Assembly: GCA_028877275.1 (NCBI GenBank)
Contig: JAPPFP010000006.1
Coordinates: 310,001 to 374,000 of the forward strand
Reading direction: 5' to 3'
Source of the DNA: Acidobacteriota bacterium
GTDB lineage: Bacteria; Acidobacteriota; Thermoanaerobaculia; Multivoradales; Multivoraceae
DNA: 64,000 nucleotides
Shown in pieces: positions 1-64,000 of the stretch. The number at the start of each line of letters is the position of its first letter. Positions within the stretch are counted from its first letter, which is position 1. The notes under the pieces were generated by a model. That model was not told the origin of the DNA, searched no databases, and worked only from the letters and a program-made list of their open reading frames with translations. The position numbers and the translations under genes are program-made.

Positions 1-1
1 C

Positions 2-844
2 GGCGCGATCCGGGCCCATCACCAGTACCACTGGAACGACAGTTGGGACTGGGACGAGGTCGATCCGCCGATGCTCATCGACGTCGAGCGCGGCGGCAGC
101 ACGCGCAAGGCCCTGGTCCATCCAGGCCGCAACGCCTACATCTGGGTGCTGGAGCGGAGCGCCGACTCGATCGGTTTCCTGGACGCGACGAAGTTCGTCT
201 ACCAGGACGTGTTTACGTCGATCGATCCAGAGACCGGGCGGCCCGAGTACGACCCGGCGAAGACCCCGGGCACCGGCGAACGGGCGGTGTTCTGTCCGTC
301 CTGGTCCGGCGCCAAGAACTGGCCGCCGGCCGCCTACCACCCGGGAACGAAGCTGCTCTACATCCCCGCCAACGAGAACACGTGCTCCCACCTCGAGGGC
401 GTCGAGGAGGAGTACCGCCCGGGCCGCACCTTCATGGGCATGGAGGGAGGCTTCGTCTCGCGCGAGGGCGCGGACCACTACGGCGAACTGCAGGCGTGGA
501 ACCTGGACACGCGGGAGAAGGTCTGGACCGTCGAGTTCGAGCGCAAGCTCTGGGGGCCGGTGCTGACGACGGCGGGGGGCCTGGTCTTTGTGGGCGGCAC
601 GAGCGACCGCTACTTCCGTGCCTTCGACGCGGCGACGGGGGAGCTTCTGTGGCGCCAACGCACGAACTCCGGCGTCACCGGCGTGCCCACGTCCTTTGAG
701 GTCGACGGCGTGCAGTACATCGCGGTCCAGTCGGGCTGGGGCGTCGACGCGCAGCGCGGCACGAACCATCTGGACGGAGCGATCGGCACCCGGACCTACG
801 TGCCGCAGGGCGGCGTGCTCTGGGTCTTCGCCCTGCCCGACTAG
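2..844 (+). CDS. PQQ-dependent alcohol/methanol dehydrogenase-type protein, C-terminal part
   Basis: The reading frame is open from base 2, so the N-terminus lies outside the window; 280 residues remain. The product looks like the C-terminal half of a quinoprotein dehydrogenase, a periplasmic enzyme that oxidises alcohols using pyrroloquinoline quinone and passes electrons to cytochrome c. Visible family signs are beta-propeller blades ending in the tryptophan-docking type repeat (AFDAATGELLW near residue 205, and AWNLDTREKVW), and a closing blade with GVPTSFEVDG and YIAVQSGWG. Many secreted quinoproteins share this architecture, so the exact substrate cannot be assigned. The gene stands alone on this side; the next gene begins 115 bases downstream. 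Confidence 0.85.
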   Translation, partial: GAIRAHHQYHWNDSWDWDEVDPPMLIDVERGGSTRKALVHPGRNAYIWVLERSADSIGFLDATKFVYQDVFTSIDPETGRPEYDPAKTPGTGERAVFCPSWSGAKNWPPAAYHPGTKLLYIPANENTCSHLEGVEEEYRPGRTFMGMEGGFVSREGADHYGELQAWNLDTREKVWTVEFERKLWGPVLTTAGGLVFVGGTSDRYFRAFDAATGELLWRQRTNSGVTGVPTSFEVDGVQYIAVQSGWGVDAQRGTNHLDGAIGTRTYVPQGGVLWVFALPD

Positions 845-959
845 CGGCCCCAACCCGGGAGTCGCCGCGGCGGCCGGTGCTGTAGTCTGCCGCCCCCCAA
901 GCCCAGGATCACACCAAGCCGCCGATCACAGCAGGACCTAGCCCGATTGGAGTTCGCAG

Positions 960-2054
960 ATGGAAGTCGCCAGCGCTGACGCCCAGGCCCAGGCCAGGGA
1001 ACGACTCGATGCCCACGTCCGGGACATGATGGCGTGGCACTTCAGCCCGGACACCGGAACGCCGTTCTGGCTGGACTTCGCGTCGAAGCTCGACTTCGAC
1101 CCGCGCAGCGATGTCGCCTGCTACGCGGACCTGCGCAAGTTCCCGCCGTTCGAGGACGAGTGGCTGCGCGGCGGTCCGGTGCGGCGCTGGGTGCCGAAGG
1201 CGATGGCCGACGACCCGATCTACGTCTTCGAGACCGGCGGCACGACCGGCATCCCGAAGAGTCGGGTGGCGCTCAACGACTTCCGTACGGACTACGAGCT
1301 GTTCAGCGCCAGCCTGCCGGACGAACACTTCCCGCCGGGCAGCAACTGGCTGATGCTGGGGCCGTCGGGCCCGCGCCGCCTGCGTCTGGCGGTGGAGCAC
1401 CTCTGCCAGTACCGCGGCGGCATCTGCTTCTGCGTCGACCTCGACCCGCGCTGGGTGATCAAGCTGATCAAGAAGGGCTGGATGGAGCACCTGGAAGCGT
1501 ACAAGGACCACGTGATCGACCAGGCGCTGGCGGTGCTGTCGGCCGGTCACGACATCCAGGCGATGTTCGCGACGCCAAAGCTGCTCGAGTCTCTCTGCCT
1601 GGCGCTCGAGGACCGCGGTCAGACACTCGCCGACACCGGCATCAAGGGCATCTTCTCGGGCGGCACGGAGTTCACGCCGCAATGGACCCGCTTCGCGGTC
1701 GAGGAGCTGCTCGACGGCGTCTATATGACGCCCACCTATGGCAACACCCTGATGGGCCTGGCCGCGTCGCGGCCGGTCACGCCGGCGGACGGCTACACGA
1801 TCGCCTACTACGCGCCGCAGCCGCGGGCCGTGCTCGAGGTCGTCGACCCGGACGATCCGGACCAGGTCGTCGACTACGGCGCCACCGGCCGCGTGCGGCT
1901 CACGACGTTGACCCGCGAGTTCTTCGTGCCCGGCTTCCTCGAGCGCGACGAGGGCGAGCGGGAGCAGCCCTACGTCGACTACCCCTGGGACGGCGTCAGC
2001 GGCGTGCGGCCGTTCGCGCGGTTGGCCTCGGCGACGACGGTCGGGGTGTACTAG
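960..2054 (+). CDS. Adenylate-forming enzyme (phenylacetate-CoA ligase-like)
   Basis: A 364-residue protein with the phosphate-binding loop of the ANL superfamily (acyl-CoA synthetases, luciferases), ETGGTTGIPKS at residues 91-101. A later segment, GIKGIFSGGTEFTPQW, fits the A5 region of PaaK-like ligases, and PTYGNTLMG fits the adenine-binding region. These enzymes activate a carboxylate with ATP as an acyl-adenylate and often transfer it to CoA. It is shorter than typical PaaK proteins (about 430 residues), and the C-terminal lid domain with its catalytic lysine looks reduced, so it may only adenylate or may act on an unusual substrate. The start is ATG, with no strong ribosome site visible. 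Confidence 0.75.
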   Translation: MEVASADAQAQARERLDAHVRDMMAWHFSPDTGTPFWLDFASKLDFDPRSDVACYADLRKFPPFEDEWLRGGPVRRWVPKAMADDPIYVFETGGTTGIPKSRVALNDFRTDYELFSASLPDEHFPPGSNWLMLGPSGPRRLRLAVEHLCQYRGGICFCVDLDPRWVIKLIKKGWMEHLEAYKDHVIDQALAVLSAGHDIQAMFATPKLLESLCLALEDRGQTLADTGIKGIFSGGTEFTPQWTRFAVEELLDGVYMTPTYGNTLMGLAASRPVTPADGYTIAYYAPQPRAVLEVVDPDDPDQVVDYGATGRVRLTTLTREFFVPGFLERDEGEREQPYVDYPWDGVSGVRPFARLASATTVGVY

Positions 2055-2064
2055 GAGCCTGTCG

Positions 2065-2673
2065 CTAGGGCGCGGCCCGGTTTCGGTAGAGCGCCGGGTC
2101 CACTACTTCGGCCATCGCTTGTTCGTCCAGGCCGTCCACGAGACTGGCGACTTGCGTGGCCGCAGCCGCGGGGTCGCGCAGCGCCTCGCCGTAGTCGATC
2201 TCGATCCACTCGAACTGCGGCGCGTGCCGGAGGAGGTAGTTCACCCGCCAGAGCTGGTCCTGCCACAGTTCCATCATCCGAGCGTCCGGCGTGTCGTCCG
2301 TCTCGTTGCGCCGGTTGAGCATCTTGCGCTGCGATGCAAGGACCTCGGTGAGGTCGCGCCGCATCAGGATGACCCTGTAGTTCAGGTTCGGCGGCAGGTC
2401 CTTGAGCAGGAAGGAGATGACTTTGACCGCGCGGCCGCGTGACGCGCGGAGCCAGGACTTGTCCGGAGCGTTCGCCAGATCCTTGACCCGCTCATCCTCG
2501 TAGTAGCCGCGCGGGTTGTCCTCGTCGGCTTCCCGCTCGCCGTCGGTCACGATCTCCATGCCCCCGGCCTCGAGCATTTTCATCGCCATGGAGGTGCCGG
2601 AGCGAGGCAGGCCCGAGACGACGACGATGGGCCGGCCGTAGCGGAGTCGTCTCCAGAGTGTTCTGGCGCTCAT
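2065..2673 (-). CDS. Sulfotransferase-family P-loop protein
   Basis: A 202-residue protein on the minus strand, convergent with the adenylate-forming gene and separated from it by ten bases. Near the N-terminus VVVSGLPRSGTSM (residues 17-29) is the 5'-phosphosulfate-binding loop of the sulfotransferase superfamily, which moves sulfate from PAPS to an acceptor. A downstream segment, YRVILMRRDLTEVLASQ, corresponds to the 3'-phosphate-binding region, where arginine and serine contact PAPS. The protein is short, near the minimum for the fold, and no substrate can be inferred. It could equally be a kinase-like nucleotide-binding relative. Confidence 0.7.
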   Translation of the reverse strand: MSARTLWRRLRYGRPIVVVSGLPRSGTSMAMKMLEAGGMEIVTDGEREADEDNPRGYYEDERVKDLANAPDKSWLRASRGRAVKVISFLLKDLPPNLNYRVILMRRDLTEVLASQRKMLNRRNETDDTPDARMMELWQDQLWRVNYLLRHAPQFEWIEIDYGEALRDPAAAATQVASLVDGLDEQAMAEVVDPALYRNRAAP

Positions 2674-2805
2674 GGCGAAGGGGATGCTACCGGGAGATAC
2701 TGACCAGAGTAGACGAACCCCGTGGCGGACCGGTCGGCTGGACCCGTGCGCCGACCTTCGCTAGGGTGCGCGGCCGGTCGACGGAACCGCCAAGGAGAGT
2801 ACGAG

Positions 2806-3336
2806 ATGAGCGAGAGCAACGGAGGTTCGTGGGTAGAGGACTGCAAAGCCTGGACGGCGAAGTCGGTACTGGAACAGATGCGGGCAGTCGCCACCGAAGC
2901 CACAGACTCACGGGGCGTCGTGCCGGCGGGTGGCCGCGGATCATTCGGGCCGGCGCGGACGAGTGGGGAAGTGAAGCACCTCGCAACTACGTCAGGATTC
3001 TCGGTGGAGCTTCATGCCAACGGACCGTTGATGAGTCAGATCAGCGGAGTCTCGGTCTGGTTTGTAACTAAGGGCGAGGACGGTGCCACCGACCCGTTCC
3101 GCAACCAGAGCCGCGTCGAAGCGGAGACGACCCTTCACGGCCGGGACGGAAACCAAGAGACAACCAAGAGGGTGGCGTGCCTGGGACTCGATTGCGCGAC
3201 CGGCGAGCCCTGTCTGGTCAACGAGAACGGTCGCCGGATCACGGTCGAGGAGTTCGTCCGTGAGGTTCTGCTGCCAGTCCTGTTCCCTGGAATGGTGGCG
3301 GTCGACCACTCAGCGGAAGTGAATCGCAGCGCTTGA
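2806..3336 (+). CDS. Hypothetical protein
   Basis: A 176-residue soluble protein I do not recognise. ATG at 2806 was chosen because AAGGAG lies at 2792-2797, an ideal distance upstream; the frame is open further upstream, but that part is arginine- and proline-rich and has no ribosome site. There is no signal peptide or membrane segment. The C-terminal third has a recognisable rhythm (VACLGLDCATGEPCLVNE, then EFVREVLLPVLFP), which suggests a small folded domain. A perfect 15-bp hairpin follows the stop codon within five bases, so the gene is probably a single transcription unit. Confidence 0.55.
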   Translation: MSESNGGSWVEDCKAWTAKSVLEQMRAVATEATDSRGVVPAGGRGSFGPARTSGEVKHLATTSGFSVELHANGPLMSQISGVSVWFVTKGEDGATDPFRNQSRVEAETTLHGRDGNQETTKRVACLGLDCATGEPCLVNENGRRITVEEFVREVLLPVLFPGMVAVDHSAEVNRSA

Positions 3337-3340
3337 GAAG

Positions 3341-3374
3341 GTGCCTCAGCGCGAGTTGTCTCGCGCTGAGGCAC
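3341..3374 (+). terminator. Perfect 15-bp stem-loop after 176-aa gene
   Basis: GTGCCTCAGCGCGAG (3341-3355) pairs perfectly with 3360-3374 around a TTGT loop. It starts four bases after the stop codon of the preceding gene. There is no T-tract, so classical intrinsic termination is uncertain; it may end the transcript with another factor or protect its 3' end. Confidence 0.6.
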
Positions 3375-3605
3375 TGCGACAACAGGTTCTCGTCGGCTAC
3401 AGATGAGACCGACGCGGTACAACTGACCCGAGTAGACACCCCGCCGGTGTAGCGGGACCGGGAGGGCGGTCATGCGGAGCGCATGGCGAACCCCACGAGC
3501 CCCGTCGCGGCCTTGGCGAGGCCCTTTGACGAACGCGGACCGACCTGCGGGAGCCTGGGCTAGGATCGGCCCGGTTCGCGGGTCCACCCTAGAGAGGTAC
3601 TTCTG

Positions 3606-4040
3606 ATGATTGGCGAAGGCGCAAGTGTGGTGCGCGCCGTAAGCGCACTGGTCGAGAGAATGCGTGAGCGCCGCGTGGAATCCGAACTCACAGATCGGCT
3701 CGTCTCGATCGGGAGCGAAGCGCTACGCGTAGAGATGGCGCTGGCGGAAAAGCAGAGTGAGATCGACCGTCTCACGTCAAGACTGAACGCTATTCCCACG
3801 TTGTCGGACGCGGAGAAGTCGGAGCACACCCTCGTCAGCGTGTCTCCGTACGTCGACACAAGCGCCTATGCGTATTGCAAGGACGGAGACACGAACAACC
3901 CGTGGCTGTGCTGCCAGTGCTTCGATGTCGGCAGGCGCTCACTGCTACAGGCCGCGGAATCGAGAACTGGAGTAAACCCTAGACGTGGGCGGGTTGTGGT
4001 GCATCGGTGTAACGTTTGCGGTACCGAGGTAGCTCCATGA
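3606..4040 (+). CDS. Small coiled-coil and zinc-ribbon protein
   Basis: A 144-residue protein. The first 65 residues are charged and helical, likely a coiled coil (VERMRERRVESELTDRLVS and EKQSEIDRLTSRLN). The C-terminal half holds two cysteine pairs, CCQC around residue 100 and CNVCG at the extreme C-terminus, which would form a zinc ribbon. Proteins of this design are common as hypothetical genes in mobile and accessory DNA, where they may bind nucleic acid. GAGAGG upstream of the ATG gives a moderate ribosome site. It sits in a run of small unknown genes and has no recognised partner. Confidence 0.55.
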   Translation: MIGEGASVVRAVSALVERMRERRVESELTDRLVSIGSEALRVEMALAEKQSEIDRLTSRLNAIPTLSDAEKSEHTLVSVSPYVDTSAYAYCKDGDTNNPWLCCQCFDVGRRSLLQAAESRTGVNPRRGRVVVHRCNVCGTEVAP

Positions 4041-4083
4041 TCCCCTGGGCTGGAACCACAGCAAAGCAAAGGGAACCAGGGCG

Positions 4084-4449
4084 TCAGCCACCGGCAGCAA
4101 TCACGGCCAAATCGACAAGACCCCGCCATAGAAACGTCAGCGCGGTCACTGCTGCGGTGAGCAGAACTCCCAACATGATCCACTGACGGGAACTGAGGCG
4201 GTCGACTGCCGAGTCGATCCGGTTCACGATGAGGGTCTTGATCTCGGCAACGTCGGCTTTGGTGGCTGTGTGGTGGAGCTTCTCTTCGGCGGTAGCTAGG
4301 CGCCGCTCGTGGTCAAGCAGCGTAGAACCGTTGCCGTTGCCGCTCCCACTCCCGTTCCCATTACCACCGCCATCGCCGATGTCCCTGGCCACTGGAGGGT
4401 GGCCGGGCGGAATGAACCTCCCCGGCTGCTCCAACAGTTTGCCGCTCAT
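4084..4449 (-). CDS. Small tail-anchored membrane protein with coiled coil
   Basis: A 121-residue protein, third gene of a three-gene overlapping mini-operon. Its ATG overlaps the stop codon of the gene before it (ATGA at 4449-4446), which fixes the start. Order: a proline-rich N-terminus, a Gly/Asn/Ser repeat at about residues 26-43 encoded by near-repeated hexamers, a charged heptad segment (LLDHERRLATAEEKLHH), and one C-terminal membrane helix (WIMLGVLLTAAVTALTFLW). The layout resembles XhlA-like phage membrane proteins, where a helical cytosolic part precedes a single C-terminal membrane helix, but I see no specific match. Function unknown. Confidence 0.5.
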   Translation of the reverse strand: MSGKLLEQPGRFIPPGHPPVARDIGDGGGNGNGSGSGNGNGSTLLDHERRLATAEEKLHHTATKADVAEIKTLIVNRIDSAVDRLSSRQWIMLGVLLTAAVTALTFLWRGLVDLAVIAAGG

Positions 4450-4724
4450 GCGTCTAGTTGGCGCCAGTCCATCAGTTGGTCGACGAAGTTCACTTTGCCG
4501 AAGCCCGTGATGGCGCTGATGTTCACTGGTGCTACGAGGCCGTACCACCCCTCTTCCTTTCCGAGCTCGAGGTGGTCGCCCAGCGCCTGCTCCGCAGGCT
4601 CTGCCGAGTCGTCTGCTCCAACGATCCAAACGCCCTCGCAGAACGCCGCATGGCGCTTGAAGGCACTGAGCTTGCTACCGTCGGCCTTACTGTCCGGCGG
4701 AATGATGACGAGGAAGTACCTCAC
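4446..4724 (-). CDS. Hypothetical protein, middle gene of overlapping trio
   Basis: A 92-residue protein starting at GTG (4724), whose first bases overlap the TGA stop of the 31-residue ORF before it. Its own stop overlaps the ATG of the membrane-protein gene. The sequence is compact and looks like a folded domain (YFLVIIPPDSKADGSKL, then CEGVWIVGADDSAEPAEQAL and EEGWYGLVAPVN). I do not recognise the family. An in-frame ATG at 4997 would give a 183-residue form, but the added part is basic, low in complexity and covers the 31-codon ORF, so the GTG is preferred. Coupling to both neighbours suggests fixed stoichiometry. Confidence 0.5.
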   Translation of the reverse strand: MRYFLVIIPPDSKADGSKLSAFKRHAAFCEGVWIVGADDSAEPAEQALGDHLELGKEEGWYGLVAPVNISAITGFGKVNFVDQLMDWRQLDA

Positions 4725-4816
4725 CGGCGCTCGTCTTCTGCGCCCGGGACGCTGACCGGCTCGTGAGCCTGGAGAAGCCCGCAGGCTTGATCCAGCGATC
4801 GAGGGTTTGGTGCCAT
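4721..4816 (-). CDS. 31-residue ORF leading the overlapping trio
   Basis: A short ORF from ATG at 4816, preceded by GGAG on the minus strand a few bases upstream, ending in TGA that overlaps the GTG start of the next gene (GTGA). It could be a leader peptide that feeds ribosomes to the following gene, or a real micro-protein. Support is only positional: a ribosome site, a start, and a stop exactly at the next start. The encoded peptide (MAPNPRSLDQACGLLQ at its N-terminus) has no motif. Confidence 0.35.
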   Translation of the reverse strand: MAPNPRSLDQACGLLQAHEPVSVPGAEDERR

Positions 4817-5038
4817 GTGATTCTCCTGGTGCAGAATGGCGGGGAACACGCCCAAGCGCATGGCCTTCAGGTGGCCGAATAGCCGATCTTAGCCTCCTGG
4901 TTCGCCGGGATCCACCGGTTCCAACCCCTCCACCGTAACACGCTATCGACGCACGGCAGCGATTGACTTCCCACATCCTATAGACTACAGTAGACAACGC
5001 TACAGCCCCGGTTCAGGCCCCTTAGAGGAGGCTCCGAG

Positions 5039-6019
5039 ATGGCGAAACCGTCTACCGTGACGCTGCTCGAGTTGGCGCGCCGGTTTCCCGACGAGGAAGC
5101 GGCGACGCGTTGGTTCGAGAGCGTGTTCTGGCCCGATGGCGTGAAGTGGTGCCCGCATTGCGGCGGCGACGACACGCACGCCTGTAAGCACCCCACCATG
5201 CCGTACAGGTGCCGAGAGTGTCGGCGCTACTTCGGTGTCCGCACCGGAACCGTGATGGCGAAGTCGCCGCTCCCGCTCCTGAAGTGGCTCTACGCCATCT
5301 ATCTGGACGTGACGGCCCCGAAGGGCATCGCGTCGGTGCAGCTCGGCAAGGACATCGGGGTCTGCCAGAAGACCGCCTGGTTCATGCAGCAGCGCATCCG
5401 CGAGGGCTTCGAGGCCAGTGCGATGCGCGACCAGCTACGCGGCACCGTCGAGGTCGACGAGACCTTCGTGGGCGGCAAGCAGCCGACTCGGCACCGGCGG
5501 GACAGGCGCCGCTACTCCGCCGCCGACAACTGGGGCAAGACGATCGTGGTGGGAGCGATCGAGCGCAACGGCCGCGCGGTCGCGGTACCGATCCGATCCA
5601 ACGACGCACTCACGTTGACGCACTTCGTGAGGCTCCACGTCCGCTTCGCCTCAAGGGTCTTCACCGACGACCACGGCGGCTACGAGGACCTGATGGAGTC
5701 CTACCGCCACCGAACCGTCAAACACTCGCGGGGCGAGTACGTCCGCCCTGGCACCGACATCCACACGAACACGATCGAGTCGTTCTGGTCAGGCTTCAAG
5801 CGGGCCTTCAAGGGCACCTACCACAAGCTCTCGCCCAAACACCTGCATCGCTACCTGAACGAGTTCACGTGGCGCCACAACGTCCGGCATCTCGGGACAC
5901 TCGACCGGATGAAGGACGCGGCCAAGCGAATGGTCTGCAGGCGGCTGCGCTACCGCGACCTCATCATGCCGAACGGGTTGCCGTCCGGCGCTAATCCGCA
6001 GACCGCCTGGCTTCCTTGA
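5039..6019 (+). mobile_element. IS1595-family transposase, apparently intact
   Basis: A 326-residue DDE-type transposase of the IS1595/ISXO2 group, preceded by GAGGAGG. It has an N-terminal zinc ribbon (CPHCGGDDTHAC and CRECRRYFG, about residues 38-65), a helix-turn-helix-like stretch (SVQLGKDIGVCQKTAW), the first catalytic Asp in VEVDETFVGGK (about residue 140), the second in FTDDHGGYEDLM (about residue 212), and the late acidic and structural motifs NTIESFWSGFKR and SPKHLHRYLNEF. No frameshift or internal stop is seen, so it may still be active. A small tail-to-tail ORF overlaps its 3' end. I could not define terminal inverted repeats securely; short shared ACAACG words lie at 4994-4999 and, inverted, at 6186-6191. 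Confidence 0.85.
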
Positions 6020-6152
6020 TCTGCTTTCGCCTCTTGGGCCGCGGCCGCTTGAGCGCCGCCGCGACCTGCTCGGGAGTCGCGCCGCCGTACTGGGCCTTGT
6101 AGATCTTCTTGGTTTGCCGAGTATCGGTCTCGGCTTCGTCGGATGGTCTCAT
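5991..6152 (-). CDS. 53-residue basic hypothetical protein, tail-to-tail with transposase
   Basis: A small minus-strand ORF whose last 29 bases overlap the end of the transposase gene. Residues such as KIYKAQYGGATPEQVAAAL followed by a lysine/arginine-rich tail look like a short helical nucleic-acid-binding peptide. Upstream in-frame starts exist (to 6284), but the extension is arginine/proline-rich noise, so ATG at 6152 is preferred. It may be a passenger or regulatory ORF of the insertion element. Function not recognised. Confidence 0.45.
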   Translation of the reverse strand: MRPSDEAETDTRQTKKIYKAQYGGATPEQVAAALKRPRPKRRKQIKEARRSAD

Positions 6153-6287
6153 CCGCCAGAGTGTACCGCGGCAAGGGGGTAGTCTCGTTGTACGGTCCAG
6201 AGGGGTCCCCCGTTCGCCTCTTGGTCTCGTCCGTGTCGCCTTCGTCGAGTCCCGAGCCAGCCCAGGCTGCCTAGCCTTCTCCACACC

Positions 6288-6782
6288 TCACCGCTGCCTA
6301 GTCGTGGTGAAGTCCAGTCTCTCGATCAGGTCGAAGGTGTGGCAGTTGAACACGTCGAGATCACTGCACACGTCCGGCACGTGCCGATTCGCACCCTGTT
6401 TCCCCGGCTTCGACAGTTCTGTCGTAACCACAACGCGGTTAGCTTGGTCACGAAGTCCGTACGCAATCAGAAACGGATCGCGACCGATTCTCTCGACTTC
6501 CTCTTCCGTCAGGTCTTGTCCGTATCCTCGTTCCGTCACCTGCGCAACGAGTCGTTGGTCCGCCTCTTCGTCGAGCAGAAGAACGTCACGGTTCTCTTTG
6601 AGCCACTGCGTCAGTTCGTCCTTCTTCCCCGCTAGAACCTCTTCAAACATCTCCAACGGTATCCCCGCTTCGCCCCTCTCGCCGCAATCGATCAGCCATT
6701 CCCAGAAGTCGGGCACGCGTCCAAGAGGGTAGTAGTCGCGATTCGCGTCAATCAAGACGTTCGCGTCGAGCAGATAGAACAA
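6288..6782 (-). CDS. PIN-domain protein, putative toxin (DUF4411-like)
   Basis: A 164-residue protein with the fold signs of a PIN ribonuclease: N-terminal YLLDANVLIDANRDYY (first acidic residue Asp6), a central acidic segment EEVERIGRDPFLIAYG with the conserved D-x-x-L/I-I-A pattern, and a C-terminal NCHTFDLIERLDF. It lies 12 bases after a XRE-ImmA/IrrE-type gene on the same strand, a pairing described from comparative genomics as a toxin-antitoxin-like module (PIN with COG2856). It starts at TTG with a purine-rich GAGGGCAGGG just before it. PIN toxins cleave RNA; the specific target is unknown. Confidence 0.75.
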   Translation of the reverse strand: MFYLLDANVLIDANRDYYPLGRVPDFWEWLIDCGERGEAGIPLEMFEEVLAGKKDELTQWLKENRDVLLLDEEADQRLVAQVTERGYGQDLTEEEVERIGRDPFLIAYGLRDQANRVVVTTELSKPGKQGANRHVPDVCSDLDVFNCHTFDLIERLDFTTTRQR

Positions 6783-6794
6783 CCCTGCCCTCGC

Positions 6795-8045
6795 CTATCG
6801 AAGCTGAGGAGTGACCATTTTGCCAACGTGAGCGGGTCGGACACCGAGAAGTCGGGCAGTCTTAGTCGTAGATAGTGCTCCCGATGCGTTCATCCGTCGA
6901 GCGAACGAGAGGAGCGCATTCCCGACCCGGTGGCGCCGCACCGTGAAGTAGTTTGGGCCGCCTTTCGATTCACGGGCCTTGGTTCGCTGCCGGTCGCGGT
7001 GCTGCCGCCACTGATCCCGGAAGGCGCTCCGCAGGCGGTCGAACATCTGACCGTCAATGCTCCCCAACTTTAGGAGCCTATAGGCGACCATGGTCCTGCT
7101 GATGTTCTTCGTCCTGACGAAGTTGTCGATACGGTGTTCTAGTGCGGAACTGTCGGACGTGGGATCAATCGCAAGTTCCGCAAGGACGTGACTGGGTAGC
7201 AGCCACTCAGAGGCTACGTTGTTGCACAGTTGCTCAATCGCGGTTCCGGCGTGAGCACCACTGAGACCAGTTTGCCCAAGCAGCAGGTGAGTAACTTCGT
7301 GCAGGAGAGTGAATGACCATGCGGCCCTTGAATCGTTGTCGTTGATGACCACGAACGGAGCTATCTCATCCGCTATGGCGAAACCCCGGAAAACCTCTAC
7401 GTCCATGGCCGAATGGTGTGTGCCAAGATCTCCCTTCAGCAGGACAAAGACGCCAGCCTCTTCTAAGCCAGCTCGGAGGAGTGCGAATGCTTGGTCGGCC
7501 GAGGCCTCCGCATAGAAGGCCTCGACATCCAGACGCGGCCCAAGCACACGCTCCAAGCCCTGGACGCAGCGTCGCTCTAGCGAGACCCTCCCCGACTGGC
7601 TTTGTAGCTCGTCCCTCAGCCATTGGCTTCCCCGGGTTGACTTTGAAATCCAGCCCACCCAAGGCACGGTCTCCGCTTCGTCCTCCGCCTCGAGCGCCGC
7701 CCGAACCACGTACTGGCGGCTCCGGACGTTCCGAACGAGTGCCTCGACGAGCGCATCCGTCTGCAGGGAGCGTTCTACGGGCAAGCTACGAAAGTCAGCG
7801 CCCAGATCGCTCTGCCGAGGAGGGGCCGTCAGATAGAAGGCGAGCAGGGGCCGACGGTATTGCTTCGCCATGTTGACCAGAGTGCTGCGGCTTGGCTCGT
7901 CGTCCCCGCGTTCGAGGGCTGCAAGCCGGTCAACGGCGGTCACGCCGCGCGCGTCTCGGATGCCGACCTTGGACACGGCGTCTTGTAGCGTCAGGCCCGC
8001 ACTCTCGCGTGCCCAAGCCAGAATCTCGGGATTGACGGCTGGCAT
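6795..8045 (-). CDS. XRE-type HTH plus ImmA/IrrE zinc peptidase, putative antitoxin
   Basis: A 416-residue two-domain protein. The N-terminal 80 residues form a lambda-repressor-like helix-turn-helix (ARESAGLTLQDAVSKVG, then LAALERGDDEPSRSTL). The central part holds an ImmA/IrrE metallopeptidase site, LLHEVTHLLLG, near residue 247, with a following segment likely to carry the third ligand. The C-terminus is basic and probably regulatory. In this family the peptidase cleaves a repressor or is part of an antitoxin. Together with the PIN gene 12 bases downstream it makes a plausible two-gene toxin-antitoxin operon, with the HTH protein autoregulating. Codons are less GC-biased than in the core genes, consistent with transfer. 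Confidence 0.8.
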   Translation of the reverse strand: MPAVNPEILAWARESAGLTLQDAVSKVGIRDARGVTAVDRLAALERGDDEPSRSTLVNMAKQYRRPLLAFYLTAPPRQSDLGADFRSLPVERSLQTDALVEALVRNVRSRQYVVRAALEAEDEAETVPWVGWISKSTRGSQWLRDELQSQSGRVSLERRCVQGLERVLGPRLDVEAFYAEASADQAFALLRAGLEEAGVFVLLKGDLGTHHSAMDVEVFRGFAIADEIAPFVVINDNDSRAAWSFTLLHEVTHLLLGQTGLSGAHAGTAIEQLCNNVASEWLLPSHVLAELAIDPTSDSSALEHRIDNFVRTKNISRTMVAYRLLKLGSIDGQMFDRLRSAFRDQWRQHRDRQRTKARESKGGPNYFTVRRHRVGNALLSFARRMNASGALSTTKTARLLGVRPAHVGKMVTPQLR

Positions 8046-8248
8046 TCGTCAGGCGGAGAGTAGCATCGGCAACCATGAGTTCGCCGCGCTGGGTAGTGGT
8101 TGGATCTGAAATCTAGCCTGACCGCCGGCCCGTCGACCAGGAGCTAACGGGAGAGAGTCGCGGGGGATCGAGAAGACGGCATCGCCCTAGCGAAGTCGCT
8201 TCTCGCCCTATAGCGCCAGTCACCTAGACGCGCCGGCAACTCGTCTCT

Positions 8249-8830
8249 CTACTTCACCCTTACGATCCAGTGGCCGCCACGGTCCTCGATCACGTACGCG
8301 TAGCGGAACTGGTTGCAGTTGAGCGTGAACTTGCCAGCTCGGAACACCGACGGCACGGCACCCGACACAGAGTCGCACCGGTAGCCACGTAGCCTCACGA
8401 GCGCGACCAAAGACTCAACCACCACGTCGCTCATGTGGTCGTCGATGAGAGCGCCCGGTTCCTCGACTGGGCTCCGCTTCCGGGTCGGCTTGGGGCGCGG
8501 ACTAGGTGCCGACCGCGCTCTGGAGCGCGTCTTCGGCCTCGCGGGGGGGCGCGCCTTGGCGTCGACCCTGAGCTGCTGCCCGACCTCAATCTGGTTCGCG
8601 TCCGCGATGCCGTTTGCGGCCACGAGCGCCTCGACGGTGGTGCGGTGCCGACTCGCGATCGACGACAGCGTGTCGCCGGGCTGCACGATGTAGGAAGCGC
8701 TAGGGCGGCCCGTCGCTAGGGTCTCGTGCGACGAGCCGACCAGAGCCGAGAGGATGAGAGCGACTGCCAAGCAGGCTCCGACGCACACGAGGAAGATGGC
8801 GCAGCCGCTGAACCGGCGTTGTGTGGACAT
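8249..8830 (-). CDS. LysM-domain membrane-anchored/secreted protein
   Basis: A 193-residue protein with an N-terminal membrane helix (about residues 9-31), a LysM peptidoglycan-binding domain at about 47-90 (YIVQPGDTLSSIASRHRTT, then NQIEVGQQLRV), a Pro/Arg/Lys-rich linker at about 91-130, and a C-terminal domain of about 60 residues with two cysteines (RGYRCDSVSG and TLNCNQF) that could form a disulfide. The second methionine was taken as start because it follows the stop of the upstream protease gene by four bases; the first would run 50 bases into that gene. It is probably cotranscribed with the protease, so the pair may act together at the cell wall. Confidence 0.7.
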   Translation of the reverse strand: MSTQRRFSGCAIFLVCVGACLAVALILSALVGSSHETLATGRPSASYIVQPGDTLSSIASRHRTTVEALVAANGIADANQIEVGQQLRVDAKARPPARPKTRSRARSAPSPRPKPTRKRSPVEEPGALIDDHMSDVVVESLVALVRLRGYRCDSVSGAVPSVFRAGKFTLNCNQFRYAYVIEDRGGHWIVRVK

Positions 8831-8834
8831 CGGT

Positions 8835-10199
8835 TCACCGCCCACACCACTGGAGCCGACCGCCGTTCTGCGGTCGCAGTACACCACCGTCGGGTACTCG
8901 GAATCCGGTCGCCTTCCCTAACTCGGGTGGCCACACCGAGAGGTGGACCGGCAAGTCGGTCAGTCCCGAGGCGTACACCCACACGCTGCCGTCGATGTGG
9001 CATCCGTCCAGTACCTTGACGAAGACCTCGAGGTTGTCGGGGCCGAAGAAGTGGAACACCGCGCTGTCGCCACTGCTGACCCCGATGCTGGCCCATTTCC
9101 ACTCGCTCTCGTGCCAGTACCGAACGCCGAACGAGTGGCCCGCTGCGGTGTAGTGGCAGTCGAACACGGTGCCGTCTTCCAACTCGCATGAGCCATCATT
9201 CGGCGGCGGGTCGTTGTCAGTAACGGGATCGTTGAAGGCCGCCACCTGGTGCATCGTGTACGTCATCGCTCGAGCGGCGTCGTGGTTCGCCGTCCCGATC
9301 GTCCTCCACACCGGCTTCTCGCTCCGCCAGCCCGCAACCCCCTCGTGTCTCGGCTGCGAGAACCACGGGATCGTCGCAAAGCCGTTGCACTCGCGCGCGT
9401 AGTGCATGAGCGTCGGGTACGGGAACACGAACTCTCGACCGCAGTACCCGATCCCGAAGCTCTTGTACGCGTCGTGACGGTTGACCTCGTGATGATGAAG
9501 GCCCAACGTATGGCCCAGTTCGTGCGCGAGTACCTGGCCGTCCGCCGTGCATTGCCACGCCACCGCGTTGATCGCTTGGTCGCGGAAGTGCGCGGCCGAC
9601 ATGCCGCGTCTCCATAGGGTCGCTTTGCCGCACAGTTCGGCGTTCCTGACGCCCCCAACGATGGTCACCACGTCAGCACCGTGTCGATCTCGCTCGGTCA
9701 AGAGAAAGGCGCGCGCCGCGCCGTTCAGATGGTCGAACTCGTAGGGCAAGCCGACGGGGTACTCGGCGAGGCCAGCCAGGCGAACCGTCAGCGGCACTCC
9801 GCTGTTGTGCATGATGTCGTTGACGTTCGGGCGCTGGCCGTACAACTTTGCCGGGTCGTACTGCGGATTCCTTGGTGCTAGAAGCTCCCCGACACGCCTG
9901 AGGCTTCGGCGGGCCTGTTCGACTGACGGCTGGTCTTCGTGGTGCAGAACCCCGACGAGGAGCACGTCAATCGTTGCGGGACTCCATGATGGCGCGGCAT
10001 CGCTGACGACCCTCTGCTCGATGCGCCCATCAGGTGGGGGCAAGTCGGGAAGATGAACCTCGCAGCCGCCCAGCGAGTGGGCGTCTACCGGCTGCCGACT
10101 GACGGATGGTGGATGCGGTTCCTGCCCCTCAGATGCCGCAGGGGCCAGGAGCATCACGGGCAGCGCCGCCACGGCAAGCGCGCTCGGGGCCTTCTTCAT
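8835..10199 (-). CDS. Secreted zinc metallopeptidase
   Basis: A 454-residue protein with a signal peptide (lysines, then an alanine/leucine core ending near ASEG). Around residue 225 it has HELGHTLGLHHHE, the HExxHxxGxxH zinc site of the metzincin clan, which fixes it as a zinc protease. The C-terminal 120 residues, after a Pro/Asp-rich linker (NDPPPNDGSCE), form a beta-rich domain with two cysteines, a type attached to several secreted enzymes. ATG at 10199 is chosen because GGAGG lies nine bases upstream; six codons earlier is another ATG without such a site. It is followed four bases later by the LysM gene. Its 348-base upstream region contains two strong hairpins. Confidence 0.75.
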   Translation of the reverse strand: MKKAPSALAVAALPVMLLAPAASEGQEPHPPSVSRQPVDAHSLGGCEVHLPDLPPPDGRIEQRVVSDAAPSWSPATIDVLLVGVLHHEDQPSVEQARRSLRRVGELLAPRNPQYDPAKLYGQRPNVNDIMHNSGVPLTVRLAGLAEYPVGLPYEFDHLNGAARAFLLTERDRHGADVVTIVGGVRNAELCGKATLWRRGMSAAHFRDQAINAVAWQCTADGQVLAHELGHTLGLHHHEVNRHDAYKSFGIGYCGREFVFPYPTLMHYARECNGFATIPWFSQPRHEGVAGWRSEKPVWRTIGTANHDAARAMTYTMHQVAAFNDPVTDNDPPPNDGSCELEDGTVFDCHYTAAGHSFGVRYWHESEWKWASIGVSSGDSAVFHFFGPDNLEVFVKVLDGCHIDGSVWVYASGLTDLPVHLSVWPPELGKATGFRVPDGGVLRPQNGGRLQWCGR

Positions 10200-10292
10200 G
10201 GGGTCGTTCCCTCCCACGAGGGCTCCGGCCCCTGGATTGGTGCCGGGCCGTTGTCACACCTGCGCGTGGGCTGGAGTCCCGCCTATTCACCG

Positions 10293-10315
10293 GGTTCGGG
10301 GAGCTACCCCGAACC
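10293..10315. promoter_or_regulatory. Perfect 9-bp inverted repeat upstream of protease gene
   Basis: GGTTCGGGG (10293-10301), a five-base AGCTA loop, then CCCCGAACC (10307-10315). It lies about 95 bases upstream of the protease start on the minus strand. It could be a 5'-UTR hairpin of the protease mRNA or a protein-binding palindrome; no T-tract follows. Confidence 0.4.
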
Positions 10316-10474
10316 GTGTAACCGGCTCTTGCATTCGGCGGGCGACCCGACTCTTTGGGCCAACCCACACGCCTTGGTGTGACCGCGACAGCGTAGCAGG
10401 CCCGCCGGTTCCTTCTCCGTACAACCCACCGCGTTGGACCCGGCGGCGACAGCCCAACTACCATAGAGACAAGC

Positions 10475-10510
10475 GGGGGCGGCGCGGTTTCCCACAACCA
10501 CGCCACCCCC
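10475..10510 (-). promoter_or_regulatory. 15-bp hairpin with G:U pairs only in the minus-strand RNA
   Basis: Arms 10475-10489 and 10496-10510 enclose a six-base loop. In the minus-strand RNA every position pairs, two as G:U wobbles, whereas the plus-strand RNA would have two C-A mismatches. That asymmetry suggests the structure matters in RNA made leftward, toward the protease gene, although it also lies upstream of the gene starting at 10548. It may be an attenuator or mRNA leader element. Confidence 0.4.
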
Positions 10511-10547
10511 TAACCACAGGCATCAACGACTCACAAGGAGACTGGAA

Positions 10548-10871
10548 GTGAAGACACCTGCAGTCGAATCGACATTCGACTACCTCCGGGATCTCGACAT
10601 CCCCGAACCGTCGGCCGAAGAGTGGGCCGCAAAGCTCGTCAACATCGAACTGAACCGCAAGCGGATGATCGAGGCCGCCGAGGAGGTCGACGTCGGGAGT
10701 GGCATCTACCTGACGATCCGTGACGAAGAAGTTCTGGTCAGGGTAACGGTCGTGCATCCGCACCTCCACACCCACCAGCTTCTCGGCGAGATCGGGTACG
10801 CGGCCATCGAGGCCGGGAAGGAACTCGACCCCCATCGACCGTTTCGTGACCTCTCGGAACCCGTGAACTGA
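10548..10871 (+). CDS. Small hypothetical protein
   Basis: A 107-residue acidic protein starting at GTG, with AAGGAG seven bases upstream (10535-10540), a good ribosome site. The composition is typical of a soluble globular protein (FDYLRDLDIPEPSAEEWAA, then GIYLTIRDEEVLVRVTVVHP) with alternating strand and helix. No motif, signal or membrane segment is visible and I do not recognise the family. It begins 37 bases after the long hairpin and may be regulated through it. Confidence 0.5.
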   Translation: MKTPAVESTFDYLRDLDIPEPSAEEWAAKLVNIELNRKRMIEAAEEVDVGSGIYLTIRDEEVLVRVTVVHPHLHTHQLLGEIGYAAIEAGKELDPHRPFRDLSEPVN

Positions 10872-11009
10872 CGGCACCGACGACCGGCTGCGCTTCGCTC
10901 GCTCCACTGAACCGCTCGGCCCAACTGGGCTGCGGTCTCGGCCGCTACTCTTGGCCCCTGCGGCATCAAGCGAGGAATCCGCCTCGCTCGCTGCCGCTAT
11001 GGAGGCCCC

Positions 11010-11195
11010 TTGACGAACACCACTACTGACGAGCACTACTACATCCGAGAGAAGTTCACCGACCTGGCGCACAAACTACGCACCCCCGACCTGGCGACTT
11101 TGCAGATCATCGTGGGAGTCCTGGCGAGAAACCCCGATCTCGCACTCCAGCTTCGTCAGATCGCCGCAGACATCCTCAGTAGGCGGAGAAAGTAG
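11010..11195 (+). CDS. 61-residue hypothetical protein
   Basis: A short helical protein with start TTG and GGAGG about five bases upstream. It reads as two or three amphipathic helices (FTDLAHKLRTPDLATLQIIV, LARNPDLALQLRQIAADIL) and ends in a basic tail. Its 3' 120 bases overlap the end of a minus-strand ORF, so at least one of the two gene models may be wrong or shorter than drawn. Function unknown. Confidence 0.35.
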   Translation: MTNTTTDEHYYIREKFTDLAHKLRTPDLATLQIIVGVLARNPDLALQLRQIAADILSRRRK

Positions 11196-11426
11196 CGCGC
11201 CGACATAGGCCATCAGGTAGGCCGGCGACTCCAAGGCACGAAGCGCCCTCGCGAGTGTCTCCCTCGGATCGTCGCCGTGGTTCCATTCCTGGATCGCACA
11301 CACGATCGCCGTTCGGGCGTGCTCGATGTCCTCTTCGTCTGGCGGCTCCGCCGACCGTTCGGCGATCTCGCGCGCCATCGCGACCGTGAGGATCGGAGAC
11401 GGTTCGGCCAACGGAGCGGCGCTCAT
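11076..11426 (-). CDS. 116-residue hypothetical protein
   Basis: A minus-strand ORF starting at ATG 11426, with ACGGAG just upstream. The first 75 residues look protein-like and helical (ILTVAMAREIAERSAEPP, HARTAIVCAIQEWNHGDD, PRETLARALRALESPAYL); the last 40, opposite the 61-residue ORF, are less convincing. I do not recognise it. It is divergent from the phosphatase-like gene that begins at 11547, so the 120 bases between them probably hold both promoters. Confidence 0.4.
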   Translation of the reverse strand: MSAAPLAEPSPILTVAMAREIAERSAEPPDEEDIEHARTAIVCAIQEWNHGDDPRETLARALRALESPAYLMAYVGALLSPPTEDVCGDLTKLECEIGVSRQDSHDDLQSRQVGGA

Positions 11427-11546
11427 CGGGCGCTCCGTCTAGTCAAGTCTGTATCTCCCATGCTACCCCCGGCTTGGTATGCTCCGCGGCGCTTCACGAG
11501 CCGCCGCACTCCTGCGCTCGGGCGGCGCCAGCACCTGGAGAAACCG

Positions 11547-13682
11547 TTGCCAGTTCAGCGTCTCGTAACCGCCGCGCTGGCGCTACTTGCGGCGCTCTTC
11601 GCCGCGGCGCCGGCGGCCGCCTACATCGGTCCGGGGGCGGGGTTCGCGCTCATGTCGTCGTTCCTGGTGCTGCTGGCGACGGTGGCGCTCGCGTTCCTCT
11701 CGCTGCTCGCGTGGCCGGTGCGGACCCTGTGGCGGGTCGTGCGACGCAAGAAGCCGCCGAAGGCGCATGTGAAACGGCTCGTTTTCGTCGGACTCGACGG
11801 CCAGGATCCGCGGCTGACGGAGCGGATGATGAAGGAGGGCAAGCTGCCCAACTTCCAGCGGCTCCATGAGCAGGGGAGCTATCGCCGGATCGCCAGCACA
11901 TATCCGGCGCTGTCCCCGGTCGCCTGGTCGACCTTCGCCACCGGCGCCAATCCGGGCAAGCACAACATCTTCGACTTCCTCGACCGCGACCTGCGGAGCT
12001 ACCTGCCGAAGCTGTCTTCGGCCCACATCGGTCGCGTGGAACGGTTCCTGAAGCTGGGCAAGTGGAAGATCCCGCTGCAGAAACCCGAGATCCGCATGCT
12101 CCGGCGCTCGAAGCCGTTCTGGACCGTGCTCGGTGAGCGTAACGTCTGGAGCACGGTGCTGCGAGTACCGATCACGTTCCCGCCGGACCGCTTCTACGGG
12201 GCCCAACTGGCGGCGATGTGCGTTCCGGACCTGGTGGGCAGTCAGGGCACCTTCCTGCTCTACACCACCCGTCCGGCGGCGGACGCGATCCGGGAGGGCG
12301 GCCTGCGGGTGCCGCTGAGTTCCAACGGTTCCGGTCCCGACCACTTCGACTGCGTTGTCGAAGGACCGGAGAACAGCTTCCTGGAGGGCGATCCGCCGCC
12401 TCCTCTCCGCGCGCCGATGACGGTCGAGGTCGACCGCAGGGCGAAGACCGCGACGGTGAGCGTGGCGGCGGAGACGGTGGAGCTCCAGCAGGGAGAGCTT
12501 TCCGACTGGGTGCGTCTCGAGTTCCGGGCCGCGCCTGGGGTCAAGGTCCACGGTCTGACCCGGATGATGCTGACGGAGGCGGGCAAGCACACTTCGCTCT
12601 ACCTGACGGCGATCCATATCGATCCCGAGAAACCGGCGATGCCGATTTCCCACCCCCCTTACTACGCCCCGTACCTGTCCAAGCGGCTGGGCGACTTCGC
12701 GACTCTGGGCCTCGCCGAGGACACGACGGCGCTCAACGAGGGCGTGACCGACGACGCGACGTTCCTCAAGCAGTCGTACGACATCGACCGCGAGCGCGAG
12801 GAGATGTTCTTCGCCGCGCTCGAGCGCCTGCGCCGCGGTTCGCTGACCTGCGTCTTCGACGCGACCGACCGCATCCAGCACATGTTCTGGCGCTACCTGG
12901 AGGATGAACACCCTGCGGCGAAGGGTCGAAAGACGGGCAGGCAGCGGCGAACGATCGAAGAGCACTACAGGCACAACGACGCCCTGGTCGGCCGGGTGAT
13001 GGAGAAGCTGGCCGACGACGACCTGCTGATCGTCCTCTCGGACCACGGCTTCGCGTCCTTCCGGCGCGGCGTGAACCTGAACCGCTGGCTGCTCGACCAC
13101 GGCTACCTGGCGTTGCGCGAGGACGCGGACGGCACGGAGGAGTGGCTGGAGGGGGTGGACTGGACGCGTACCCGCGCCTACGCGCTCGGGCTCGCTGGCG
13201 TGTTCCTGAATCTCAGCGGCCGCGAGGCGGGCGGCATCGTCGAGCCGGGCGAGGAGGCGCGGGCGCTCAAGGGTGAACTGATTGCCGCCTGGGACGGTCT
13301 GCGCGACGAGGAACGAAGCGCGGTCGGCATCAACGCCGCCTTCGACGCGGAGGATCTCTACACCGGTCCGTATCGGGGCAACGCTCCCGACCTGATCGTC
13401 GGCTACAACGACGGCTATCGGGTGTCCTGGGACTGCGCCGTCGGCGTGGTCGCGGGCCCGGTCTTCTCCGACAACACGAAGGCGTGGAGCGGCGACCATT
13501 GCGTCGACCCGCGTCTGGTTCCGGGCATCTTCTTCAGCAGCCGCCCGGTCGACCGCGGCGACGACCTGTCGCTCCTCGACATGGCGCCCACCGCGCTGGC
13601 CCTGTTCGGCATCGACAAGCCGGACTACATGGAGGGCGAGTCGGTCTTCGATCCGGCGGGCTTCGAGGGAGCGGCGGCGTGA
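11547..13682 (+). CDS. Alkaline-phosphatase-superfamily protein (type I phosphodiesterase-like), first of tandem pair
   Basis: A 711-residue envelope protein. TTG at 11547 is preferred because GGAG precedes it by six bases and a clean N-terminal hydrophobic segment follows (LVTAALALLAALFAAAPAAA); an ATG at 11461 is an alternative. A second hydrophobic stretch (about residues 37-60, SFLVLLATVALAFLSLLAW) probably anchors it. The catalytic domain starts with LVFVGLDGQDPRLTERM (metal Asp) and LSPVAWSTFATGANPG (nucleophile region), and returns with LIVLSDHGFASFRRG and WSGDHC (metal ligands), typical of the phosphodiesterase/nucleotide pyrophosphatase branch. Natural substrate unknown. Its stop overlaps the GTG of a paralogue. 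Confidence 0.8.
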   Translation: MPVQRLVTAALALLAALFAAAPAAAYIGPGAGFALMSSFLVLLATVALAFLSLLAWPVRTLWRVVRRKKPPKAHVKRLVFVGLDGQDPRLTERMMKEGKLPNFQRLHEQGSYRRIASTYPALSPVAWSTFATGANPGKHNIFDFLDRDLRSYLPKLSSAHIGRVERFLKLGKWKIPLQKPEIRMLRRSKPFWTVLGERNVWSTVLRVPITFPPDRFYGAQLAAMCVPDLVGSQGTFLLYTTRPAADAIREGGLRVPLSSNGSGPDHFDCVVEGPENSFLEGDPPPPLRAPMTVEVDRRAKTATVSVAAETVELQQGELSDWVRLEFRAAPGVKVHGLTRMMLTEAGKHTSLYLTAIHIDPEKPAMPISHPPYYAPYLSKRLGDFATLGLAEDTTALNEGVTDDATFLKQSYDIDREREEMFFAALERLRRGSLTCVFDATDRIQHMFWRYLEDEHPAAKGRKTGRQRRTIEEHYRHNDALVGRVMEKLADDDLLIVLSDHGFASFRRGVNLNRWLLDHGYLALREDADGTEEWLEGVDWTRTRAYALGLAGVFLNLSGREAGGIVEPGEEARALKGELIAAWDGLRDEERSAVGINAAFDAEDLYTGPYRGNAPDLIVGYNDGYRVSWDCAVGVVAGPVFSDNTKAWSGDHCVDPRLVPGIFFSSRPVDRGDDLSLLDMAPTALALFGIDKPDYMEGESVFDPAGFEGAAA

Positions 13683-15679
13683 AGCGACCGGGCCTGGCAA
13701 CAGCGGCACTCGTCCTGATTGTCCTGGCGATCGGGTGCGGCGACGGTGGCGTCGGTCCGTCCGAGGGGCCGAAGGTCATCGTGCTCGGCTTCGACGGCCT
13801 GGACCCTGAACTCACCCGGCAGCTGATCGACGAAGGGAGGCTGCCGAACTTCGCCCGGCTCGAGGCCATGGGCGGATTCACCCGGCTGGAGACGACGATC
13901 CCGCCGCACAGCCCGGTCGCCTGGTCGAGCTTCGTCACCGGCATGGACCCGGGCGGCCACGGCATCTTCGACTTCCTGCACCGGGACCCGGAGACGATGA
14001 TCCCTTACTCGTCAACGGCCGCGGCGTCCTCCGGCGGCCGCTTCCTGGAGGTGGGGCGGTGGCAGTTCCCGCTCACCAGCGGCGACTACGAGCAGTTCAG
14101 GCACGGCACGCCGTTCTGGGAGGTGCTGGAGGAGCACGGCGTGCGCACGACGGTCGTGCGCATGCCGGCGAACTTCCCGGTCTCGGGCACGGCGAGCCGC
14201 GAACTCTCGGGCATGGGCACGAGCGACCTCCTCGGCACCGATGGCACCTTCACCTTCTACACCTCGGAGCTGTTCGCGGACCGGGACATCAGCGGCGGCG
14301 ACATCGTCGAGCTCGACATCTACGACGACGTGGTTGAGGCCGAGTTGCTCGGACCCGACAACCCGTTGCTGCGGGAGCCGGTCAAGCTGACCGCGCCGTT
14401 CACCGTCTACCTCGATCGGGAGACGGAGAGCGCCAAGATCGAACTGGGCGACCAGCAGATCGTGCTCCGGGTCGGGGAGTGGAGCGACTGGCTGGAGGTC
14501 GATTTCGAGATGATGCCGACCCAGCACCTGCGCGGCATCTGCCGGATGTACCTGCGCGCGCTCGAGCCGGAGTTCGAACTCTACGTCAGCCCGATCGACC
14601 ACGACCCGATGTCGCCCGCGGCGCCGATCTCGACGCCGCCCGACTTCGCGGCCGAGCTGGCGGAGGCGGTCGACCGCTTCTACACGGAGGGGATGCCCGA
14701 AGACACGAAGACCCTCACGGAGGGCGTCTTCACCCCGGAGGAGTTCCTGGCGCAGGCGAAGATCGCGGGCGACGAGGTCGCCGAGCAGTACGGCTACGTG
14801 CTCGACCGCTACCTCGAGCAGGAGGGCGGCTTCTTGTTCTACTACTTCGGCAACGTGGACCAGATTGGCCACGTCCGCTGGCGGTCACGCGATCCGGAGC
14901 ACCCCGCCTACGACCCGGAAGCCGACGCCGTGCACGAGGACCTGATCCCGACCCTCTACGAAGGACTCGACGTCATCGTCGGGCGGACGCTGGACCGGCT
15001 CGAGGCCGAAGCCGGCCTCGGCGACGGAGGCGCGACCGAGCCGCTGCTGCTCGTCATGTCGGACCACGGTTTCGCCTCGTGGCGCCGCGCCTTCCACCTG
15101 AACGCCTGGTTGCTCGAGCGGGGGTATCTGGCCGCGAGAACCGAAGACCCGTACGCGGACGAGGGCTTTCTGCTCAACGTCGACTGGGACGCGACCCGTG
15201 CCTACGGGATCGGCTTCTCGGGTCTCTACGTCAACCTGCGCGGCCGCGAGCGCGACGGCACGGTGACGGCGGCGGAGCGCCTCGATCTGGTGCGCGAGCT
15301 GAAGGAGGAACTCCTGGCGGTTGTCGACCCGGAGACGGGCGAACCGGCGATCACGGAAGTCCACCTTCGCGAGGACTACGCCTTCCAGGACCGCACGGCG
15401 ATCGGTCCCGATCTGGTCGTCGGCTACGCGAAGGGTTATCGGGGGGCGACGGAGTCGGCGTCGGGCGAGGTCGTGGGCGAGGTCTTCAGCGACAACGACA
15501 GCGCCTGGAGCGGCGATCACATGATGGATCACCGGACCGTGCCGGGCGTGCTCCTGGTCAGTCGTCCGCTTGGCCGCCCGGCCCGGGGCATCGTCGACCT
15601 GGCGGCCTCGATCCTGGCCGAGTACGGCGTGGAGGAGTTCCCGCTCCTGGCGGGCGGCGCCGCGACGGGTTCGCCCTGA
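13679..15679 (+). CDS. Alkaline-phosphatase-superfamily lipoprotein, second of tandem pair
   Basis: A 666-residue paralogue of the previous gene; GTG at 13679 overlaps its TGA. The N-terminus is a lipoprotein signal (LVLIVLAIGC, lipobox cysteine near residue 20), so it is probably tethered to a membrane on the periplasmic side. Motifs repeat in the same order: VIVLGFDGLDPELTRQLID, HSPVAWSSFVTGMDPGG, then LLVMSDHGFASWRRAFHLN and WSGDHMMDH. All metal-binding positions expected for the superfamily seem present, so both copies should be active. The duplication suggests two related substrates or a heteromeric enzyme. It is followed 37 bases later by the 64-residue gene. Confidence 0.8.
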   Translation: MKRPGLATAALVLIVLAIGCGDGGVGPSEGPKVIVLGFDGLDPELTRQLIDEGRLPNFARLEAMGGFTRLETTIPPHSPVAWSSFVTGMDPGGHGIFDFLHRDPETMIPYSSTAAASSGGRFLEVGRWQFPLTSGDYEQFRHGTPFWEVLEEHGVRTTVVRMPANFPVSGTASRELSGMGTSDLLGTDGTFTFYTSELFADRDISGGDIVELDIYDDVVEAELLGPDNPLLREPVKLTAPFTVYLDRETESAKIELGDQQIVLRVGEWSDWLEVDFEMMPTQHLRGICRMYLRALEPEFELYVSPIDHDPMSPAAPISTPPDFAAELAEAVDRFYTEGMPEDTKTLTEGVFTPEEFLAQAKIAGDEVAEQYGYVLDRYLEQEGGFLFYYFGNVDQIGHVRWRSRDPEHPAYDPEADAVHEDLIPTLYEGLDVIVGRTLDRLEAEAGLGDGGATEPLLLVMSDHGFASWRRAFHLNAWLLERGYLAARTEDPYADEGFLLNVDWDATRAYGIGFSGLYVNLRGRERDGTVTAAERLDLVRELKEELLAVVDPETGEPAITEVHLREDYAFQDRTAIGPDLVVGYAKGYRGATESASGEVVGEVFSDNDSAWSGDHMMDHRTVPGVLLVSRPLGRPARGIVDLAASILAEYGVEEFPLLAGGAATGSP

Positions 15680-15716
15680 ACCGGGTCGGACGACCGCTAA
15701 CGAAAGGAGGACGAGG

Positions 15717-15911
15717 ATGTTCGGTGGCGGCAAGGTCAAGCTCGACAAGGAACTCATCGCGCGGGTGAAGCGATACAGCGACATCGCGGGCTACTCGTCG
15801 GTCGAGGAGTTCATCACCCACGCCCTGGAGAAGGAGCTGGCCAAGCTCGAAGGCGCCGAGTCGAGGGAGGAGATCGAGAAGCGGCTGCGCGGCCTGGGGT
15901 ACATCTCCTAG
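15717..15911 (+). CDS. 64-residue ribbon-helix-helix-like protein
   Basis: A short protein with a very strong ribosome site (AAAGGAGG) before ATG 15717. VKLDKELIARVKRYSDIAG followed by YSSVEEFITHALEKELAK has the strand-helix-helix pattern of Arc/MetJ-type DNA-binding dimers. The C-terminal EEIEKRLRGLGYIS may be an extra helix. It lies inside the phosphatase/membrane-protein cluster and could regulate it, but a non-DNA structural role is possible. Confidence 0.6.
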   Translation: MFGGGKVKLDKELIARVKRYSDIAGYSSVEEFITHALEKELAKLEGAESREEIEKRLRGLGYIS

Positions 15912-15929
15912 CGTCGCCAAAGCTCGCCG

Positions 15930-16796
15930 ATGTCCCTTCTGAACGCCGCCCTCCGCGCCGTCTTCGACGTGGCGCTTGGGCCCTTCGCGGCCCTGCCGCC
16001 GATCGTGCCGGTGACGATCGTGGCGCTGGTCTCGGGCATCTTCGCGCTGCTCGTCTATCGCTGGACGTCGAACCAGGCCGCGATCGCCGCGGTCAAGCGG
16101 CGGCTGTTCGGGCACCTGCTCGAGGTGAGGCTGTTCAACGACGACCTGCGGGCGGTGCTGGCAGCCCAGCTTCGGCTGCTACGCGAGAACCTGACCTACC
16201 TGCGCCTGAACCTGGTTCCGCTCCTGTGGATGATCGTGCCGTTCATGCTGCTGATTGCCCAGTTGCAGTTCCACTACGGTTACGACGGGCTCGAAGTGGG
16301 CGAGCGCACGCTGCTGGTCGTCGACCTGGCGCCGGCGGAGCCGGCGGCCGCGGGCGGGGATCAAACTGCGCCGCGGCCGCCAGTCGAACTGGAGGCGCCG
16401 GCCGGCGTCGCGGCGGAAACGGCCGGTGTCTGGGTGCCGAGCCTGCGGCAGGTCGTATGGCGGCTCCGGGCGGACGAGCCGGGGCGACACGAACTCGTCG
16501 TGCGCGTGGACGGCGGGGAGTTCACGAAGAGCCTCTTCGTCGCAGATCCGGAGGGCGGCGCGTCGTGGGTGCGTCGCTCGCCGACGAGGCGCAGGGCGGC
16601 GATTCTCGACCAGTTGCTCTACCCGGCCGAACCCTCGTTGCCGCGCGGCGGGCCGATCGAACGGATCGACGTGCAGTACGGCACGGCCGCGATCTCGTTC
16701 TTCGGGCTGTTCGACGTGCACTGGCTGATCGCCTTTCTGATCCTCTCTCTCGCCTTCGCGTTCGCGCTGCGGAACCGCTTCGGCGTCACCTTGTGA
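15930..16796 (+). CDS. DUF106/YidC-like integral membrane protein with extracytoplasmic domain
   Basis: A 288-residue membrane protein. After an N-terminal helix (VPVTIVALVSGIFALLVYR) come a positively charged helical hairpin (VKRRLFGHLLEVRLF, AQLRLLRENLTYLRLNL) and a second membrane segment (VPLLWMIVPFMLLIAQLQF). That layout resembles the DUF106/EMC3/TMCO1 branch of the YidC-Oxa1 insertase superfamily. Next is a non-membrane domain of about 150 residues, beta-rich with an Ig-like feel (VVWRLRADEPGRHELVVRV), and a final membrane helix (WLIAFLILSLAFAFAL). It overlaps the next gene by one base (TGATG). A role in inserting or organising envelope proteins of this cluster is inference. Confidence 0.6.
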   Translation: MSLLNAALRAVFDVALGPFAALPPIVPVTIVALVSGIFALLVYRWTSNQAAIAAVKRRLFGHLLEVRLFNDDLRAVLAAQLRLLRENLTYLRLNLVPLLWMIVPFMLLIAQLQFHYGYDGLEVGERTLLVVDLAPAEPAAAGGDQTAPRPPVELEAPAGVAAETAGVWVPSLRQVVWRLRADEPGRHELVVRVDGGEFTKSLFVADPEGGASWVRRSPTRRRAAILDQLLYPAEPSLPRGGPIERIDVQYGTAAISFFGLFDVHWLIAFLILSLAFAFALRNRFGVTL

Positions 16797-17494
16797 TGGC
16801 GCCGTCGGTCGACGTCGTCATCCCGGCCTACAACGAGGAAGAGTCGATCGGCCTGGTGCTGGCCGACATTCCGTCCGACCTGGTGCGCCGCGTCGTCGTC
16901 GCCGACAACAACTCGCGGGACGAGACGGCGGCACGGGCCGGGGAAGCGGGCGCCGAGGTGGTGCCGGCGACGGTCCAGGGCTATGGCAGCGCCTGTCTGG
17001 CCGGGCTGGACCACCTGCGGCGGACCGGACCTCCGGAGATCGTCGTCTTCCTGGACGCGGACTACTCGGACCACCCCGACGAGATGCCTCGGCTGGTGGA
17101 GCCGATCGCGCGCGGCGCGGCGGACCTGGTCATCGGCTCCCGGGTGCTGGGAGAGGCCGAACCGGGCGCCCTGCTGCCGCAGGCCCGTTGGGGGAACCGG
17201 TTCGCCTGCCTACTCGTGCGCCTGCTCTACGGCCACCGCTACACCGACCTGGGGCCGTTCCGCGCCGTCTCATGGCAGGCGCTCGAGTCGCTCGGCATGC
17301 GGGACCCGAACTTCGGCTGGACGGCGGAGATGCAGGTCAAGGCGCTGCGCCGCGGTCTGCGGGTCGTCGAGGCGCCGGTCAGCTACCGCCGCCGAACCGG
17401 CGTCTCGAAGATCACTGGCACGGTCTCGGGCACCGTGCGAGCCGGCTGGAAGATCGTCACCACCGTTCTCCGCTACAGTCGCGGGCCGACATGA
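16796..17494 (+). CDS. Family 2 glycosyltransferase (dolichyl-phosphate-mannose synthase-like)
   Basis: A 232-residue GT-A glycosyltransferase. It has the N-terminal nucleotide-binding start VDVVIPAYNEEESIGLVL, the acidic metal-binding pair in VVFLDADYSDHPDEMP, and the DPM1-like region FRAVSWQALESLGM with FGWTAEMQVKALRRGL. Such enzymes move a sugar from a nucleotide sugar to a lipid carrier or other acceptor at the cytoplasmic membrane. No membrane helices follow, so it is the soluble type. It overlaps both neighbours (one base before, four after), so expression is tightly coupled to the envelope cluster. Confidence 0.8.
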   Translation: MAPSVDVVIPAYNEEESIGLVLADIPSDLVRRVVVADNNSRDETAARAGEAGAEVVPATVQGYGSACLAGLDHLRRTGPPEIVVFLDADYSDHPDEMPRLVEPIARGAADLVIGSRVLGEAEPGALLPQARWGNRFACLLVRLLYGHRYTDLGPFRAVSWQALESLGMRDPNFGWTAEMQVKALRRGLRVVEAPVSYRRRTGVSKITGTVSGTVRAGWKIVTTVLRYSRGPT

Positions 17495-17940
17495 ACGGGA
17501 TGACAGGCACTGCCGTGAACGCCGCCGGCGGGGAAGTACCCGCCAGCGAGATCGAGGTCGAGGTCCGCTACAAGGAAACGGACCAGATGGCAGTGGTCCA
17601 CCATTCGAACTACCTCGTTTGGTTCGAGCTGGCCCGCACTCATCACTGCCGCGTCGCGGGCATGGCCTACCGGAAGATCGAGGACGAGGGCTACTGGCTG
17701 ATGGTCACCGGGGTCCAACTGAAGTACCGGGGCGGCGCCCGCTACGGCGACAGGGTACGCGTCGTATGCTGGCTCGATCGGCTGAAGAGCCGCGCGATGA
17801 GCTTCGGCTACCGGGTAGAGGTCGACGAGCGGGTCCTGGTCGAGGGCCGGACGGACCACGTCTGGGTGGACAAGGCGTCCGGCAACCACTGCCGGATGCC
17901 GGAGGTCGTCGTCCCGATCTTCCGCTCGATGGAAAACTAG
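17491..17940 (+). CDS. Acyl-CoA thioesterase, 4HBT/YbgC-like
   Basis: A 149-residue hotdog-fold protein. VEVRYKETDQMAVVHHSNYL holds the 4HBT motif, where the aspartate is catalytic and the downstream H-x-x-Y is conserved. The central helix (FELARTHHCRVAGMAY) and the following strands match the usual 130-150 residue length. YbgC-type enzymes hydrolyse acyl-CoAs and interact with Tol-Pal and phospholipid enzymes. The start ATG overlaps the glycosyltransferase stop (ATGA). It converges with the SDR gene, whose end overlaps this one by four bases. Confidence 0.8.
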   Translation: MNGMTGTAVNAAGGEVPASEIEVEVRYKETDQMAVVHHSNYLVWFELARTHHCRVAGMAYRKIEDEGYWLMVTGVQLKYRGGARYGDRVRVVCWLDRLKSRAMSFGYRVEVDERVLVEGRTDHVWVDKASGNHCRMPEVVVPIFRSMEN

Positions 17941-18707
17941 AAACAGGCGTAGCCGCCGTCGATCACGAACTCGTCGCCGGTGTGGTAGCTCGACGCCCTG
18001 CTCGCCAGGTAGACGGCGATGCCGCTGAAGTCCTCGCCGACGCCCCACCGGCGCACCGGAACCCGTCGCAGGACCTTCGTCTGGAACGCTTCCGTGTTGA
18101 TCGCCCGCTCGGTCATGGCGGTAGCGATCCAGCCGGGCAGTACCGAGTTGACCCGGATGCCGTGCCGCGCGTGCTCGACCGCCAGGCCGCGGACCATCGC
18201 GTTGAGTCCCGCCTTGGTCGAGGCGTAGTGCTCGCTGCGCGGCGCGCCGAAGACCGCTGACAGGCTGCTGGTCGCGACCAGTGAGCCGCCCTCGCCGCGT
18301 TCGACCATGTGCCGGATCGCCTGCTGGAAGGTCTGGAAGACGCCCTCCATGTTGACCTGGAAGATCCGCCGCCACTCCTCCATCGACATGTCGACGAAGG
18401 GCGTGCCGCGGCCGCCGATTCCGGCGTTGGCGAAGCAGGAATCGACCTTGCCCAGCAGCTCTACGGTCTGCGCGAACGAGGCCGCAACGGCATCGGCGTC
18501 GCCGACGTCGCAGCGCAGGGCCTCCACCCGCGTGCCGTGGCGCGCCAACTGTTCCCGGGCGTTTGCGTTCTTCTCCTCGTTCGTGCCCCAGATGCAGACG
18601 TCGGCGCCCGCCTGCGCGAGGCCTTCGGCAAAGCCGAGGCCGATTCCGGAGTTGCCGCCGGTGACGAGAGCCACCGTTCCGCTCAGGTCGAATGCGTCGT
18701 AAGCCAA
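17937..18707 (-). CDS. Short-chain dehydrogenase/reductase
   Basis: A 256-residue classical SDR oxidoreductase. It has the Rossmann cofactor loop TGGNSGIGLGFAEGL (about residues 16-30), the NAG motif in CFANAGIGG, catalytic Ser and Tyr-x-x-x-Lys in SSLSAVFG and HYASTKAGLNAMVRGL, and the substrate-side PGWIATAM. The closing DEFVIDGGYACF is usual. Start TTG at 18707 was chosen because GGAGGAGG lies just upstream; an ATG at 18764 would add an arginine-rich extension typical of non-coding sequence. Substrate unknown. Confidence 0.85.
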   Translation of the reverse strand: MAYDAFDLSGTVALVTGGNSGIGLGFAEGLAQAGADVCIWGTNEEKNANAREQLARHGTRVEALRCDVGDADAVAASFAQTVELLGKVDSCFANAGIGGRGTPFVDMSMEEWRRIFQVNMEGVFQTFQQAIRHMVERGEGGSLVATSSLSAVFGAPRSEHYASTKAGLNAMVRGLAVEHARHGIRVNSVLPGWIATAMTERAINTEAFQTKVLRRVPVRRWGVGEDFSGIAVYLASRASSYHTGDEFVIDGGYACF

Positions 18708-18788
18708 AGTCGTCCTCCTCCTTCTTCCTGCCCGTCCGTCGTTCGTCGATGCGGCGCGGAGCATAGCGCCGCGAGGCGGACCGGGGGC

Positions 18789-19532
18789 TCAGCCGAACCA
18801 GAGCCGGACGGCGAACAGGATGACCGTGACGGTAACCACGCGCTGGACCCAGGCGTGGCCCTTGAGCACGGTGAGGCGCACGCCCAGCCAGGCGCCGGCC
18901 ATGTTCCCGACCGCGAGGGCGAGCCCGAAGGTCCAATCGACCCGGCCGGAGAGCGCGAACAAAAGCAGTGACAGGCCGGTGAAGCAGAGGATGCTGAGCA
19001 CCTTCACCGCGTTGCTGCGGACCAGGTCCAGGCCGGCCAGCGAGGTCGCGGCGAGGATGAAGAATCCGACCCCGGCCTGGACGAAGCCGCCGTAGATACC
19101 GACGCCGAAGAAGCCGAGCGCGAGGAGGCCCACCCGGAGCGTCGCTGGCTGCTCTTCGGGCTTCGCTCGCCGCGAGATCAGGGTCCAAAGGGTGACCACG
19201 ACCATCAGGGCCGCCAGCACGCGGCGGAAGGCGTCGTCGCTGATGACGAGCGCGGCCCACGCGCCCAGTCCGGCGCCGGCGGTCGCCGGCAGCGCCGCCC
19301 ACAGGATCGCCCGCCGGTCGAGGACGCCGTGACGATGGAAACCCCAGGAGGCGACGACGTTCTGGAGCAGAATCGCGACCCGGTTGGTGCCGTTGGCGAC
19401 GCCGGGAGGGAGACCGAAGAAGATGAGGATCGGCAGCGTGAGGAACGAACCGCCGCCTGCGACAACGTTCAACGCGCCGGCGATCAAGCCGGCGAGTGCG
19501 AGCGCGGGGTAGACGATCGCCGGCTCGTTCAC
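18789..19532 (-). CDS. TSUP-family transporter (TauE/SafE)
   Basis: A 247-residue membrane protein with about eight hydrophobic helices in the two-half arrangement of the sulfite exporter TauE/SafE family. The first half carries AGALNVVAGGGSFLTLPILI and NGTNRVAILLQNVVASWGF; the second carries GIYGGFVQAGVGFFILAA and NAVKVLSILCFTGLSLLLFA. These proteins export small anions such as sulfite or sulfoacetate. GTG 19532 gives the usual family length; an upstream ATG at 19652 would add a charged leader. It is divergent from the small membrane protein at 19569. Confidence 0.85.
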   Translation of the reverse strand: MNEPAIVYPALALAGLIAGALNVVAGGGSFLTLPILIFFGLPPGVANGTNRVAILLQNVVASWGFHRHGVLDRRAILWAALPATAGAGLGAWAALVISDDAFRRVLAALMVVVTLWTLISRRAKPEEQPATLRVGLLALGFFGVGIYGGFVQAGVGFFILAATSLAGLDLVRSNAVKVLSILCFTGLSLLLFALSGRVDWTFGLALAVGNMAGAWLGVRLTVLKGHAWVQRVVTVTVILFAVRLWFG

Positions 19533-19568
19533 GGCGAGGAGGTTAACGCTCCGAAGGTAGACTCCGAA

Positions 19569-19820
19569 ATGATGGCCGATCAGACGACGCCGAGCCGCGG
19601 CTCCAGCAACTCGTCCCTGTTCTCCTTCCTGGGCGGCCTGCGGTTCCCGCAACTGTTCGTCGTCCTGGCGGTCGTTTTCCTCATCGACCTGTTCATTCCC
19701 GACGTCCTTCCCTTTGTGGACGAGTTGATCCTGGGGCTTCTGACCCTGATGACCGGCACGTGGCGCGATCGTCGTCGCCCGCCGGAAAAGAACGTGACGC
19801 CGCCGGAGACGTCTGGATGA
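19569..19820 (+). CDS. Small membrane protein (DUF6116-like)
   Basis: An 83-residue protein with one or two hydrophobic segments (FPQLFVVLAVVFLIDLFIP, FVDELILGLLTLMTG) and a short charged C-terminal tail. The pattern LFSFLGGLRFPQLF resembles small membrane proteins annotated DUF6116. Two adjacent ATGs occur (19569 and 19572). Its stop overlaps the start of the next gene (ATGA), so the two are coupled. Function unknown. Confidence 0.6.
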   Translation: MMADQTTPSRGSSNSSLFSFLGGLRFPQLFVVLAVVFLIDLFIPDVLPFVDELILGLLTLMTGTWRDRRRPPEKNVTPPETSG

Positions 19821-21070
19821 CGATCGGCCGGCTCCTCCTGGCGCTGGCGGTGGTCCTCACGGCTGCCGCCCCGGCGCCGGCCCAGGAGTGGAGCGGGAGC
19901 AACGGTTTTCGGGTGGTGGTCACGGACGATGCCGGACAGCCGTTGCCGGGTGTCACGGTCATGGTTTTCCTGGCCGAGCCCGATCGTTCGGGCGGGCCGC
20001 CGCTGCTGCTGACCGACGCGTCCGGCGTGGCGGAAGTCAGCGGGCTGTCGGCAGGCGAGTGGCAGGTGGAACTGCGGCGTGAGGGGTTCATGATCGTGAG
20101 CTCCTACCTGAGGCTGGAAGACGCGAAGCGGCCGCAGGTCGGGTTCACCTCACGCCAGCGCACGGGGCCCTTCTGGGCGCCGATGAACGTCGGCTACTCG
20201 AGCCTGGGTATCGACACGTCGGCGGTTAGCGCCGGCTCGGCGCGGGCGATGACACGGGCTCAGCGGCGGGCTGAGCGACGCGCGGAGCAACGGGCGCGTC
20301 GGCTGCGCAGTGAGAACGTGGCGCGGGTGGTGGAGCCGCCACCGGAACCTCCGGAGGCGCCTGCCGCGCAGCCTGTGAGTGTGGCGGAACGGCCGGCTGT
20401 GAAGCCGCCGGCGGAGAAGCGTCCTGCCGCGGCAGAGCCCAGGCCCGAGCCTGAATCCGGACCTGAGCCCAAGCCCGAACCGGCGGCGGTCCACCTGCTC
20501 CCGAACCGCACCCTGCTGCGCGCTGGCGCCTGCCCCGAGTGCGGACCCGGAGAGTGGTCGGTGGCGAGTAACTGGCCCGCGGAGCCGAGGTCGCCCGCGA
20601 CGGTCGCCTGCGCCGCGGATCTCGGCGAGCGGATGGAGCGGGTGGCGAAGATCGTCGAGGAGTCGTTGCCAGTCGACTTTCGGGTCTACGCGGGCGCGCT
20701 CGCCGAGCCCACCGGCAACGACGTGCTGCGGTTGCTGCCGGACGAGATGCGCGGCGAGGTCCAGGCACTGTTGTTGCCAATTCTCGACCCGGAACGGTCC
20801 TGCCAGGTGCTGGGCATCTTTCTGCCCGAAGGAGCGCGGTTCATCGGCTTCCAGTACGAAGCCGCGGACCTTGAGAATCGGGGCGGCTGCCTGCCGGAGC
20901 AGCCGTGCGAGATCGGCGAGGCCGTCTGGCGGGGCAACCCGGTGATCCACCGCCACGAGCACGGTACCTTCGTCTACGGTGTGTTCGAGAACCTGTCCCC
21001 CGAGCGCCGGCGGGAAGCGAACTTCAAGGCGTACTTCAGCCCTCCTCGCGGCTGGCTGCCGCCGCGCTGA
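19817..21070 (+). CDS. Secreted protein with carboxypeptidase-regulatory-like domain
   Basis: A 417-residue protein with a cleavable signal (LLLALAVVLTAAAPAPAQ). Residues about 27-105 form a CarboxypepD_reg-type beta-sandwich (VVVTDDAGQPLPGVTVMVF, then TDASGVAEVSGLSAGEWQV). A basic segment rich in Arg and Ala (AQRRAERRAEQRARRL) and a long Pro/Glu linker follow, then a C-terminal globular domain of about 170 residues with several cysteines (CPECGPGEW, CAADLG, CLPEQPCEIG). The whole suggests a periplasmic or cell-surface binding protein. The C-terminal domain is not one I recognise. It overlaps the preceding membrane-protein gene by four bases. Confidence 0.6.
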   Translation: MTIGRLLLALAVVLTAAAPAPAQEWSGSNGFRVVVTDDAGQPLPGVTVMVFLAEPDRSGGPPLLLTDASGVAEVSGLSAGEWQVELRREGFMIVSSYLRLEDAKRPQVGFTSRQRTGPFWAPMNVGYSSLGIDTSAVSAGSARAMTRAQRRAERRAEQRARRLRSENVARVVEPPPEPPEAPAAQPVSVAERPAVKPPAEKRPAAAEPRPEPESGPEPKPEPAAVHLLPNRTLLRAGACPECGPGEWSVASNWPAEPRSPATVACAADLGERMERVAKIVEESLPVDFRVYAGALAEPTGNDVLRLLPDEMRGEVQALLLPILDPERSCQVLGIFLPEGARFIGFQYEAADLENRGGCLPEQPCEIGEAVWRGNPVIHRHEHGTFVYGVFENLSPERRREANFKAYFSPPRGWLPPR

Positions 21071-21136
21071 GTCGTCGTTCTGCGCTGGTCTCCTGCGGTA
21101 GTCTCGATGCAGCCATTCCCCTCAAGGAGAGCCACC

Positions 21137-22219
21137 ATGCCGTTTCGCGGAAACGTCTCCAGTTCGTTCGTTGTCCTCGTCCTCCTGTCTCTTCTCGCCA
21201 CGCCCGCCGTTGCGGCCGGCGACGACGACATCCGGCGCACGGCCAGCGGCCGGCCGGACCTTTCCGGCAACTACGACGTCGCCAACCTGACGCCCTTCGA
21301 GCGGGATCCCCGCCTCGGCGACAAGCAGTTCATGACCGCGGACGAGGCGGAGCGGATCGCTGCCGGGATGGCGGCGGCGAGCGCGGGCGCCAACGCGGTC
21401 AGCGACCCGGACCGTGAGGCGCCGCCGCCGGGCGGCGACGGTTCCGCGGGCGCCGCCGGTGCGGTCGGCGGCTACAACTTCTTCTGGCTCGACTTCGGCA
21501 ACCAGGCGTATCCGATCGATGGCCAGTACCGAACCTCGGTCCTCATCGATCCGCCGAACGGCCGCATGCCGGAACTGACGGAGGCCGGCAAGGCGCGGCG
21601 CGCCAGAGTGAATCCGTACCTCTACAAGAACACCGGTGACGCCTGGTGGATCGAGGCCGGGGACGACCCCTACGACGGCCCCGAGACGTTGACGCCCGGA
21701 GACCGCTGCATCTACACCAGCGTCGCCACGACGCCGGTTCGCTCACTGCCCTACAACAATCTGAAGACGATCACGCAGACCGATGACCACGTCGTCATCC
21801 TCGTCGAATGGATGCACTGGGCGAAGGTCGTCCGCCTGAACGCCGAGCACCCGCCTGCCGAGTACCGCTCGATGGGCGGCGACTCGATCGGCTGGTGGGA
21901 AGGCGACACCCTGGTCGTCGAGACGACGAACTTCCTCGACAGCCAGAGCGACCCGCGCGATGGCCTGAAGGTCATCGAGCGCTTCAGCCGCCATGGGGAC
22001 AGGGACCTGCTCTACGGGTTCACCGTCCATGACACGGACTACGCCGCGCCCTACAGCGGTGAGCTCATCTGGCCGGGAACCGACGACCTCCTCTACGAGT
22101 ACGCCTGCCACGAAGGCAACTACGCAATGGGCAACATCCTCCGCGGCGCCCGGCTGCTGGAGAACGAGTACTACGAGAAGAAGGGCCAGGGAGCGAGCAC
22201 GGGGTCCGGCGGCGAGTAG
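21137..22219 (+). CDS. Secreted protein of the 'GRPDLSGN' type, function unknown
   Basis: A 360-residue secreted protein with a clear signal peptide (FVVLVLLSLLATPAVAAG). The mature start TASGRPDLSGNYDVANLTPFE is a hallmark of a large group of secreted hypothetical proteins in Acidobacteriota and related metagenomes. The body carries several other conserved blocks (YLYKNTGDAWWIEAGDD, GDSIGWWEGDTLVVETTNF, HDTDYAAPYSGELIW). I know of no demonstrated enzyme activity for it. AAGGAGA lies just upstream of ATG 21137. Confidence 0.6.
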   Translation: MPFRGNVSSSFVVLVLLSLLATPAVAAGDDDIRRTASGRPDLSGNYDVANLTPFERDPRLGDKQFMTADEAERIAAGMAAASAGANAVSDPDREAPPPGGDGSAGAAGAVGGYNFFWLDFGNQAYPIDGQYRTSVLIDPPNGRMPELTEAGKARRARVNPYLYKNTGDAWWIEAGDDPYDGPETLTPGDRCIYTSVATTPVRSLPYNNLKTITQTDDHVVILVEWMHWAKVVRLNAEHPPAEYRSMGGDSIGWWEGDTLVVETTNFLDSQSDPRDGLKVIERFSRHGDRDLLYGFTVHDTDYAAPYSGELIWPGTDDLLYEYACHEGNYAMGNILRGARLLENEYYEKKGQGASTGSGGE

Positions 22220-22223
22220 GCGC

Positions 22224-22949
22224 CTACTGCAGCGAGAAGTTGACGGTCAGGTTGATGTAGACCGGGACCGGTTCGCCGTTCAGGGTGGCGGGTTCGTAGC
22301 GCCATTCCTGGACGACCTGGACGGCGGACTCGGTGAGACCTTCCGGCAGGCCCTTGAGCACCTTGACGTAGCCGACATGGCCCAGGGTGTCGACGACGGC
22401 CTGCAGGATGACGACGCCCTGGATGCGTGCCTGGCGCGCCTCTTCGGTGTAGTTCGGCAGTGGAGCGTAGGTCTTCTTGGGTGGCAGGACGTCGCCTTCG
22501 ACCCACATGGTGCCGGGCGGTCCGGCGGGCGAGGGGGCTTCGGGGAGGTCGAACAGAACGTCGGCGATGCCGTCGATCTCCAGTTGCGGCGCCTCGAAGA
22601 GCTGTTCCCGAATGAGGGGTTCGGGCTCGTCGGGAGTCGGGTCGGGAATCGGGATCTTCTTCGTCCTGCGCTGGGGAATGGGTTCCGCTTTGGCGGGTGG
22701 CGGCGGCTTGAAGCGCACTGCCTGGACGACGAAGGCCTTCGGCGACTGCGCGGCCTGGAGTGCCCGCGGCCTCATGCTGGGGAAGCTGATGACGAACAGC
22801 AGCGCGTGGAAGGCGATCGTGGCGATGACGGCGACTCGCAGCGGGGTCCGGCTCTCGGGCTCCAACTCGTATGGCGATCCACCGAGATGGAGGGAACCGG
22901 GCGCGAACTTCGCCCCGGCATTCTTGCGTCGCTCGAGCTTGAAGGCCAT
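22224..22949 (-). CDS. TonB-family energy-transducing protein
   Basis: A 241-residue protein with one N-terminal membrane helix (VAVIATIAFHALLFVISF, about residues 39-56), a proline-rich periplasmic stretch (PPPPAKAEPIPQ, then PIPDPTPDEPEP) and a C-terminal TonB domain (YTEEARQARIQGVVILQAVV and VVQEWRYEPATLNGEPVPV). TonB carries proton-motive energy from ExbB/ExbD to outer-membrane receptors; neither partner is in the window. The architecture is the short stand-alone type common in Bacteroidota and Acidobacteriota. Confidence 0.85.
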   Translation of the reverse strand: MAFKLERRKNAGAKFAPGSLHLGGSPYELEPESRTPLRVAVIATIAFHALLFVISFPSMRPRALQAAQSPKAFVVQAVRFKPPPPAKAEPIPQRRTKKIPIPDPTPDEPEPLIREQLFEAPQLEIDGIADVLFDLPEAPSPAGPPGTMWVEGDVLPPKKTYAPLPNYTEEARQARIQGVVILQAVVDTLGHVGYVKVLKGLPEGLTESAVQVVQEWRYEPATLNGEPVPVYINLTVNFSLQ

Positions 22950-22997
22950 GGTGCTACCGGTTTACAACGCGCCGGGCGCCGTTTCGCTTCCAGGATT

Positions 22998-23897
22998 CTA
23001 CGCGTCGGGCAGCAACTCGCGGGCGAGTGCGGCGCCCAGGGTTGGACACCGGTAGGAGAAGCCGGTCTCCCGCAGGACCGCGGGAACGACTCGGGCGCTG
23101 GCAAGCAGCGTCTCCCGGGCCATCGTCCCGAAGGCCAGGCGGAGGGCCGGCGAAGGCACCGGGAGCAGAGCCGGACGCCCCAGCGTGGCGGCGATGGTCC
23201 TGGTCAGGTCGGCATTCGTGAGCTGTTCCGGAGCGACCAGGTTCACGGGTCCCCGGATGTCGCTCTCCAGCACGTGCCGGATCGCAGCGACCGCGTCGTC
23301 GATGTGGATCCAGGGGAAGTACTGGCGCCCCGATCCGAGTCGGCCGCCAAAGCCCAGCCGGAAAGGTGGCAGCATCCTGACGAGGGCGCCGCCGCGCGCC
23401 GAGAGCACGACCCCGAACCGGAGGATCACGACGCGCTCGCACACCGCGCCCGCCGTCCCGGCGGCGGCCTCCCACTCGCGGCACACCGAGGCGAGGAAGC
23501 CGGCCCCGGATGTCGAAGCCTCGTCCAGGAGTTCGTCGCCCCGGTCGCCGTAGTAGCCGACCGCGGAGGCGCAGACGAAGACCCGCGGGGGACGCTCGAG
23601 GCGGCTCAGCGACTCGACCAGCCGCCGGGTCGCGGGGCCGCGCGAGGCGCTGATCCTGCTTCGGCGCTCGGCGGTCCATCTGCCGGCGGCGACGTTCTCG
23701 CCCGCGAGGTGAATCATCGCGTCGAGGCCCTCGGCGGCTGGTGACTCGGCCAGACCGCGTTCGGGCCGCCACTCGAGTTCATTCGGGCGCGAGGGCGTGC
23801 GCCGCACGAGCTGACGGCAACAGCTACCGTCGGCCTGCAAGCTCCCGGCGAGGGCGCTGCCGATGAGTCCCGAGGCGCCGCTCAGGGCCACGTTCAT
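22998..23897 (-). CDS. TIGR01777-family NAD-dependent epimerase/oxidoreductase (YfcH-like)
   Basis: A 299-residue protein with an N-terminal nucleotide-binding motif (MNVALSGASGLIGSALAG) and family blocks such as MIHLAGENVAAGRWT, VCASAVGYYGDRGDELLDE and FPWIHIDDAVAAIRHVLE. The C-terminal tail RCPTLGAALARELL is also usual. The family is an extended SDR of unclear substrate, sometimes linked to cell division. ATG 23897 is taken; the longer open frame runs into the divergent endonuclease III gene. Confidence 0.85.
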   Translation of the reverse strand: MNVALSGASGLIGSALAGSLQADGSCCRQLVRRTPSRPNELEWRPERGLAESPAAEGLDAMIHLAGENVAAGRWTAERRSRISASRGPATRRLVESLSRLERPPRVFVCASAVGYYGDRGDELLDEASTSGAGFLASVCREWEAAAGTAGAVCERVVILRFGVVLSARGGALVRMLPPFRLGFGGRLGSGRQYFPWIHIDDAVAAIRHVLESDIRGPVNLVAPEQLTNADLTRTIAATLGRPALLPVPSPALRLAFGTMARETLLASARVVPAVLRETGFSYRCPTLGAALARELLPDA

Positions 23898-23945
23898 TAC
23901 ACCAAGGTAACAGCCAGGGCGAGCGACGCTATTCTCGCGGGCGCC

Positions 23946-24623
23946 GTGCCCGCGCCGCCGACGCCGCCCACGAACCGCCGTCTGGCGGCGATGCTCCGCC
24001 GGATCCGGCGGAGCCTGGAAGGTTCGGCGCTGCCGATCGTGACCCTGATCGCGGAGACCGAGCGCGATCCCTTCAAGGTGCTGGTGTCGACGATCCTGAG
24101 CGCCCGGACCAAGGACGACGCGACGGCGGGGGCGACGAGGCGGTTGTTCGAGGCGGCGTCGACGCCGGAGGAGATCGGTGCGCTGCCGCTGGAGGAACTC
24201 GAGCGCCTCATCTTCCCGGTCGGCTTCTACCGCACGAAAGCGAAAAACCTCAGGCTGGCGATGACGGTGCTGCGCGAACGGTTCGGCGGTGAAGTGCCCA
24301 GGACGGTCGAGGAGCTCGTCGAACTCCCCGGCGTCGGCCGCAAGACGGCGAACCTGGTCGTCACCGAGGGGTTTCGCCGCCCCGGTATCTGCGTCGACAC
24401 CCATGTGCACCGGATCACGAACCTCTGGGGCTACGTGGACACGAAGACTCCGCTCGAGACGGAGATGGCTCTGCGCCGGAAGCTGCCGCGCAGCCAGTGG
24501 ATCGGCCTGAACAAGACTCTGGTCAGCTTCGGTCAGAAGCTGTGCCTGCCGGTGAGCCCCTGGTGTTCCCGCTGTCCGGTCGAGGAGTGGTGTCCCAAGC
24601 TGGGGGTCGGCCGGAGCCGCTGA
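23946..24623 (+). CDS. nth: Endonuclease III (HhH-GPD, [4Fe-4S])
   Basis: A 225-residue base-excision-repair glycosylase/AP lyase for oxidised pyrimidines. It contains the helix-hairpin-helix ELPGVGRKTANLVV with the catalytic lysine, the catalytic Asp in VDTHVHRI, and the [4Fe-4S] cluster spacing C-x6-C-x2-C-x5-C in CLPVSPWCSRCPVEEWC at the C-terminus. The start is GTG at 23946, divergent from the epimerase gene. Length fits the family. Confidence 0.92.
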   Translation: MPAPPTPPTNRRLAAMLRRIRRSLEGSALPIVTLIAETERDPFKVLVSTILSARTKDDATAGATRRLFEAASTPEEIGALPLEELERLIFPVGFYRTKAKNLRLAMTVLRERFGGEVPRTVEELVELPGVGRKTANLVVTEGFRRPGICVDTHVHRITNLWGYVDTKTPLETEMALRRKLPRSQWIGLNKTLVSFGQKLCLPVSPWCSRCPVEEWCPKLGVGRSR

Positions 24624-24626
24624 CGC

Positions 24627-26777
24627 CTACGATCTGCCCGCCTGGTCTTCGAGCGACCATAGCCGTTCCCACTCGTTGAGCAGACTGCTGTCGACGCGGG
24701 TGAGCAGAGCGTGGAAGTAGCCGATCTGGTCGAACACCGCGTCCGTCTTGAAGCGGTCCGGAACGCCGCGACTCAGGACCTTGAACAGTCGACTCAGGTA
24801 GCGGAGAACGACTCCCTCGGACCGCTGCAGGTCGTAGCGCCTGATGAAGTCGTCGAAGCTCAGGGAGTCCTCGTAGACCTCGCGGCCGACCCGCTTCGGC
24901 CGGATCGAGTCGCCGCGCACCCACGGATGGGAACGGCGGAACACATCGAAGGTTGGTTCGATCAGGTCGAGCAGGGGTCGTGGATGGGTGACCTGCCGCA
25001 GCCGTTCCATCCGTTCCTCGAACGGCACGCGTTTCGCCTTAAGCCGGGCCGCGAGTTCGTCCCGCAGCCTGGCGGCCTGGCGACGGAGCACGATCCCGGG
25101 ATCCTCCAGGATCGCCTCGACCAGGCTGAGCAGGTTCAGGGCGTAGTCCGCGTCCTGCCGATCGAGCAGTTCCAGTGTCGCAAGGAGGTAGAGCGACAGG
25201 TTCTGGTGCATCGAGAACTCGATTTGCAGTTCCCGGTCAGCCTCGACAACGTAGCCACCGCCGGGCCACGCCGCCATCCGCACGATGCCGGCTCGGTGCA
25301 GCGCCCGCACGAGTTCGGCTGCCTCGCCGATCAGGCGGTCCCTGGTGGTGGCGGGTTCGTGACAGGCGGCGATCAGCCGTCGCAGCGAGGCGAAGTTCGT
25401 CCGGGGCCCGCCGTCGGACGACTCGTCGGCCTGGATCAGGTCGAACACCATGCCGTGACGGAGGCGGAAGCGTGACTTCAGTGTCTCGGGGGGGTTGGTC
25501 ACAAGACGCTCGAAGGTGCGCTCGTTCCAGGGAACGAAACCACGCGGCGGCCGTTTTCGGATCTGCCTGCGGCCCCTCCCGCGCGGCGAGGCTCTCGCTT
25601 TCAGTCTCCTGCGCCGGTTCTCGATCTCGTGCGCCGGCGCCTGACAGACCACCCAGCCCAGTTCATCGAACCCCTTGCGGCCGGCGCGACCGGCGATCTG
25701 GCGGAAGTCCCGCACCTTGAGGATCGTGTCCTTCTCGCCGTCGAACTTGCAGAGCTGGCTGAAGAGGACGGTGCGGATCGGCACGTTGACGCCGACACCC
25801 AGGGTGTCCGTTCCGGCGATCACCTTGAGCAGGCCCGACTGGGCGAGCTTCTCGACCAGCAACCGGTACTTCGGGAGCAGCCCGGCGTGGTGTACGCCGA
25901 TGCCGAAGCCCAGGAAGCGCCGAATCTCCCTGCCGTAGGCCGTGTCGAATCGGAAGTCCCCGATCTCCTGGAAGATCGCCTTCTTCTCCTCCCGCGAGCA
26001 GAGTCTCAGGCTGGTCAGGCTCTGGGCGAGTCGCGCACAGTCCTGCTGGGTGAAGTTGACGACGTAGATCGGCGCCCTGCCGGCGTTCGCGAGTTCCTCG
26101 ATCGTGACGTGCAGTGGGGTCTCGCGGTACTCGTACTCGAGCGGCACCGGTCGATCCCTGCTGCTGACGAGCGCCACAGGGCGGCCCGTCGCGCGCTCCA
26201 GGGCCTCGCTGATCGGCGCCATGTTGCCGAGCGTCGCCGACATCAGCAGGAAGGTCGTGTCGGGAAGCGCGATCAGGGGCACCTGCCACGAGACGCCGCG
26301 CTCCGGGTCCGCGTAGAAGTGGAACTCGTCCATCACCACGTAGTCGACGGGAAGCTCCGCGCCCTGCCGGAGCGCCATGTTCGCCAGCACCTCGGCTGTG
26401 CAGCAGACGATCGGCGCCTTCGGGTTGATGGCGGCGTCGCCGGTCAGCATGCCTACCCGTTCGGCGCCGAACTCGTTGCACATGCGGAAGAACTGCTCGG
26501 AAGCCAGGGCCTTGACCGGCGCCGTGTAGAAGCCGGTCCTGCCCTCGCACAGGCCCTTCCACAGCATCGCCATCGCGACCAGCGACTTGCCCGAGCCGGT
26601 CGGCGTGTCGAGGACCACGTGCCTGCCCGCCATGATGTCGACCAGCGCCTCTTCCTGGGCGGGGAACAACTCGAAGCCGAGCCCGGAGACCCACTCGAGG
26701 AAGCGTTCCAGGGTGAGGTCGGATGAGAACGTGCCCGGGGTTTCGGGCAACCGGTCCGCCAGGCTCGCGCCAGTCAC
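24627..26777 (-). CDS. DUF3516-type superfamily 2 helicase
   Basis: A 716-residue Ski2/Mtr4-like helicase. The N-terminal RecA domains contain LDTPTGSGKSLVAM (Walker A), VVMDEFHFYADPERG (a DEFH Walker B variant), LLMSATLGNM, IAGTDTLGVGVNVPI and RQIAGRAGRKGFDEL. The C-terminal half, from about residue 420, has the pattern of the DUF3516 domain (FASLRRLIAACHEPATTRDR, EDSLSFDDFIRRYDLQRSEG). Members are thought to act in RNA or DNA unwinding in bacteria that lack other Ski2 proteins. The gene converges with endonuclease III, leaving three bases between stop codons. Confidence 0.85.
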   Translation of the reverse strand: MTGASLADRLPETPGTFSSDLTLERFLEWVSGLGFELFPAQEEALVDIMAGRHVVLDTPTGSGKSLVAMAMLWKGLCEGRTGFYTAPVKALASEQFFRMCNEFGAERVGMLTGDAAINPKAPIVCCTAEVLANMALRQGAELPVDYVVMDEFHFYADPERGVSWQVPLIALPDTTFLLMSATLGNMAPISEALERATGRPVALVSSRDRPVPLEYEYRETPLHVTIEELANAGRAPIYVVNFTQQDCARLAQSLTSLRLCSREEKKAIFQEIGDFRFDTAYGREIRRFLGFGIGVHHAGLLPKYRLLVEKLAQSGLLKVIAGTDTLGVGVNVPIRTVLFSQLCKFDGEKDTILKVRDFRQIAGRAGRKGFDELGWVVCQAPAHEIENRRRRLKARASPRGRGRRQIRKRPPRGFVPWNERTFERLVTNPPETLKSRFRLRHGMVFDLIQADESSDGGPRTNFASLRRLIAACHEPATTRDRLIGEAAELVRALHRAGIVRMAAWPGGGYVVEADRELQIEFSMHQNLSLYLLATLELLDRQDADYALNLLSLVEAILEDPGIVLRRQAARLRDELAARLKAKRVPFEERMERLRQVTHPRPLLDLIEPTFDVFRRSHPWVRGDSIRPKRVGREVYEDSLSFDDFIRRYDLQRSEGVVLRYLSRLFKVLSRGVPDRFKTDAVFDQIGYFHALLTRVDSSLLNEWERLWSLEDQAGRS

Positions 26778-26796
26778 CTGTGTAGCCTAGGGGGCT

Positions 26797-27627
26797 GTGG
26801 TTCGGGAGCGCAACGCCGCGGCGTCCTGGCAGTCGCCCGTGATCGTGCTGGTCGGTCCTCAGATGGGCGAGAACGTCGGCGCCGCGGCGCGGGCGATGCT
26901 GAACTGCGGGCTGACCGAGCTGCGACTGGTTTCGCCGCGCGACGGTTGGCCGAACGACCGGGCGCAGGCGATGGCGACCGGCGCCTCGCGCGACGTCATC
27001 GACCGGGCGCAGGTCTTCGAGAGCACCGCGGCGGCGGTCGCCGACCTGCACCGCGTGTACGCGACGACTGCCCGCCGGCGGGACATGCTCAAGCCGGTAA
27101 TCGGGCCGCGGGAACTGGCCTCCGAGATCAGGGACGACGCCGCGGCGGGACAGCGATCCGGCGTGCTGTTCGGTCCGGAGCGGGCCGGTCTCGACAACGA
27201 CGATGTCGCTCTGGCCTCGCACATCGTCCACATACCGCTGAACGCCGGATACTCGTCCCTCAATCTGGCCCAGGCCGTGTTGCTGGTCGCCTATGCCTGG
27301 TTCGAGGCTGAGTACGGCGCCGCGACGCTCCGCGAGCAGGCTTCGGCGACGCCGCCGGCGACGTCGGCGCAACTCGTGAACCTGTTCGAGCACCTGGAGC
27401 AGGAACTCGACGCCTCCGGCTTCCTGCGGGTGGCGGAGAAGCGTGGCATCATGGTTCGCAACCTGAGGAGCATCCTTCACCGCGCCGAACTCAGGGAACA
27501 CGAGGTGCGGGCGCTGCACGGCGTGGTCAGTTCGCTCTCAGGTCGCCGCAAGGACGGCAGGTTGGTGCGGCAGCCGGCGCTCGCCGCCGGGGCGGTCGGG
27601 GAAGATGGCGAAACTGACGAAACCTGA
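26797..27627 (+). CDS. trmJ: SpoU-family tRNA/rRNA methyltransferase, TrmJ-like
   Basis: A 276-residue SPOUT methyltransferase. It has PVIVLVGPQMGENVGAAARAM at the N-terminus, GVLFGPERAGLDNDDVALA as the second signature, and HIPLNAGYSSLNLAQAVLLV as the third, knotted SAM-binding region. TrmJ methylates the 2'-hydroxyl of tRNA position 32. The C-terminal part is long and helical (EHLEQELDASGFLR), as in TrmJ. The start is GTG, divergent from the helicase gene by 19 bases. Exact specificity is inferred from family resemblance. Confidence 0.8.
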   Translation: MVRERNAAASWQSPVIVLVGPQMGENVGAAARAMLNCGLTELRLVSPRDGWPNDRAQAMATGASRDVIDRAQVFESTAAAVADLHRVYATTARRRDMLKPVIGPRELASEIRDDAAAGQRSGVLFGPERAGLDNDDVALASHIVHIPLNAGYSSLNLAQAVLLVAYAWFEAEYGAATLREQASATPPATSAQLVNLFEHLEQELDASGFLRVAEKRGIMVRNLRSILHRAELREHEVRALHGVVSSLSGRRKDGRLVRQPALAAGAVGEDGETDET

Positions 27628-27648
27628 AGAGCCTGGTTGAACCGGACG

Positions 27649-29670
27649 ATGAAGCTGCGCAGCCAACTCATCCTTGCCTTCCTGGTGCTGGCGGTACTGC
27701 CGCTGGCTGGCATCGTCGGTTACACGTACGTTTCCTCGGCAAGGGCATTCCGGGCCGCGGTCGAGGCGGAGTCTCTCGAGGTCACGAGGCAGATATCGGT
27801 TGGCCTCCTCCGCACCAGGGACGATGTACAGGGGTACATGCGGAGGCTTGGCACGATGCTGCCCTTCGACGATCCCCAGTACGCCGACCCGGAGGCCCTC
27901 GTGGAGTTTCTCTGGAGCACCATGGGCGATGGCGCGGACTTCGTCGATGGGCTCGAACTCGTTCCCGCGGTCACGCTGGAGCGGGAATCGGGTGGCGCGC
28001 CGGGCCGGAATCCCGATGGCCCCGGTCCACGGGGGCTCCGGGGCATTGAGGGCCGGCGCGTCTTCTGGTCACGAAGGGGCGGTCCGGAACGTCTGCCGAC
28101 CGGTGGCCGCCCGGGTGAACGACCCATGGTCGAACGGGGCGAGGTGGAGAACGACGAGGCGGACCTCGAGTGGGCGCGCAGGGCCCGGGACTGGACCGCG
28201 CGGGTCTTCGGTGGTCCCGTCTCTACTCCCGTCCATCGGGACGGCGACGTCGTGGCGCACCTGGAAGCCGCGATCCGGCCGGAGAACCTGATGCGAGACG
28301 TTTTGCGGCGCATTCCGCGCAGCGGCGGCGCGGTGCCGTTCGCACTGGACGCGGAGGGCGAGATCTTCACCTCCGAGCCGGAGGAACTGGACCTCCTCGG
28401 CGAAGTGCACTGCGCCGGCGACGAACCCCTCCTCGAGGCGCTCGCCGCGGGGCACGAAGACCTTTGCCAGGGCATGAGCGAATGGGTGGTGGCCACGCAG
28501 GCCGCCGCGGGAGGCGAGTTGATCTACGGCATCGTGCGTCCAATCGGCCCCTCCCTGGCCGAAATGAGGAACGCGTCCCTACGCAACCTGGGCGTCGGCG
28601 TGGGGATCCTCAGCCTGTCCCTGCTGGCGGTGGCGCCGCTGTCGAACCGCCTGACCCGGAGGCTCAGCCACCTGACCAGGCAGGTCGACCGGTTGGCTCG
28701 CGGCGACGCGGCTGCCAGGGCGCGCCTTGGCGGACGGGACGAAGTCGGCAAGTTGGGCGAAGCGTTCAACCGGATGGCGCGCGACCAGGAGAAGAGCCGG
28801 CGGCAATTGCTCGAACAAGAAAGGTCCCGGCGCCAGCAGGAGGTCGACCGGCGCCTGCTGGAGGCGGAGAATGAGCGGCAGACCAGCGAACTCGAGGAGG
28901 CGCGCACGTTCCAGCTCTCGCTGCTGCCCGCCGGCATCCCCGAGCACCCGGACCTGGAGATCGCCGTGTTCCTGCGCACGGCCTCGGAGGTCGGGGGCGA
29001 TTACTACGACTTCAGCCGGCTCCGGCCGGACGGTTTGCTGACCATCGCGGTCGGCGACGCAACCGGCCACGGCGCCCGCGCGGGGACGATGGTGACGGTT
29101 GTGAAGTCGCTGCTGTCGTCGGCGGACATGGGCCACTTCCGCTCGGTCAGCGGCACGGCCTCGCCGGCGCCCGCGGCGCCCGGTGCTCCCGCACTGCTCG
29201 ACCTGGCCGACTTCCTGTCCCACGCGACAGCGACGATCCGCTCGATGAACCTGGGGCGGCGGGCGATGGCCCTGGTGCTGGCGCGCTACCGGGACGGGGC
29301 GCTCGACCTGGCGTCGGCCGGCATGCCGCCGGTGCTGGTAAGCCGCTCCCCGGCGGGTGAGGTCGAGGAGATCATGACGTCCGGCGTGCCGCTCGGCACT
29401 CTGGCGAACGCGTCCTACGAGAATCGCCGGGTGCGGCTTGAACCCGGCGACGCGGCCCTGCTGATGAGCGACGGTTTGCCGGAGATGCTCGGCGAGGACG
29501 GCGAGCCGATCGGCTACGCGGCGGTCGCCGAGCGCTGGCGGGAGGTAGGGCAACGTCCGGCGGGGGAGGCGGTCGCGGAGTTCGAACGCTGGGTGGAGGA
29601 GCTGTCGCCGCAAGGAGTTCCCGCCGACGACGTGACCTTCGTCGTGATCAGGCGCCGACCGCCCGAGTAG
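27649..29670 (+). CDS. Membrane sensor with HAMP and SpoIIE-type PP2C phosphatase
   Basis: About 673 residues. An N-terminal membrane helix (LILAFLVLAVLPLAGIVGY) precedes a periplasmic sensing region of about 270 residues, then a second membrane helix (LGVGVGILSLSLLAVAPL), a HAMP segment (LTRRLSHLTRQVDRLARGD with GKLGEAFNRMA), a coiled coil (QEKSRRQLLEQERSRRQQ) and a C-terminal SpoIIE/RsbU phosphatase domain (VGGDYYDFSRLRPDG, VGDATGHGARAGTMV, LLMSDGLPEM). It should dephosphorylate an anti-anti-sigma factor in response to an external signal. ATG 27649 is taken; TTG four codons earlier is also possible. A short linker separates it from ppk1. Confidence 0.85.
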   Translation: MKLRSQLILAFLVLAVLPLAGIVGYTYVSSARAFRAAVEAESLEVTRQISVGLLRTRDDVQGYMRRLGTMLPFDDPQYADPEALVEFLWSTMGDGADFVDGLELVPAVTLERESGGAPGRNPDGPGPRGLRGIEGRRVFWSRRGGPERLPTGGRPGERPMVERGEVENDEADLEWARRARDWTARVFGGPVSTPVHRDGDVVAHLEAAIRPENLMRDVLRRIPRSGGAVPFALDAEGEIFTSEPEELDLLGEVHCAGDEPLLEALAAGHEDLCQGMSEWVVATQAAAGGELIYGIVRPIGPSLAEMRNASLRNLGVGVGILSLSLLAVAPLSNRLTRRLSHLTRQVDRLARGDAAARARLGGRDEVGKLGEAFNRMARDQEKSRRQLLEQERSRRQQEVDRRLLEAENERQTSELEEARTFQLSLLPAGIPEHPDLEIAVFLRTASEVGGDYYDFSRLRPDGLLTIAVGDATGHGARAGTMVTVVKSLLSSADMGHFRSVSGTASPAPAAPGAPALLDLADFLSHATATIRSMNLGRRAMALVLARYRDGALDLASAGMPPVLVSRSPAGEVEEIMTSGVPLGTLANASYENRRVRLEPGDAALLMSDGLPEMLGEDGEPIGYAAVAERWREVGQRPAGEAVAEFERWVEELSPQGVPADDVTFVVIRRRPPE

Positions 29671-29709
29671 CCCGAGCGAGCCGGAAGCGGTGTAGAATCA
29701 GCAGTTACC

Positions 29710-31929
29710 GTGGCGAACCCGGTAAATGCCTTGACCAATCCAGAAGGCGCAGCCGCCGAGGACCTGATCGAGCCGTCGATCGGGAAGGCTCCGGCCGAGC
29801 CTGTGGAGGTGGACGCGGAGCCGGCTGCGAGGCGGCAGACGCCGGCCATCGTTCCGGGTCTTCCCGAGCACTACATCAACCGGGAACTGAGTTGGCTCCG
29901 GTTCAACAGCCGCGTCCTGGAGGAGGCCCGCGATTCCCGGCACCCGCTGCTCGAGCGCGTCAAGTTCCTGTCGATCTACGGCAGCAACCTGGACGAGTTC
30001 TTCATGGTCCGCGTCGCGGGTCTGGTGAGGCAACTCGAACGGGGCGCGCTGGAAGCACCGCCGGACGGCATGACGCCGTCGGAGCAGTTGGCCGGCGTCC
30101 GATCTCACCTGGAGCGCGAACGCCGGCTCGTTTACGGTTGCTGGCACGACGACCTGCTGCCCCAGCTCAAGGACCAGGGGATCGAGATCGTCTCCCACGA
30201 TTCGCTCTCGGCCAAGAAGAAGCGCAAGCTGCGCTCCTACTTCAAGCGCGACATCTTTCCTGTCCTGACGCCGCTCGCCTTCGACCCCAGCCATCCGTTT
30301 CCCCACGTTTCGAATCTCAGTCTGAACCTCGCGGTCGTCATCGACGACGGCAAACAGGTCGAGCGCTTCGCCAGGGTCAAGGTGCCCCAGGTGCTGCCGC
30401 GGCTGGTGCTGGTACCGGGCAGTGGCCGGGACGAACTCGGCCTGGAGTCGGGACGGGGCAAGTTCGTCTGGATGGAAGAGCTGATCGCCGCCAATCTCGA
30501 CCTGCTCTTCCCCGGCATGGAGATCGCGGCCGCCTATACCTTCCGCGTCACCCGCGACGCCGACCTCGACATCGAGGAGGACGAGGCGAGCGACCTCCTG
30601 ACCGCGATCGTGGAGGTCGTTGGACAACGGCACTTCGGCTCCGTCGTTCGCCTGGAAGTGCGCGAGGACATGCCGAAGCGGATTCGCACCCTTCTCGTGC
30701 AGAACATGGGACTGGCGCCGTTCCAGGTCGACACTCTTCCGTCGCCGCTCGGTCTCGCCGACCTGAGCGAAATCGCCTTCCTCGACCGGCCGGAGCTCCG
30801 CGACAGCGCGATCCGTCCCGTACGGCCGGCCGCGCTCAGGAGCGATGAGTCCCTGTTCGGGGCGATCCGGCAGCGTGACCACCTCCTGTACCACCCCTAC
30901 GACAGTTTCTCGCCCGTCGTGCGGCTGCTGCGGGAGGCGGCGGCCGATCCCGACGTGATCGCGATCAAGCAGACCCTCTACCGCGTGGGCGCGAACTCGC
31001 CCGTGGTCGAAGCCCTGATGGAGGCGCGCCAGAAGGGAAAGCAGGTGTCGGTCCTGGTCGAGTTGAAGGCGCGCTTCGACGAGGAGTACAACATCGGCTG
31101 GGCCAGGGCGCTGGAAGCCTCAGGCGTTCATGTCGTGTACGGCGTGATGGGGCTCAAGACCCACGCCAAGATGTGCCTCGTGGTGCGTCGGGAGGCGGGC
31201 AAGCTGCATTCCTACGCGCACCTCGCGACCGGAAACTACAACCCGGTGACCGCCCGCATCTACACGGACATCGGGATCCTGACCGACGACGCTGAGATCG
31301 CTTCGGACGTTGCCAAGCTGTTCAACGCGATCACCGGGTACGCCCGCGAGGAGCGCTACAGCCGCCTGCTCGTCGCGCCGCACCAGATGCGACGGGAGCT
31401 CATTCGGCGCATCGACCGGGAGATCGAAGGACAGCGCCTGCGCGGAGATGGCCGGCTGATCTTCAAGATGAACTCGCTAGTCGACCGCGAGTGCATCGAC
31501 GCGCTGTACCGCGCCTCCCAGGCCGGGGTCGAGGTCCTGCTGCAGGTGCGGGGAATCTGCTGCCTCCGTCCGGGGGTACCGGGCCTGTCCGAGAACATCT
31601 CGGTGACTTCGATCGTCGGGCGTTTCCTGGAGCACTCACGCCTGTACTACTTCCGGAACGGCGGCGACGAGGAGCTGTTCACCGGCAGCGCCGATTTGAT
31701 GCCGCGGAATCTGAACGGCCGCGTCGAGCTGCTGTGTCCGATTCTCGATCCGGGCCTGCGAAGGGCGGCGCTCAGGGACATCCTGGCGCCGCATCTCGTC
31801 GATACGGCGAAGGGCCGGCGGCTCGAGCAGGACGGCAGCTACACGCGGGTCGAGCCGGCGGCGGGGTCCGAGCCGTTCGATTCCCAGCGGGCGCTGCTTC
31901 AGGGCGGCCACGGCTGGCACCTGGAGTAG
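29710..31929 (+). CDS. ppk1: Polyphosphate kinase 1
   Basis: A 739-residue enzyme that builds polyphosphate from ATP. It has the N-terminal block INRELSWLRFNSRVLEEA and NLDEFFMVRVAGL. The autophosphorylated histidine sits in GLKTHAKMCLVVRR at residue 485, and the second catalytic histidine in FLEHSRLYYFRNGG at residue 642; the spacing of 157 equals that of the Escherichia coli enzyme (435 and 592). SADLMPRNLNGRVELL follows. The start is GTG; the first 40 residues are low-complexity. It follows the SpoIIE-type sensor by 39 bases, so a shared stress-response role is possible. Confidence 0.93.
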   Translation: MANPVNALTNPEGAAAEDLIEPSIGKAPAEPVEVDAEPAARRQTPAIVPGLPEHYINRELSWLRFNSRVLEEARDSRHPLLERVKFLSIYGSNLDEFFMVRVAGLVRQLERGALEAPPDGMTPSEQLAGVRSHLERERRLVYGCWHDDLLPQLKDQGIEIVSHDSLSAKKKRKLRSYFKRDIFPVLTPLAFDPSHPFPHVSNLSLNLAVVIDDGKQVERFARVKVPQVLPRLVLVPGSGRDELGLESGRGKFVWMEELIAANLDLLFPGMEIAAAYTFRVTRDADLDIEEDEASDLLTAIVEVVGQRHFGSVVRLEVREDMPKRIRTLLVQNMGLAPFQVDTLPSPLGLADLSEIAFLDRPELRDSAIRPVRPAALRSDESLFGAIRQRDHLLYHPYDSFSPVVRLLREAAADPDVIAIKQTLYRVGANSPVVEALMEARQKGKQVSVLVELKARFDEEYNIGWARALEASGVHVVYGVMGLKTHAKMCLVVRREAGKLHSYAHLATGNYNPVTARIYTDIGILTDDAEIASDVAKLFNAITGYAREERYSRLLVAPHQMRRELIRRIDREIEGQRLRGDGRLIFKMNSLVDRECIDALYRASQAGVEVLLQVRGICCLRPGVPGLSENISVTSIVGRFLEHSRLYYFRNGGDEELFTGSADLMPRNLNGRVELLCPILDPGLRRAALRDILAPHLVDTAKGRRLEQDGSYTRVEPAAGSEPFDSQRALLQGGHGWHLE

Positions 31930-31953
31930 CGGCCGGGGTCGGCCGCCCTCGCT

Positions 31954-32781
31954 TCAGTCGACGTCGGCGAAGTCGGGGGCCCGCTTCTGCATGTTCGCCG
32001 TCACCGCCTCGACCTGATTCGGTGAACCGATCAGGCTGACCTGCAGCCGCTCCTCGGTTTCGAGTCCTTCGCGGACGCTGACCTTCGGGGCTGTGTCCAG
32101 CACCTGTTTGGCGGCGCGGATCGCGTGCGGCGAGTTGCCGGCGATCTCGCGCGCAAGGGCGAGGGCGTCGTCGAGCGGCTGCTCGGACAGCTTGGTGGCG
32201 AGGCCCAGTTCCGCGGCCTCGACGCCGCTGATGACGCGGCCGGTGAACGTCAGCTCCTTGGCGATGTCGGAGCGCACGAGGTGCTGTAGCAACTGGGGAC
32301 CAGCCATGTCGGGAATCAGACCCCAGACGATCTCGCGCACCGAGAGCCTGGCTTCCGGGTGGACGACCCGAAGATCTGCGCCCAGCGCGATCTGGAAGCC
32401 GCCGCCGTAGGCCACGCCGTGAACCGCCGCGATGACGGGAACGGGCAGCGCGTGCCAGCCCCAGGCCGCGAACTGGGCGCGGTTGGCGGGGTTGTCGTCG
32501 GTGCGCTGCACGAGCTCTCGCGACGACGAACGGCTCCCGCTGTCTTCCTGCATGGCTCGGAAGCTGCCGAAGTCGAGGCCGGCGCAGAAGGCGCGGCCGT
32601 TGCCGGAGAGCACGACTGCCCGCACGGACGAGTCTTCGGCCAGTGCCCGGGCGGTGGTGCCCAGGGCGTCGAACATCGCGCCGTCCAGCGCATTCAGTTT
32701 GTCCGCGCGGTCGAGCCGTACGTCGGCGACGCCGGCTTCGATGTCGACGGTGAGGCGGGGGCGGGCGGCTACATCGGTCAT
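31954..32781 (-). CDS. Enoyl-CoA hydratase/isomerase (crotonase)
   Basis: A 275-residue crotonase-fold protein. It has the oxyanion-hole region AVVLSGNGRAFCAGLDFGSF, the second oxyanion strand HGVAYGGGFQIALGADLRV, and the helix region LGLATKLSEQPLDDALALA. The usual catalytic glutamate pair is not obvious: WGLIPDMAGPQLLQ carries Asp where a Glu often sits, so hydration of a standard enoyl-CoA is uncertain. It probably acts on an acyl-CoA in fatty-acid or xenobiotic breakdown. It is convergent with ppk1. Confidence 0.8.
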   Translation of the reverse strand: MTDVAARPRLTVDIEAGVADVRLDRADKLNALDGAMFDALGTTARALAEDSSVRAVVLSGNGRAFCAGLDFGSFRAMQEDSGSRSSSRELVQRTDDNPANRAQFAAWGWHALPVPVIAAVHGVAYGGGFQIALGADLRVVHPEARLSVREIVWGLIPDMAGPQLLQHLVRSDIAKELTFTGRVISGVEAAELGLATKLSEQPLDDALALAREIAGNSPHAIRAAKQVLDTAPKVSVREGLETEERLQVSLIGSPNQVEAVTANMQKRAPDFADVD

Positions 32782-32830
32782 GGCGATCTCCGGATGCGTG
32801 GTCGGTTCAAGGGGCGAGAGCGTACCGCAG

Positions 32831-34318
32831 CTAGGCCTCGGCCCAGGCTCGGGATCGCTCGACCGCCCGCTGCCAGCCGGCGGCGAGGCGGCGTCGCCCG
32901 GCGGGTGTCGATCGCGGCTCGAATTCGCGGTCGAGCGCCCAGTTGTTCGTCACGTCGGCCTGGTCGCTCCAGAAGCCGACGGCCAGGCCGGCGAGGTAGG
33001 CGGCGCCGAGAGCGGTGGTCTCGGCGACGACCGGCCGCTGCACGCGTTTGCCGAGCAGGTCCGCCTGGAACTGCATCAGGGTGTCGTTGACCGCGGCGCC
33101 GCCGTCGACCCGCAGTTCACGCATTCGGGAACCGGCGTCGGCCTCCATGGCGCGGACGACATCGAGGCTCTGGTACGCCATCGACTCGACCGTGGCTCTG
33201 GCCACGTGGCCGGCGGTGGTCGAACGCTCGAGGCCGATGAGCAGGCCCCGGGCATAGGGATCCCAGTGCGGCGCGCCGAGGCCGACGAAGGCCGGTACCA
33301 GGAAGACGCCGCCGCTGTCCGGCTCGCTTGCGGCCAGTTCCTCGATCTGTTCCGATCGTTCGATGAGTCCCAGACCGTCGCGCAGCCACTGGACGGCGGC
33401 GCCGCCGACGAACACGGACCCCTCGAGGCAGTACGTGGGCCTGCCGCCCCGTACCCAGCCGACGGTGGTGAGGAGGCCGTTCTTCGACGAGACGGCGCGA
33501 TTCCCGGTGTTCATCAGGATGAAGCAGCCGGTGCCGTAGGTGTTCTTCACCATTCCACGCCGGAAGCAGCCCTGTCCGAAGGTGGCCGCCTGCTGGTCGC
33601 CGGCGATTCCGGTGATCGGAATCCGACGTCCGAACAGGCGCCGGTCCGTCCGCCCGAAGTCGCCGCTCGAGTCCCGCACCTCGGGCAGCATGGCGCGAGG
33701 CACGCGCAGGATACCGAGCAGCTCGTCGTCCCAGTCCAGGTTGTGGATGTCGAACAGGAGGGTGCGCGAGGCGTTGCTCGCGTCCGTGGCGTGAACTTCG
33801 CCGCCGGTGAGGCGCCAGAGCAGGAACGTGTCGATCGTTCCGGCGAGGATCTCGCCGCGACGGGCGCAGGCGCGGAGCTTGTGCTTGTCGAGCAGGTACG
33901 CGATCTTCGTACCCGAGAAGTACGGATCGAGCACCAGGCCGGTTCTCTTGCGAAACAGATCCTCGTGTCCCTGCTGCTTGAGCCGCTCGCAGAGCGGGGC
34001 GGTGATGCGGCTCTGCCAGACGATCGCGTTGTCGATCGGCTGGCCGCTGTCGCGTTCCCACAACACGACCGTCTCCCGCTGATTCGCGATGCCGATGGCG
34101 GCTATGTCCGCGGCTGAGGCGGAGGCTTCCCGGATGGCGGCTCGGGCGGTGGCGAGCTGGGTCTTCCAGATCGCTTCGGGATCGTGCTCGACGTGTCCGG
34201 GCGACGGGTAGAGCTGGGGAAACTCCCGTTGCGCCGAGGCGGCGGACGTGCCCTGGTGCTCGAACAGGATGGAACGGCTGGACGTGGTGCCCTGGTCGAG
34301 GGCGAGGACGTAGCTCAT
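32831..34318 (-). CDS. glpK: Glycerol kinase
   Basis: A 495-residue FGGY-family kinase that makes glycerol 3-phosphate. The N-terminal phosphate-binding start [19 protein letters not shown] is diagnostic. [17 protein letters not shown] and [13 protein letters not shown] are typical glycerol-kinase blocks, as is [20 protein letters not shown]. It lies three bases after the glpF stop on the same strand, so glpF and glpK form an operon that takes up glycerol and traps it by phosphorylation. Confidence 0.93.
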
Positions 34319-34321
34319 GGC

Positions 34322-35068
34322 CTACCAGCCGAGACCGCGAAAGGCCAGGGCGCCGAGTACTCCGCCGGCGAGCGGTCCGGCCACCGGCACCCAGGCGTAG
34401 CCCCAGTCGGAGCCGCCCTTGCCCGGGATCGGCAGGACCGCATGGGCGATGCGGGGGCCCAGATCGCGCGCCGGGTTGATCGCGTAGCCCGTTGGGCCGC
34501 CCAGCGAGAGTCCGATTCCCCAGACCAGGAAGCCGACGAGGAGGGGATTGATGCCTGTGGCGAACACCGCCGAGAGGTCGATCTCGCCGGCGAGTTCGGA
34601 GGCGTTGGCCGCGATGGCCAGCACGCCGAAGACGAGGACGGCGGTGCCGACGACCTCGGTCACGAAGTTCGCTCCGCGGCGACGAGGAATCTCCGGAGCG
34701 GTGCAGAAGACCCCGAGCTTTGCCGCCTGGTCGGACGTGACCGCCCAGTGGGGACGGTAGGTGAGGTAAACGACGACCGCGCCGGCGAAGGCGCCCAGCA
34801 ACTGGGCGCCGATGTAGGTCGGCAGCAGGGTCGTTTCGAGTTCGCCGATGGACCATAGGCCGACGCTGACGGCCGGGTTGATGTGCGCGCCGCTGATCCG
34901 GCCGACGGAGTAGACGGCGAGCGCAACGGCGAGCCCCCAGCCGGTGGTGATCACGATCCAGCCGCCGTCGTTTCCCTTGGTCCGGGTGAGCACCACGTTG
35001 GCCACGACGCCGTCACCCAGGATGATCAGGAGAGCGGTGCCGACCAGCTCGGCGACGAAGATGTCCAT
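34322..35068 (-). CDS. glpF: Aquaglyceroporin, glycerol facilitator
   Basis: A 248-residue MIP-family channel. The two pore half-helices carry SGAHINPAVSVGL and GYAINPARDLGPRI; the Asp after the second NPAR is the usual mark of glyceroporins rather than water-only aquaporins. About six membrane helices are visible. ATG 35068 has GGAGACCCG upstream (GAGGAG) and is preferred over an upstream ATG that lacks a ribosome site. It is translated before glpK in the same unit. Confidence 0.9.
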   Translation of the reverse strand: MDIFVAELVGTALLIILGDGVVANVVLTRTKGNDGGWIVITTGWGLAVALAVYSVGRISGAHINPAVSVGLWSIGELETTLLPTYIGAQLLGAFAGAVVVYLTYRPHWAVTSDQAAKLGVFCTAPEIPRRRGANFVTEVVGTAVLVFGVLAIAANASELAGEIDLSAVFATGINPLLVGFLVWGIGLSLGGPTGYAINPARDLGPRIAHAVLPIPGKGGSDWGYAWVPVAGPLAGGVLGALAFRGLGW

Positions 35069-35153
35069 TCGGGTCTCCTCTTGTTCTGCGGCGCGGCACC
35101 GGAGAATACACTTCGTTCCCGGTTCGCCCCGAAGGCAGGAGGAGAAGTTGACG

Positions 35154-35846
35154 ATGGACCGATGGAAGAACCCGTTTTCGAGACAGACCTTCGCCTTTCT
35201 GCGCGAACTCGCGGAGAACAACGAGCGCGACTGGTTCAAGGCCAACGGCGAGCGCTACGAAGACGTCGTGCGCGAGCCGGCGCTGCAGTTCGTCAGCGAC
35301 TTCGGGACCCGGATCGATGAGGTCTCGAGCCACTTTCTGGCGGTGCCGAAGAAGGTCGGCGGCTCCCTGTTTCGCATCCACCGGGACGTGCGGTTCTCTC
35401 GCGACAAGAGGCCCTACAAGACCCACATCGGCATCCACTTCCGCCACGAGCAGCATCGTGACGCCCATGCACCCGGCTTCTACCTCCACATCGAACCGGG
35501 CAGCGTGTTCATGGGCGGCGGGATGTGGCGGCCCCATCCGGAGGCGCTGCGGGCGATCCGGCAGCAGATCGTGGGCGACGCGGACGGCTGGGCCGAGGTC
35601 ACGGTGAGTCCGGGGCTCGGCGCGGAGCTCGAGTTGGGCGGTGAGAGTCTGAAGCGGGCGCCGCGAGGCTTCGATGCGGAACATCCCCGAATCGACGACA
35701 TCAAGCGCAAGTCCTTCATGGCCGTGGCGCGCCTCAATCAGACTCGCCTGCTCGGCGGCGCTTTCCTGGACGAGTTCACGGCACTCTGCGTCGCCGCGTC
35801 GCCCCTGATGCGGTTCGTCTGCCGGGCGACTGGCGTGCCCTATTGA
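35154..35846 (+). CDS. DUF2461-family protein
   Basis: A 230-residue soluble protein matching the DUF2461 pattern: FAFLRELAENNERDWFKAN at the N-terminus, then SLFRIHRDVRFSRDKRPYKTH and FYLHIEPGSVFMGGGMWRP. The biochemical role of this family is not known to me. A strong AGGAGGAGAAG precedes ATG 35154, with a TTG two codons earlier. It is divergent from glpF, leaving 85 bases for two promoters. Confidence 0.85.
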   Translation: MDRWKNPFSRQTFAFLRELAENNERDWFKANGERYEDVVREPALQFVSDFGTRIDEVSSHFLAVPKKVGGSLFRIHRDVRFSRDKRPYKTHIGIHFRHEQHRDAHAPGFYLHIEPGSVFMGGGMWRPHPEALRAIRQQIVGDADGWAEVTVSPGLGAELELGGESLKRAPRGFDAEHPRIDDIKRKSFMAVARLNQTRLLGGAFLDEFTALCVAASPLMRFVCRATGVPY

Positions 35847-35858
35847 GGAGCGCTCGCC

Positions 35859-37481
35859 TCAGCTCGCCTTTGTCTGGCGGCTGTCGACGGCCGCCGACAG
35901 GTTCTCGAAGGTGACTCCGAGTCGTTCGGCGGTGAGCGCGGCGAGGGAGGTCCGGGCGACGCCACCGATGAACTGATAGGTGCTCCGGCGAGCTTCGTCG
36001 AGTTCCACCTGGAGAAACTCCAGACCCAGCTCGTGGTGATTCTCCTCGAGGGATCGGGCGTGGTCGAGGAAGTGAGTCGTGACGTAGGCCACCGGATCGA
36101 CGCGCCGGAGCAACTGCAGGACCAGGGTGAAGACCTCAATGCCCTCCGACGGGTTCGTGCCCGAGCAGAGTTCGTCCAGGATGACCATCGAGCCGTGCTC
36201 CATCTCCTCGAACAGGGTGCGGATGCGCACGAGCTCCCTCCCCAGGCGGCCCTCTACCTGGTCCGCGCTTTCGCGTTCGATCAGGGAGACGAAGAGTCCG
36301 TTCTGCACACGCAGGCGGCCCCGGGCGCATGGTGCGTAGAGGCCCGACTGGGCGAGTAGCTGCGCGAGCGCGATGGCCTGGATCAGCCGCGTCTTGCCGC
36401 CCGAGTTGGGCCCGGTCACGACCGTGATCGGCACGCTGCCGTCTGTGCTCACGGTGCACGGGACGGGTGCTTGCTCCTGATGCAGCAGCAACGGGTTCCA
36501 GAGGTCCTCGCAGACGAAGCCCGGGCCGGTGTCGTGGTCGGGCAGTAGCTCGGGGATGCACATCGCGAGGCCGCGTTCCGCGGCGCGGTCCCTCAACGCG
36601 CGCACCGCCAGGTAGAGCTCCATCTGGCCGAGCAACTGGATCAGCGGAATCAGGGCAGGCGACAGCGAGACGTAGACCCTTTCGATCACCCGGTTCAGGA
36701 GTTCCCGGTTCGTCATCGAGTAGCCGCCGATCCCCAACCTCAGCCGGTCCCGGAAGCGCTTGATCGGCCGCGTCCAGAAGCGGTTGTCGCTGCACTCGTC
36801 GAGGGAACGCACCTCGACCCGGCGGATCCGGCCGTCGCCGCCCAGGGAGATATCGAGGTTCAGGTGGGCGAGCTGGTCCTCATAGTCCAGCAGGGCGGCG
36901 AGGGTCTTGTACTCCTCCGTCTCGTGGATCGCGGCGGCCCCCTCGTGGAGGCGTCTGAGGCCGGAACGGGCGGATCCGAACCGGTCGTGCATCAGGTCGA
37001 TGACGAGGCGGCTCTGCTTCAGGATGTCCAGATTGTGGGCCGCCGTGTCGACGATGCGGTGGTAGCGGGGCGTACGGTGAAGCGACAGCAGGGCGAACAG
37101 CTCGCGGTAGAGCTGTTTGGCCGACGCGAGGATCCGCTCGTTCTCGTCCATCTCGCGCAGGATCGACTGCCGGAACTCGATGGTCCGCAGGTCGGTCGGC
37201 GTGGCGGACAGCGCCCGTCGGAGAAAGCGCTCGTTGATCGGGTACTGTACGCCGTCCATCGCGATGTCGAAGCTCTCCGCGATCAGGCGGTCGATGAACA
37301 GATCCTGTTCGAAGAACTCCGGCCGCCAGGTGGTGGGCGGCGTCTCCGCCTCCGCCATCAGGTCATGGAACTCGGTGCCGATCTCCCGGCCGAGAATGGC
37401 GAGGCCGAGCAGGTCCGACAGAGCCTCCCGGTCGATGCCGAGAAAAGGCTCCCGGTTCAGGAGATCCGGGATGGGGATCAT
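35859..37481 (-). CDS. Stand-alone MutS-like ATPase
   Basis: A 540-residue protein with the MutS ATPase core and a connecting helical region, but without the N-terminal mismatch-recognition domain, since no phenylalanine-x-glutamate motif is visible. The C-terminal part has ITVVTGPNSGGKTRLIQAIA (Walker A), MVILDELCSGTNPSEGIEV (Walker B) and AYVTTHFLDHARSLEE. Its middle is a long helical lever region. Proteins of this group may act in recombination control or branched-DNA binding. ATG 37481 is taken; it follows the DEAD helicase start region by only seven bases, so both belong to one operon. Confidence 0.75.
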   Translation of the reverse strand: MIPIPDLLNREPFLGIDREALSDLLGLAILGREIGTEFHDLMAEAETPPTTWRPEFFEQDLFIDRLIAESFDIAMDGVQYPINERFLRRALSATPTDLRTIEFRQSILREMDENERILASAKQLYRELFALLSLHRTPRYHRIVDTAAHNLDILKQSRLVIDLMHDRFGSARSGLRRLHEGAAAIHETEEYKTLAALLDYEDQLAHLNLDISLGGDGRIRRVEVRSLDECSDNRFWTRPIKRFRDRLRLGIGGYSMTNRELLNRVIERVYVSLSPALIPLIQLLGQMELYLAVRALRDRAAERGLAMCIPELLPDHDTGPGFVCEDLWNPLLLHQEQAPVPCTVSTDGSVPITVVTGPNSGGKTRLIQAIALAQLLAQSGLYAPCARGRLRVQNGLFVSLIERESADQVEGRLGRELVRIRTLFEEMEHGSMVILDELCSGTNPSEGIEVFTLVLQLLRRVDPVAYVTTHFLDHARSLEENHHELGLEFLQVELDEARRSTYQFIGGVARTSLAALTAERLGVTFENLSAAVDSRQTKAS

Positions 37482-37488
37482 GGCGGAC

Positions 37489-38754
37489 TCAGCGGCGCAG
37501 CGGGGAGCGGCGACGGCGCTCGTTGAGCGACCGCATTTCACGGTAGGCGGGCACTCCCTCGACTTCGCTACGAGGCAGTGGGTGACCGAGCGCCAGCTCG
37601 ATCTGGCGCACGATCGGCTTGTCGAGCCAGGTACCGATCGATGACACGACCCCTTCGGCGGCGCCACGGGCGGTGCGGCCGGCGCGGTGAATGTAGTCCT
37701 CGGCGGTGTCGGGAAGGTCGTAGTTCAGGATGTGCTCGATGCCCTGGACGTCGATGCCGCGGGCCGCGATGTTCGTCGCCACCAGGATGCGATGACGACC
37801 GGCGCGGAAATCCTCCAGGGCCGCGACCCGGTGCCTTTGCGAGCGGTCCGAGTGGATGCGCGCGACGCTGTGCCGCCCCTGCTCCAGCACCCGGCACAGC
37901 CACTCGGCGTCGGAACGGCGCTTGGTGAAGACCAGGGTCGATCCGGGGACCGAGTCGAGCAGTGCCAGGGCGCAGCTCTTCTTGTCCTTCTCGTCGACCA
38001 GGTAGAGGCGGTGTTCGATTCCGGATGCGGCGCCGCGGGGCGCCAGGTCGATGCGGAGGGGGTCGACCATGTAGCGCTGGGCCAGGCGTTCGATCGGGGG
38101 CGGCATGGTGGCCGAGAACAGCATCGTGTGCCGCCTGCTGGGCACCTGGGTCACGATCCGCTGCACCTGTGGCATGAAACCGAGGTCGAGCATGTGGTCG
38201 GCTTCGTCCAGCACGAGTTCCTCGACGTTGCGAAGGCTTACCGTGCCGCGTTCGGTGTGGTCCAGGAGTCGCCCCGGTGTCACGACCAGGACGTCGGGGT
38301 CCCGTCGCAACTGGTCGAACTGGGGTCCGATCTTGACGCCTCCGATCAGGCAGGCCGAGGTGATCTGCAGCTGGCTCTTGCGGAAGACGTCGAGGAAGGC
38401 CTTGGTCTGCAGGGCGATCTCGCGCGTGGGGCAAACGACGAGCGCGCGCACGCCCTTGCCCTGGCCGAGCCGCTGGACGATCGGCAGGACGAAGGCGGCC
38501 GTCTTGCCGGAGCCGGTTTCGGCCAGGCCGATCAGGTCCCTGCCGGCGATCGCGTCGGGGATCACGTCGGCCTGGATCGGCGTCGGGTGCTCGAAGCCGA
38601 TATCGGCGAGCACCTCCAGGATCTCCGGATTCAGCCCGAGGCTGCCGAAGTCCCTGTCGGTCGTTTCGACGTGGTGCTGGGGAATCGCCGGATCCGCAGG
38701 TGATTCGCCGGCGTTGTTCGGGGCACTTGTGCCGTTCGCCACGGTGGTCATCAT
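37489..38754 (-). CDS. DEAD-box RNA helicase, RhlE-like
   Basis: A 421-residue ATP-dependent RNA helicase. Motifs in order: FEHPTPIQADVIP (Q motif), LAETGSGKTAAFVLP (I), LVVCPTREIALQ (Ia), VTPGRLLDH (Ib), VLDEADHMLDLGF (II), LFSATMPPP (III), LVATNIAARGIDV (V) and YIHRAGRTARG (VI). The C-terminal tail is short and basic (NERRRRSPLRR), as in RhlE. It probably helps ribosome assembly or RNA turnover. No ribosome site is visible upstream of its adjacent ATGs. Confidence 0.9.
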   Translation of the reverse strand: MMTTVANGTSAPNNAGESPADPAIPQHHVETTDRDFGSLGLNPEILEVLADIGFEHPTPIQADVIPDAIAGRDLIGLAETGSGKTAAFVLPIVQRLGQGKGVRALVVCPTREIALQTKAFLDVFRKSQLQITSACLIGGVKIGPQFDQLRRDPDVLVVTPGRLLDHTERGTVSLRNVEELVLDEADHMLDLGFMPQVQRIVTQVPSRRHTMLFSATMPPPIERLAQRYMVDPLRIDLAPRGAASGIEHRLYLVDEKDKKSCALALLDSVPGSTLVFTKRRSDAEWLCRVLEQGRHSVARIHSDRSQRHRVAALEDFRAGRHRILVATNIAARGIDVQGIEHILNYDLPDTAEDYIHRAGRTARGAAEGVVSSIGTWLDKPIVRQIELALGHPLPRSEVEGVPAYREMRSLNERRRRSPLRR

Positions 38755-38813
38755 ACCAGTGCGTTTGGCGCTGGTAAGTGTTTGCTAGTCAATGGTTTTG
38801 CGTCCGTGAAGTG

Positions 38814-40199
38814 TCATTGGCGGCGGCGAAGGCCGAGTCGTTGCAGGAACCCGCGCCGCGCTGGTGTGAGTTGATTCGGCGGGTCCGAGCTCCTCGCGAT
38901 GCGGCCGCCGCGGTCGGTCGCCTCGGCCCAGAACTGAAGGCTCCGGCCTCCGTGCTCGGCTCGCGTCAGCGTCGCCTCGAAGCGGAGCTCGGCTGTTCTC
39001 CCGTCGCCGGCATCGTCAGTGGCGGCCGCCGTCTCGGGTTCGACCGGTCGGAGTACCGCTTCCACGACATCGCCTTCCCCTTCGCGGTCGAACCAGCGCC
39101 AGAAGAAACGGACCGAAACCACCTCGTAGTCGTCCCGGGCTCGAACCAGCAGCACCAGATCCTCGCGTCGGTCGTACTCGACCTGGTCCAGGTTCGAACC
39201 GTCCGCGTCCAGTATCTCGACGGTGGGGCTTCCCTGGTCGAGGTCGTCCAGCGTCAGTTTGAGCGTGGACTCCACCTGGGCCAGGCGACGACGGTTCTCA
39301 GGCGTCCGGTTCATGGCGGCGAGAAGCTCCAGAGCTTCGTGCGGTCGTTCCCAGCCCAGCACCTCGATCTCGCGGATGGCGGCGTCCAGGTCGCTCTGTC
39401 GCTGGAACACCGCTTCGATGGAAGCCAGCCTGGCATCGACGGAAGGGGCCTCCCTTGCCGCGTCGCCGCGAAGCGATCTGAGTTCCAGCAGCAGCGTTCG
39501 GGCCTCTTCCAGGCGGTTGGCCGCCATCAACCGCCCGGCCGTGTCCTCGATCGCCTCGGCGGCGCGGTCCTCGAAGGCGAGGCCGGCCGCGAATCGAGGG
39601 TGGCGCCGTGCGAAGTCCTGGGCCAGCCGAAGCGCCGCCAGCCGGTCGCTGCCCAGCAGGCCCTCGATCGCGTCGACCTCCGCGGTCAGCCGTCGAGCGT
39701 CGTCGATGTGGCGCGATGCCCGCGGGTCGCGCCGGAGGGCGATCATCCGATCGCGCGACAGGGAGCCCAGGGCGCGGCGAAGACGGTCGAGGTCGGCATC
39801 CTCGAAGCCGCCTTCGAACTCCAGGGCGGCTTGCAGGACCGGGTCGTTCCCGAGGCGCTCCAGCATCGCGTTCATCGTCTCGCGATGGTCGGGGAGCAGT
39901 TCCCGGGCGGCGGGACTGGCGTCGAAGCCGAGCATCAGATGTTGCGCTTCACGGAGCCTTCCCTGGGCCATCAGGTCGAGGGCATCGCTGAGTTCGCGCG
40001 GCAGGGGCGGTGGCGGCTCGGGCTCCGGGCGGGATGGCAGGGGAGCCGGGACGCCGCGGGAGGTCTCCTCGGAGGCGAAGGGCGCGTTGTCCGGTGCCGT
40101 CCACCGCAGGACCAGCATGGCTGCCGCGACACCGACGGCGGCCGCCGCCAGGATCTGCGTCGGCCGCGGCGATGTTGGCGGAGCGGTTTCGGGTGGCAT
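38814..40199 (-). CDS. Membrane-anchored protein with helical-repeat region, function unknown
   Basis: A 461-residue protein with an N-terminal hydrophobic segment (ILAAAAVGVAAAMLVLRW), a Pro/Glu linker and a long helical region (about residues 65-330) made of repeats like ALDLMAQGRLREAQHLML and AANRLEEARTLLLELR that resemble tetratricopeptide units. The C-terminal 120 residues look beta-rich (VVSVRFFWRWFDREGEGDV, then AELRFEATLTRAE). A periplasmic scaffold or sensor is plausible; I do not recognise the family. Confidence 0.55.
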   Translation of the reverse strand: MPPETAPPTSPRPTQILAAAAVGVAAAMLVLRWTAPDNAPFASEETSRGVPAPLPSRPEPEPPPPLPRELSDALDLMAQGRLREAQHLMLGFDASPAARELLPDHRETMNAMLERLGNDPVLQAALEFEGGFEDADLDRLRRALGSLSRDRMIALRRDPRASRHIDDARRLTAEVDAIEGLLGSDRLAALRLAQDFARRHPRFAAGLAFEDRAAEAIEDTAGRLMAANRLEEARTLLLELRSLRGDAAREAPSVDARLASIEAVFQRQSDLDAAIREIEVLGWERPHEALELLAAMNRTPENRRRLAQVESTLKLTLDDLDQGSPTVEILDADGSNLDQVEYDRREDLVLLVRARDDYEVVSVRFFWRWFDREGEGDVVEAVLRPVEPETAAATDDAGDGRTAELRFEATLTRAEHGGRSLQFWAEATDRGGRIARSSDPPNQLTPARRGFLQRLGLRRRQ

Positions 40200-40290
40200 C
40201 CCGGCGATCCTAGTTGTTGATAGGTTCCGAAGTGCTTGTAGCCAGAGCGTACGGACTCACTGCGCGAAGACCGTTCGGAGGGCCTTGAGA

Positions 40291-41019
40291 ATGCCGAAGA
40301 GACTTCTTCTCCCGCTCCTGTTCATCCCGCTGCTTGTGCTGGCGGTCCCCGCTCTGGCCCAGGATCCGGGCCCAGCCAACGTCGGCGCCGACCTGCGCGG
40401 TGGCGACGTGACCGGCGCGGTAGGTGGCCGCGACAACACGCGCGTTTTCGGCACGATTCTCGACTCCAGCGGGAACCCGCTGCCGGATGTGGACATCTGG
40501 TTCCAGAACGACAACATGCCCGCGCCCAGACTACGCGCCAAGGGCCGGAAGACCGGCACCTACCTCCTGCGCAACATGGGGCGGATCTTCAGCCGGGACG
40601 ACTACGAGGGACTCACCGTTCGGGTCACCTTCGAGCGCGATGGTTTCCGCCCGGTCATAGCGCGCGTCGCCGTTCAGCGCGACGGATCCCAGCAGCTCTA
40701 TCCGATCCTCTTCCGGGAGGGCGAGTCGATGGAGCCAGCGGGTATCCGTACCGTGCTGGCCGGAAGGGTTCAGGACGCGCGCGGCAAGCCGGTCAAGGGC
40801 GGTGGCGAGGTCACGATCACGTCAGGTGACGGCTCCTTCCAGGCGAGCGGTCCGGTCGAGAAGAACGGAGAGTTCGCGATCGTGCTGTGGGACGCTCCAG
40901 AGCGTGTGAACGCGTCCTTCAGGATGACGAAGGGCGGCTCCCGCGACGACATCGTCCAATTGAAGCCGTCGCCGCAGGCCGACGTTGTCGTGGCCCAGTT
41001 CTTCTACCCGCAGATGTAG
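40291..41019 (+). CDS. Secreted protein with carboxypeptidase-regulatory-like repeats
   Basis: A 242-residue secreted protein with signal LLLPLLFIPLLVLAVPALAQ. Two beta-sandwich units follow: VFGTILDSSGNPLPDVDIWF near residue 50 and VLAGRVQDARGKPVKGGGEV near residue 155, both with the 'G-x-V-x-D-x-x-G-x-P' start of CarboxypepD_reg domains. Such units bind or stabilise in larger envelope proteins; here they stand alone. It may be functionally related to the 417-residue protein at 19817. Confidence 0.6.
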   Translation: MPKRLLLPLLFIPLLVLAVPALAQDPGPANVGADLRGGDVTGAVGGRDNTRVFGTILDSSGNPLPDVDIWFQNDNMPAPRLRAKGRKTGTYLLRNMGRIFSRDDYEGLTVRVTFERDGFRPVIARVAVQRDGSQQLYPILFREGESMEPAGIRTVLAGRVQDARGKPVKGGGEVTITSGDGSFQASGPVEKNGEFAIVLWDAPERVNASFRMTKGGSRDDIVQLKPSPQADVVVAQFFYPQM

Positions 41020-41026
41020 TCGCCGA

Positions 41027-41290
41027 CTACCAGCGAGGCCGGCGTTCCTCGCGCGGGCGGGCTTCGTTGACGCGGAGCGTGCGACCACCGAACTGCTGCC
41101 GGTCCAGAGCGGAGATGGCTTCCTGGCCTCCGGACGCCATCTCGACGAAGCCGAAGCCCCGCGGCCGCCCGGTTTCACGGTCGTTGATCAGCGAGACTTC
41201 GCTCACTTCGCCATGGGCCTGGAACAGCGCGCGAACCGCCTCTTCCGTCGTGTCGAAGGGGAGGTTCCCCACATAGATTCTCGTTGCCAT
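41027..41290 (-). CDS. RNA-binding protein with one RRM
   Basis: An 87-residue single-RRM protein. RNP2 is RIYVGNL at residues 4-10 and RNP1 is RGFGFVEM near residue 45. The C-terminus is short and arginine-rich. These proteins resemble cyanobacterial and other bacterial RRM proteins that often respond to cold. A GGAG site sits just upstream of ATG 41290. The gene converges with the carboxypeptidase-regulatory-like gene, leaving seven bases between stops. Confidence 0.9.
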   Translation of the reverse strand: MATRIYVGNLPFDTTEEAVRALFQAHGEVSEVSLINDRETGRPRGFGFVEMASGGQEAISALDRQQFGGRTLRVNEARPREERRPRW

Positions 41291-41419
41291 CTGCTGCTCC
41301 TGTTCTCGGCCTTGGGGTTCCACTGTGGATCCACGCACGAGAACGACAGGCGCATCCTGGTTCGCCGCGTGAGCTCTGCACCCACTGCCTAATGGCGGGA
41401 CGCTAGCACAAAGGCGTCC

Positions 41420-43033
41420 CTACCCGTTCCCGCGCAGGTCCTCGTAGTAGGCGTCGAAGGCGTCCAGCCGGTCCTTGAGCAGGCCCTGGATGACGCCGAT
41501 CTCGTCGCCCAGTTCAAGGACGCCGTCGGCGTCCGGATCGTAGACGGGCCAGTCGGGCAAACCGTCGCCGTTGGGGTCACCGGTGGTCGCGAAGTTGACC
41601 CAGTAGCTCGCCATCGTGTCCGCGAGCGCCCTGTCGGTCTCGTCCCAGGCGTGGTTGAAGGGGCCGATGTCCTCCCTCGCCTCGCCGCTGCGGTGGAGGT
41701 TGTCGAAGGCATAGATGATCTCCGCCGCGTGGTACGAACCGTAGGTGTCCGCCTCGTCCCATGGCGGCACCCGGGAGAAGAAGTACATTCGCACCGCTCG
41801 TTGTCCGGTGTGGCTCTGCAACCGGGCCCAGGTCCGCATTTGCCAGGCGAAGAACTGATCGGCTGTGTTCTCGTAGGCGGCGACTCGCGCCTGCTCGTCG
41901 TCCTCGGCGGGGTAGACCGCGAACATCGCGTCGGCGTGCTCGCCATAGGTGTCCGCGAGCGACTGGCGGTAGTCGGCGACGGTGGTTCCGGAGGGCCCGG
42001 CGAAGAGGGCGGTCCCCTCGTCGCTGTTGAAGCCCACGATCGTGTCGACGTCGTTCTGGGCACCGGTGGCGAACAGATCGTGGACGTCCCTCGGGAACAC
42101 GTGGCCGTCGCTGACGCCGACGAAGAGCAGCGCGTCGAACTCGCTGGCTGCTTCGTAGACCTGCTCGACGGTGGCGGCGCGCATGGCGTCGAGGTCGCTG
42201 GCGCCGAGGCGCTCGGCCACGCCGGCGCCGTCGGACTCCGCGTCTCCAAGCTGTGGCATGGGCCAGAAGATGCCGCCGCTGTGGCCGATCGCCCGATGGA
42301 AGAGGCCGCCCGCCAGGGGCGTCGCGGTCAGGTAGTTCACGCTCCAGGAGCCTGCCGACTCGCCGAAGATCGTGACCCGGCCCGGGTCCCCGCCGAAGGC
42401 GGCAATGTTCGCCTGCACCCACCTGAGCGCCGCGATCTGGTCGAGGATGCCGTAGTTTCCCGACGCTCCTGACTCGTTCTCGGCCGAGAGTCCCGCGTGC
42501 GCCAGAAAGCCGATCGGCCCGAGCCGGTAGTTGATCGTCACCAGCACGACGCCGCGTCTGGCCAGGCTCTCGCCGTCGTAGAGGAAAGTGCTGCCGGAGC
42601 CGGTCTGGAGGCCGCCCCCGTGGATCCACACCATGACCGGAAGAGCGGCTTCGGCGTGTTCGGCGCCGGTCCAGACGTTCAGGTAGAGACAGTCCTCGCT
42701 GCGCTCGATCTCGCCGGAGTCGTAGAAGGCACCGGGCGGGGACAGTGGTTGCCAGCAGGAGGCGGAGAACTCCGTGGCGTCGCGGCTGCCTTCCCAGGCC
42801 GCAGCGGGCTGGGGCGGCCGCCAGCGGAGGTCATCGACCGGCGGCGCCGCGAACGGGATGCCGGCGAACTTGAGGACTCCGGACTCGAGTGCCCGGCCCT
42901 CGACTGCGCCGAGTTCCGTGTTCACGGTCGTGGTCAGCGGCTCGACCTGCTCACCGCCGCAGGCCAGCGTCAGTGCGAGCCCGGCCCCCAGGATCGCACC
43001 GAGGCCACGGCGGGTTGTCGCTTTCGTCGACAT
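41420..43033 (-). CDS. Carboxylesterase type B, lipoprotein
   Basis: A 537-residue alpha/beta hydrolase with a lipoprotein signal (GAGLALTLACGG). It has the oxyanion block VMVWIHGGGLQTGSG, the nucleophile in VTIFGESAGSWSVNYL, and a catalytic His in GSYHAAEIIYAFDNL. The N-terminal EGRALESGVLKFAGIPFA and LYLNVWTG are also usual. It should hydrolyse carboxylic esters at the cell surface or in the periplasm. The acidic C-terminal segment (DPNGDGLPDWPVYDPDADG) resembles calcium-binding loops but can also be the normal family tail. It follows msrB by four bases. Confidence 0.88.
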   Translation of the reverse strand: MSTKATTRRGLGAILGAGLALTLACGGEQVEPLTTTVNTELGAVEGRALESGVLKFAGIPFAAPPVDDLRWRPPQPAAAWEGSRDATEFSASCWQPLSPPGAFYDSGEIERSEDCLYLNVWTGAEHAEAALPVMVWIHGGGLQTGSGSTFLYDGESLARRGVVLVTINYRLGPIGFLAHAGLSAENESGASGNYGILDQIAALRWVQANIAAFGGDPGRVTIFGESAGSWSVNYLTATPLAGGLFHRAIGHSGGIFWPMPQLGDAESDGAGVAERLGASDLDAMRAATVEQVYEAASEFDALLFVGVSDGHVFPRDVHDLFATGAQNDVDTIVGFNSDEGTALFAGPSGTTVADYRQSLADTYGEHADAMFAVYPAEDDEQARVAAYENTADQFFAWQMRTWARLQSHTGQRAVRMYFFSRVPPWDEADTYGSYHAAEIIYAFDNLHRSGEAREDIGPFNHAWDETDRALADTMASYWVNFATTGDPNGDGLPDWPVYDPDADGVLELGDEIGVIQGLLKDRLDAFDAYYEDLRGNG

Positions 43034-43037
43034 CGTT

Positions 43038-43499
43038 TCAGTCCTCCCTGCCTGGGGCGTTGTGTCGAGTTTCCGGATCGCCGGCCGGCGCCGGCTGGAA
43101 GCGCAGGGCAACGCCGTTGTTGCAGTAACGCAGGCCGGTAGGCGCCGGCCCGTCGCTGAAGACGTGGCCCTGGTGTCCGCCGCAGCGGGAGCAGTGGTAC
43201 TCGGTTCGGGGAACGATCAGCTTGAAGTCCCGCTTCGTGTCGACGGCCCCTGCGATGGGCTCGAAGAAGCTTGGCCAGCCGGTGCCGCTGTCGAACTTCG
43301 CATCCGACCGGAAGAGCTCGGCGCCGCAGCCGGCGCAGAGGAAGACGCCGCTCCGGCGCTCATGGTTGAGCGCCGAGGTGAAGGGGCGTTCGGTTGCCTC
43401 CCGCCGCAGAACCCGGAACTCGTCGCTGCCAAGTCTTGCTCTCCATTCGGATTCGGGGAGGTCGACCCGGCTGCTCGCTCGGCGATCCTCGGTCGTCAT
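43038..43499 (-). CDS. msrB: Peptide methionine (R)-S-oxide reductase MsrB
   Basis: A 153-residue repair enzyme for oxidised methionine. It carries the two structural zinc pairs, CAGCGAELF and CSRCGGHQGH, and the catalytic cysteine in RYCNNGVALRF near the C-terminus; cysteine, not selenocysteine, is encoded here. SGTGWPSFFEP is typical. It is divergent from the selenoprotein gene, leaving 27 bases between starts, and precedes the esterase gene by four bases. Confidence 0.92.
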   Translation of the reverse strand: MTTEDRRASSRVDLPESEWRARLGSDEFRVLRREATERPFTSALNHERRSGVFLCAGCGAELFRSDAKFDSGTGWPSFFEPIAGAVDTKRDFKLIVPRTEYHCSRCGGHQGHVFSDGPAPTGLRYCNNGVALRFQPAPAGDPETRHNAPGRED

Positions 43500-43526
43500 G
43501 CAGCGGGCATCCTATCTTGGGGCAGA

Positions 43527-44432
43527 ATGGATGGCATGACGACACGACGACCGCCGGTGGATCACATCGTGCGCACGCGCGACCTCTACTCGAGCCTGGG
43601 CCACGATCCCTATCGATGGGTTCGCAATGACGATGCGCCGCCGTGGACCGAGCTGGCGAAGCCCCTGCGCGAGTGTCGAGTGGGGCTGGTGGGCTCCGGT
43701 GGCGTGTACCGGACGGGTCAGGTCGCCTTCCACCATCGGGACGACATCTCGCTGCGTGTGATCGACACGTCGGTTCCCGTCCCGGAACTGCGGACGAGCC
43801 ACTTCGCTTACGACCAGACCGACGCCCGCACCGACCCGAACGTCGTCTTCCCACTCGACGCGCTGCACGCCCTGGTGGCCGAGGGCGTCATCGGCGAACT
43901 GTCGGCGCGCGCCTACGCCTTCATGGGAGGGATCTACTCGGCCCGCCGCGTTCGGGACGTACTGGCGCCGGAGATCAGCCGCCGTCTGGCGGAGGACCAG
44001 GTCGATCTGGCGCTGCTGGTCCCCGTGTGACCGGTCTGCCATCAGTCCGTGGGGCTGATAGCGCGCCGGGTCGAGGCGGACGGGATTCCGACCACGTCGC
44101 TGACCTCGGCTCTCTCGATCACGCGCTCGGTCAATCCTCCGCGTGCCGTCTTCCTCGACTATCCCCTCGGCCACACGGCGGGGAAGGCGAAGGACCCGGC
44201 GCTGCAGCGGGAGATCGTTGCCGCCGCGCTCGCGGCCGTGGACGAACTGGATCAGCCGGGCGCCGTGAAGATGCTGCCGTACCGCTGGTCGCGCGATGAC
44301 GACTGGAAGCGCGAGACGATGCTGAACGGCGACACGCGGAGCCATCGGTCGAGCAGTCCGGAGTACCAGTGCGAGGCCGACCGGGCGCTTGCGGTCGCGG
44401 CGGGGGACTGTCCGACCTGCGTCTTTCTGTGA
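43527..44432 (+). CDS. Selenoprotein of the glycine/betaine/D-proline reductase component B family, in-frame UGA
   Basis: Reading through TGA at 44028-44030 as selenocysteine gives a 301-residue protein with Sec at residue 168. The frame on both sides is the same and the flanks form a single conserved block: LALLVPV, then Sec, then PVCHQSVGLIARRVEADG, a U-x-x-C redox motif. The N-terminal half has RECRVGLVGSGGVYRTGQV and the C-terminal half RAVFLDYPLGHTAGKAKDP, as in the GrdB/PrdB-like family, whose members reduce or sense small substrates with thiols. A second CxxC (CPTC) lies at the end. A stem-loop sits 10 bases after the TGA. Without recoding, the product would end just before its active site. 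No selenium-insertion genes lie in the window. Confidence 0.8.
44041..44059 (+). promoter_or_regulatory. Bacterial SECIS-like hairpin after in-frame TGA
   Basis: ATCAGTCC (44041-44048) pairs with GGGCTGAT (44052-44059), one pair being T:G, around a GTG loop. It begins 10 bases after the TGA at 44028-44030, and the apical GU lies about 19 bases after it. That matches the position and loop type of bacterial SECIS elements, where SelB recognises a GU in the apical loop of a hairpin within the coding region. Confidence 0.7.
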
Positions 44433-44464
44433 GGGCGGGTGCGGAGCATCGCCTGAGCGAAGGT

Positions 44465-44503
44465 GGCGCCGGGCGATGCGACACGCTCGCACCACCCGGC
44501 GCC
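44465..44503. repeat. Two-tier palindrome downstream of selenoprotein gene
   Basis: GGCGCCGGG (44465-44473) pairs with 44495-44503; inside it TGCGA pairs with TCGCA around CACGC. It lies 32 bases after the selenoprotein stop and abuts a second palindrome. It could end transcription from either side or be a REP-like element. Confidence 0.5.
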
Positions 44504-44546
44504 GAACGGGTCCGTGCCTTGCCCCTTTTAGGGCACAGACCCGTTC
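44504..44546. repeat. Long palindrome, terminator-like or REP-like
   Basis: GAACGGGTCCGTGCC (44504-44518) pairs with 44532-44546 with one mismatch, which becomes a G:U pair in minus-strand RNA. The centre CCCCTTTTAGGG is itself partly self-complementary. It lies between two convergent genes. Confidence 0.5.
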
Positions 44547-44609
44547 ATATGTACGAATGGAAACAGCCGGAGTTCGATCCGGATTCCAGATTCTCGCCGT
44601 CGGGGGGCA

Positions 44610-44646
44610 GGTCAGGGTCTGACTTGTGCCTGACGGGAGTCTGACC
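44610..44646. repeat. Imperfect inverted repeat with recurring GTCAGAC words
   Basis: GGTCAG (44610-44615) is inverted as CTGACC (44641-44646), and the words GTCTGAC and CCTGAC recur between them. It is the third palindromic unit in 180 bases, just before the end of the minus-strand membrane-protein gene. Confidence 0.35.
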
Positions 44647-44675
44647 GGCGCCCCCCAGGCGCTCCGGTCAGCTGC

Positions 44676-45029
44676 TCAGAACGGTTTGTACAGCGACAGG
44701 TAGGCAGCGAGCGCCGCCAGCAACGGCAGGATGACGACCAGCGGTTTGGCCAGAGCCTGGTTGCGATAGGGCAGCGTGAGCGCGGCTCCGAAGAACAGCC
44801 AGATGACCAGCTTCGCCCAGGCCCAACCGGGCAGGCTTCCGCCGAGCATGCCGAAACCGGCTACGACGCTCAGGACCAGGCCGACTCCGTGCATGGCGGC
44901 GAGCAGGCCGCGCAGTTGGTTGTCCTCCCTGCGACCGCCATTCGCGGCGTGAACCGCCACGCCGCCCGCGGCGGCAAGCACCATGACCGCTCCCAGTACG
45001 TGCAGGAGCTTGTAGACCGTGTAGGGCAC
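44676..45029 (-). CDS. Small four-helix membrane protein
   Basis: A 117-residue integral membrane protein with about four hydrophobic helices: [54 protein letters not shown] and [18 protein letters not shown]. Histidines in the first helix (LLHVLG) and near the second (AMHGVG) might bind a metal or haem, as in SirB or CopD-like proteins, but I cannot assign a family. It is divergent from the myo-inositol oxygenase gene by 56 bases. Confidence 0.65.
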
Positions 45030-45085
45030 TCTCGGGTCGGTTCCTCCCCAGGTTGGCGGGGCGTCTGGCTGTTAGCGTATCGCCA

Positions 45086-45937
45086 ATGGCGCCCCTTGAG
45101 CGACTCGACGACTGGGACGACTTCGTCGCTGAGCTCTATCCGACGCCGGCGGAATCGGGCGGCAAACGGCGGGAGGACTACCGGGACTTCGAGGCGCCGC
45201 CCCGCGACACGGTGCGCGAGTTCTACCGGCTGAACCACCGCCACCAGACCTGGGACTTCGTTCAGGACAAGAAGGCGGAGTACCTCACGCTCGACCGGGC
45301 TGAACTCCCGGTCTGGGAGGCGCTCGAGTTCCTGAACACTCTGGTGGACGACTCGGACCCGGATCTGGACCTCTCCCAGCTCGACCACCTGCTGCAGACG
45401 GCCGAGGCGATCCGGGCCGACGGTCATCCGGACTGGTTCGTGCTGGCCGGACTGGTACACGACCTGGGCAAGGTGCTTTGCCTGTGGGGCGAGCCGCAGT
45501 GGGCCGTGGTCGGCGACACCTTCCCGGTCGGCTGCGCGTTCTCGGACCGGATCGTCTACCCGGAGCTGTTCGAGGACAATCCGGACACGGCGAATCCGAC
45601 CTACTCGACACCTCTTGGGGTGTACGAACCGGGTTGCGGCCTGGACCGGGTTCACCTGTCCTGGGGGCACGACGAGTACCTCTACCAGGTGCTCAGCGAC
45701 TACCTGCCGGAACCGGCCCTCTACATGATCCGCTACCACTCCTTCTACGCGTGTCACCGCGAAGGCGCGTACCGGGAGTTGATGAACGACCGTGACCGCG
45801 AGATGTTCGCCTGGGTACGGCGCTTCAACGGCTACGACCTGTACTCGAAGAGTGATCGTCCGCCGGACGCGGCGGAGTTGAGGCCGTACTACCAGGGCCT
45901 GATCGACCGCTACCTGCCGGCGAAGCTGAACCTGTAG
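45086..45937 (+). CDS. myo-Inositol oxygenase (bacterial MIOX)
   Basis: A 283-residue non-haem di-iron oxygenase, almost the length of the human enzyme (285). It converts myo-inositol and O2 to D-glucuronate. All six iron ligands can be placed: His in RADGHPDWF, the His-Asp pair in LVHDLGKVL, His in [10 protein letters not shown], His in RYHSFYACH, and Asp in FNGYDLYSK. The N-terminal [21 protein letters not shown] and LLQTAEAIR are also diagnostic. MIOX is well known in eukaryotes and sparse in bacteria. A CUT2-type sugar importer lies 3.4 kb downstream. ATG 45086 has no clear ribosome site. Confidence 0.9.
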
Positions 45938-45962
45938 CCGGTTGACAGACGGGCTGGCTGCC

Positions 45963-47348
45963 CTACTCGAAGCGCATCAGGGCGGCGACGGCGAGCACCG
46001 CCATCGCGACCAGGTAGAGCTTGACGATGGCGGGCAGGATGAAGCGCAGCCAGCGCTGGTAGGGGATGCGCGCGAGAAGGAGCATGCCCATCAGCAGGGC
46101 GTTCGTCGGCACGATCAGGTTCATCAGCCCGTCGCCGAGCTGGTAGGCCAGGACGGACGTCTCGCGACCTACCCCGGTGAGGTCGGCGAGCGGCGCCATG
46201 ATCGGCATCGTCACGTAGGCCTGCCCGCTGCCCGAGGGGATCAGGAAGTTGCACACGCTCTGCACCAGGAGCATGCCCCACGCCGAGATGACCGCGGCTC
46301 CTGAACCCAGGGCCTCCGCCTTCGCGAGCAGGGAGGCGATGCCGTGGATCACGGTGTCGATGACCCGGGCGTCCGAAAGCACGACCTCGATCGTGCGTGC
46401 GAAGCCGATGAGCAGCGCGGTGCCCGTCAGTTCGGCGGCGCCGCTGGTGAAGGCTCTGGCGGTCCGGTTCGCCGACACCCGACCGAGGACGGCCGAGATG
46501 ATCGTCACGCCCAGGAAGAGCGCCGCGAGTTCGACCAGGTACCAGCCGTGCACGTTGACGCCCCAGATGAAGATGCCGATCATGGCGGCGAAGGAACCCA
46601 GGATGCCGAGCCGGGCCGGCGTGAGTTCGGCTGCGCTCAGTTCATGCGCGCCGCCGGAGTAGTCGATGTCGCGCACGAGGCTGTGTTCCGGGTCGTCGCC
46701 GATGCGGCGCGCATAGCGCAGGACGTGGTGGACCCCGACCACCAGCATGACCGCCAGTAGCGCCCAGCGGAGCCCGAAGCCGGTACTCGGGTCCTGGCCG
46801 GCGATGTCCTTGGCGATCATCACGGTGAAGGGGTTGATCGCTGCGGTGCCGTAGCCGATCCCGGCGCCGAGATAGACGATGCCGAGGGCGACCACAGCGT
46901 CCATCTTGAGCGCGATGCACATGGCGACCAGGATCGGCACGAAGGGCATGTACTCCTCGGCCATGCCGATCGTGGACGAACCGACCGCGAACAGGGCGGT
47001 CATTCCTCCGACCAGCAGGACCGGCCGCCCGCCCAGGGTCTTGATCGCTGCACCGATCGCGGCGTCGATCGCGCCGGTGGTCCGGATGACCCCGATCGCG
47101 CCGCCGACCAGGAAGACGAAGAAGATGATCTCGGCCGCCGCCTCGAGCCCCCTGGGCACTTTCGTGAGGGAGGCGTGCCAGGGCAGGGGCGCCGCCTCGA
47201 CCGTGTGGTACGTGCCCGCCAGCACCTGCCTGCCGTCGCGCTCGTACTCGCCTGCCGGCAGCACGTAGGTGAGGACCTGCGCCGCCACGATCATGGCGAA
47301 GATCAGCACCAGGGCTTCCGGAAAACGGCTTGGGCTGTTGGTCGTCAT
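45963..47348 (-). CDS. YfcC-like transporter
   Basis: A 461-residue polytopic membrane protein with about 12 hydrophobic helices. Blocks such as ALVLIFAMIVAAQVLTYVLP, STIGMAEEYMPFVPILVA, YGTAAINPFTVMIAKDIAG and CNFLIPSGSGQAYVTMPIMA match the YfcC/DcuC group of carboxylate and amino-acid transporters. The repeated S-G-S-G/N-P patterns form re-entrant loops in this superfamily. Substrate unknown. It is convergent with the MIOX gene. Confidence 0.8.
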   Translation of the reverse strand: MTTNSPSRFPEALVLIFAMIVAAQVLTYVLPAGEYERDGRQVLAGTYHTVEAAPLPWHASLTKVPRGLEAAAEIIFFVFLVGGAIGVIRTTGAIDAAIGAAIKTLGGRPVLLVGGMTALFAVGSSTIGMAEEYMPFVPILVAMCIALKMDAVVALGIVYLGAGIGYGTAAINPFTVMIAKDIAGQDPSTGFGLRWALLAVMLVVGVHHVLRYARRIGDDPEHSLVRDIDYSGGAHELSAAELTPARLGILGSFAAMIGIFIWGVNVHGWYLVELAALFLGVTIISAVLGRVSANRTARAFTSGAAELTGTALLIGFARTIEVVLSDARVIDTVIHGIASLLAKAEALGSGAAVISAWGMLLVQSVCNFLIPSGSGQAYVTMPIMAPLADLTGVGRETSVLAYQLGDGLMNLIVPTNALLMGMLLLARIPYQRWLRFILPAIVKLYLVAMAVLAVAALMRFE

Positions 47349-47370
47349 GACCGTTGTCGCCGGCAGGGCG

Positions 47371-49263
47371 TCAATTCGCGTGGCGACGGCTGCGGGCTTC
47401 GCGGCGTTGCTGCTGGCGGCTCTCGATGTTGGTGATCGAGTCGTCCGGGACGGCCTCGATCAGGCGGCGTGTGTACTCCTCGCGCGGTGTCATGTAGATC
47501 GCCTCGGACGGTCCCTGTTCCACGATCTTGCCGTCGAGCATCACCGCCATCATGTCGGACATGAACTTGACCACCGACAGGTCGTGGCTGATGAAGATGT
47601 AGGTCAGGTCGCGTTCTTCCTGCAGGTCCTTGAGCAGGTTCAGCACCTGCGCCTGCACCGAAACGTCGAGCGCGGACACCGATTCGTCGCAGATGATCAG
47701 CTTCGGCTGGACCGCCAGTGCGCGGGCCACCGATATCCGCTGGCGCTGGCCGCCAGAGAACTCGTGGGGGTAGCGGCGGAGGTGGCCGGTCTCCATGCCG
47801 ACCTCTTCGAGCAGTCGGGCGGCCCGGTCACGGCGGTCGCTCCGGCTCTCGCCGATCTTGTGGATCGCCATGGCTTCGCTGAGCATGGCCTCGACGGTCA
47901 TCCGCGGGTTCAGTGACGAGTAGGGGTCCTGGAGGATGATCTGCATCTTGCCGCGCAGGGACCTCAAGCGGCTCGCCGGGATCGTGGTCACGTCCTGGTC
48001 CTCGAACTGGACCGTTCCGCCGGTGATGTCGATCAGTCGCAGCAGCGCCAGCCCAGTGGTCGTCTTGCCGCAGCCGGATTCCCCGACCAATCCGAGGGTT
48101 TGGCCCGGATAGACGTCGAAGGAGATGCCGTCGACGGCTTTGACGTCGCCCACCTGCCGGCGCAGGAAGCCGCTCTTGATCGGGTAGTAGACCTTCAGAT
48201 CGCGGACCCGCAGCAGGGGTTCGGTGCCGCCCGCGACCTGGTCGCCGGGTCCGGGGTTCTCGGCGTAGCCCAGGTCCTCGAGCGCGCTCCGCGGGTGCAA
48301 CAGCCGTCCCCGTCCGCGCCCGACGAGTTCGGCGAGGGACTCCGGCGTCAGTTCGCGCTCGGTGATCCGGATCTCGCCTCCGTCGCCCTCGTCGTCCACA
48401 TCCATGAAGTCGGCGACGGTGGGCAGACGGCGGAAGTCGCGGTCGAGGTGCGGCCGGCAGGCGAGCAGCCCCTTGGTGTAAGGGTGCTGGGGGTTGCTGA
48501 ACACGTCGGTCACCGAGCCGCGCTCGACGATCCGGCCCCGGAACATGACCGCGATCCGGTCGGCGATCTCGGCGATCACGCCCAGGTCGTGGCTGATGAA
48601 CAGGATCGACATGCCGCGCTCGTCGCGCAGCCGGCGGATCAGGTCGAGAATCTGGGCCTGGATCGTGACGTCCAGCGCCGTCGACGGCTCGTCGGCGATC
48701 AGCAGCTTCGGGTTGCAGGACAGCGCCATGGCGATCATCACGCGTTGCTTCTGGCCGCCCGACATCTCGTGCGGATAGGTATCGATCCGGCGCTCGGGCT
48801 CCGGGATGCCGACCTCCTCGAACAGTTCGATCGTGCGCCGGCGGGCCTGTTTCCGGTTCATGCCGAGATGGACGCGAAGCGCTTCGCCCACCTGGTCGCC
48901 GACCCGGAACACGGGGTTCAGCGACGTGCCCGGCTCCTGGAAGATCATCCCGATGTCCTTGCCGCGCAGGTCCCGCATCTCGCGGTTGGGAAGATGGACC
49001 AGATCGCGGCCGAACCAGGCGATCTCGCCGGTCTCGATGTTCGCCGTGCTCTCGAGCAGCCGCATCACCGAAAGCGAGGTCACCGACTTGCCCGAGCCGG
49101 ACTCGCCGACGAGGCCGAGCGTCTCGCCCTCCTTGATCACCAGGTCGATGTCGTCGACCGCGCGAACGGTCTCGTGTTTGCCGTGGAAGTAGGTGCGGAG
49201 CTCCCGTATCTGGAGAAGGGGCGGCGTCGCGGCCGGCGACGAGGACACACCGCTTTCGGTCAT
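47371..49263 (-). CDS. Fused double ABC ATPase (DppD-DppF type)
   Basis: A 630-residue protein with two complete ABC ATPase domains in tandem. The first has [33 protein letters not shown] and [15 protein letters not shown]. The second has [32 protein letters not shown] and [15 protein letters not shown]. That arrangement serves oligopeptide, dipeptide or nickel importers. No matching permease or binding protein adjoins it. It may serve permeases elsewhere in the genome. ATG 49263 is preferred; TTG six codons earlier is possible. Confidence 0.88.
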
Positions 49264-49360
49264 CGGCGTGACTCTATCCAAGCCCCTTCGCGCTGCGTGT
49301 CACAATCCGGCGTTCAGGTGCCAGGATGTCGAGGGAGGTTGTAGCTATGGGGAACGGATC

Positions 49361-50335
49361 GTGAAGCGGATGCTGACGTGGATGCTCGTGGCAATGTCCT
49401 TTGCCGCGCTTGGCGCCTGCGGCGGTGGCACGGACGGGGGCGACGGCAGCGGCAGCGTCGCCCGGGGCACGATCGGCTTCTCGGCGATGACGCTCAAGAA
49501 CCCCTTCTTCAAGATCATCGCGGACAGTCTGACCGCCGAGGCGGAGCGCCACGGCTTCGAGGTCGTGGTCACCGATGCCGAGCGCGACGTGAACCGGCAG
49601 TCGCAGCAGGTCGATAACTTCCTGGCTTCCGGCGTTGCCGCGATCGTGCTCAACCCGGTGGACCGGATCGCCATCGGACCCGCGGTGCGGCGGGCGAACG
49701 AAGCCGGGGTGCCGGTGTTCACGTCCGACCTCCAGGCCGTCGCCGAGGGTGTCGAGATCGCCGGTCACGTCGGCACCGACAACTACCAGGGCGGGCTGCT
49801 CGCCGGCGAAGCGATGATCGAGGCGCTCGGAGAGGCCGGCGGCGAGGTGCTCGTGCTGCACTTCAAGCAAGCCAACTCCTGCGTCCTGCGCGTGGACGGC
49901 TTCCGTCACGCGATCGGCGAGTACAACCGCGATCGGGCCGGGGGCCGGATCGAGATCGTGGCTGAACTCGAGGGCGGCGGCCTGCGCGACGAGGGTTACC
50001 GGGCGATGGCGGACGGCATCCAGGCCTATCCGGACCTCGCCGGCGTGTTCGCGATCAACGATCCCTCGGCGCTGGGCGCGCGCACCGCGCTCGAGCAGGC
50101 GGGACGCGCGGACCAGGTCAGGATCGTCGGCTTCGACGGTGAGATCGCGGGCCGGCAGGCGATCCGGGAAGGGAAGATCTATGCCGATCCGATCCAGTAC
50201 CCGGATCGGATGGGGGTCATGACGGTGCAGAACATCGTGAGCTACCTCGACGGCGAGGACTTCGAGCGCGTCCACCTGATCCCGACGGAGCTCTACCGGC
50301 AGGCCGACGCCGAGCAGGATCCGACACTCGACTAG
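49361..50335 (+). CDS. CUT2-type sugar-binding lipoprotein of ABC importer
   Basis: A 324-residue lipoprotein (MLVAMSFAALGACGG, lipobox cysteine near residue 20) of the RbsB/periplasmic-binding-protein-like I type. GTIGFSAMTLKNPFFKIIAD opens the first domain, GVAAIVLNPVDRIAIGPAV follows, and GVFAINDPSALGARTALEQ with VRIVGFDGEIAGRQAI closes the second. It should bind a monosaccharide or polyol and deliver it to the transporter encoded next. The start is GTG at 49361. Ribose, inositol and other sugars use this class; substrate not determinable from sequence alone. Confidence 0.85.
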   Translation: MKRMLTWMLVAMSFAALGACGGGTDGGDGSGSVARGTIGFSAMTLKNPFFKIIADSLTAEAERHGFEVVVTDAERDVNRQSQQVDNFLASGVAAIVLNPVDRIAIGPAVRRANEAGVPVFTSDLQAVAEGVEIAGHVGTDNYQGGLLAGEAMIEALGEAGGEVLVLHFKQANSCVLRVDGFRHAIGEYNRDRAGGRIEIVAELEGGGLRDEGYRAMADGIQAYPDLAGVFAINDPSALGARTALEQAGRADQVRIVGFDGEIAGRQAIREGKIYADPIQYPDRMGVMTVQNIVSYLDGEDFERVHLIPTELYRQADAEQDPTLD

Positions 50336-50357
50336 GGCTCGGCCGGCCGGCGGTCAC

Positions 50358-51888
<1,531 letters not shown>

Positions 51889-51896
<8 letters not shown>

Positions 51897-53286
51897 AGGG
51901 GTCGGAGAGTCCGCCGCTGGCCGGTGGCGTCGCCGGTTGCTGGATCTCCTGGGCCGCAACCTCTCGGTCGTGGTGCTCGTCCTCCTCTGCCTGATCTCGA
52001 GCGCGGCGACCTGGCGCGAGCAGAATCCGATCACGAGTCGTTCCGGCGGCGCGGTCGCGCGCCAGGTGCTGGAGGCTTGCCCGGCGCCGTGCTCGGTGCT
52101 CGTCGTGGCGCGGGACACGGAAGCCGACCGGGTATTCGCGCAGGCGATCGAGCAGGGCCTCGACGCTGCCGGAGTCCGGATCGCCGGCCGTGTCTTCGGC
52201 CAGCCGCGCGACGTGCGGCTCGAACTGGAGCGGATCGCCGCGGACGGCGGCTCGCTCGATGCGATCGCCACCCACCGGATCGCGTCCGAGTGGGGACCGG
52301 TACGAACTGCCGGTGTGCGCGTGTTCGCGCCGGGGAGCTACTACTGGCCGACGTTCCTGACGGCCCGCAATCTGCTCAACGTGGTGAACCAGAACGCGGA
52401 CATCGCGATCATCGCGCTCGGCATGACCCTGGTCATCCTGACCGCGGGCATCGACCTCTCCGTCGGCAGTCTGCTGGCGCTGGCCGGCGTGATCACCGCG
52501 GTGGCGGCGCAGGAGTGGTTCGGTGGCGCCGCGGCCTCGCCGGCGGGACTCCTGGCGGCGATGCTCCTGGGTGTCACGGCCGCGGCCCTGGGCGGTCTCC
52601 TGAGCGGAACGATGGTCACCGCGTTCCGGGTGCCGCCGTTCGTCGCCACCCTGGGCCTGATGATGCTCGCCCGCGGACTGGCCCTGATCCTGGCCGTCGG
52701 CCATCAGCGGCGCCTGGTGGGCGGTGGTGCGGAGGGCACCCCGGAGGCCGTGCGTGTCGATGCGGCGGCCTTCGCCTGGCTCGGCAACGGCGCCGTGCTC
52801 GGCGTGCCGAACCCCATCGTGCTCATGCTCGTCCTGTTCGTGGCCGCTCACCTGCTGATGACGCGGACCATGTTCGGACGCTACGTCTACGCCGTCGGCG
52901 GCAACGTCGAGGCCGCGCGCCTGTCGGGCGTGCCGGTGACCGCGGTGCTGCTCACCGTCTACTGCCTGTGCGGGGTCTTCGCCGGCCTGGCGGGGATCGT
53001 CGACGCCTCGCGCTTCGAGGGCGGACGGCCCAACGCCGGCGAGCTCTACGAACTGCAGGTGATCGCCGCCGTGGTGGTCGGCGGCGCGAGCCTGGCGGGC
53101 GGCCGCGGCCGAATCGCGGGGACGCTGATTGGCGCGATGATCATCGCCGTCATCCAGAACGGTCTGAACATCGCGGGTGTCGCCTCCTACGAGCAGAAGG
53201 TGGTGTTCGGGGCCCTGATCCTCGCCGCGGTGCTGCTCGACCGGCTTCAGCCGAGACTCAGACGACTCCGGCGTAAACCCTTGTAG
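51889..53286 (+). CDS. CUT2-type sugar ABC importer permease with unusual N-terminal insert
   Basis: A 465-residue permease, longer than RbsC (about 320). The core, from about residue 165, is typical: NADIAIIALGMTLVILTAGI, DLSVGSLLALAGVITAVA, MFGRYVYAVGGNVEAARLSG and LYELQVIAAVVVGGASLAGG. Between the first membrane helix (NLSVVVLVLLCLISSAATW) and this core is an insert of about 100 residues (CPAPCSVLVVARDTEADR and AQAIEQGLDAAGVRIAGRVF) that resembles half of a periplasmic-binding-protein domain. TTG 51889 is chosen for the GGAGG upstream and the overlap with the ATPase stop. Confidence 0.8.
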
Positions 53287-53329
53287 GAGAAGGGCTTAGC
53301 ATCGGTGTTCGTATCTGTGTAGCCCCCCA

Positions 53330-53356
53330 CTCGACCCCTTGAGCGGGGGAGTCGAG
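53330..53356. terminator. Bidirectional terminator-like hairpin
   Basis: CTCGAC (53330-53335) pairs with GTCGAG (53351-53356), extended by three C:G pairs past a bulge. It lies in the 179-base gap between the sugar permease and the defence operon, which converge here. The rest of the gap shows nothing else I can name. Confidence 0.4.
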
Positions 53357-53465
53357 GCCACCGCGCTGCGTAAGTCATTGAGACCATTGGGCTTCCGGGC
53401 GAGGAGGTCCTAGCCGTTCGGAAGGCCGCACCTACTGCCGCGGACGAGAGCTTCGGGCAGACGCT

Positions 53466-54461
53466 CTAGAACGGGATGTCGTCGTCGAGCCAGTTTGGTG
53501 TCGGCTCTTGCGGTGGGTGTTCCTCCAGCGGAGGCACCGACACGACACGCGGATGCCCCATAGAGAGAAGAAGCATGGAGAGAAACGCCCATAGCCGGTA
53601 GAACAGATAGTCGACGTGTTCGCTAGCGTCCAGACGTTCTTGGTCGGTCTCGGAGTGGCGGATCTGCATGGTGTTGCCGATGTCGGTGAGTTGCTTGGCC
53701 TCGACCTCTAGGAGTTGGAGGTACTTCGTGGAAGAAGAGCCCGCAGCTTCCCTGAGTAGGGCTGTCGCGGATACCTTCTTGTTTGCTCCGGGACGGAGCG
53801 TCTTCAGCCGCTCCCAAGCGCGCCAGAGCGCTTCTAGCGCCTCTCGTCGGACCTCGGCTCTACGATTCAGGAACTTCGTTTGTGCCGTGCTGAGCATCCG
53901 ATCTAGCTCGGGATCGTCGGTGCGGAAGGACATGTCTTCCAGCGTTTTACGGAAGACCGGCTCTACGAGACGTTGGACTTGGCGTTCCTCATTGAGGCGG
54001 TAGGTCACGCCGTTGCGCTCGAAGATCCGATTGATCTCCTCGCGGAACTCCCGCTGGCCCCTTTGCTCGTCGAACTCGAATAGATGCTCATGCATCCCCC
54101 CGTAGTTGTGGTAGGTGCGCCGCACGGGGATGGCAACCTTGCGCGAACAGAACTCGACGAGGTCGAGAATGGACGGGGTGGCTGGAGGGGGTGGCGGATA
54201 CAAGTCGGTGGACGCCAACCATGGCCAGTTGGGCAATCCCGGCACTTCCGCATGCATGGCGTCTCGCAGGCCTTCTTCGTTGGTCCCGGCAATCACTGTT
54301 GCGTTGTTGTCGGTACAGGTGTTGGAGTAGCTCTGGGCGAAGGAGTTGTTGTTCACGCGAGTCTCGATGGCGGCCCGGATCCCGCCCCAAACGCGGTCGT
54401 CGATCTGGTCCGTAGGTTGGGGAGGAACCCTGCCCTCCCGGTCCGAGAAGTAGGAGGTCAT
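53466..54461 (-). CDS. Hypothetical protein in defence operon, possibly AbiJ-related
   Basis: A 331-residue soluble protein, last gene of the restriction/HicBA operon (six bases after hicA). ILDLVEFCSRKVAIPVRRTYH, then the block REFREEINRIFERNGVTYRL and LEVEAKQLTDIGNTMQIRHSE recall proteins annotated near abortive-infection genes with an N-terminal AbiJ-type domain, but this is memory of a pattern, not a search result. The last segment, ASEHVDYLFYRLWAFLSML, is helical. There is no signal or membrane helix. Its place directly after HicA makes a defence role plausible; mechanism unknown. Confidence 0.5.
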   Translation of the reverse strand: MTSYFSDREGRVPPQPTDQIDDRVWGGIRAAIETRVNNNSFAQSYSNTCTDNNATVIAGTNEEGLRDAMHAEVPGLPNWPWLASTDLYPPPPPATPSILDLVEFCSRKVAIPVRRTYHNYGGMHEHLFEFDEQRGQREFREEINRIFERNGVTYRLNEERQVQRLVEPVFRKTLEDMSFRTDDPELDRMLSTAQTKFLNRRAEVRREALEALWRAWERLKTLRPGANKKVSATALLREAAGSSSTKYLQLLEVEAKQLTDIGNTMQIRHSETDQERLDASEHVDYLFYRLWAFLSMLLLSMGHPRVVSVPPLEEHPPQEPTPNWLDDDIPF

Positions 54462-54467
54462 TGTCGC

Positions 54468-54710
54468 TCACAAGTCGAGCCTGCGCAGAAGCTCCTCTGT
54501 CTCCATTTCGTGGTGCCGTGCCACGCTCTTCAGAATGCTCGAGAGCGTCTTCACCTTGATCGCCGCGTGCTGCGGGATCACTTCGTGATGTTCCCCATTG
54601 ACTTGAGTCGTGATCCGCACATGGGAGCCTCGCTGTCGCACGGCGGTGTACCCCAAGCGCCGGAGCGCCGCTTGCAGCGCTGCGCCGCTCACGTTGCGGG
54701 GCAGCTTCAC
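54468..54710 (-). CDS. hicA: HicA-family toxin
   Basis: An 80-residue mRNA interferase-type toxin with a dsRNA-binding-like fold. The conserved glycine-serine-histidine in VRQRGSHVRITT places the catalytic histidine at residue 30; the N-terminal GAALQAALRRLGYTA and the VIPQH motif are also usual. It overlaps the antitoxin gene by four bases (ATGA) and is translated after it. Confidence 0.9.
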   Translation of the reverse strand: MKLPRNVSGAALQAALRRLGYTAVRQRGSHVRITTQVNGEHHEVIPQHAAIKVKTLSSILKSVARHHEMETEELLRRLDL

Positions 54711-54919
54711 GCCACGAGAACCTCGTCTCTAACGAAGTGTAAACGGATCAGTTTGGGCCGCGGCATGGTGTCGTCGAAGTAGCAGTCGACGGCCTCCTTG
54801 ACGTTCCTGCGGACCTCCTCGACGGAGTCGCCTTGTGTGTGGATGCCGTGTCCGAGCGCACTGGCTGAGTACCCACCGTCCACCTCGTCTTCCGTGACTT
54901 CGAAGATGATCTCGGTCAT
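54707..54919 (-). CDS. hicB: HicB-family antitoxin
   Basis: A 70-residue partner of HicA with the partial RNase-H-like fold (IIFEVTEDEVDGGYSASALG, then GDSVEEVRRNVKEAVDCYF). It lacks a C-terminal DNA-binding domain, so it cannot obviously repress its own promoter. Its ATG overlaps the stop of the restriction gene (ATGA at 54919-54916) and its end overlaps hicA by four bases; a longer open frame upstream lies inside the restriction gene and is rejected. Confidence 0.85.
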   Translation of the reverse strand: MTEIIFEVTEDEVDGGYSASALGHGIHTQGDSVEEVRRNVKEAVDCYFDDTMPRPKLIRLHFVRDEVLVA

Positions 54920-57900
54920 ACGTCGTCTCCCGTTCTGTTCGCCGGCTCGTTGCTTACCGTCGGCTCTCTGGAGAGCTTTCGGCGCCACTCTGCGAACTGG
55001 GCCTCGTCGGCATCCAGTGCCATCGCCGCTGCTCTGTCGATGACCCGCCGCACCATGCACTCCTCCGCTTGGCGCATGGGCCGTAACTCCAGTTCGCAGG
55101 CCTGAGTATAGGCGGCCGCTAGGCCGTCCCAGGCCGGGCTGTCGGGCTTGGGGATTCGAATCTCGCGAAGGTGCTCTAGCACCCAGACAGGATAGGTGAG
55201 GGCGCGGGCGCGGCGGTTCAAGAGCATGAGCCGAACCGGAGTCGAGTTGCACCAAGCGGCAAGAGCTGTCGCGGTGTGCTCATCCTCCACTTCAACGGGG
55301 ACCCAGTAGCCGAAAGATGGCGCTGGTGTCCAGACTGCCGTAAGGCGTCCGTTGGTCGTGCGGAACCGGAACGGAAGCAGCAAGTGACTTCGCTGTTCCA
55401 GGTAGCGCTCCGCCAGAGGTTCTTTTCCTGGTCTGGGTTGGTACCAGACGTCGTTCGTACCCCGCATCGTTTGCCGGATCTTGCTGCTGACGGAGTGGAA
55501 GCCGGGGACCGCACCTTCGGCGCTGGCCTCGCATCGACGAAAGGCGTCTTGGACACGTCGGCCTGCTGGTCCAACAGCGTGGCGTGCACCCAGTGGTTCA
55601 AGCCCGGGGGAGTCCTCAATCTCTCTAGCTGCGTGGGCCAAGGACCCGTCGTACCACTGAACGGGCGTCCAGTCGCCGGCTCGCATGCGCTTCTCTGGCC
55701 AGAACGTTCGGCTGGCCCAAGCTTCGCTGCCCGCCGCGATGGCGTCCGCCGCCTCAATCGCTTCCTTTGCCGAAGCCGGCATACGACGGAGCGACACGAA
55801 CTCGGTCGGCGCGGCCTCCGTGCTGCCGTTCCGCCGTCGACAGATGAGCAGTGACTCGTGGATCCCCGTGTTCTCGGAGAAGTTGATGCGTTTCGGGTCG
55901 TGAGAGGTAACGATGCGCTCGATGTGGAAGCGCTCGGCAAGAAAGCGCCGTTCCAATTCTCCAGAGGCGCCGATGCAGGCAGTTGCCGGGAGCACTTCGG
56001 CGATGACACCGCGCTCGTACTGCAGCAACTGATCGGCGAGCGGCGTGAAGGAGGTCCGTATGCTGTTCGCGTTGATCACGTCGCCGGCTTGCTGGTCCCG
56101 TTTCATCAGCTCGTCCCGGATCCGCAGTTCGCGCTCCTGCATCCGCTTCTTGGCGTCGCCCGTGAACTTCTCACCGCGCTTCGTGTTCCGAGTGAAAGGC
56201 GGGTTCATGATCACCAAGTCGACGTCGTTGAGCGGGAAGTCGCTGCCCGCTTCATCCGCCTCCCACGGGGTGCCGAGCGCGTCGGTTCCTTGGAGCTTCG
56301 ACGCCATCTGGAAGAGCGTTGGCTGGAGGCCGTCCTCGCGCTGCCTCAGGATCTCCAGCGACCCTGCGCGCACCGTCTCTTCGTCCTGAGGTCCGTGTTG
56401 CATCGTGTGCAGGTTCATCCGTGCGTAGTCCACCGACGGCGCGCCGAGCGTGAGGTTGCAGGCGGCAAGCTGAACACCGTGGCGGTTGATGTCGAGTCCG
56501 CACAGGACTTCCTGGACCAGGGTTCGGTGTAACTGCTCGTCGCTTCCTTCGCCCAGAGCGCCTACCTCGCGCATCCGTGCCTTGATAGTGCGAAGCGCAG
56601 CCATCAGGAGCGTGCCGGTGCCGCAGGCCGGGTCGATGATCCGCAGCTTCTCCACTGCCTGCGGGTCGCTCCAGTCGACGAACGTCTCGTCGAGTGCGAG
56701 GCGAGCCAGCAGCAGGGCCGAGACGTTGTTCGTGTAGAACGCGCCGTCGCTCTTGGCCGAGCCGAGGATTCGGTGGTAAAGCGGCCCGGCGTGGTCGTAG
56801 CCGAGATCGTTCAGGCTGTCCGCCAAGTTGTCTGCGCACTCCGACAGACCGCGCAGCGCGCTTCGGATTCCCTCGTTCGTAGGAAGGGCGTTGAGCGCGG
56901 CGAGCGCCGGCTCGAACACGGGCTTGTAGTCAAACTCAAGAATTGTGCTCCACGACGCCTTGAGCACACTGGATGGATCGTCCGTCGCCCCGACTCGGCC
57001 GAGGCCGGGCAGCATCCTCATGTCGCGTACGTCGCGCAGGCGGCGGTGCATCAGGCAGGCGTTGCACAGGAGCAGGGCCGCGATGGTTCGGGCTGCCTTC
57101 CGCGCCTGTTCGTTGTCGGCCGGCAGGTCTAGGGCGTCGGCGAGCGGCTCTTCGACTTCTTCGTTCTGGAAGATCTCGGCCGCCCGCTGGACGGCCCAGG
57201 CGATCTCGTCGGCGACCAGCTTGCCGGGCTGGCCGAGGCCCGATGCCGCAGCGACATGGGCAAAGATGCCCTCGTCGGCCGGCTCGAGTTCCAAGTCGTC
57301 GAACAAGCCGGGCGGGTCGTCCCTCGGGTCGCCCGGTGCGTTGGGGTCCGGCTTCGGTTCGTAGACCTGAACGAAGCGCGCGATGTCCTCGTGCAGCCGC
57401 TCGTCGTGCGCCTGCAGGGCCCGCAGCACCTTGCCCAGGGTGTGGTAGCCCTCGCGGCTGTTCCGGAGGGCGTCGGCGACGTCCATGCCAGGCTGAACGA
57501 CGACCGGCACGACGATGTAGCCGAAGTTCTTGTCCTCGGCCCTGCGCATCACGCGGCCGACAGCTTGGACGACATCCACTTGGCTGTCCCGCGGATCGAG
57601 GAAGGCCACAGCGTTGAGGCTGGGAACGTCCACTCCCTCGGTGAAGAGCTTGACGTTGCAGAGAACGCGGAGCGTTCCGTCCTTGCCCGCCGAACTGAGC
57701 CTTCGTAGCGCCTGGCTTCGATCCAGAGCGCTGGCCGAAGCGTCAAGATGCTCAGCTTCGACCGACCAAGCCCTGTCTTCACCCCGGAGCCGTCTTGTCG
57801 TCGCACCTTTGACGAAAGGGTCCATCAGCGCTGCTGCGAACCACTTCGAACGCTTGATGCTGTTCGCGTAGGCCATGGTGCGGGGCAGCCGATCTGGACG

Positions 57901-59337
57901 CTCGATCCCCTTTCCCTCGCTCAGCCCGTTGATCGCCAGGGACACGCCGAGCACGCGGGTGATGTCGTTCATCGTCGGCTGGCTCTTCCTGTCGCCCTCG
58001 GCGAGGCCTTCAAGCCGCGTGCGAAGGCCAGGCGTGACGCGGGACTGGTCTACGCCGAGTACGATGACCCGATAGTCGGAGAGCTTGCCGTCGTCCACGG
58101 CCGTCTTGAAGCGCAGGCGGTGGAACTGAGGGCCGTAGGTCGTTTCGTCGCTCATGTCGACGACCTCGACCTCTCTCTTCGCCAACCGACTCTTGGACTT
58201 CTCCGTGTAGATGCGCGGTGTCGCGGTCATGTACAGGCGTTTGCGCGCTAGCAGGCGTTCCCCATCGTGGACGAGTTGGAAGTCGACTTTCTCGCGCGGA
58301 CGGTTCAACACACCGGTCGTCCGGTGCGCTTCGTCGGCGACCGCCAAGGCGAACGGTTCCACGCCGTAGCGCTCCTGGGCCTCGGTAATGCGCAGGAGCG
58401 ACTGGTAGGTGCAGAACACGACCTTGGTGTGCGGGGCGCTCATCAGCTTGGCCGCGATCTCCTCCGGGTTGGAGACGACCGGGCACTCGAGTTCCGAGAT
58501 GCTGATGTCCTCCTGCTCGTTTCTGCCGCCCGCGTATGGATCGGAACAGACGACCAGTGAGCTCAGGGGCCGAGTCGTGTGGGTAAGCCACTCCCGGCGC
58601 GCCTGTGAGACGAGCGCAATAGTCGGGGCGAGGAACAGGATGGCTTCGCCGGCCGGCACGATCCGCTCCGCGATACGCAGGGCCGTAAACGTCTTGCCAG
58701 TGCCGCAGGCCATGATGAGCCGCCCGCGGTTGTGGTGTTTCAGGCCTTGCAGGACACTCTCGATTGCCTCCTCTTGCAGCGGCCAGGGCTGTCGGACCGG
58801 GCGCTTGACCTCCTTGGCGGTTATGCGCCGGTCCTGGTAGCTGCGGAAGTCGATCCGGCGGATGTTCGTGTCCTGGATCAGATTCTCGGCCGTCCGGCCC
58901 CAACGGGACGTGGTGACGATCCACCGCAGGCCGAAGATCTCTTGTTGCGAGCCAGCCAGGAAACTCTGCACGTCCGCCTTCGTCACGCGGTGGTGGGACG
59001 CGTAGCACTTGCACTGGATAGCGATCAAGGTCCCGTCCTGGTGACGCGCTACCAGGTCCACGCCGATGTCCTGGCCGGACAGGCCCGTTAGGCGCTTGCG
59101 GTCTGGCCACTGCGCCCAGCGCCAGACCTCTTCGAGTTCGAACTCAGGCTCGTTTCGGGCAAGTTGTGCGAAGAGGTTCTCGAACCACTGGCCCTTCTCG
59201 GCTTCAGTGCGGCTGGTGTTGCGAATGCGTCGAAGCAGCTCGCCGGCCGTGAGATCGCCCCAGTCGAGATCCTGATCCGGGGGCGGCGCGCCCAGATCAA
59301 TGGCGGTCTGCACCGGGAGATCCTGCGGTGTCGTCAC
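54916..59337 (-). CDS. Type ISP-like single-polypeptide restriction-modification enzyme
   Basis: A 1473-residue protein carrying nuclease, translocase, methyltransferase and probable target-recognition domains. Residues 88-110 hold an Mrr-type nuclease core (GQDIGVDLVARHQDGTLIAI, then the QCK). The helicase has MACGTGKTFTALR at 209-221, ADEAHRTTG near 334, and VLCNVKLFTEGVDVPSLNAV. Around residue 900 DPACGTGTLLMAAL is SAM motif I and near 1040 VIMNPPFTRN is the adenine-N6 catalytic motif. The last 350 residues should recognise DNA. The order and size match LlaGI-type enzymes. The start is GTG, with no strong ribosome site. Its stop overlaps hicB. Confidence 0.88.
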   Translation of the reverse strand: MTTPQDLPVQTAIDLGAPPPDQDLDWGDLTAGELLRRIRNTSRTEAEKGQWFENLFAQLARNEPEFELEEVWRWAQWPDRKRLTGLSGQDIGVDLVARHQDGTLIAIQCKCYASHHRVTKADVQSFLAGSQQEIFGLRWIVTTSRWGRTAENLIQDTNIRRIDFRSYQDRRITAKEVKRPVRQPWPLQEEAIESVLQGLKHHNRGRLIMACGTGKTFTALRIAERIVPAGEAILFLAPTIALVSQARREWLTHTTRPLSSLVVCSDPYAGGRNEQEDISISELECPVVSNPEEIAAKLMSAPHTKVVFCTYQSLLRITEAQERYGVEPFALAVADEAHRTTGVLNRPREKVDFQLVHDGERLLARKRLYMTATPRIYTEKSKSRLAKREVEVVDMSDETTYGPQFHRLRFKTAVDDGKLSDYRVIVLGVDQSRVTPGLRTRLEGLAEGDRKSQPTMNDITRVLGVSLAINGLSEGKGIERPDRLPRTMAYANSIKRSKWFAAALMDPFVKGATTRRLRGEDRAWSVEAEHLDASASALDRSQALRRLSSAGKDGTLRVLCNVKLFTEGVDVPSLNAVAFLDPRDSQVDVVQAVGRVMRRAEDKNFGYIVVPVVVQPGMDVADALRNSREGYHTLGKVLRALQAHDERLHEDIARFVQVYEPKPDPNAPGDPRDDPPGLFDDLELEPADEGIFAHVAAASGLGQPGKLVADEIAWAVQRAAEIFQNEEVEEPLADALDLPADNEQARKAARTIAALLLCNACLMHRRLRDVRDMRMLPGLGRVGATDDPSSVLKASWSTILEFDYKPVFEPALAALNALPTNEGIRSALRGLSECADNLADSLNDLGYDHAGPLYHRILGSAKSDGAFYTNNVSALLLARLALDETFVDWSDPQAVEKLRIIDPACGTGTLLMAALRTIKARMREVGALGEGSDEQLHRTLVQEVLCGLDINRHGVQLAACNLTLGAPSVDYARMNLHTMQHGPQDEETVRAGSLEILRQREDGLQPTLFQMASKLQGTDALGTPWEADEAGSDFPLNDVDLVIMNPPFTRNTKRGEKFTGDAKKRMQERELRIRDELMKRDQQAGDVINANSIRTSFTPLADQLLQYERGVIAEVLPATACIGASGELERRFLAERFHIERIVTSHDPKRINFSENTGIHESLLICRRRNGSTEAAPTEFVSLRRMPASAKEAIEAADAIAAGSEAWASRTFWPEKRMRAGDWTPVQWYDGSLAHAAREIEDSPGLEPLGARHAVGPAGRRVQDAFRRCEASAEGAVPGFHSVSSKIRQTMRGTNDVWYQPRPGKEPLAERYLEQRSHLLLPFRFRTTNGRLTAVWTPAPSFGYWVPVEVEDEHTATALAAWCNSTPVRLMLLNRRARALTYPVWVLEHLREIRIPKPDSPAWDGLAAAYTQACELELRPMRQAEECMVRRVIDRAAAMALDADEAQFAEWRRKLSREPTVSNEPANRTGDDV

Positions 59338-59644
59338 TTGCTCGGCGCTTGCGCTTTGGATCTACGGCGAGTCGGCAACGAGCGGCTTAGACTGGCTTGT
59401 CCGGGCCCAGCTCGTGTGCTCAGTGTACACGGGGAAGGTGAACCATCGCTGGTAAGCTGACTCCGGTCTGCCACCGCGCCGCAGGCCCCGGGAGGGGCTC
59501 TCTCGTCTCCTTCTGTGGTCAGTAGGAGCCGGTGTTGGAGTCGGAAGCTAGCAGACCCCACGTGCTACGCTCGCTGCGCTCACTTCGCCCGAGGGGCTAG
59601 CGAGGGAGGGCCTGCGGCCCCCCTTCGAACCCCCCCGCCCAGAC
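59338..59644. other. 307-base intergenic region, candidate oriT of the mobilisation module
   Basis: Between the divergent restriction and mobilisation genes. CTCGCT at 59570-59575 is inverted as AGCGAG at 59599-59604, and a G-run/C-run hairpin (GGGAGGGCC, then GGCCCCCC) follows at about 59605-59622, close before the MobC-like start. Inverted repeats directly upstream of mob genes are the usual place of oriT. No nick site can be read with certainty. The left half holds the promoters of the restriction operon and nothing else I can name. Confidence 0.35.
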
Positions 59645-60004
59645 ATGGCCACGCCTCACCGCACAGCGATCGCGCACTGCCGCGTCACCGCGGCCGAGCT
59701 TGAGGTGTGGCGGGCCAAAGCCGAGAGCGCCGGCACGACGCTCTCGGAGTTGATGCGGGCGGCGATGCGCCGCACCCGCACATGGACCGCGGAGGACTCC
59801 GCGGCGGTGCGCGAGCGCACCCGTCAGGTTGCCCGCATCGGGAACAACCTGAACCAAATCGCCCGCTGGGCGAACCGCTACCGCGGCGCCGCCGACGCGG
59901 CCCAGGTGATCGCCCACCTGGTCGCGCTCGATCGCGAGGTCCGCGAGCTGACGCTGACCCGCGATCCCGACCTTCCGCCGCGCGGGGAGGAAGGCCCGTG
60001 CTGA
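59645..60004 (+). CDS. MobC-like relaxosome accessory protein
   Basis: A 119-residue protein resembling MobC/MbeC relaxosome factors: VTAAELEVWRAKAESAGTTL is a ribbon-helix-helix-like DNA-binding start, and RQVARIGNNLNQIARWANRY is the conserved C-terminal block. Such proteins help the relaxase open oriT. It precedes the relaxase gene, overlapping it by seven bases. Confidence 0.85.
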   Translation: MATPHRTAIAHCRVTAAELEVWRAKAESAGTTLSELMRAAMRRTRTWTAEDSAAVRERTRQVARIGNNLNQIARWANRYRGAADAAQVIAHLVALDREVRELTLTRDPDLPPRGEEGPC

Positions 60005-61407
60005 TCACGTTCGCCAAGCACGGCCAGGGCAGCGCGGCGGCCGCGGCGGACTACCTCCTCGCCGACCGCGACCACGCCGGCAAGGCGCGGGCCGAGGTCA
60101 CGGTGCTGCGCGGCGATCCGCACCAGGTCGCACATGTCGCCGACTCCCTGGACTTCGAGCACCGCTACCGCAGCGCCGTGATCGCCTGGGCGCCCGAGGA
60201 TGACCCGACCGACGACCAGATCGACGAGGCGCTCGACCACTTCGAGCGCGTCTCCTGGTCCGGCCTCGAACCGGATCGCTACGCCTGGTCGGCGGTGCTC
60301 CACCGCGACGATGACGGCGGAGCCCACGTGCATGTCCTGGTCGCCCGCGTAGAGCTTCTGACGGGCAAGAGCCACAACATCGCCCCGCCCGGCTGGGAGG
60401 GGACGTACGGCCTGCTGGAGCGGGCGCTGAACCACGAACACGGCTGGGCGCGGCCGGACGACCCGGACCGCGCCCGCACTACCCGGCCGGGCCGTTTCCC
60501 GGCCGACGCCGCCGACCGCGACGCCATCGACGGCTACCTCCGCCAGCGCGTCGCCGCCGGTCTCGTCCACGACCGCGTCGGCGTGGTCGCCGCGTTCGAG
60601 GAGGCCGGCTACGAGGTGCCGCGCCAAGGCAAGAGCTATATCACCGTGGCGCACCCGGAGACCGGGCAGCGGTTGCGGCTGAAAGGAACCCTCTATGAGC
60701 GAGACTTCCAGGCCATCGAGCTTCGCGGCCGACTTGACCGAGAAGACGGCGCAGGACAAACAGGCGATTCGGGACTATCGGCAGGAGATCCAGGACACGG
60801 CGAAGGAGGAGATGCGCGAGCTAGCGCGCGAGCTTGGCGAGACCTCGATGCGATATGCCGCAGACGGTCTGAAGCGAATCGAGAGCGGTATGCGCACCGA
60901 TCACCGGAGCACGGCCCGGATGCTCGGGATGCTATGGCTCCGGACCGCGCTGATCGGGTTCGGAGTCTTCATGGCCATCTGGTGGGGGCTCTGGGCGATG
61001 GGGCGGTGGCAGCAGAACCAGATCAGGGAGAACATCGAGTTCCTGCAGTACCTCGAGCGGCAGATCGAAGAGCGGAACCAGACCCTCGACGAACTGAGCC
61101 AGGAGGTGGAGTAGACGATGACCGAACTGGAACGCTTGCTCGCCGCATCCTTGAAGAGGCTCGACGAAGAGCACGCCGCGTCCGTCGCGCAGTTGAACGA
61201 GTCCGTCTGGCAGTTGAACGGTCGGGTCGACGCTTTGCTGACCGACTATCAACAGCTCGTGGGCGAGTACGAGAGGTTGGCGACCGCGTACAGGCGGCTC
61301 GAAGGCGACATGAACTCAATCGTCCGCGCATCGAGCGGACGGTGAGCCGGCTCCGCCAGATCGCCAGGGAAGACCGAGACCGAGACGGGCCTGATTGGAG
61401 CCGCTGA
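59998..61407 (+). CDS. MobA/MbeA-like relaxase
   Basis: A 469-residue relaxase starting at GTG 59998. The catalytic histidine triad is seen in HRDDDGGAHVHVLVARVEL, and the conserved LTGKSHNIAPPGWEG follows; an N-terminal tyrosine (AADYLL) is the likely nicking residue. The C-terminal half is Arg/Asp-rich and disordered, and it is here that two other genes are read in the +1 frame. It should nick oriT and pilot the DNA strand during mobilisation by a helper conjugation system. No coupling protein or mating-pair genes are seen, so it would be mobilisable rather than self-transferable. Confidence 0.85.
   Translation: MLITFAKHGQGSAAAAADYLLADRDHAGKARAEVTVLRGDPHQVAHVADSLDFEHRYRSAVIAWAPEDDPTDDQIDEALDHFERVSWSGLEPDRYAWSAVLHRDDDGGAHVHVLVARVELLTGKSHNIAPPGWEGTYGLLERALNHEHGWARPDDPDRARTTRPGRFPADAADRDAIDGYLRQRVAAGLVHDRVGVVAAFEEAGYEVPRQGKSYITVAHPETGQRLRLKGTLYERDFQAIELRGRLDREDGAGQTGDSGLSAGDPGHGEGGDARASARAWRDLDAICRRRSEANRERYAHRSPEHGPDARDAMAPDRADRVRSLHGHLVGALGDGAVAAEPDQGEHRVPAVPRAADRRAEPDPRRTEPGGGVDDDRTGTLARRILEEARRRARRVRRAVERVRLAVERSGRRFADRLSTARGRVREVGDRVQAARRRHELNRPRIERTVSRLRQIAREDRDRDGPDWSR
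60695..61114 (+). CDS. MbeB-like mobilisation protein nested inside relaxase gene
   Basis: A 139-residue protein wholly inside the relaxase gene, in the +1 frame. AAAGGAA at 60682-60688 lies six bases before its ATG. It is helical and charged at the N-terminus (SSFAADLTEKTAQDKQAIRD), has one membrane segment (LRTALIGFGVFMAIWWGLWA) and ends in a coiled coil (QYLERQIEERNQTLDELSQE). ColE1 MbeB has the same size class, position and layout, and it is thought to link the relaxosome to the membrane. Confidence 0.8.
   Translation: MSETSRPSSFAADLTEKTAQDKQAIRDYRQEIQDTAKEEMRELARELGETSMRYAADGLKRIESGMRTDHRSTARMLGMLWLRTALIGFGVFMAIWWGLWAMGRWQQNQIRENIEFLQYLERQIEERNQTLDELSQEVE
61118..61345 (+). CDS. MbeD-like mobilisation protein nested inside relaxase gene
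   Basis: A 75-residue coiled-coil protein, in the same +1 frame as the MbeB-like gene and wholly inside the relaxase gene. AGGAGGT at 61101-61107 is a full ribosome site ten bases before ATG 61118. MTELERLLAASLKRLDEEHA closely follows the start of ColE1-type MbeD proteins, which are also helical and nested. In ColE1, MbeD contributes to mobilisation and to entry exclusion. Confidence 0.8.
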   Translation: MTELERLLAASLKRLDEEHAASVAQLNESVWQLNGRVDALLTDYQQLVGEYERLATAYRRLEGDMNSIVRASSGR

Positions 61408-61526
61408 AGACCTGCCGCTGTTCTGCGGTTCATAACAGATGCGAGACCCGGCGATCAGGACCAGGACGAACGCGAGGATCAGACCGCCGATCACCACACT
61501 TGGCGACGACGTTCAGGAGGCACCTT

Positions 61527-61846
61527 TCAGTGTTTCCTGCGGTAGTCGCGCCGGTCAAGGCACTGATGGTTGAGTGTTCGGTCGATCCTGATCCAGTCGG
61601 TCTTGTCGATCCCCCTGCGGTTGCGGCTGGCAGGGCTCTGCGGAAAGGCACTGGCAATCTTGATCCACCGTCCTTGGTCACGCGCGATTGCCCGGACCTG
61701 CTCGGCGACCTCTGAGAGATCTGGTCTTGGCTCAGGACGATGGCTACGTCGTACTCGCGACGATGAGCCAAGGCGATCACATCAAGCGCGATCCGCACGT
61801 CGATCCCCTTCTCTTCCCGGTCAGCAGAGAGTGTTGCGTATCCCCC
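61527..61846 (-). pseudogene. NYN-domain protein, frameshifted and N-terminally truncated
   Basis: Reading leftward, one frame gives DREEKGIDVRIALDVIALA and YDVAIVLSQDQ; after about 61720 the following frame gives DLSEVAEQVRAIARDQGRW, IKIASAFPQSPASRNRRGI and DKTDWIRIDRTLN, ending at 61527. Joined, they form the core and tail of an NYN (PIN-like) nuclease-domain protein. Loss of one G at the junction accounts for the shift. The frame is closed upstream by a TAG at 61849-61847, where a transposase remnant begins, so insertion probably removed the N-terminus and the shift followed. Confidence 0.75.
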
Positions 61847-61847
61847 C

Positions 61848-62366
61848 TACGAGCCGCTTGAAGGGCCGGTAGAGGCCGGTGAGTCGTTCGTGGGTGGCAA
61901 GCGGAAGAACATGCCTGCCTCGAAGCGCCGCACGCTGGACGGGCGCGGCACTACCGGGAAGAAGGCGGTGGTCGGCGTGAAGGACCGAAAGACGAAAAAG
62001 GTCCGAGCCAGGGTCGTAGAGAACACCGACGCGATGACGCTACAGGGCTTCGTTCGGCGCAACGTCGAGGGCGGCTTCACCGTCTACACAGACGAGCATC
62101 CGTCCTACACGGGGCTTGCGGAGAGACTACGAGCATGACAGTGTTGCTCACGGGGTCGGCGAGTACGTGAAGGACATTGACGTTCACACGAACGGGATTG
62201 AGTCCCTGTGGAGTATGTTCAAGCGGGGCTACATCGGACTTACCACCGGATGAGCTTCAAGCACCTACACCGCTACGTCAACGAGTTTGCCGGCCGACCC
62301 AACATTCGCGACCTGGATACGCTAGAAACGACGATAGATGACCTACTACACGATCCGAACTACTGA
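61848..62366 (+). pseudogene. Degenerate IS1595-family transposase
   Basis: C-terminal half of an IS1595-type transposase in at least three frames. The first reads VEAGESFVGGKRKNMPASKR, then KKAVVGVKDRKTKKVRARVV and VYTDEHPSYTGL; the second HGVGEYVKDIDVHTNGIESL and WSMFKRGY; the third YHRMSFKHLHRYVNEFAGRP, ending at 62366. The first catalytic Asp, expected in 'VE-x-DET', is Gly here, so the copy was dead even before the frameshifts. It is a different subfamily from the intact copy at 5039. Confidence 0.8.
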
Positions 62367-62439
62367 TGCCTCTATCGACTGTGAGGGCAATGCATACAAT
62401 TCCGCAACTGCGCCTCGATACTCGTCGATTGGAGAAGCT

Positions 62440-63357
62440 ATGAGCGTCATGGATCAACGAGATCACGCTGGCTATCGGATTCTCGATGACCAGCAGCAGA
62501 TGGTGATTTCGGTTGGACCTACGCCCGCAGGCCCTGTCTGCGCGTGTCTGCTTGGTGTGGGTTTCGCCGAAGCTATTGAAAGAGAAGGAGTCCTTTTCAA
62601 GCGTCTCGATATGCCGCTACGCAAGGATTACACCCACGCGCCCGTCGATCCGCCTAGCCAGAAGTTCTGTACTCTCATGGTTGAAGTGGATCCAGGGGTG
62701 GTGAGGAACATTTCCGGTCTTTGTCATGCCCTGTCGTTGGTGCTTGGTTGCTGTGTGGAATGGAAGCACTGGTGGCGAGTTTGGGGAGGCAACAAGCCGA
62801 TAAACAAAATGTCAGGCGTGGCTCAGTGGACAAGCAACGTCGAATGCAAGGGGTGGCCTCTCAAATGGAGTCCGTCCTTGTCAGCGGCAGATGCGGACAA
62901 GGCGCTCAGCTTGTATCACTCCATGCGTGACATGGACAGCGCGGAGTTGAGAGTGGCCGTTCGGCGTTGGCATCGTTCGATTCAGAGGTGGAATCAGGTA
63001 CGGAACGGGTCACTCCCGTTTGGGGAAGACTTCGTGGATTCTCTAGTTGACCTGCGGGTTGCGCTAGAGTCGGTCTTCTTGGGGGAGGCGGGGCGGTCCT
63101 TTAGTGTAGCTCTGTGTGGAGCGTGGAGTTTGGGTCGGAATCCGAGTGAGAGAAGGCGCTACTTTGACGCCCTGAAGCAGGCTTATTCTCATTCATCGCG
63201 CGCTGTACACACCGGCCGCGCTGACGTACAGAAGTACTTACCATCTCTGGCTGACGGACAGGACGCCTGTCGAAAAGGGCTTGTGAAGTGGATCGAAGGG
63301 AAGCGCAGGCCGAGTGGCGACACGTTAGACGACATGCTAGACCTTGTGCTCGGATGA
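62440..63357 (+). CDS. Protein with likely ApeA/HEPN-like C-terminal domain
   Basis: A 305-residue protein from ATG 62440, which follows GGAGAAGCT at an ideal distance; an ATG at 62338 would add 34 residues overlapping the transposase remnant. The middle holds tryptophan-rich segments (CCVEWKHWWRVWGG). The last third, LVDLRVALESVFLGE, then FSVALCGAWSLGRNPSERRR and YFDALKQAYSHSSRAVHTGR, has the helical pattern and the terminal R-x4-H of HEPN-type RNases seen in abortive-infection proteins. GC content is markedly lower than elsewhere in the window, a sign of transfer. A defence role is inference. Confidence 0.5.
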   Translation: MSVMDQRDHAGYRILDDQQQMVISVGPTPAGPVCACLLGVGFAEAIEREGVLFKRLDMPLRKDYTHAPVDPPSQKFCTLMVEVDPGVVRNISGLCHALSLVLGCCVEWKHWWRVWGGNKPINKMSGVAQWTSNVECKGWPLKWSPSLSAADADKALSLYHSMRDMDSAELRVAVRRWHRSIQRWNQVRNGSLPFGEDFVDSLVDLRVALESVFLGEAGRSFSVALCGAWSLGRNPSERRRYFDALKQAYSHSSRAVHTGRADVQKYLPSLADGQDACRKGLVKWIEGKRRPSGDTLDDMLDLVLG

Positions 63358-63445
63358 AGGGATGGCAACTACTCCGTATAATCCCCTTTGCGAACGCGAG
63401 GAGACCGGACCCGTCTATACGGGTGAGGAATAGGCCGGGTTAAAC

Positions 63446-64000
63446 GTGAGCATCAGAGATATTCTAGACCTTGGTGTTGATGAGAAGCTGAGGTCTGGTG
63501 AAGCGAAGACGCGGGACGAGGCTAGGGCTTTGGTGTCGGCCGAGCTGGAAAGGAAGAACGCCGAACAGCAGCAGGCTCGTTTCGAGAAGATGGTTGAAGC
63601 GGGCGAAGCGGCGTCCGTTGACGAAGCGCGAGCTATCGTCGTGGACCGGACGGAGAGAGCCGTTAATGCCGCAATGGACGCCATTCGCTCTGCGGCAGAG
63701 ATGCCGAGTGGCGTTCAGTCCGCCTTGGACCGTATTGCTGGAGCGTCAAGTGAATACGCTGCGCTTCAGGAACGTCTGTCTAGTATCACCAGCGAGGCGG
63801 CACGGCTGGCGAAGCGCGAGGCCGTGAGCTTTGACGCCTATCGACCGCAGGCTGCTGTGAAGTTGCCGGAAGTCAGACTGCACAACCCTGTGTTCGATCT
63901 GATAGAGGTTACGAGGGAACTTGTTGGGGCGGTTGGCGCAGTTGAGGGTGCGGTCAACGAGGTCCGAAAGGAGCAGAGGCAACAGGGCAAGGCTACTAGG
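63446..64000 (+). CDS. Coiled-coil protein, truncated by window end
   Basis: An open frame from GTG 63446 to the last base of the window, 185 codons with no stop. It is largely helical and charged (DEARALVSAELERKNAEQQQ, SSEYAALQERLSSITSEAAR, ELVGAVGAVEGAVNEVRKEQ) and probably forms a long coiled coil. No motif is seen in this part. A TATAAT word lies at 63377-63382 and a small hairpin (ACCCGT, CTAT, ACGGGT at 63409-63424) precedes the start. It lies 88 bases after the HEPN-like gene in the same low-GC block and may be its partner. Confidence 0.5.
   Translation, partial: MSIRDILDLGVDEKLRSGEAKTRDEARALVSAELERKNAEQQQARFEKMVEAGEAASVDEARAIVVDRTERAVNAAMDAIRSAAEMPSGVQSALDRIAGASSEYAALQERLSSITSEAARLAKREAVSFDAYRPQAAVKLPEVRLHNPVFDLIEVTRELVGAVGAVEGAVNEVRKEQRQQGKATR

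Follow-up and report, generated by a model that had tools for sequence, protein, structure and literature searches.

A predicted selenoprotein of the PrdB/GrdB superfamily with a C-terminal CxxC tail, very probably not a proline reductase

Within a stretch of 64,000 nucleotides from an Acidobacteriota genome (hereafter the window), a 301-codon reading frame is interrupted by an in-frame TGA. This raises the question of whether the codon is read as selenocysteine (Sec) and, if it is, what kind of enzyme the complete protein would be. With the TGA taken as Sec, the frame runs from 43527 to 44429 and closes on a terminal TGA at 44430-44432; the TGA at 44028-44030 is its only internal stop and places the motif U168-P-V-C171 in the middle of the protein (Table 1). 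The sequence, coordinates, in-frame TGA and UxxC site of the 301-residue frame re-read exactly as an earlier interpretation made from the sequence only (the sequence-only reading) had given them. Under translation table 11 the frame stops at 44030 and a separate 127-aa frame follows from 44049, so that an ordinary gene caller would split the gene, in agreement with the truncation which that reading had anticipated. Translation may instead start at the second ATG, 43536 (298 amino acids), the point from which relatives are conserved. The window spans positions 310001-374000 of contig 17 in a host genome of 4.32 Mb that is 97.8% complete, and the nearest named records in the homologue scan are metagenome-assembled genomes (MAGs) of Holophagales/Thermoanaerobaculia (Acidobacteriota), including 'Candidatus Multivorans thiocomprendens'.

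Table 1. Positions of the selenoprotein gene, its elements and neighbouring genes in the window.
Feature	Position	Strand	Evidence or remark
PrdB/GrdB-like selenoprotein gene (predicted)	43527..44432	+	TGA168 read as Sec, 301 codons in all; conserved over its full length in 64 loci
In-frame TGA, read as Sec168, motif PV-U-PVCHQ	44028..44030	+	56 TGA and 8 Cys among 64 homologous loci
Cys171 codon, UxxC partner of Sec168	44037..44039	+	alignment column invariant
SECIS-like hairpin	44041..44059	+	8-bp stem, conserved and covarying in Sec genes, upper half broken in Cys genes
C-terminal CPTC motif, Cys295 and Cys298	44409..44420	+	protein end GDCPTCVFL
MsrB (methionine-R-sulfoxide reductase), divergent, 27-36 bp from the start	43038..43499	-	PF01641, 152 bits; local synteny
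Myo-inositol oxygenase (MIOX)	45053-45937	+	PF05153, 372 bits
Periplasmic sugar-binding protein, further down	49352-50332		PF13407

One scan of GTDB genomes yielded 64 homologous loci from several phyla. At the position aligned to residue 168, 56 of them carry TGA and eight a cysteine codon (TGC or TGT), and regardless of the codon the surrounding context P-x-[U/C]-P-x-C-H-Q is present in every locus. For the eleven closest relatives, which are 92-95% identical, dN/dS lies at 0.08-0.14 before the TGA and 0.03-0.14 after it; for relatives at 78-79% identity, the corresponding values are 0.15-0.20 and 0.21-0.28. These low ratios 3' of the TGA indicate that the second half of the gene is under selection at the protein level. 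The alternation of TGA and Cys codons and the dN/dS on both sides, together with the hairpin and the presence of selA, selB, selD and tRNA-Sec in the same genome (both described below), make it almost certain, as judged from sequence, that the gene encodes a selenoprotein and that UGA 44028 is recoded. The sequence-only reading had proposed this recoding, and the comparison of homologues bears it out: they run through the position with Sec or Cys aligned to residue 168, and selection continues past it. The chance that the TGA is instead a real stop, marking a truncated gene or pseudogene, or that UGA is reassigned throughout the organism, appears negligible. Table 11 does close the frame at 44030, but the homologues continue through this point with TGA or Cys, selection persists 3' of it, the complete hairpin is confined to Sec genes, and the gene's own terminator is a TGA in a genome with a complete Sec machinery.

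Downstream of the TGA we recovered the 8-bp hairpin with a GU-containing loop that the sequence-only reading had described. Ten bases separate the TGA from its first base, its strands occupy 44041-44048 and 44052-44059, and the loop, GUG at 44049-44051, begins 19 nt after the TGA. From the TGA onward, 43 nt fold at -24.4 kcal/mol (z -3.4), and none of 200 shuffles was as stable, an outcome in line with that description. For comparison across genes we defined the stem as nucleotides 13-20 and 24-31, counting the U of UGA as 0. In the Sec genes the hairpin keeps a fixed distance from the TGA. Pairing in the stem holds in 90% of cells among 40 Sec genes of the clade that carries a C-terminal CxxC (the tail clade, see below) and in 91% among 38 other Sec genes; in 17 Cys genes the value is 68%, and the three upper pairs drop to 29-47%. 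When the pairing partner was slid by 1-3 nt as a control, pairing in the Sec sets did not rise above 53%. In the wider Sec set the stem pairs well beyond what synonymous recoding gives (z 8.9), with changes on both sides at pair 14-30 (CG/TA/GC) and pair 18-26 (AT/TA/GC). Tail-clade genes taken alone lie weakly above the synonymous null (z 2.3), since the peptide HQSVGLIA hardly varies among them. Of 78 Sec genes, 77 have an apical loop of the form GU[G/C/U]. Gene by gene, the minimum-energy fold is only modestly above its own synonymous null; the evidence for the hairpin thus resides in the gene set and not in single-gene folds. With SelB-dependent bacterial SECIS elements the hairpin shares a stem-loop soon after the UGA, a G in a short apical loop and a distance of about 19 nt from the UGA; the likeness is one of sequence and folding, and no Rfam family matches around the hairpin.

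The sequence-only reading had also held that the host must possess selA, selB, selC and selD, and all were found in the genome that contains the window: selA with 442 bits, selB with 328 bits for its N-terminal part and 361 with its neighbour in frame, selD with 254 bits, and tRNA-Sec with 73.5 bits and the anticodon UCA in the alignment. A second RF01852 match above the cut-off (C6) was rejected as tRNA-Sec, the general tRNA model scoring better there. We surveyed selB in 47 genomes in which the window gene has a homologue. It scores above the cut-off in all 39 that carry a TGA-type gene and is missing at this cut-off from two (G040 and G047), both of which carry the Cys form (L059 and L066); the remaining six genomes with a Cys form possess selB. 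The SelD of the window genome (L083, 1393-3642, minus strand) lies in a 749-aa frame with an apparent FAD/NADH-dehydrogenase-like part N-terminal to a Cys-type SelD (MYCGGCAAK), an architecture that, judged by eye, resembles known Ndh-SelD fusions.

To which family does the protein belong? The assignment to the GrdB/PrdB family in the sequence-only reading stands at the level of the superfamily: PF07355 (GRDB) aligns to residues 45-165 with 43.3 bits against a cut-off of 22 and so passes its gathering score. It does not extend to either known enzyme. TIGR04483 (PrdB), the best NCBIfam model, aligns over nearly its whole length to residues 37-255 (E 4e-49), but its 167.2 bits do not reach the equivalog cut-off of 300, and TIGR01918 scores 63.2 bits against a curated cut-off of 65.45. 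The literature gives UxxC as the motif of PrdB and UxxCxxC as that of GrdB (PMC13188914). The window protein reads UPVCHQS and lacks the GrdB motif. Selenoprotein B of the GrdB/GrdF/GrdH type (PF07355, TIGR01918) shares with it the C-terminal third of PF07355 and the region of the Sec site, but has about 430 residues, a UxxCxxC site and, at locus L086, an adjoining PF09338 gene, none of which applies to the window protein.

We take PF09338 to represent the partner subunits that bear the pyruvoyl group (PrdA-type). It was not found in the window genome (97.8% complete), and it is missing from 44 of the 47 genomes with a homologue; its detection in the other three, at E 1e-96 or better, serves as a positive control for the search. 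That such a protein stands alone, which the sequence-only reading had called unusual, is therefore the rule. In one of these three genomes, the gene right after a PF09338 gene at L086 is a GrdB-like frame with U-GTCTRC (UxxCxxC); this genome also holds a homologue of the window gene (L036) on another contig, so that the GrdB/PF09338 system and the window-type system are distinct. MIOX requires O2, and its gene near the window gene suggests an aerobic host, a better fit than Stickland fermentation. If the protein were a genuine D-proline reductase PrdB, or a glycine, sarcosine or betaine reductase GrdB, serving the Stickland-type reduction of amino acids, this would account for the PF07355 match, for PrdB as the best NCBIfam model and for the UxxC that PrdB also has (PMC13188914). 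Yet this explanation is very doubtful in view of the two missed cut-offs, the lack of UxxCxxC and of a PF09338 partner, the additional CxxC tail, and the O2-using neighbour. With D-proline reductase PrdB (TIGR04483) the window protein has in common the homology over residues 37-255 and the Sec in UxxC, but it scores far below the equivalog cut-off, has no PrdA-type partner and is longer by its CxxC tail. Calling this gene 'proline reductase' is very probably a misnomer, given the missing partner enzyme and the further pair of cysteines in the tail; on present sequence comparisons, the GrdB/PrdB label fits its superfamily and not its function.

The cysteine pair at the C-terminus sets a large group of homologues apart. 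Of the 56 Sec loci, 53 encode a CxxC among the last 45 residues (the exceptions are L046, L048 and L050); none of the eight Cys loci does. On a tree of 96 proteins, computed with the Sec residue masked, the tail carriers group into a single clade with a support of 98, in which 41 of 45 rows have the tail and whose record names span Acidobacteriota, Binatota, Pseudomonadota, Actinomycetota, Myxococcota and Chloroflexota. Its only Cys member, L041 from a Desulfobacteraceae MAG, has no tail. Many Sec proteins of the superfamily outside this clade have no tail; its presence is thus no requirement for Sec. Among independent Sec/Cys contrasts on the tree about one quarter also differ in the tail, four contrasts being too few for a test. 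It may be the function of the clade, rather than Sec, that the tail goes with. An AlphaFold model of the window protein has a mean pLDDT of 93.9 and a pTM of 0.93, tail included. A sequence search of the PDB with the window protein gave no match, and Foldseek of the model against the PDB returned nothing below E 0.001 (best 1.1e-3, TM 0.29), so that no function follows from the fold.

We propose that the gene encodes a Sec oxidoreductase of a PF09338-independent clade, distinct from proline and glycine reductase, whose UxxC site is re-reduced by the CxxC of the tail; we assign this statement as a whole a probability of roughly 0.55. The recoding, the motif, the hairpin, the machinery, the missing partner and the conserved tail are results of the computation, and the relay, the electron donor and the reaction class are what we infer. 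SelB with Sec-tRNA(Sec) would decode UGA 44028, aided by the downstream hairpin, and yield a PrdB/GrdB-like oxidoreductase of 298-301 residues. Enzymes of this clade would act without a pyruvoyl subunit (PF09338) and bring their own C-terminal CxxC. The selenolate of Sec168 may attack and reduce a small electrophilic or oxidised substrate, and Cys171 would resolve the intermediate as a selenenylsulfide. The dithiol of Cys295 and Cys298 would then re-reduce the selenenylsulfide with electrons from a thioredoxin-type donor.

The gene neighbourhood bears on what the substrate might be. All 18 loci from Acidobacteriota (L003-L019 and L035) have msrB as a neighbour, and no other locus does. Downstream lie a small protein without a Pfam match, MIOX, a DcuC-type carrier and an ABC ATPase; these genes and msrB are conserved among close relatives and essentially nowhere else. 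Clustering of the neighbourhoods of the 64 loci found no partner gene common to all phyla. SDR genes adjoin many Binatia-like and Acidimicrobiia loci, and a CoA-transferase adjoins Cys forms. Genes of these two kinds beside many homologues point to carbon catabolism rather than stress defence, and GrdB-like proteins are discussed for fluoroacetate dehalorespiration in Synergistota in the accessible part of PMC10838667. Both would suit a PrdB-like selenol reductase acting on an electrophilic C-X compound (such as an organohalide or an alpha-substituted acid) and not on a disulfide, with the tail dithiol still serving as electron inlet. We consider such a substrate possible but rather unlikely, as the neighbourhoods are not conserved across phyla and neither a CoA-transferase nor an SDR gene adjoins the window gene. 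An enzyme of methionine-sulfoxide or oxidative-stress metabolism that works with the divergent msrB is less likely still: the two genes lie close together in all 18 close relatives, but the pairing is missing outside them although the selenoprotein is widespread. The sequence-only reading had remarked on the msrB neighbour; PF01641 supports its identity as MsrB, and the adjacency is kept only among the closest relatives.

Proteins like the proposed Sec oxidoreductase have been counted before. UxxC selenoproteins named 'proline reductase PrdB' amount to 42 genes in the Sargasso Sea metagenome (PMC1088965) and to 235 Sec and 110 Cys forms in the GOS metagenome (PMC2398784); later surveys counted such proteins as proline reductase (PMC9402790, PMC13188914), which makes up 6.4% of selenoprotein genes in one of them (PMC9402790). 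Few selenoprotein annotations are more frequent in marine metagenomes. The Sargasso Sea and GOS proteins share with the window protein the UxxC, the relation to PF07355 and the existence of Sec and Cys versions, and the window gene would be filed with them. The accessible parts of these two accounts describe neither a C-terminal CxxC nor a missing PF09338 partner, which sets the window gene apart by description, not by sequence. UxxC 'PrdB' selenoproteins are therefore already known, and we found the CxxC-tailed variant of about 300 residues nowhere described as a clade in the literature searched, which covered few subscription journals. Given that 44 of 47 genomes lack the pyruvoyl subunit, the tail clade is very probably not a proline reductase in the known sense, and UxxC with a tail CxxC offers a concrete alternative. 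More tentatively, the clade might represent a separate, partner-independent class of selenoenzyme, a single-chain selenol reductase whose built-in dithiol inlet replaces the pyruvoyl-dependent chemistry of GrdB and PrdB; it would extend over several phyla, mostly as MAGs, and much metagenomic 'proline reductase' might be the same enzyme.

Further UGA-containing genes of this kind came to light in the scan. The window genome holds a second PrdB-like UGA gene (G000:C3:39944; locus L001, G000:C3:38444-41797, positions 1402-2634, plus strand, 411 aa), with an in-frame TGA in CPV-U-PNCSRAVG and its own 8-bp hairpin with a GUG loop; it has no CxxC tail and carries a long C-terminal extension. In a single genome of the same phylum (G266), a PrdB-like frame near base 1926 of L112 contains two TGA codons three codons apart, giving U-x-x-U (PA-U-PI-U-HQSVAL), and the minimum fold at this site differs from the usual hairpin; this is either a real double Sec or a sequencing error. 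Five other loci of this phylum (L127, L134, L144, L154 and L157) read GG-U-Px-VCHRTVV, that is U-x-x-x-C, with one residue more than in UxxC.

Follow-up and report, generated by a model that had tools for sequence, protein, structure and literature searches.

The window is a 64,000-nt stretch (G000:C17:310001-374000) of a 799,895-base contig, and a mobilisation module lies near its right end (Table 1). mobC overlaps the relaxase gene, which starts with the GTG at 59998, by 7 nt. Two complete ORFs are wholly contained in the 3' half of the relaxase gene in the +1 frame, and each is preceded by a ribosome site (AAAGGAA before 60695 and AGGAGGT before 61118). The limits of the module (59645-61407), its mobC, relaxase and nested ORFs, and the two ribosome sites are as described in the first-pass annotation. 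Motif III had been given there as HxDx4HxH, and the actual reading is HxDx5HxH. The relaxase scores 25.8 bits against the Pfam Relaxase (MobA/VirD2) model, narrowly above the cut-off of 24.6. The nearest NCBIfam model is MbeA of ColE1 (MbeA_E1; E 6.2e-27), at 94.9 bits and far below its cut-off of 500. Searching the same genome for a second copy of the module returned just short 75-80% matches.

Table 1. Features of the element in window coordinates.
Feature	Position	Strand	Description
attL core CGACCGGCTTCAGCCGA	53238..53254		3' end of ABC-transporter permease gene
Element, part within window	53255..64000		whole element to ~65651, 12.4 kb
AbiJ-like cargo gene	53466..54461	-	Pfam AbiJ_NTD4 4.9e-13; PADLOC PDC-S32 1.5e-50
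Single-chain restriction enzyme-methyltransferase	54916..59337	-	Mrr nuclease, DEAD helicase, N6 methylase; Pfam Mrr_cat_2 7.4e-26, ResIII, N6_Mtase; PADLOC REase_MTase_IIG 1.1e-159
Candidate oriT	59543..59634	+	large bulged hairpin (GCTAGC...GCTAGC), then small G/C hairpin GAGGGAGGGCCTGCGGCCCCCCTTC, then ACCCCC
mobC	59645..60004	+	119 aa; Pfam MobC 3.7e-13, NikA-like 4.3e-13; predicted relaxosome protein, MobC/NikA-like; counterpart of MbeC
MOBP relaxase, MbeA-like	59998..61407	+	469 aa; catalytic Tyr19; motif III HRDDDGGAHVH
Nested gene 1, MbeB-like	60695..61114	+	139 aa; family profile, conserved frame
Nested gene 2, MbeD-like	61118..61345	+	75 aa; begins MTELE; coiled-coil-like; family profile
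Tyrosine integrase, P4-type	64301-65461, past window	-	Arm-DNA-bind_3, Phage_int_M, Phage_integrase
attL partner CGACCGATTTCAGCCGA	65652-65668, just past window end		17-bp direct repeat

The module lies within an element bounded by 17-bp att repeats that differ by two mismatches. Beyond the window the integrase gene adjoins aroE, a name taken from the sequence rather than from a profile search. In six congeners (G089, G135, G207, G400, G262 and G176) the permease and aroE flanks meet with one copy of the 17-bp sequence between them. The sequence is duplicated in five genomes (G000, the genome of the window, G108, G126, G214 and G402), with the copies 12.4 to 19.1 kb apart. The first-pass annotation had left it between an integrated module and a plasmid; the integrase, the att repeats and the six empty sites decide for integration. 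The site is the 3' end of the permease gene, and no tRNA was found in any flank searched. The genomes compared are draft assemblies or MAGs, and those bearing the element are presumably sponge symbionts, judging from the record names.

The integrase and mob module are common to the five elements at this site, and much else differs between them. The G214 element has a restriction region in common with G000 (Table 1), the G126 element carries a type I restriction system, and the cargo of G108 includes a candidate defence pair of the PDC-M30/M41 kind. A related module is found elsewhere in the G207 genome and is accompanied there by a different integrase from the same class. The relaxase is present in 1 of the 210 genera sampled in the phylum and in 11 of the 21 genomes of that genus.

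Other sequences were noted within the elements. Fragments of an IS1595-family transposase, apparently split over two frames, lie just downstream of the mob module (61890-62366; Pfam DDE_Tnp_IS1595 3.9e-14). Two ORFs of unidentified cargo, whose DNA is lower in GC (0.56-0.60; 62338-63357 and 63446 to beyond 64000), occupy the interval between this remnant and the integrase and gave no convincing Pfam, NCBIfam or PADLOC match. The G214 element has a full relaxase copy near its right end and a relaxase fragment near its left end (L014 5996-6135, G214:C86), which may stem from an earlier element or from recombination.

Its own integrase and relaxase, the att direct repeats and the empty sites, together with an oriT candidate and no recognised gene of a type IV secretion system (T4SS), point to an integrative and mobilisable element (IME). 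The module is very probably the mobilisation part of this IME, whose cargo is swappable and largely anti-phage. Sequence comparison of the borders, the integrase, the gene content, the nested frames, the hairpin site and the resident T4SS genes supports this reading. An unlikely alternative is that the module is intact in sequence and the element is a decayed relic that no longer moves. The IS1595 fragments and the relaxase fragment in G214 point in that direction, as do the two mismatches between the att repeats, which suggest that the insertion may be old. Against decay, the integrase, mobC, the relaxase and both nested ORFs are all open and the relaxase is under constraint. The G000 and G108 modules are 95% identical compared with 88-93% for the left flanking chromosome, and the cargo at the same site varies between species.

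An IME depends on a T4SS supplied in trans, and the genome of the window has a candidate. A 58.8-kb contig, C1 (L068/L060/L061), encodes RepA and homologues of VirB4, VirB6, VirB9, VirB10, VirB11 and VirD4. It also carries a relative of the G108 ArdC, a tyrosine recombinase, a BsuBI/PstI-type restriction gene and several repeated segments. Pfam models PF02534 and PF03135 had matched nothing in this genome; the G108 VirB4 query finds a 98% relative, so the Pfam result was a false negative. Searches for MobA/MobL, TrwC and TraI_2 relaxases found none in the genome, and PF03432 matches only the window locus. The MbeA-like relaxase is the sole one detected in the genome among the four families searched. 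Within the genus, the relaxase is present in 6 of the 7 genomes with a T4SS (one-sided p=0.04, a value that ignores relatedness). The covariance model described below gave no oriT of the window type on C1.

A relaxase of this type also occurs on one contig with secretion genes. A second G108 relaxase, 56% identical and with nested mbeB/mbeD-like genes (L031 6744-8801), lies on a 71-kb contig (G108:C3) that also encodes VirB4, VirD4 and VirB11 homologues ~20 kb or more away. G108:C3 is possibly a self-transmissible plasmid that uses the window relaxase type. Circularity was examined for this contig and for G386:C7, and end overlap was absent from both. The association on G108:C3 would suit a window module that is a fragment of an integrated conjugative element or plasmid formerly equipped with its own T4SS. 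This origin is improbable, considering the distance between relaxase and T4SS genes on G108:C3 and the att-bounded interval of the window element, in which no T4SS gene was recognised. A mobilisable element that borrows a T4SS remains the preferred reading.

Open frames alone prove little about the nested ORFs because synonymous shuffles often keep them open in 62-73% GC DNA. Shuffling the window relaxase codons (5000 trials) left nested frame 1 open in 37% of trials, frame 2 in 17% and both in 5%. Judged on the window by itself, the pair of open frames does not reach significance. Comparison with relatives is more informative. Ten modules were tested in full, from Acidobacteriota, Gemmatimonadota, proteobacterial plasmids and ColE1, with relaxase identity down to ~30%. 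The relatives were drawn from congeneric species, the second G108 module, Gemmatimonadota MAGs and plasmids of Methylomarinovum, Aeromonas, Halomonas and Polaromonas. In 10/10 relaxase genes, ColE1 included, the frame, place and order of the two nested ORFs agree. Measured from the start of the relaxase gene, nested ORF 1 begins at offset 697 in closely related acidobacterial modules and at ~690-770 elsewhere, and nested ORF 2 begins almost always with (M/V)TELE, MTDLE or M(A)TEIE. The ribosome sites of both are conserved in close relatives.

Substitutions between congeners fall mainly at third positions in the N-terminal part of the relaxase and at all three positions in the overlap. Fewer third-position changes occur inside the overlap than outside it: for G126-G400, 4/216 codons against 30/232 (p=7e-6). 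The depletion has p<0.01 in four of the five congener pairs (7e-6 to 6e-3). The spread of substitutions and the depletion of third-position changes indicate two coding frames in one stretch. The first-pass annotation had proposed nested genes and named conservation of the frame in related relaxase genes as a check, which came out in favour of the genes.

The identity of the nested proteins emerges at the level of the family. Window nested protein 1 alone matches no MbeB model of Pfam or NCBIfam, and nested protein 2 alone has a weak match to MbeD models (E 0.35). Family profiles built from 12-13 members match ColE1 MbeB (probability 96.8, E 2.5e-10) and ColE1 MbeD (probability 94.7, E 6e-8). 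Profile scores of 67 for MbeB and 42 for MbeD exceed the maxima of 35 and 20 reached in 300 shuffles each. With acidobacterial members only, the scores are 45 and 28 against shuffle maxima of 29 and 17. Pfam MbeD_MobD is matched by 4 of the 12 MbeD-like members (best 1.5e-7), and relatives give 1.5e-7 and 4.5e-7 across the Pfam and NCBIfam MbeD models. An MbeB call through Pfam or NCBIfam fails, with no MbeB match in any of the 13 members. Hydropathy predicts a membrane segment near residues 77-100 of the MbeB-like protein. The C-terminal TWGVE...LPxG motif of ColE1 MbeB is absent from the window protein, and a similar stretch is present in longer MbeB-like members (G108 C3, G396, G401, Gemmatimonadota and Methylomarinovum). 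The proposed ColE1 layout with nested MbeB- and MbeD-like genes is upheld by profiles, conservation and synonymous-site tests, and the profile search that had been suggested succeeds through family profiles rather than with the window proteins singly.

Frame conservation, synonymous-position depletion and the MbeB/MbeD family profile matches identify both nested ORFs as real genes on comparative grounds. The idea that they are high-GC by-products of the relaxase C-terminal region draws on the shuffles that leave the frames open and on the window proteins that singly lack a significant match to MbeB or MbeD models. It is extremely unlikely given the same frame, order and similar offset in modules with only 30-60% relaxase identity, the ribosome sites of close relatives, the depleted third positions and family profiles that match ColE1 MbeB and MbeD with scores exceeding the shuffles.

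The ColE1 mob region (oriT-mbeC-mbeA with nested mbeB and mbeD) has the same gene order and +1 nesting as the window. Both also have the first nested gene starting near relaxase codon 230, Tyr19, an (M/V)TELE start of MbeD and a membrane segment in MbeB. The ColE1 region differs in being plasmid-borne and in its HEN motif III, whereas the window module is integrated and HHH, and its relaxase is 32% identical over the N-terminal part. The window MbeB is shorter than that of ColE1 and the sequence upstream of mobC is different. Tyr19 is invariant across the aligned relaxases, including ColE1 MbeA, and the histidine triad of motif III is common to the window relaxase and all relatives aligned, ColE1 excepted. 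MbeA is without two of the motif III histidines (PMC3447787). The HEN motif has no match in the window relaxase, which has HRDDDGGAHVH where ColE1 MbeA has HQDKGRLELN; judged by motif III, the window relaxase is therefore placed outside MOB-HEN. From its sequence, it probably works like MbeA.

The module had been called ColE1-style; its relaxase is an HHH enzyme, and the plasmids with the closest relatives of it come from Methylomarinovum, Aeromonas, Halomonas and Polaromonas. The Aeromonas plasmid modules have 42-46% relaxase identity, and in the one read, mobC precedes the relaxase, motif III is HHH and nested ORFs are present. If a ColE1-type module had been acquired recently from Enterobacteria, this would account for the shared gene order, nesting and frame. 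Such an acquisition is scarcely credible with only 32% identity to the N-terminal part of ColE1 MbeA, HHH instead of HEN, and relatives in Gemmatimonadota (64 and 58%) and Methylomarinovum (59%) that stand closer. The distribution is patchy and crosses phyla; it gives no direction and does not demonstrate an enterobacterial origin.

The modules other than ColE1 have a hairpin directly upstream of mobC, followed by a small G/C hairpin and ACCCC. A covariance model of this unit was trained only on Candidatus Palauibacter (Gemmatimonadota) and four proteobacterial plasmids, with no acidobacterial sequence. Its best match in the window is at 59543-59634 (29.1 bits, E 0.0012). Over 306,597 bases of other sequence, the nine best matches and 12 of the 15 in total are at the conserved position upstream of mobC, the window site among them. 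Several stem positions change on both sides, exceeding slid and shuffled controls, in an alignment that is model-fitted and includes three off-site matches. The same small hairpin is found in the predicted oriT of Paracoccus MOBP5 plasmids and pAsal2 (PMC3832669). The Paracoccus prediction is likewise upstream of mobC, and its small hairpin, given for the mobC strand, is GAGGGGGCC...GGCCCCCTTCA. These comparisons make the hairpin site a candidate oriT. A ColE1-like CTGGCTT string at 59392 was considered as nic and rejected; it does not belong to the conserved unit and has a counterpart in G214 alone.

The steps of transfer can be proposed from ColE1, the IME literature and general knowledge. 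The integrase would excise the element as a circle, and MobC and the relaxase would bind the hairpin oriT and nick it via Tyr19. Docking of the relaxosome at a coupling protein may be helped by the MbeB-like protein, anchored in the membrane, and by the MbeD-like protein. The strand would exit through a T4SS provided in trans, for which the resident RepA plasmid (C1) is the most likely source. A broader and rather doubtful reading is that sponge-symbiont IMEs shuttle interchangeable anti-phage systems across species, relying on a relaxase-less T4SS plasmid. As part of the same reading, the resident secretion system may have no DNA-processing partner other than the IME, the T4SS plasmid being without a relaxase of its own. 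If true, this would be a division of labour between island and plasmid.

Nested mob genes, Aeromonas-type MOBP modules and MobP-bearing IMEs are each already known singly (PMC3832669, PMC3447787, PMC5704250 and the ColE1 record). Modules related to Aeromonas pAsal2 and Paracoccus pMARC2/pAES4 are assigned to MOBP5 (PMC3832669). MOBP5 modules are on small replicating proteobacterial plasmids, whereas that of the window belongs to a chromosomal element in Acidobacteriota that has an integrase and carries defence genes. The MobP IMEs NBU1, NBU2, Tn4555 and Tn4399 of Bacteroides have their own integrase and relaxase, lack a T4SS and are helper-dependent (PMC5704250). They resemble the window element in integrase, MobP relaxase and lack of a T4SS; they belong to another phylum, and unlike them the window element has ColE1-type nested mbeB/mbeD accessory genes. 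The word Acidobacteria is absent from that IME review (PMC5704250). The open-licence literature searched gave no report of all three together in a chromosomal element of Acidobacteriota whose defence cargo is exchangeable. These modules extend the ColE1 gene-within-gene mobilisation design to Acidobacteriota and Gemmatimonadota, and to a chromosome-borne element driven by an integrase. Elements of this kind are a concrete means through which uncultured sponge symbionts could swap defence genes, among them those for restriction-modification.

One of the overlapping genes is often missing from public gene tables, and several plasmids with a complete module are typed non-mobilisable. For L003, L004 and ColE1 (L069), the PLSDB gene tables, whose incompleteness is known, contain MobC and both nested genes and omit the relaxase. 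For L002 the relaxase is entered as hypothetical and the nested genes are missing; L002-L004 are typed non-mobilisable. The relaxase of Polaromonas pPNAP08 (L005 1941-4427) is a fusion with a toprim-domain part, and the nested mbeB- and mbeD-like ORFs are retained.
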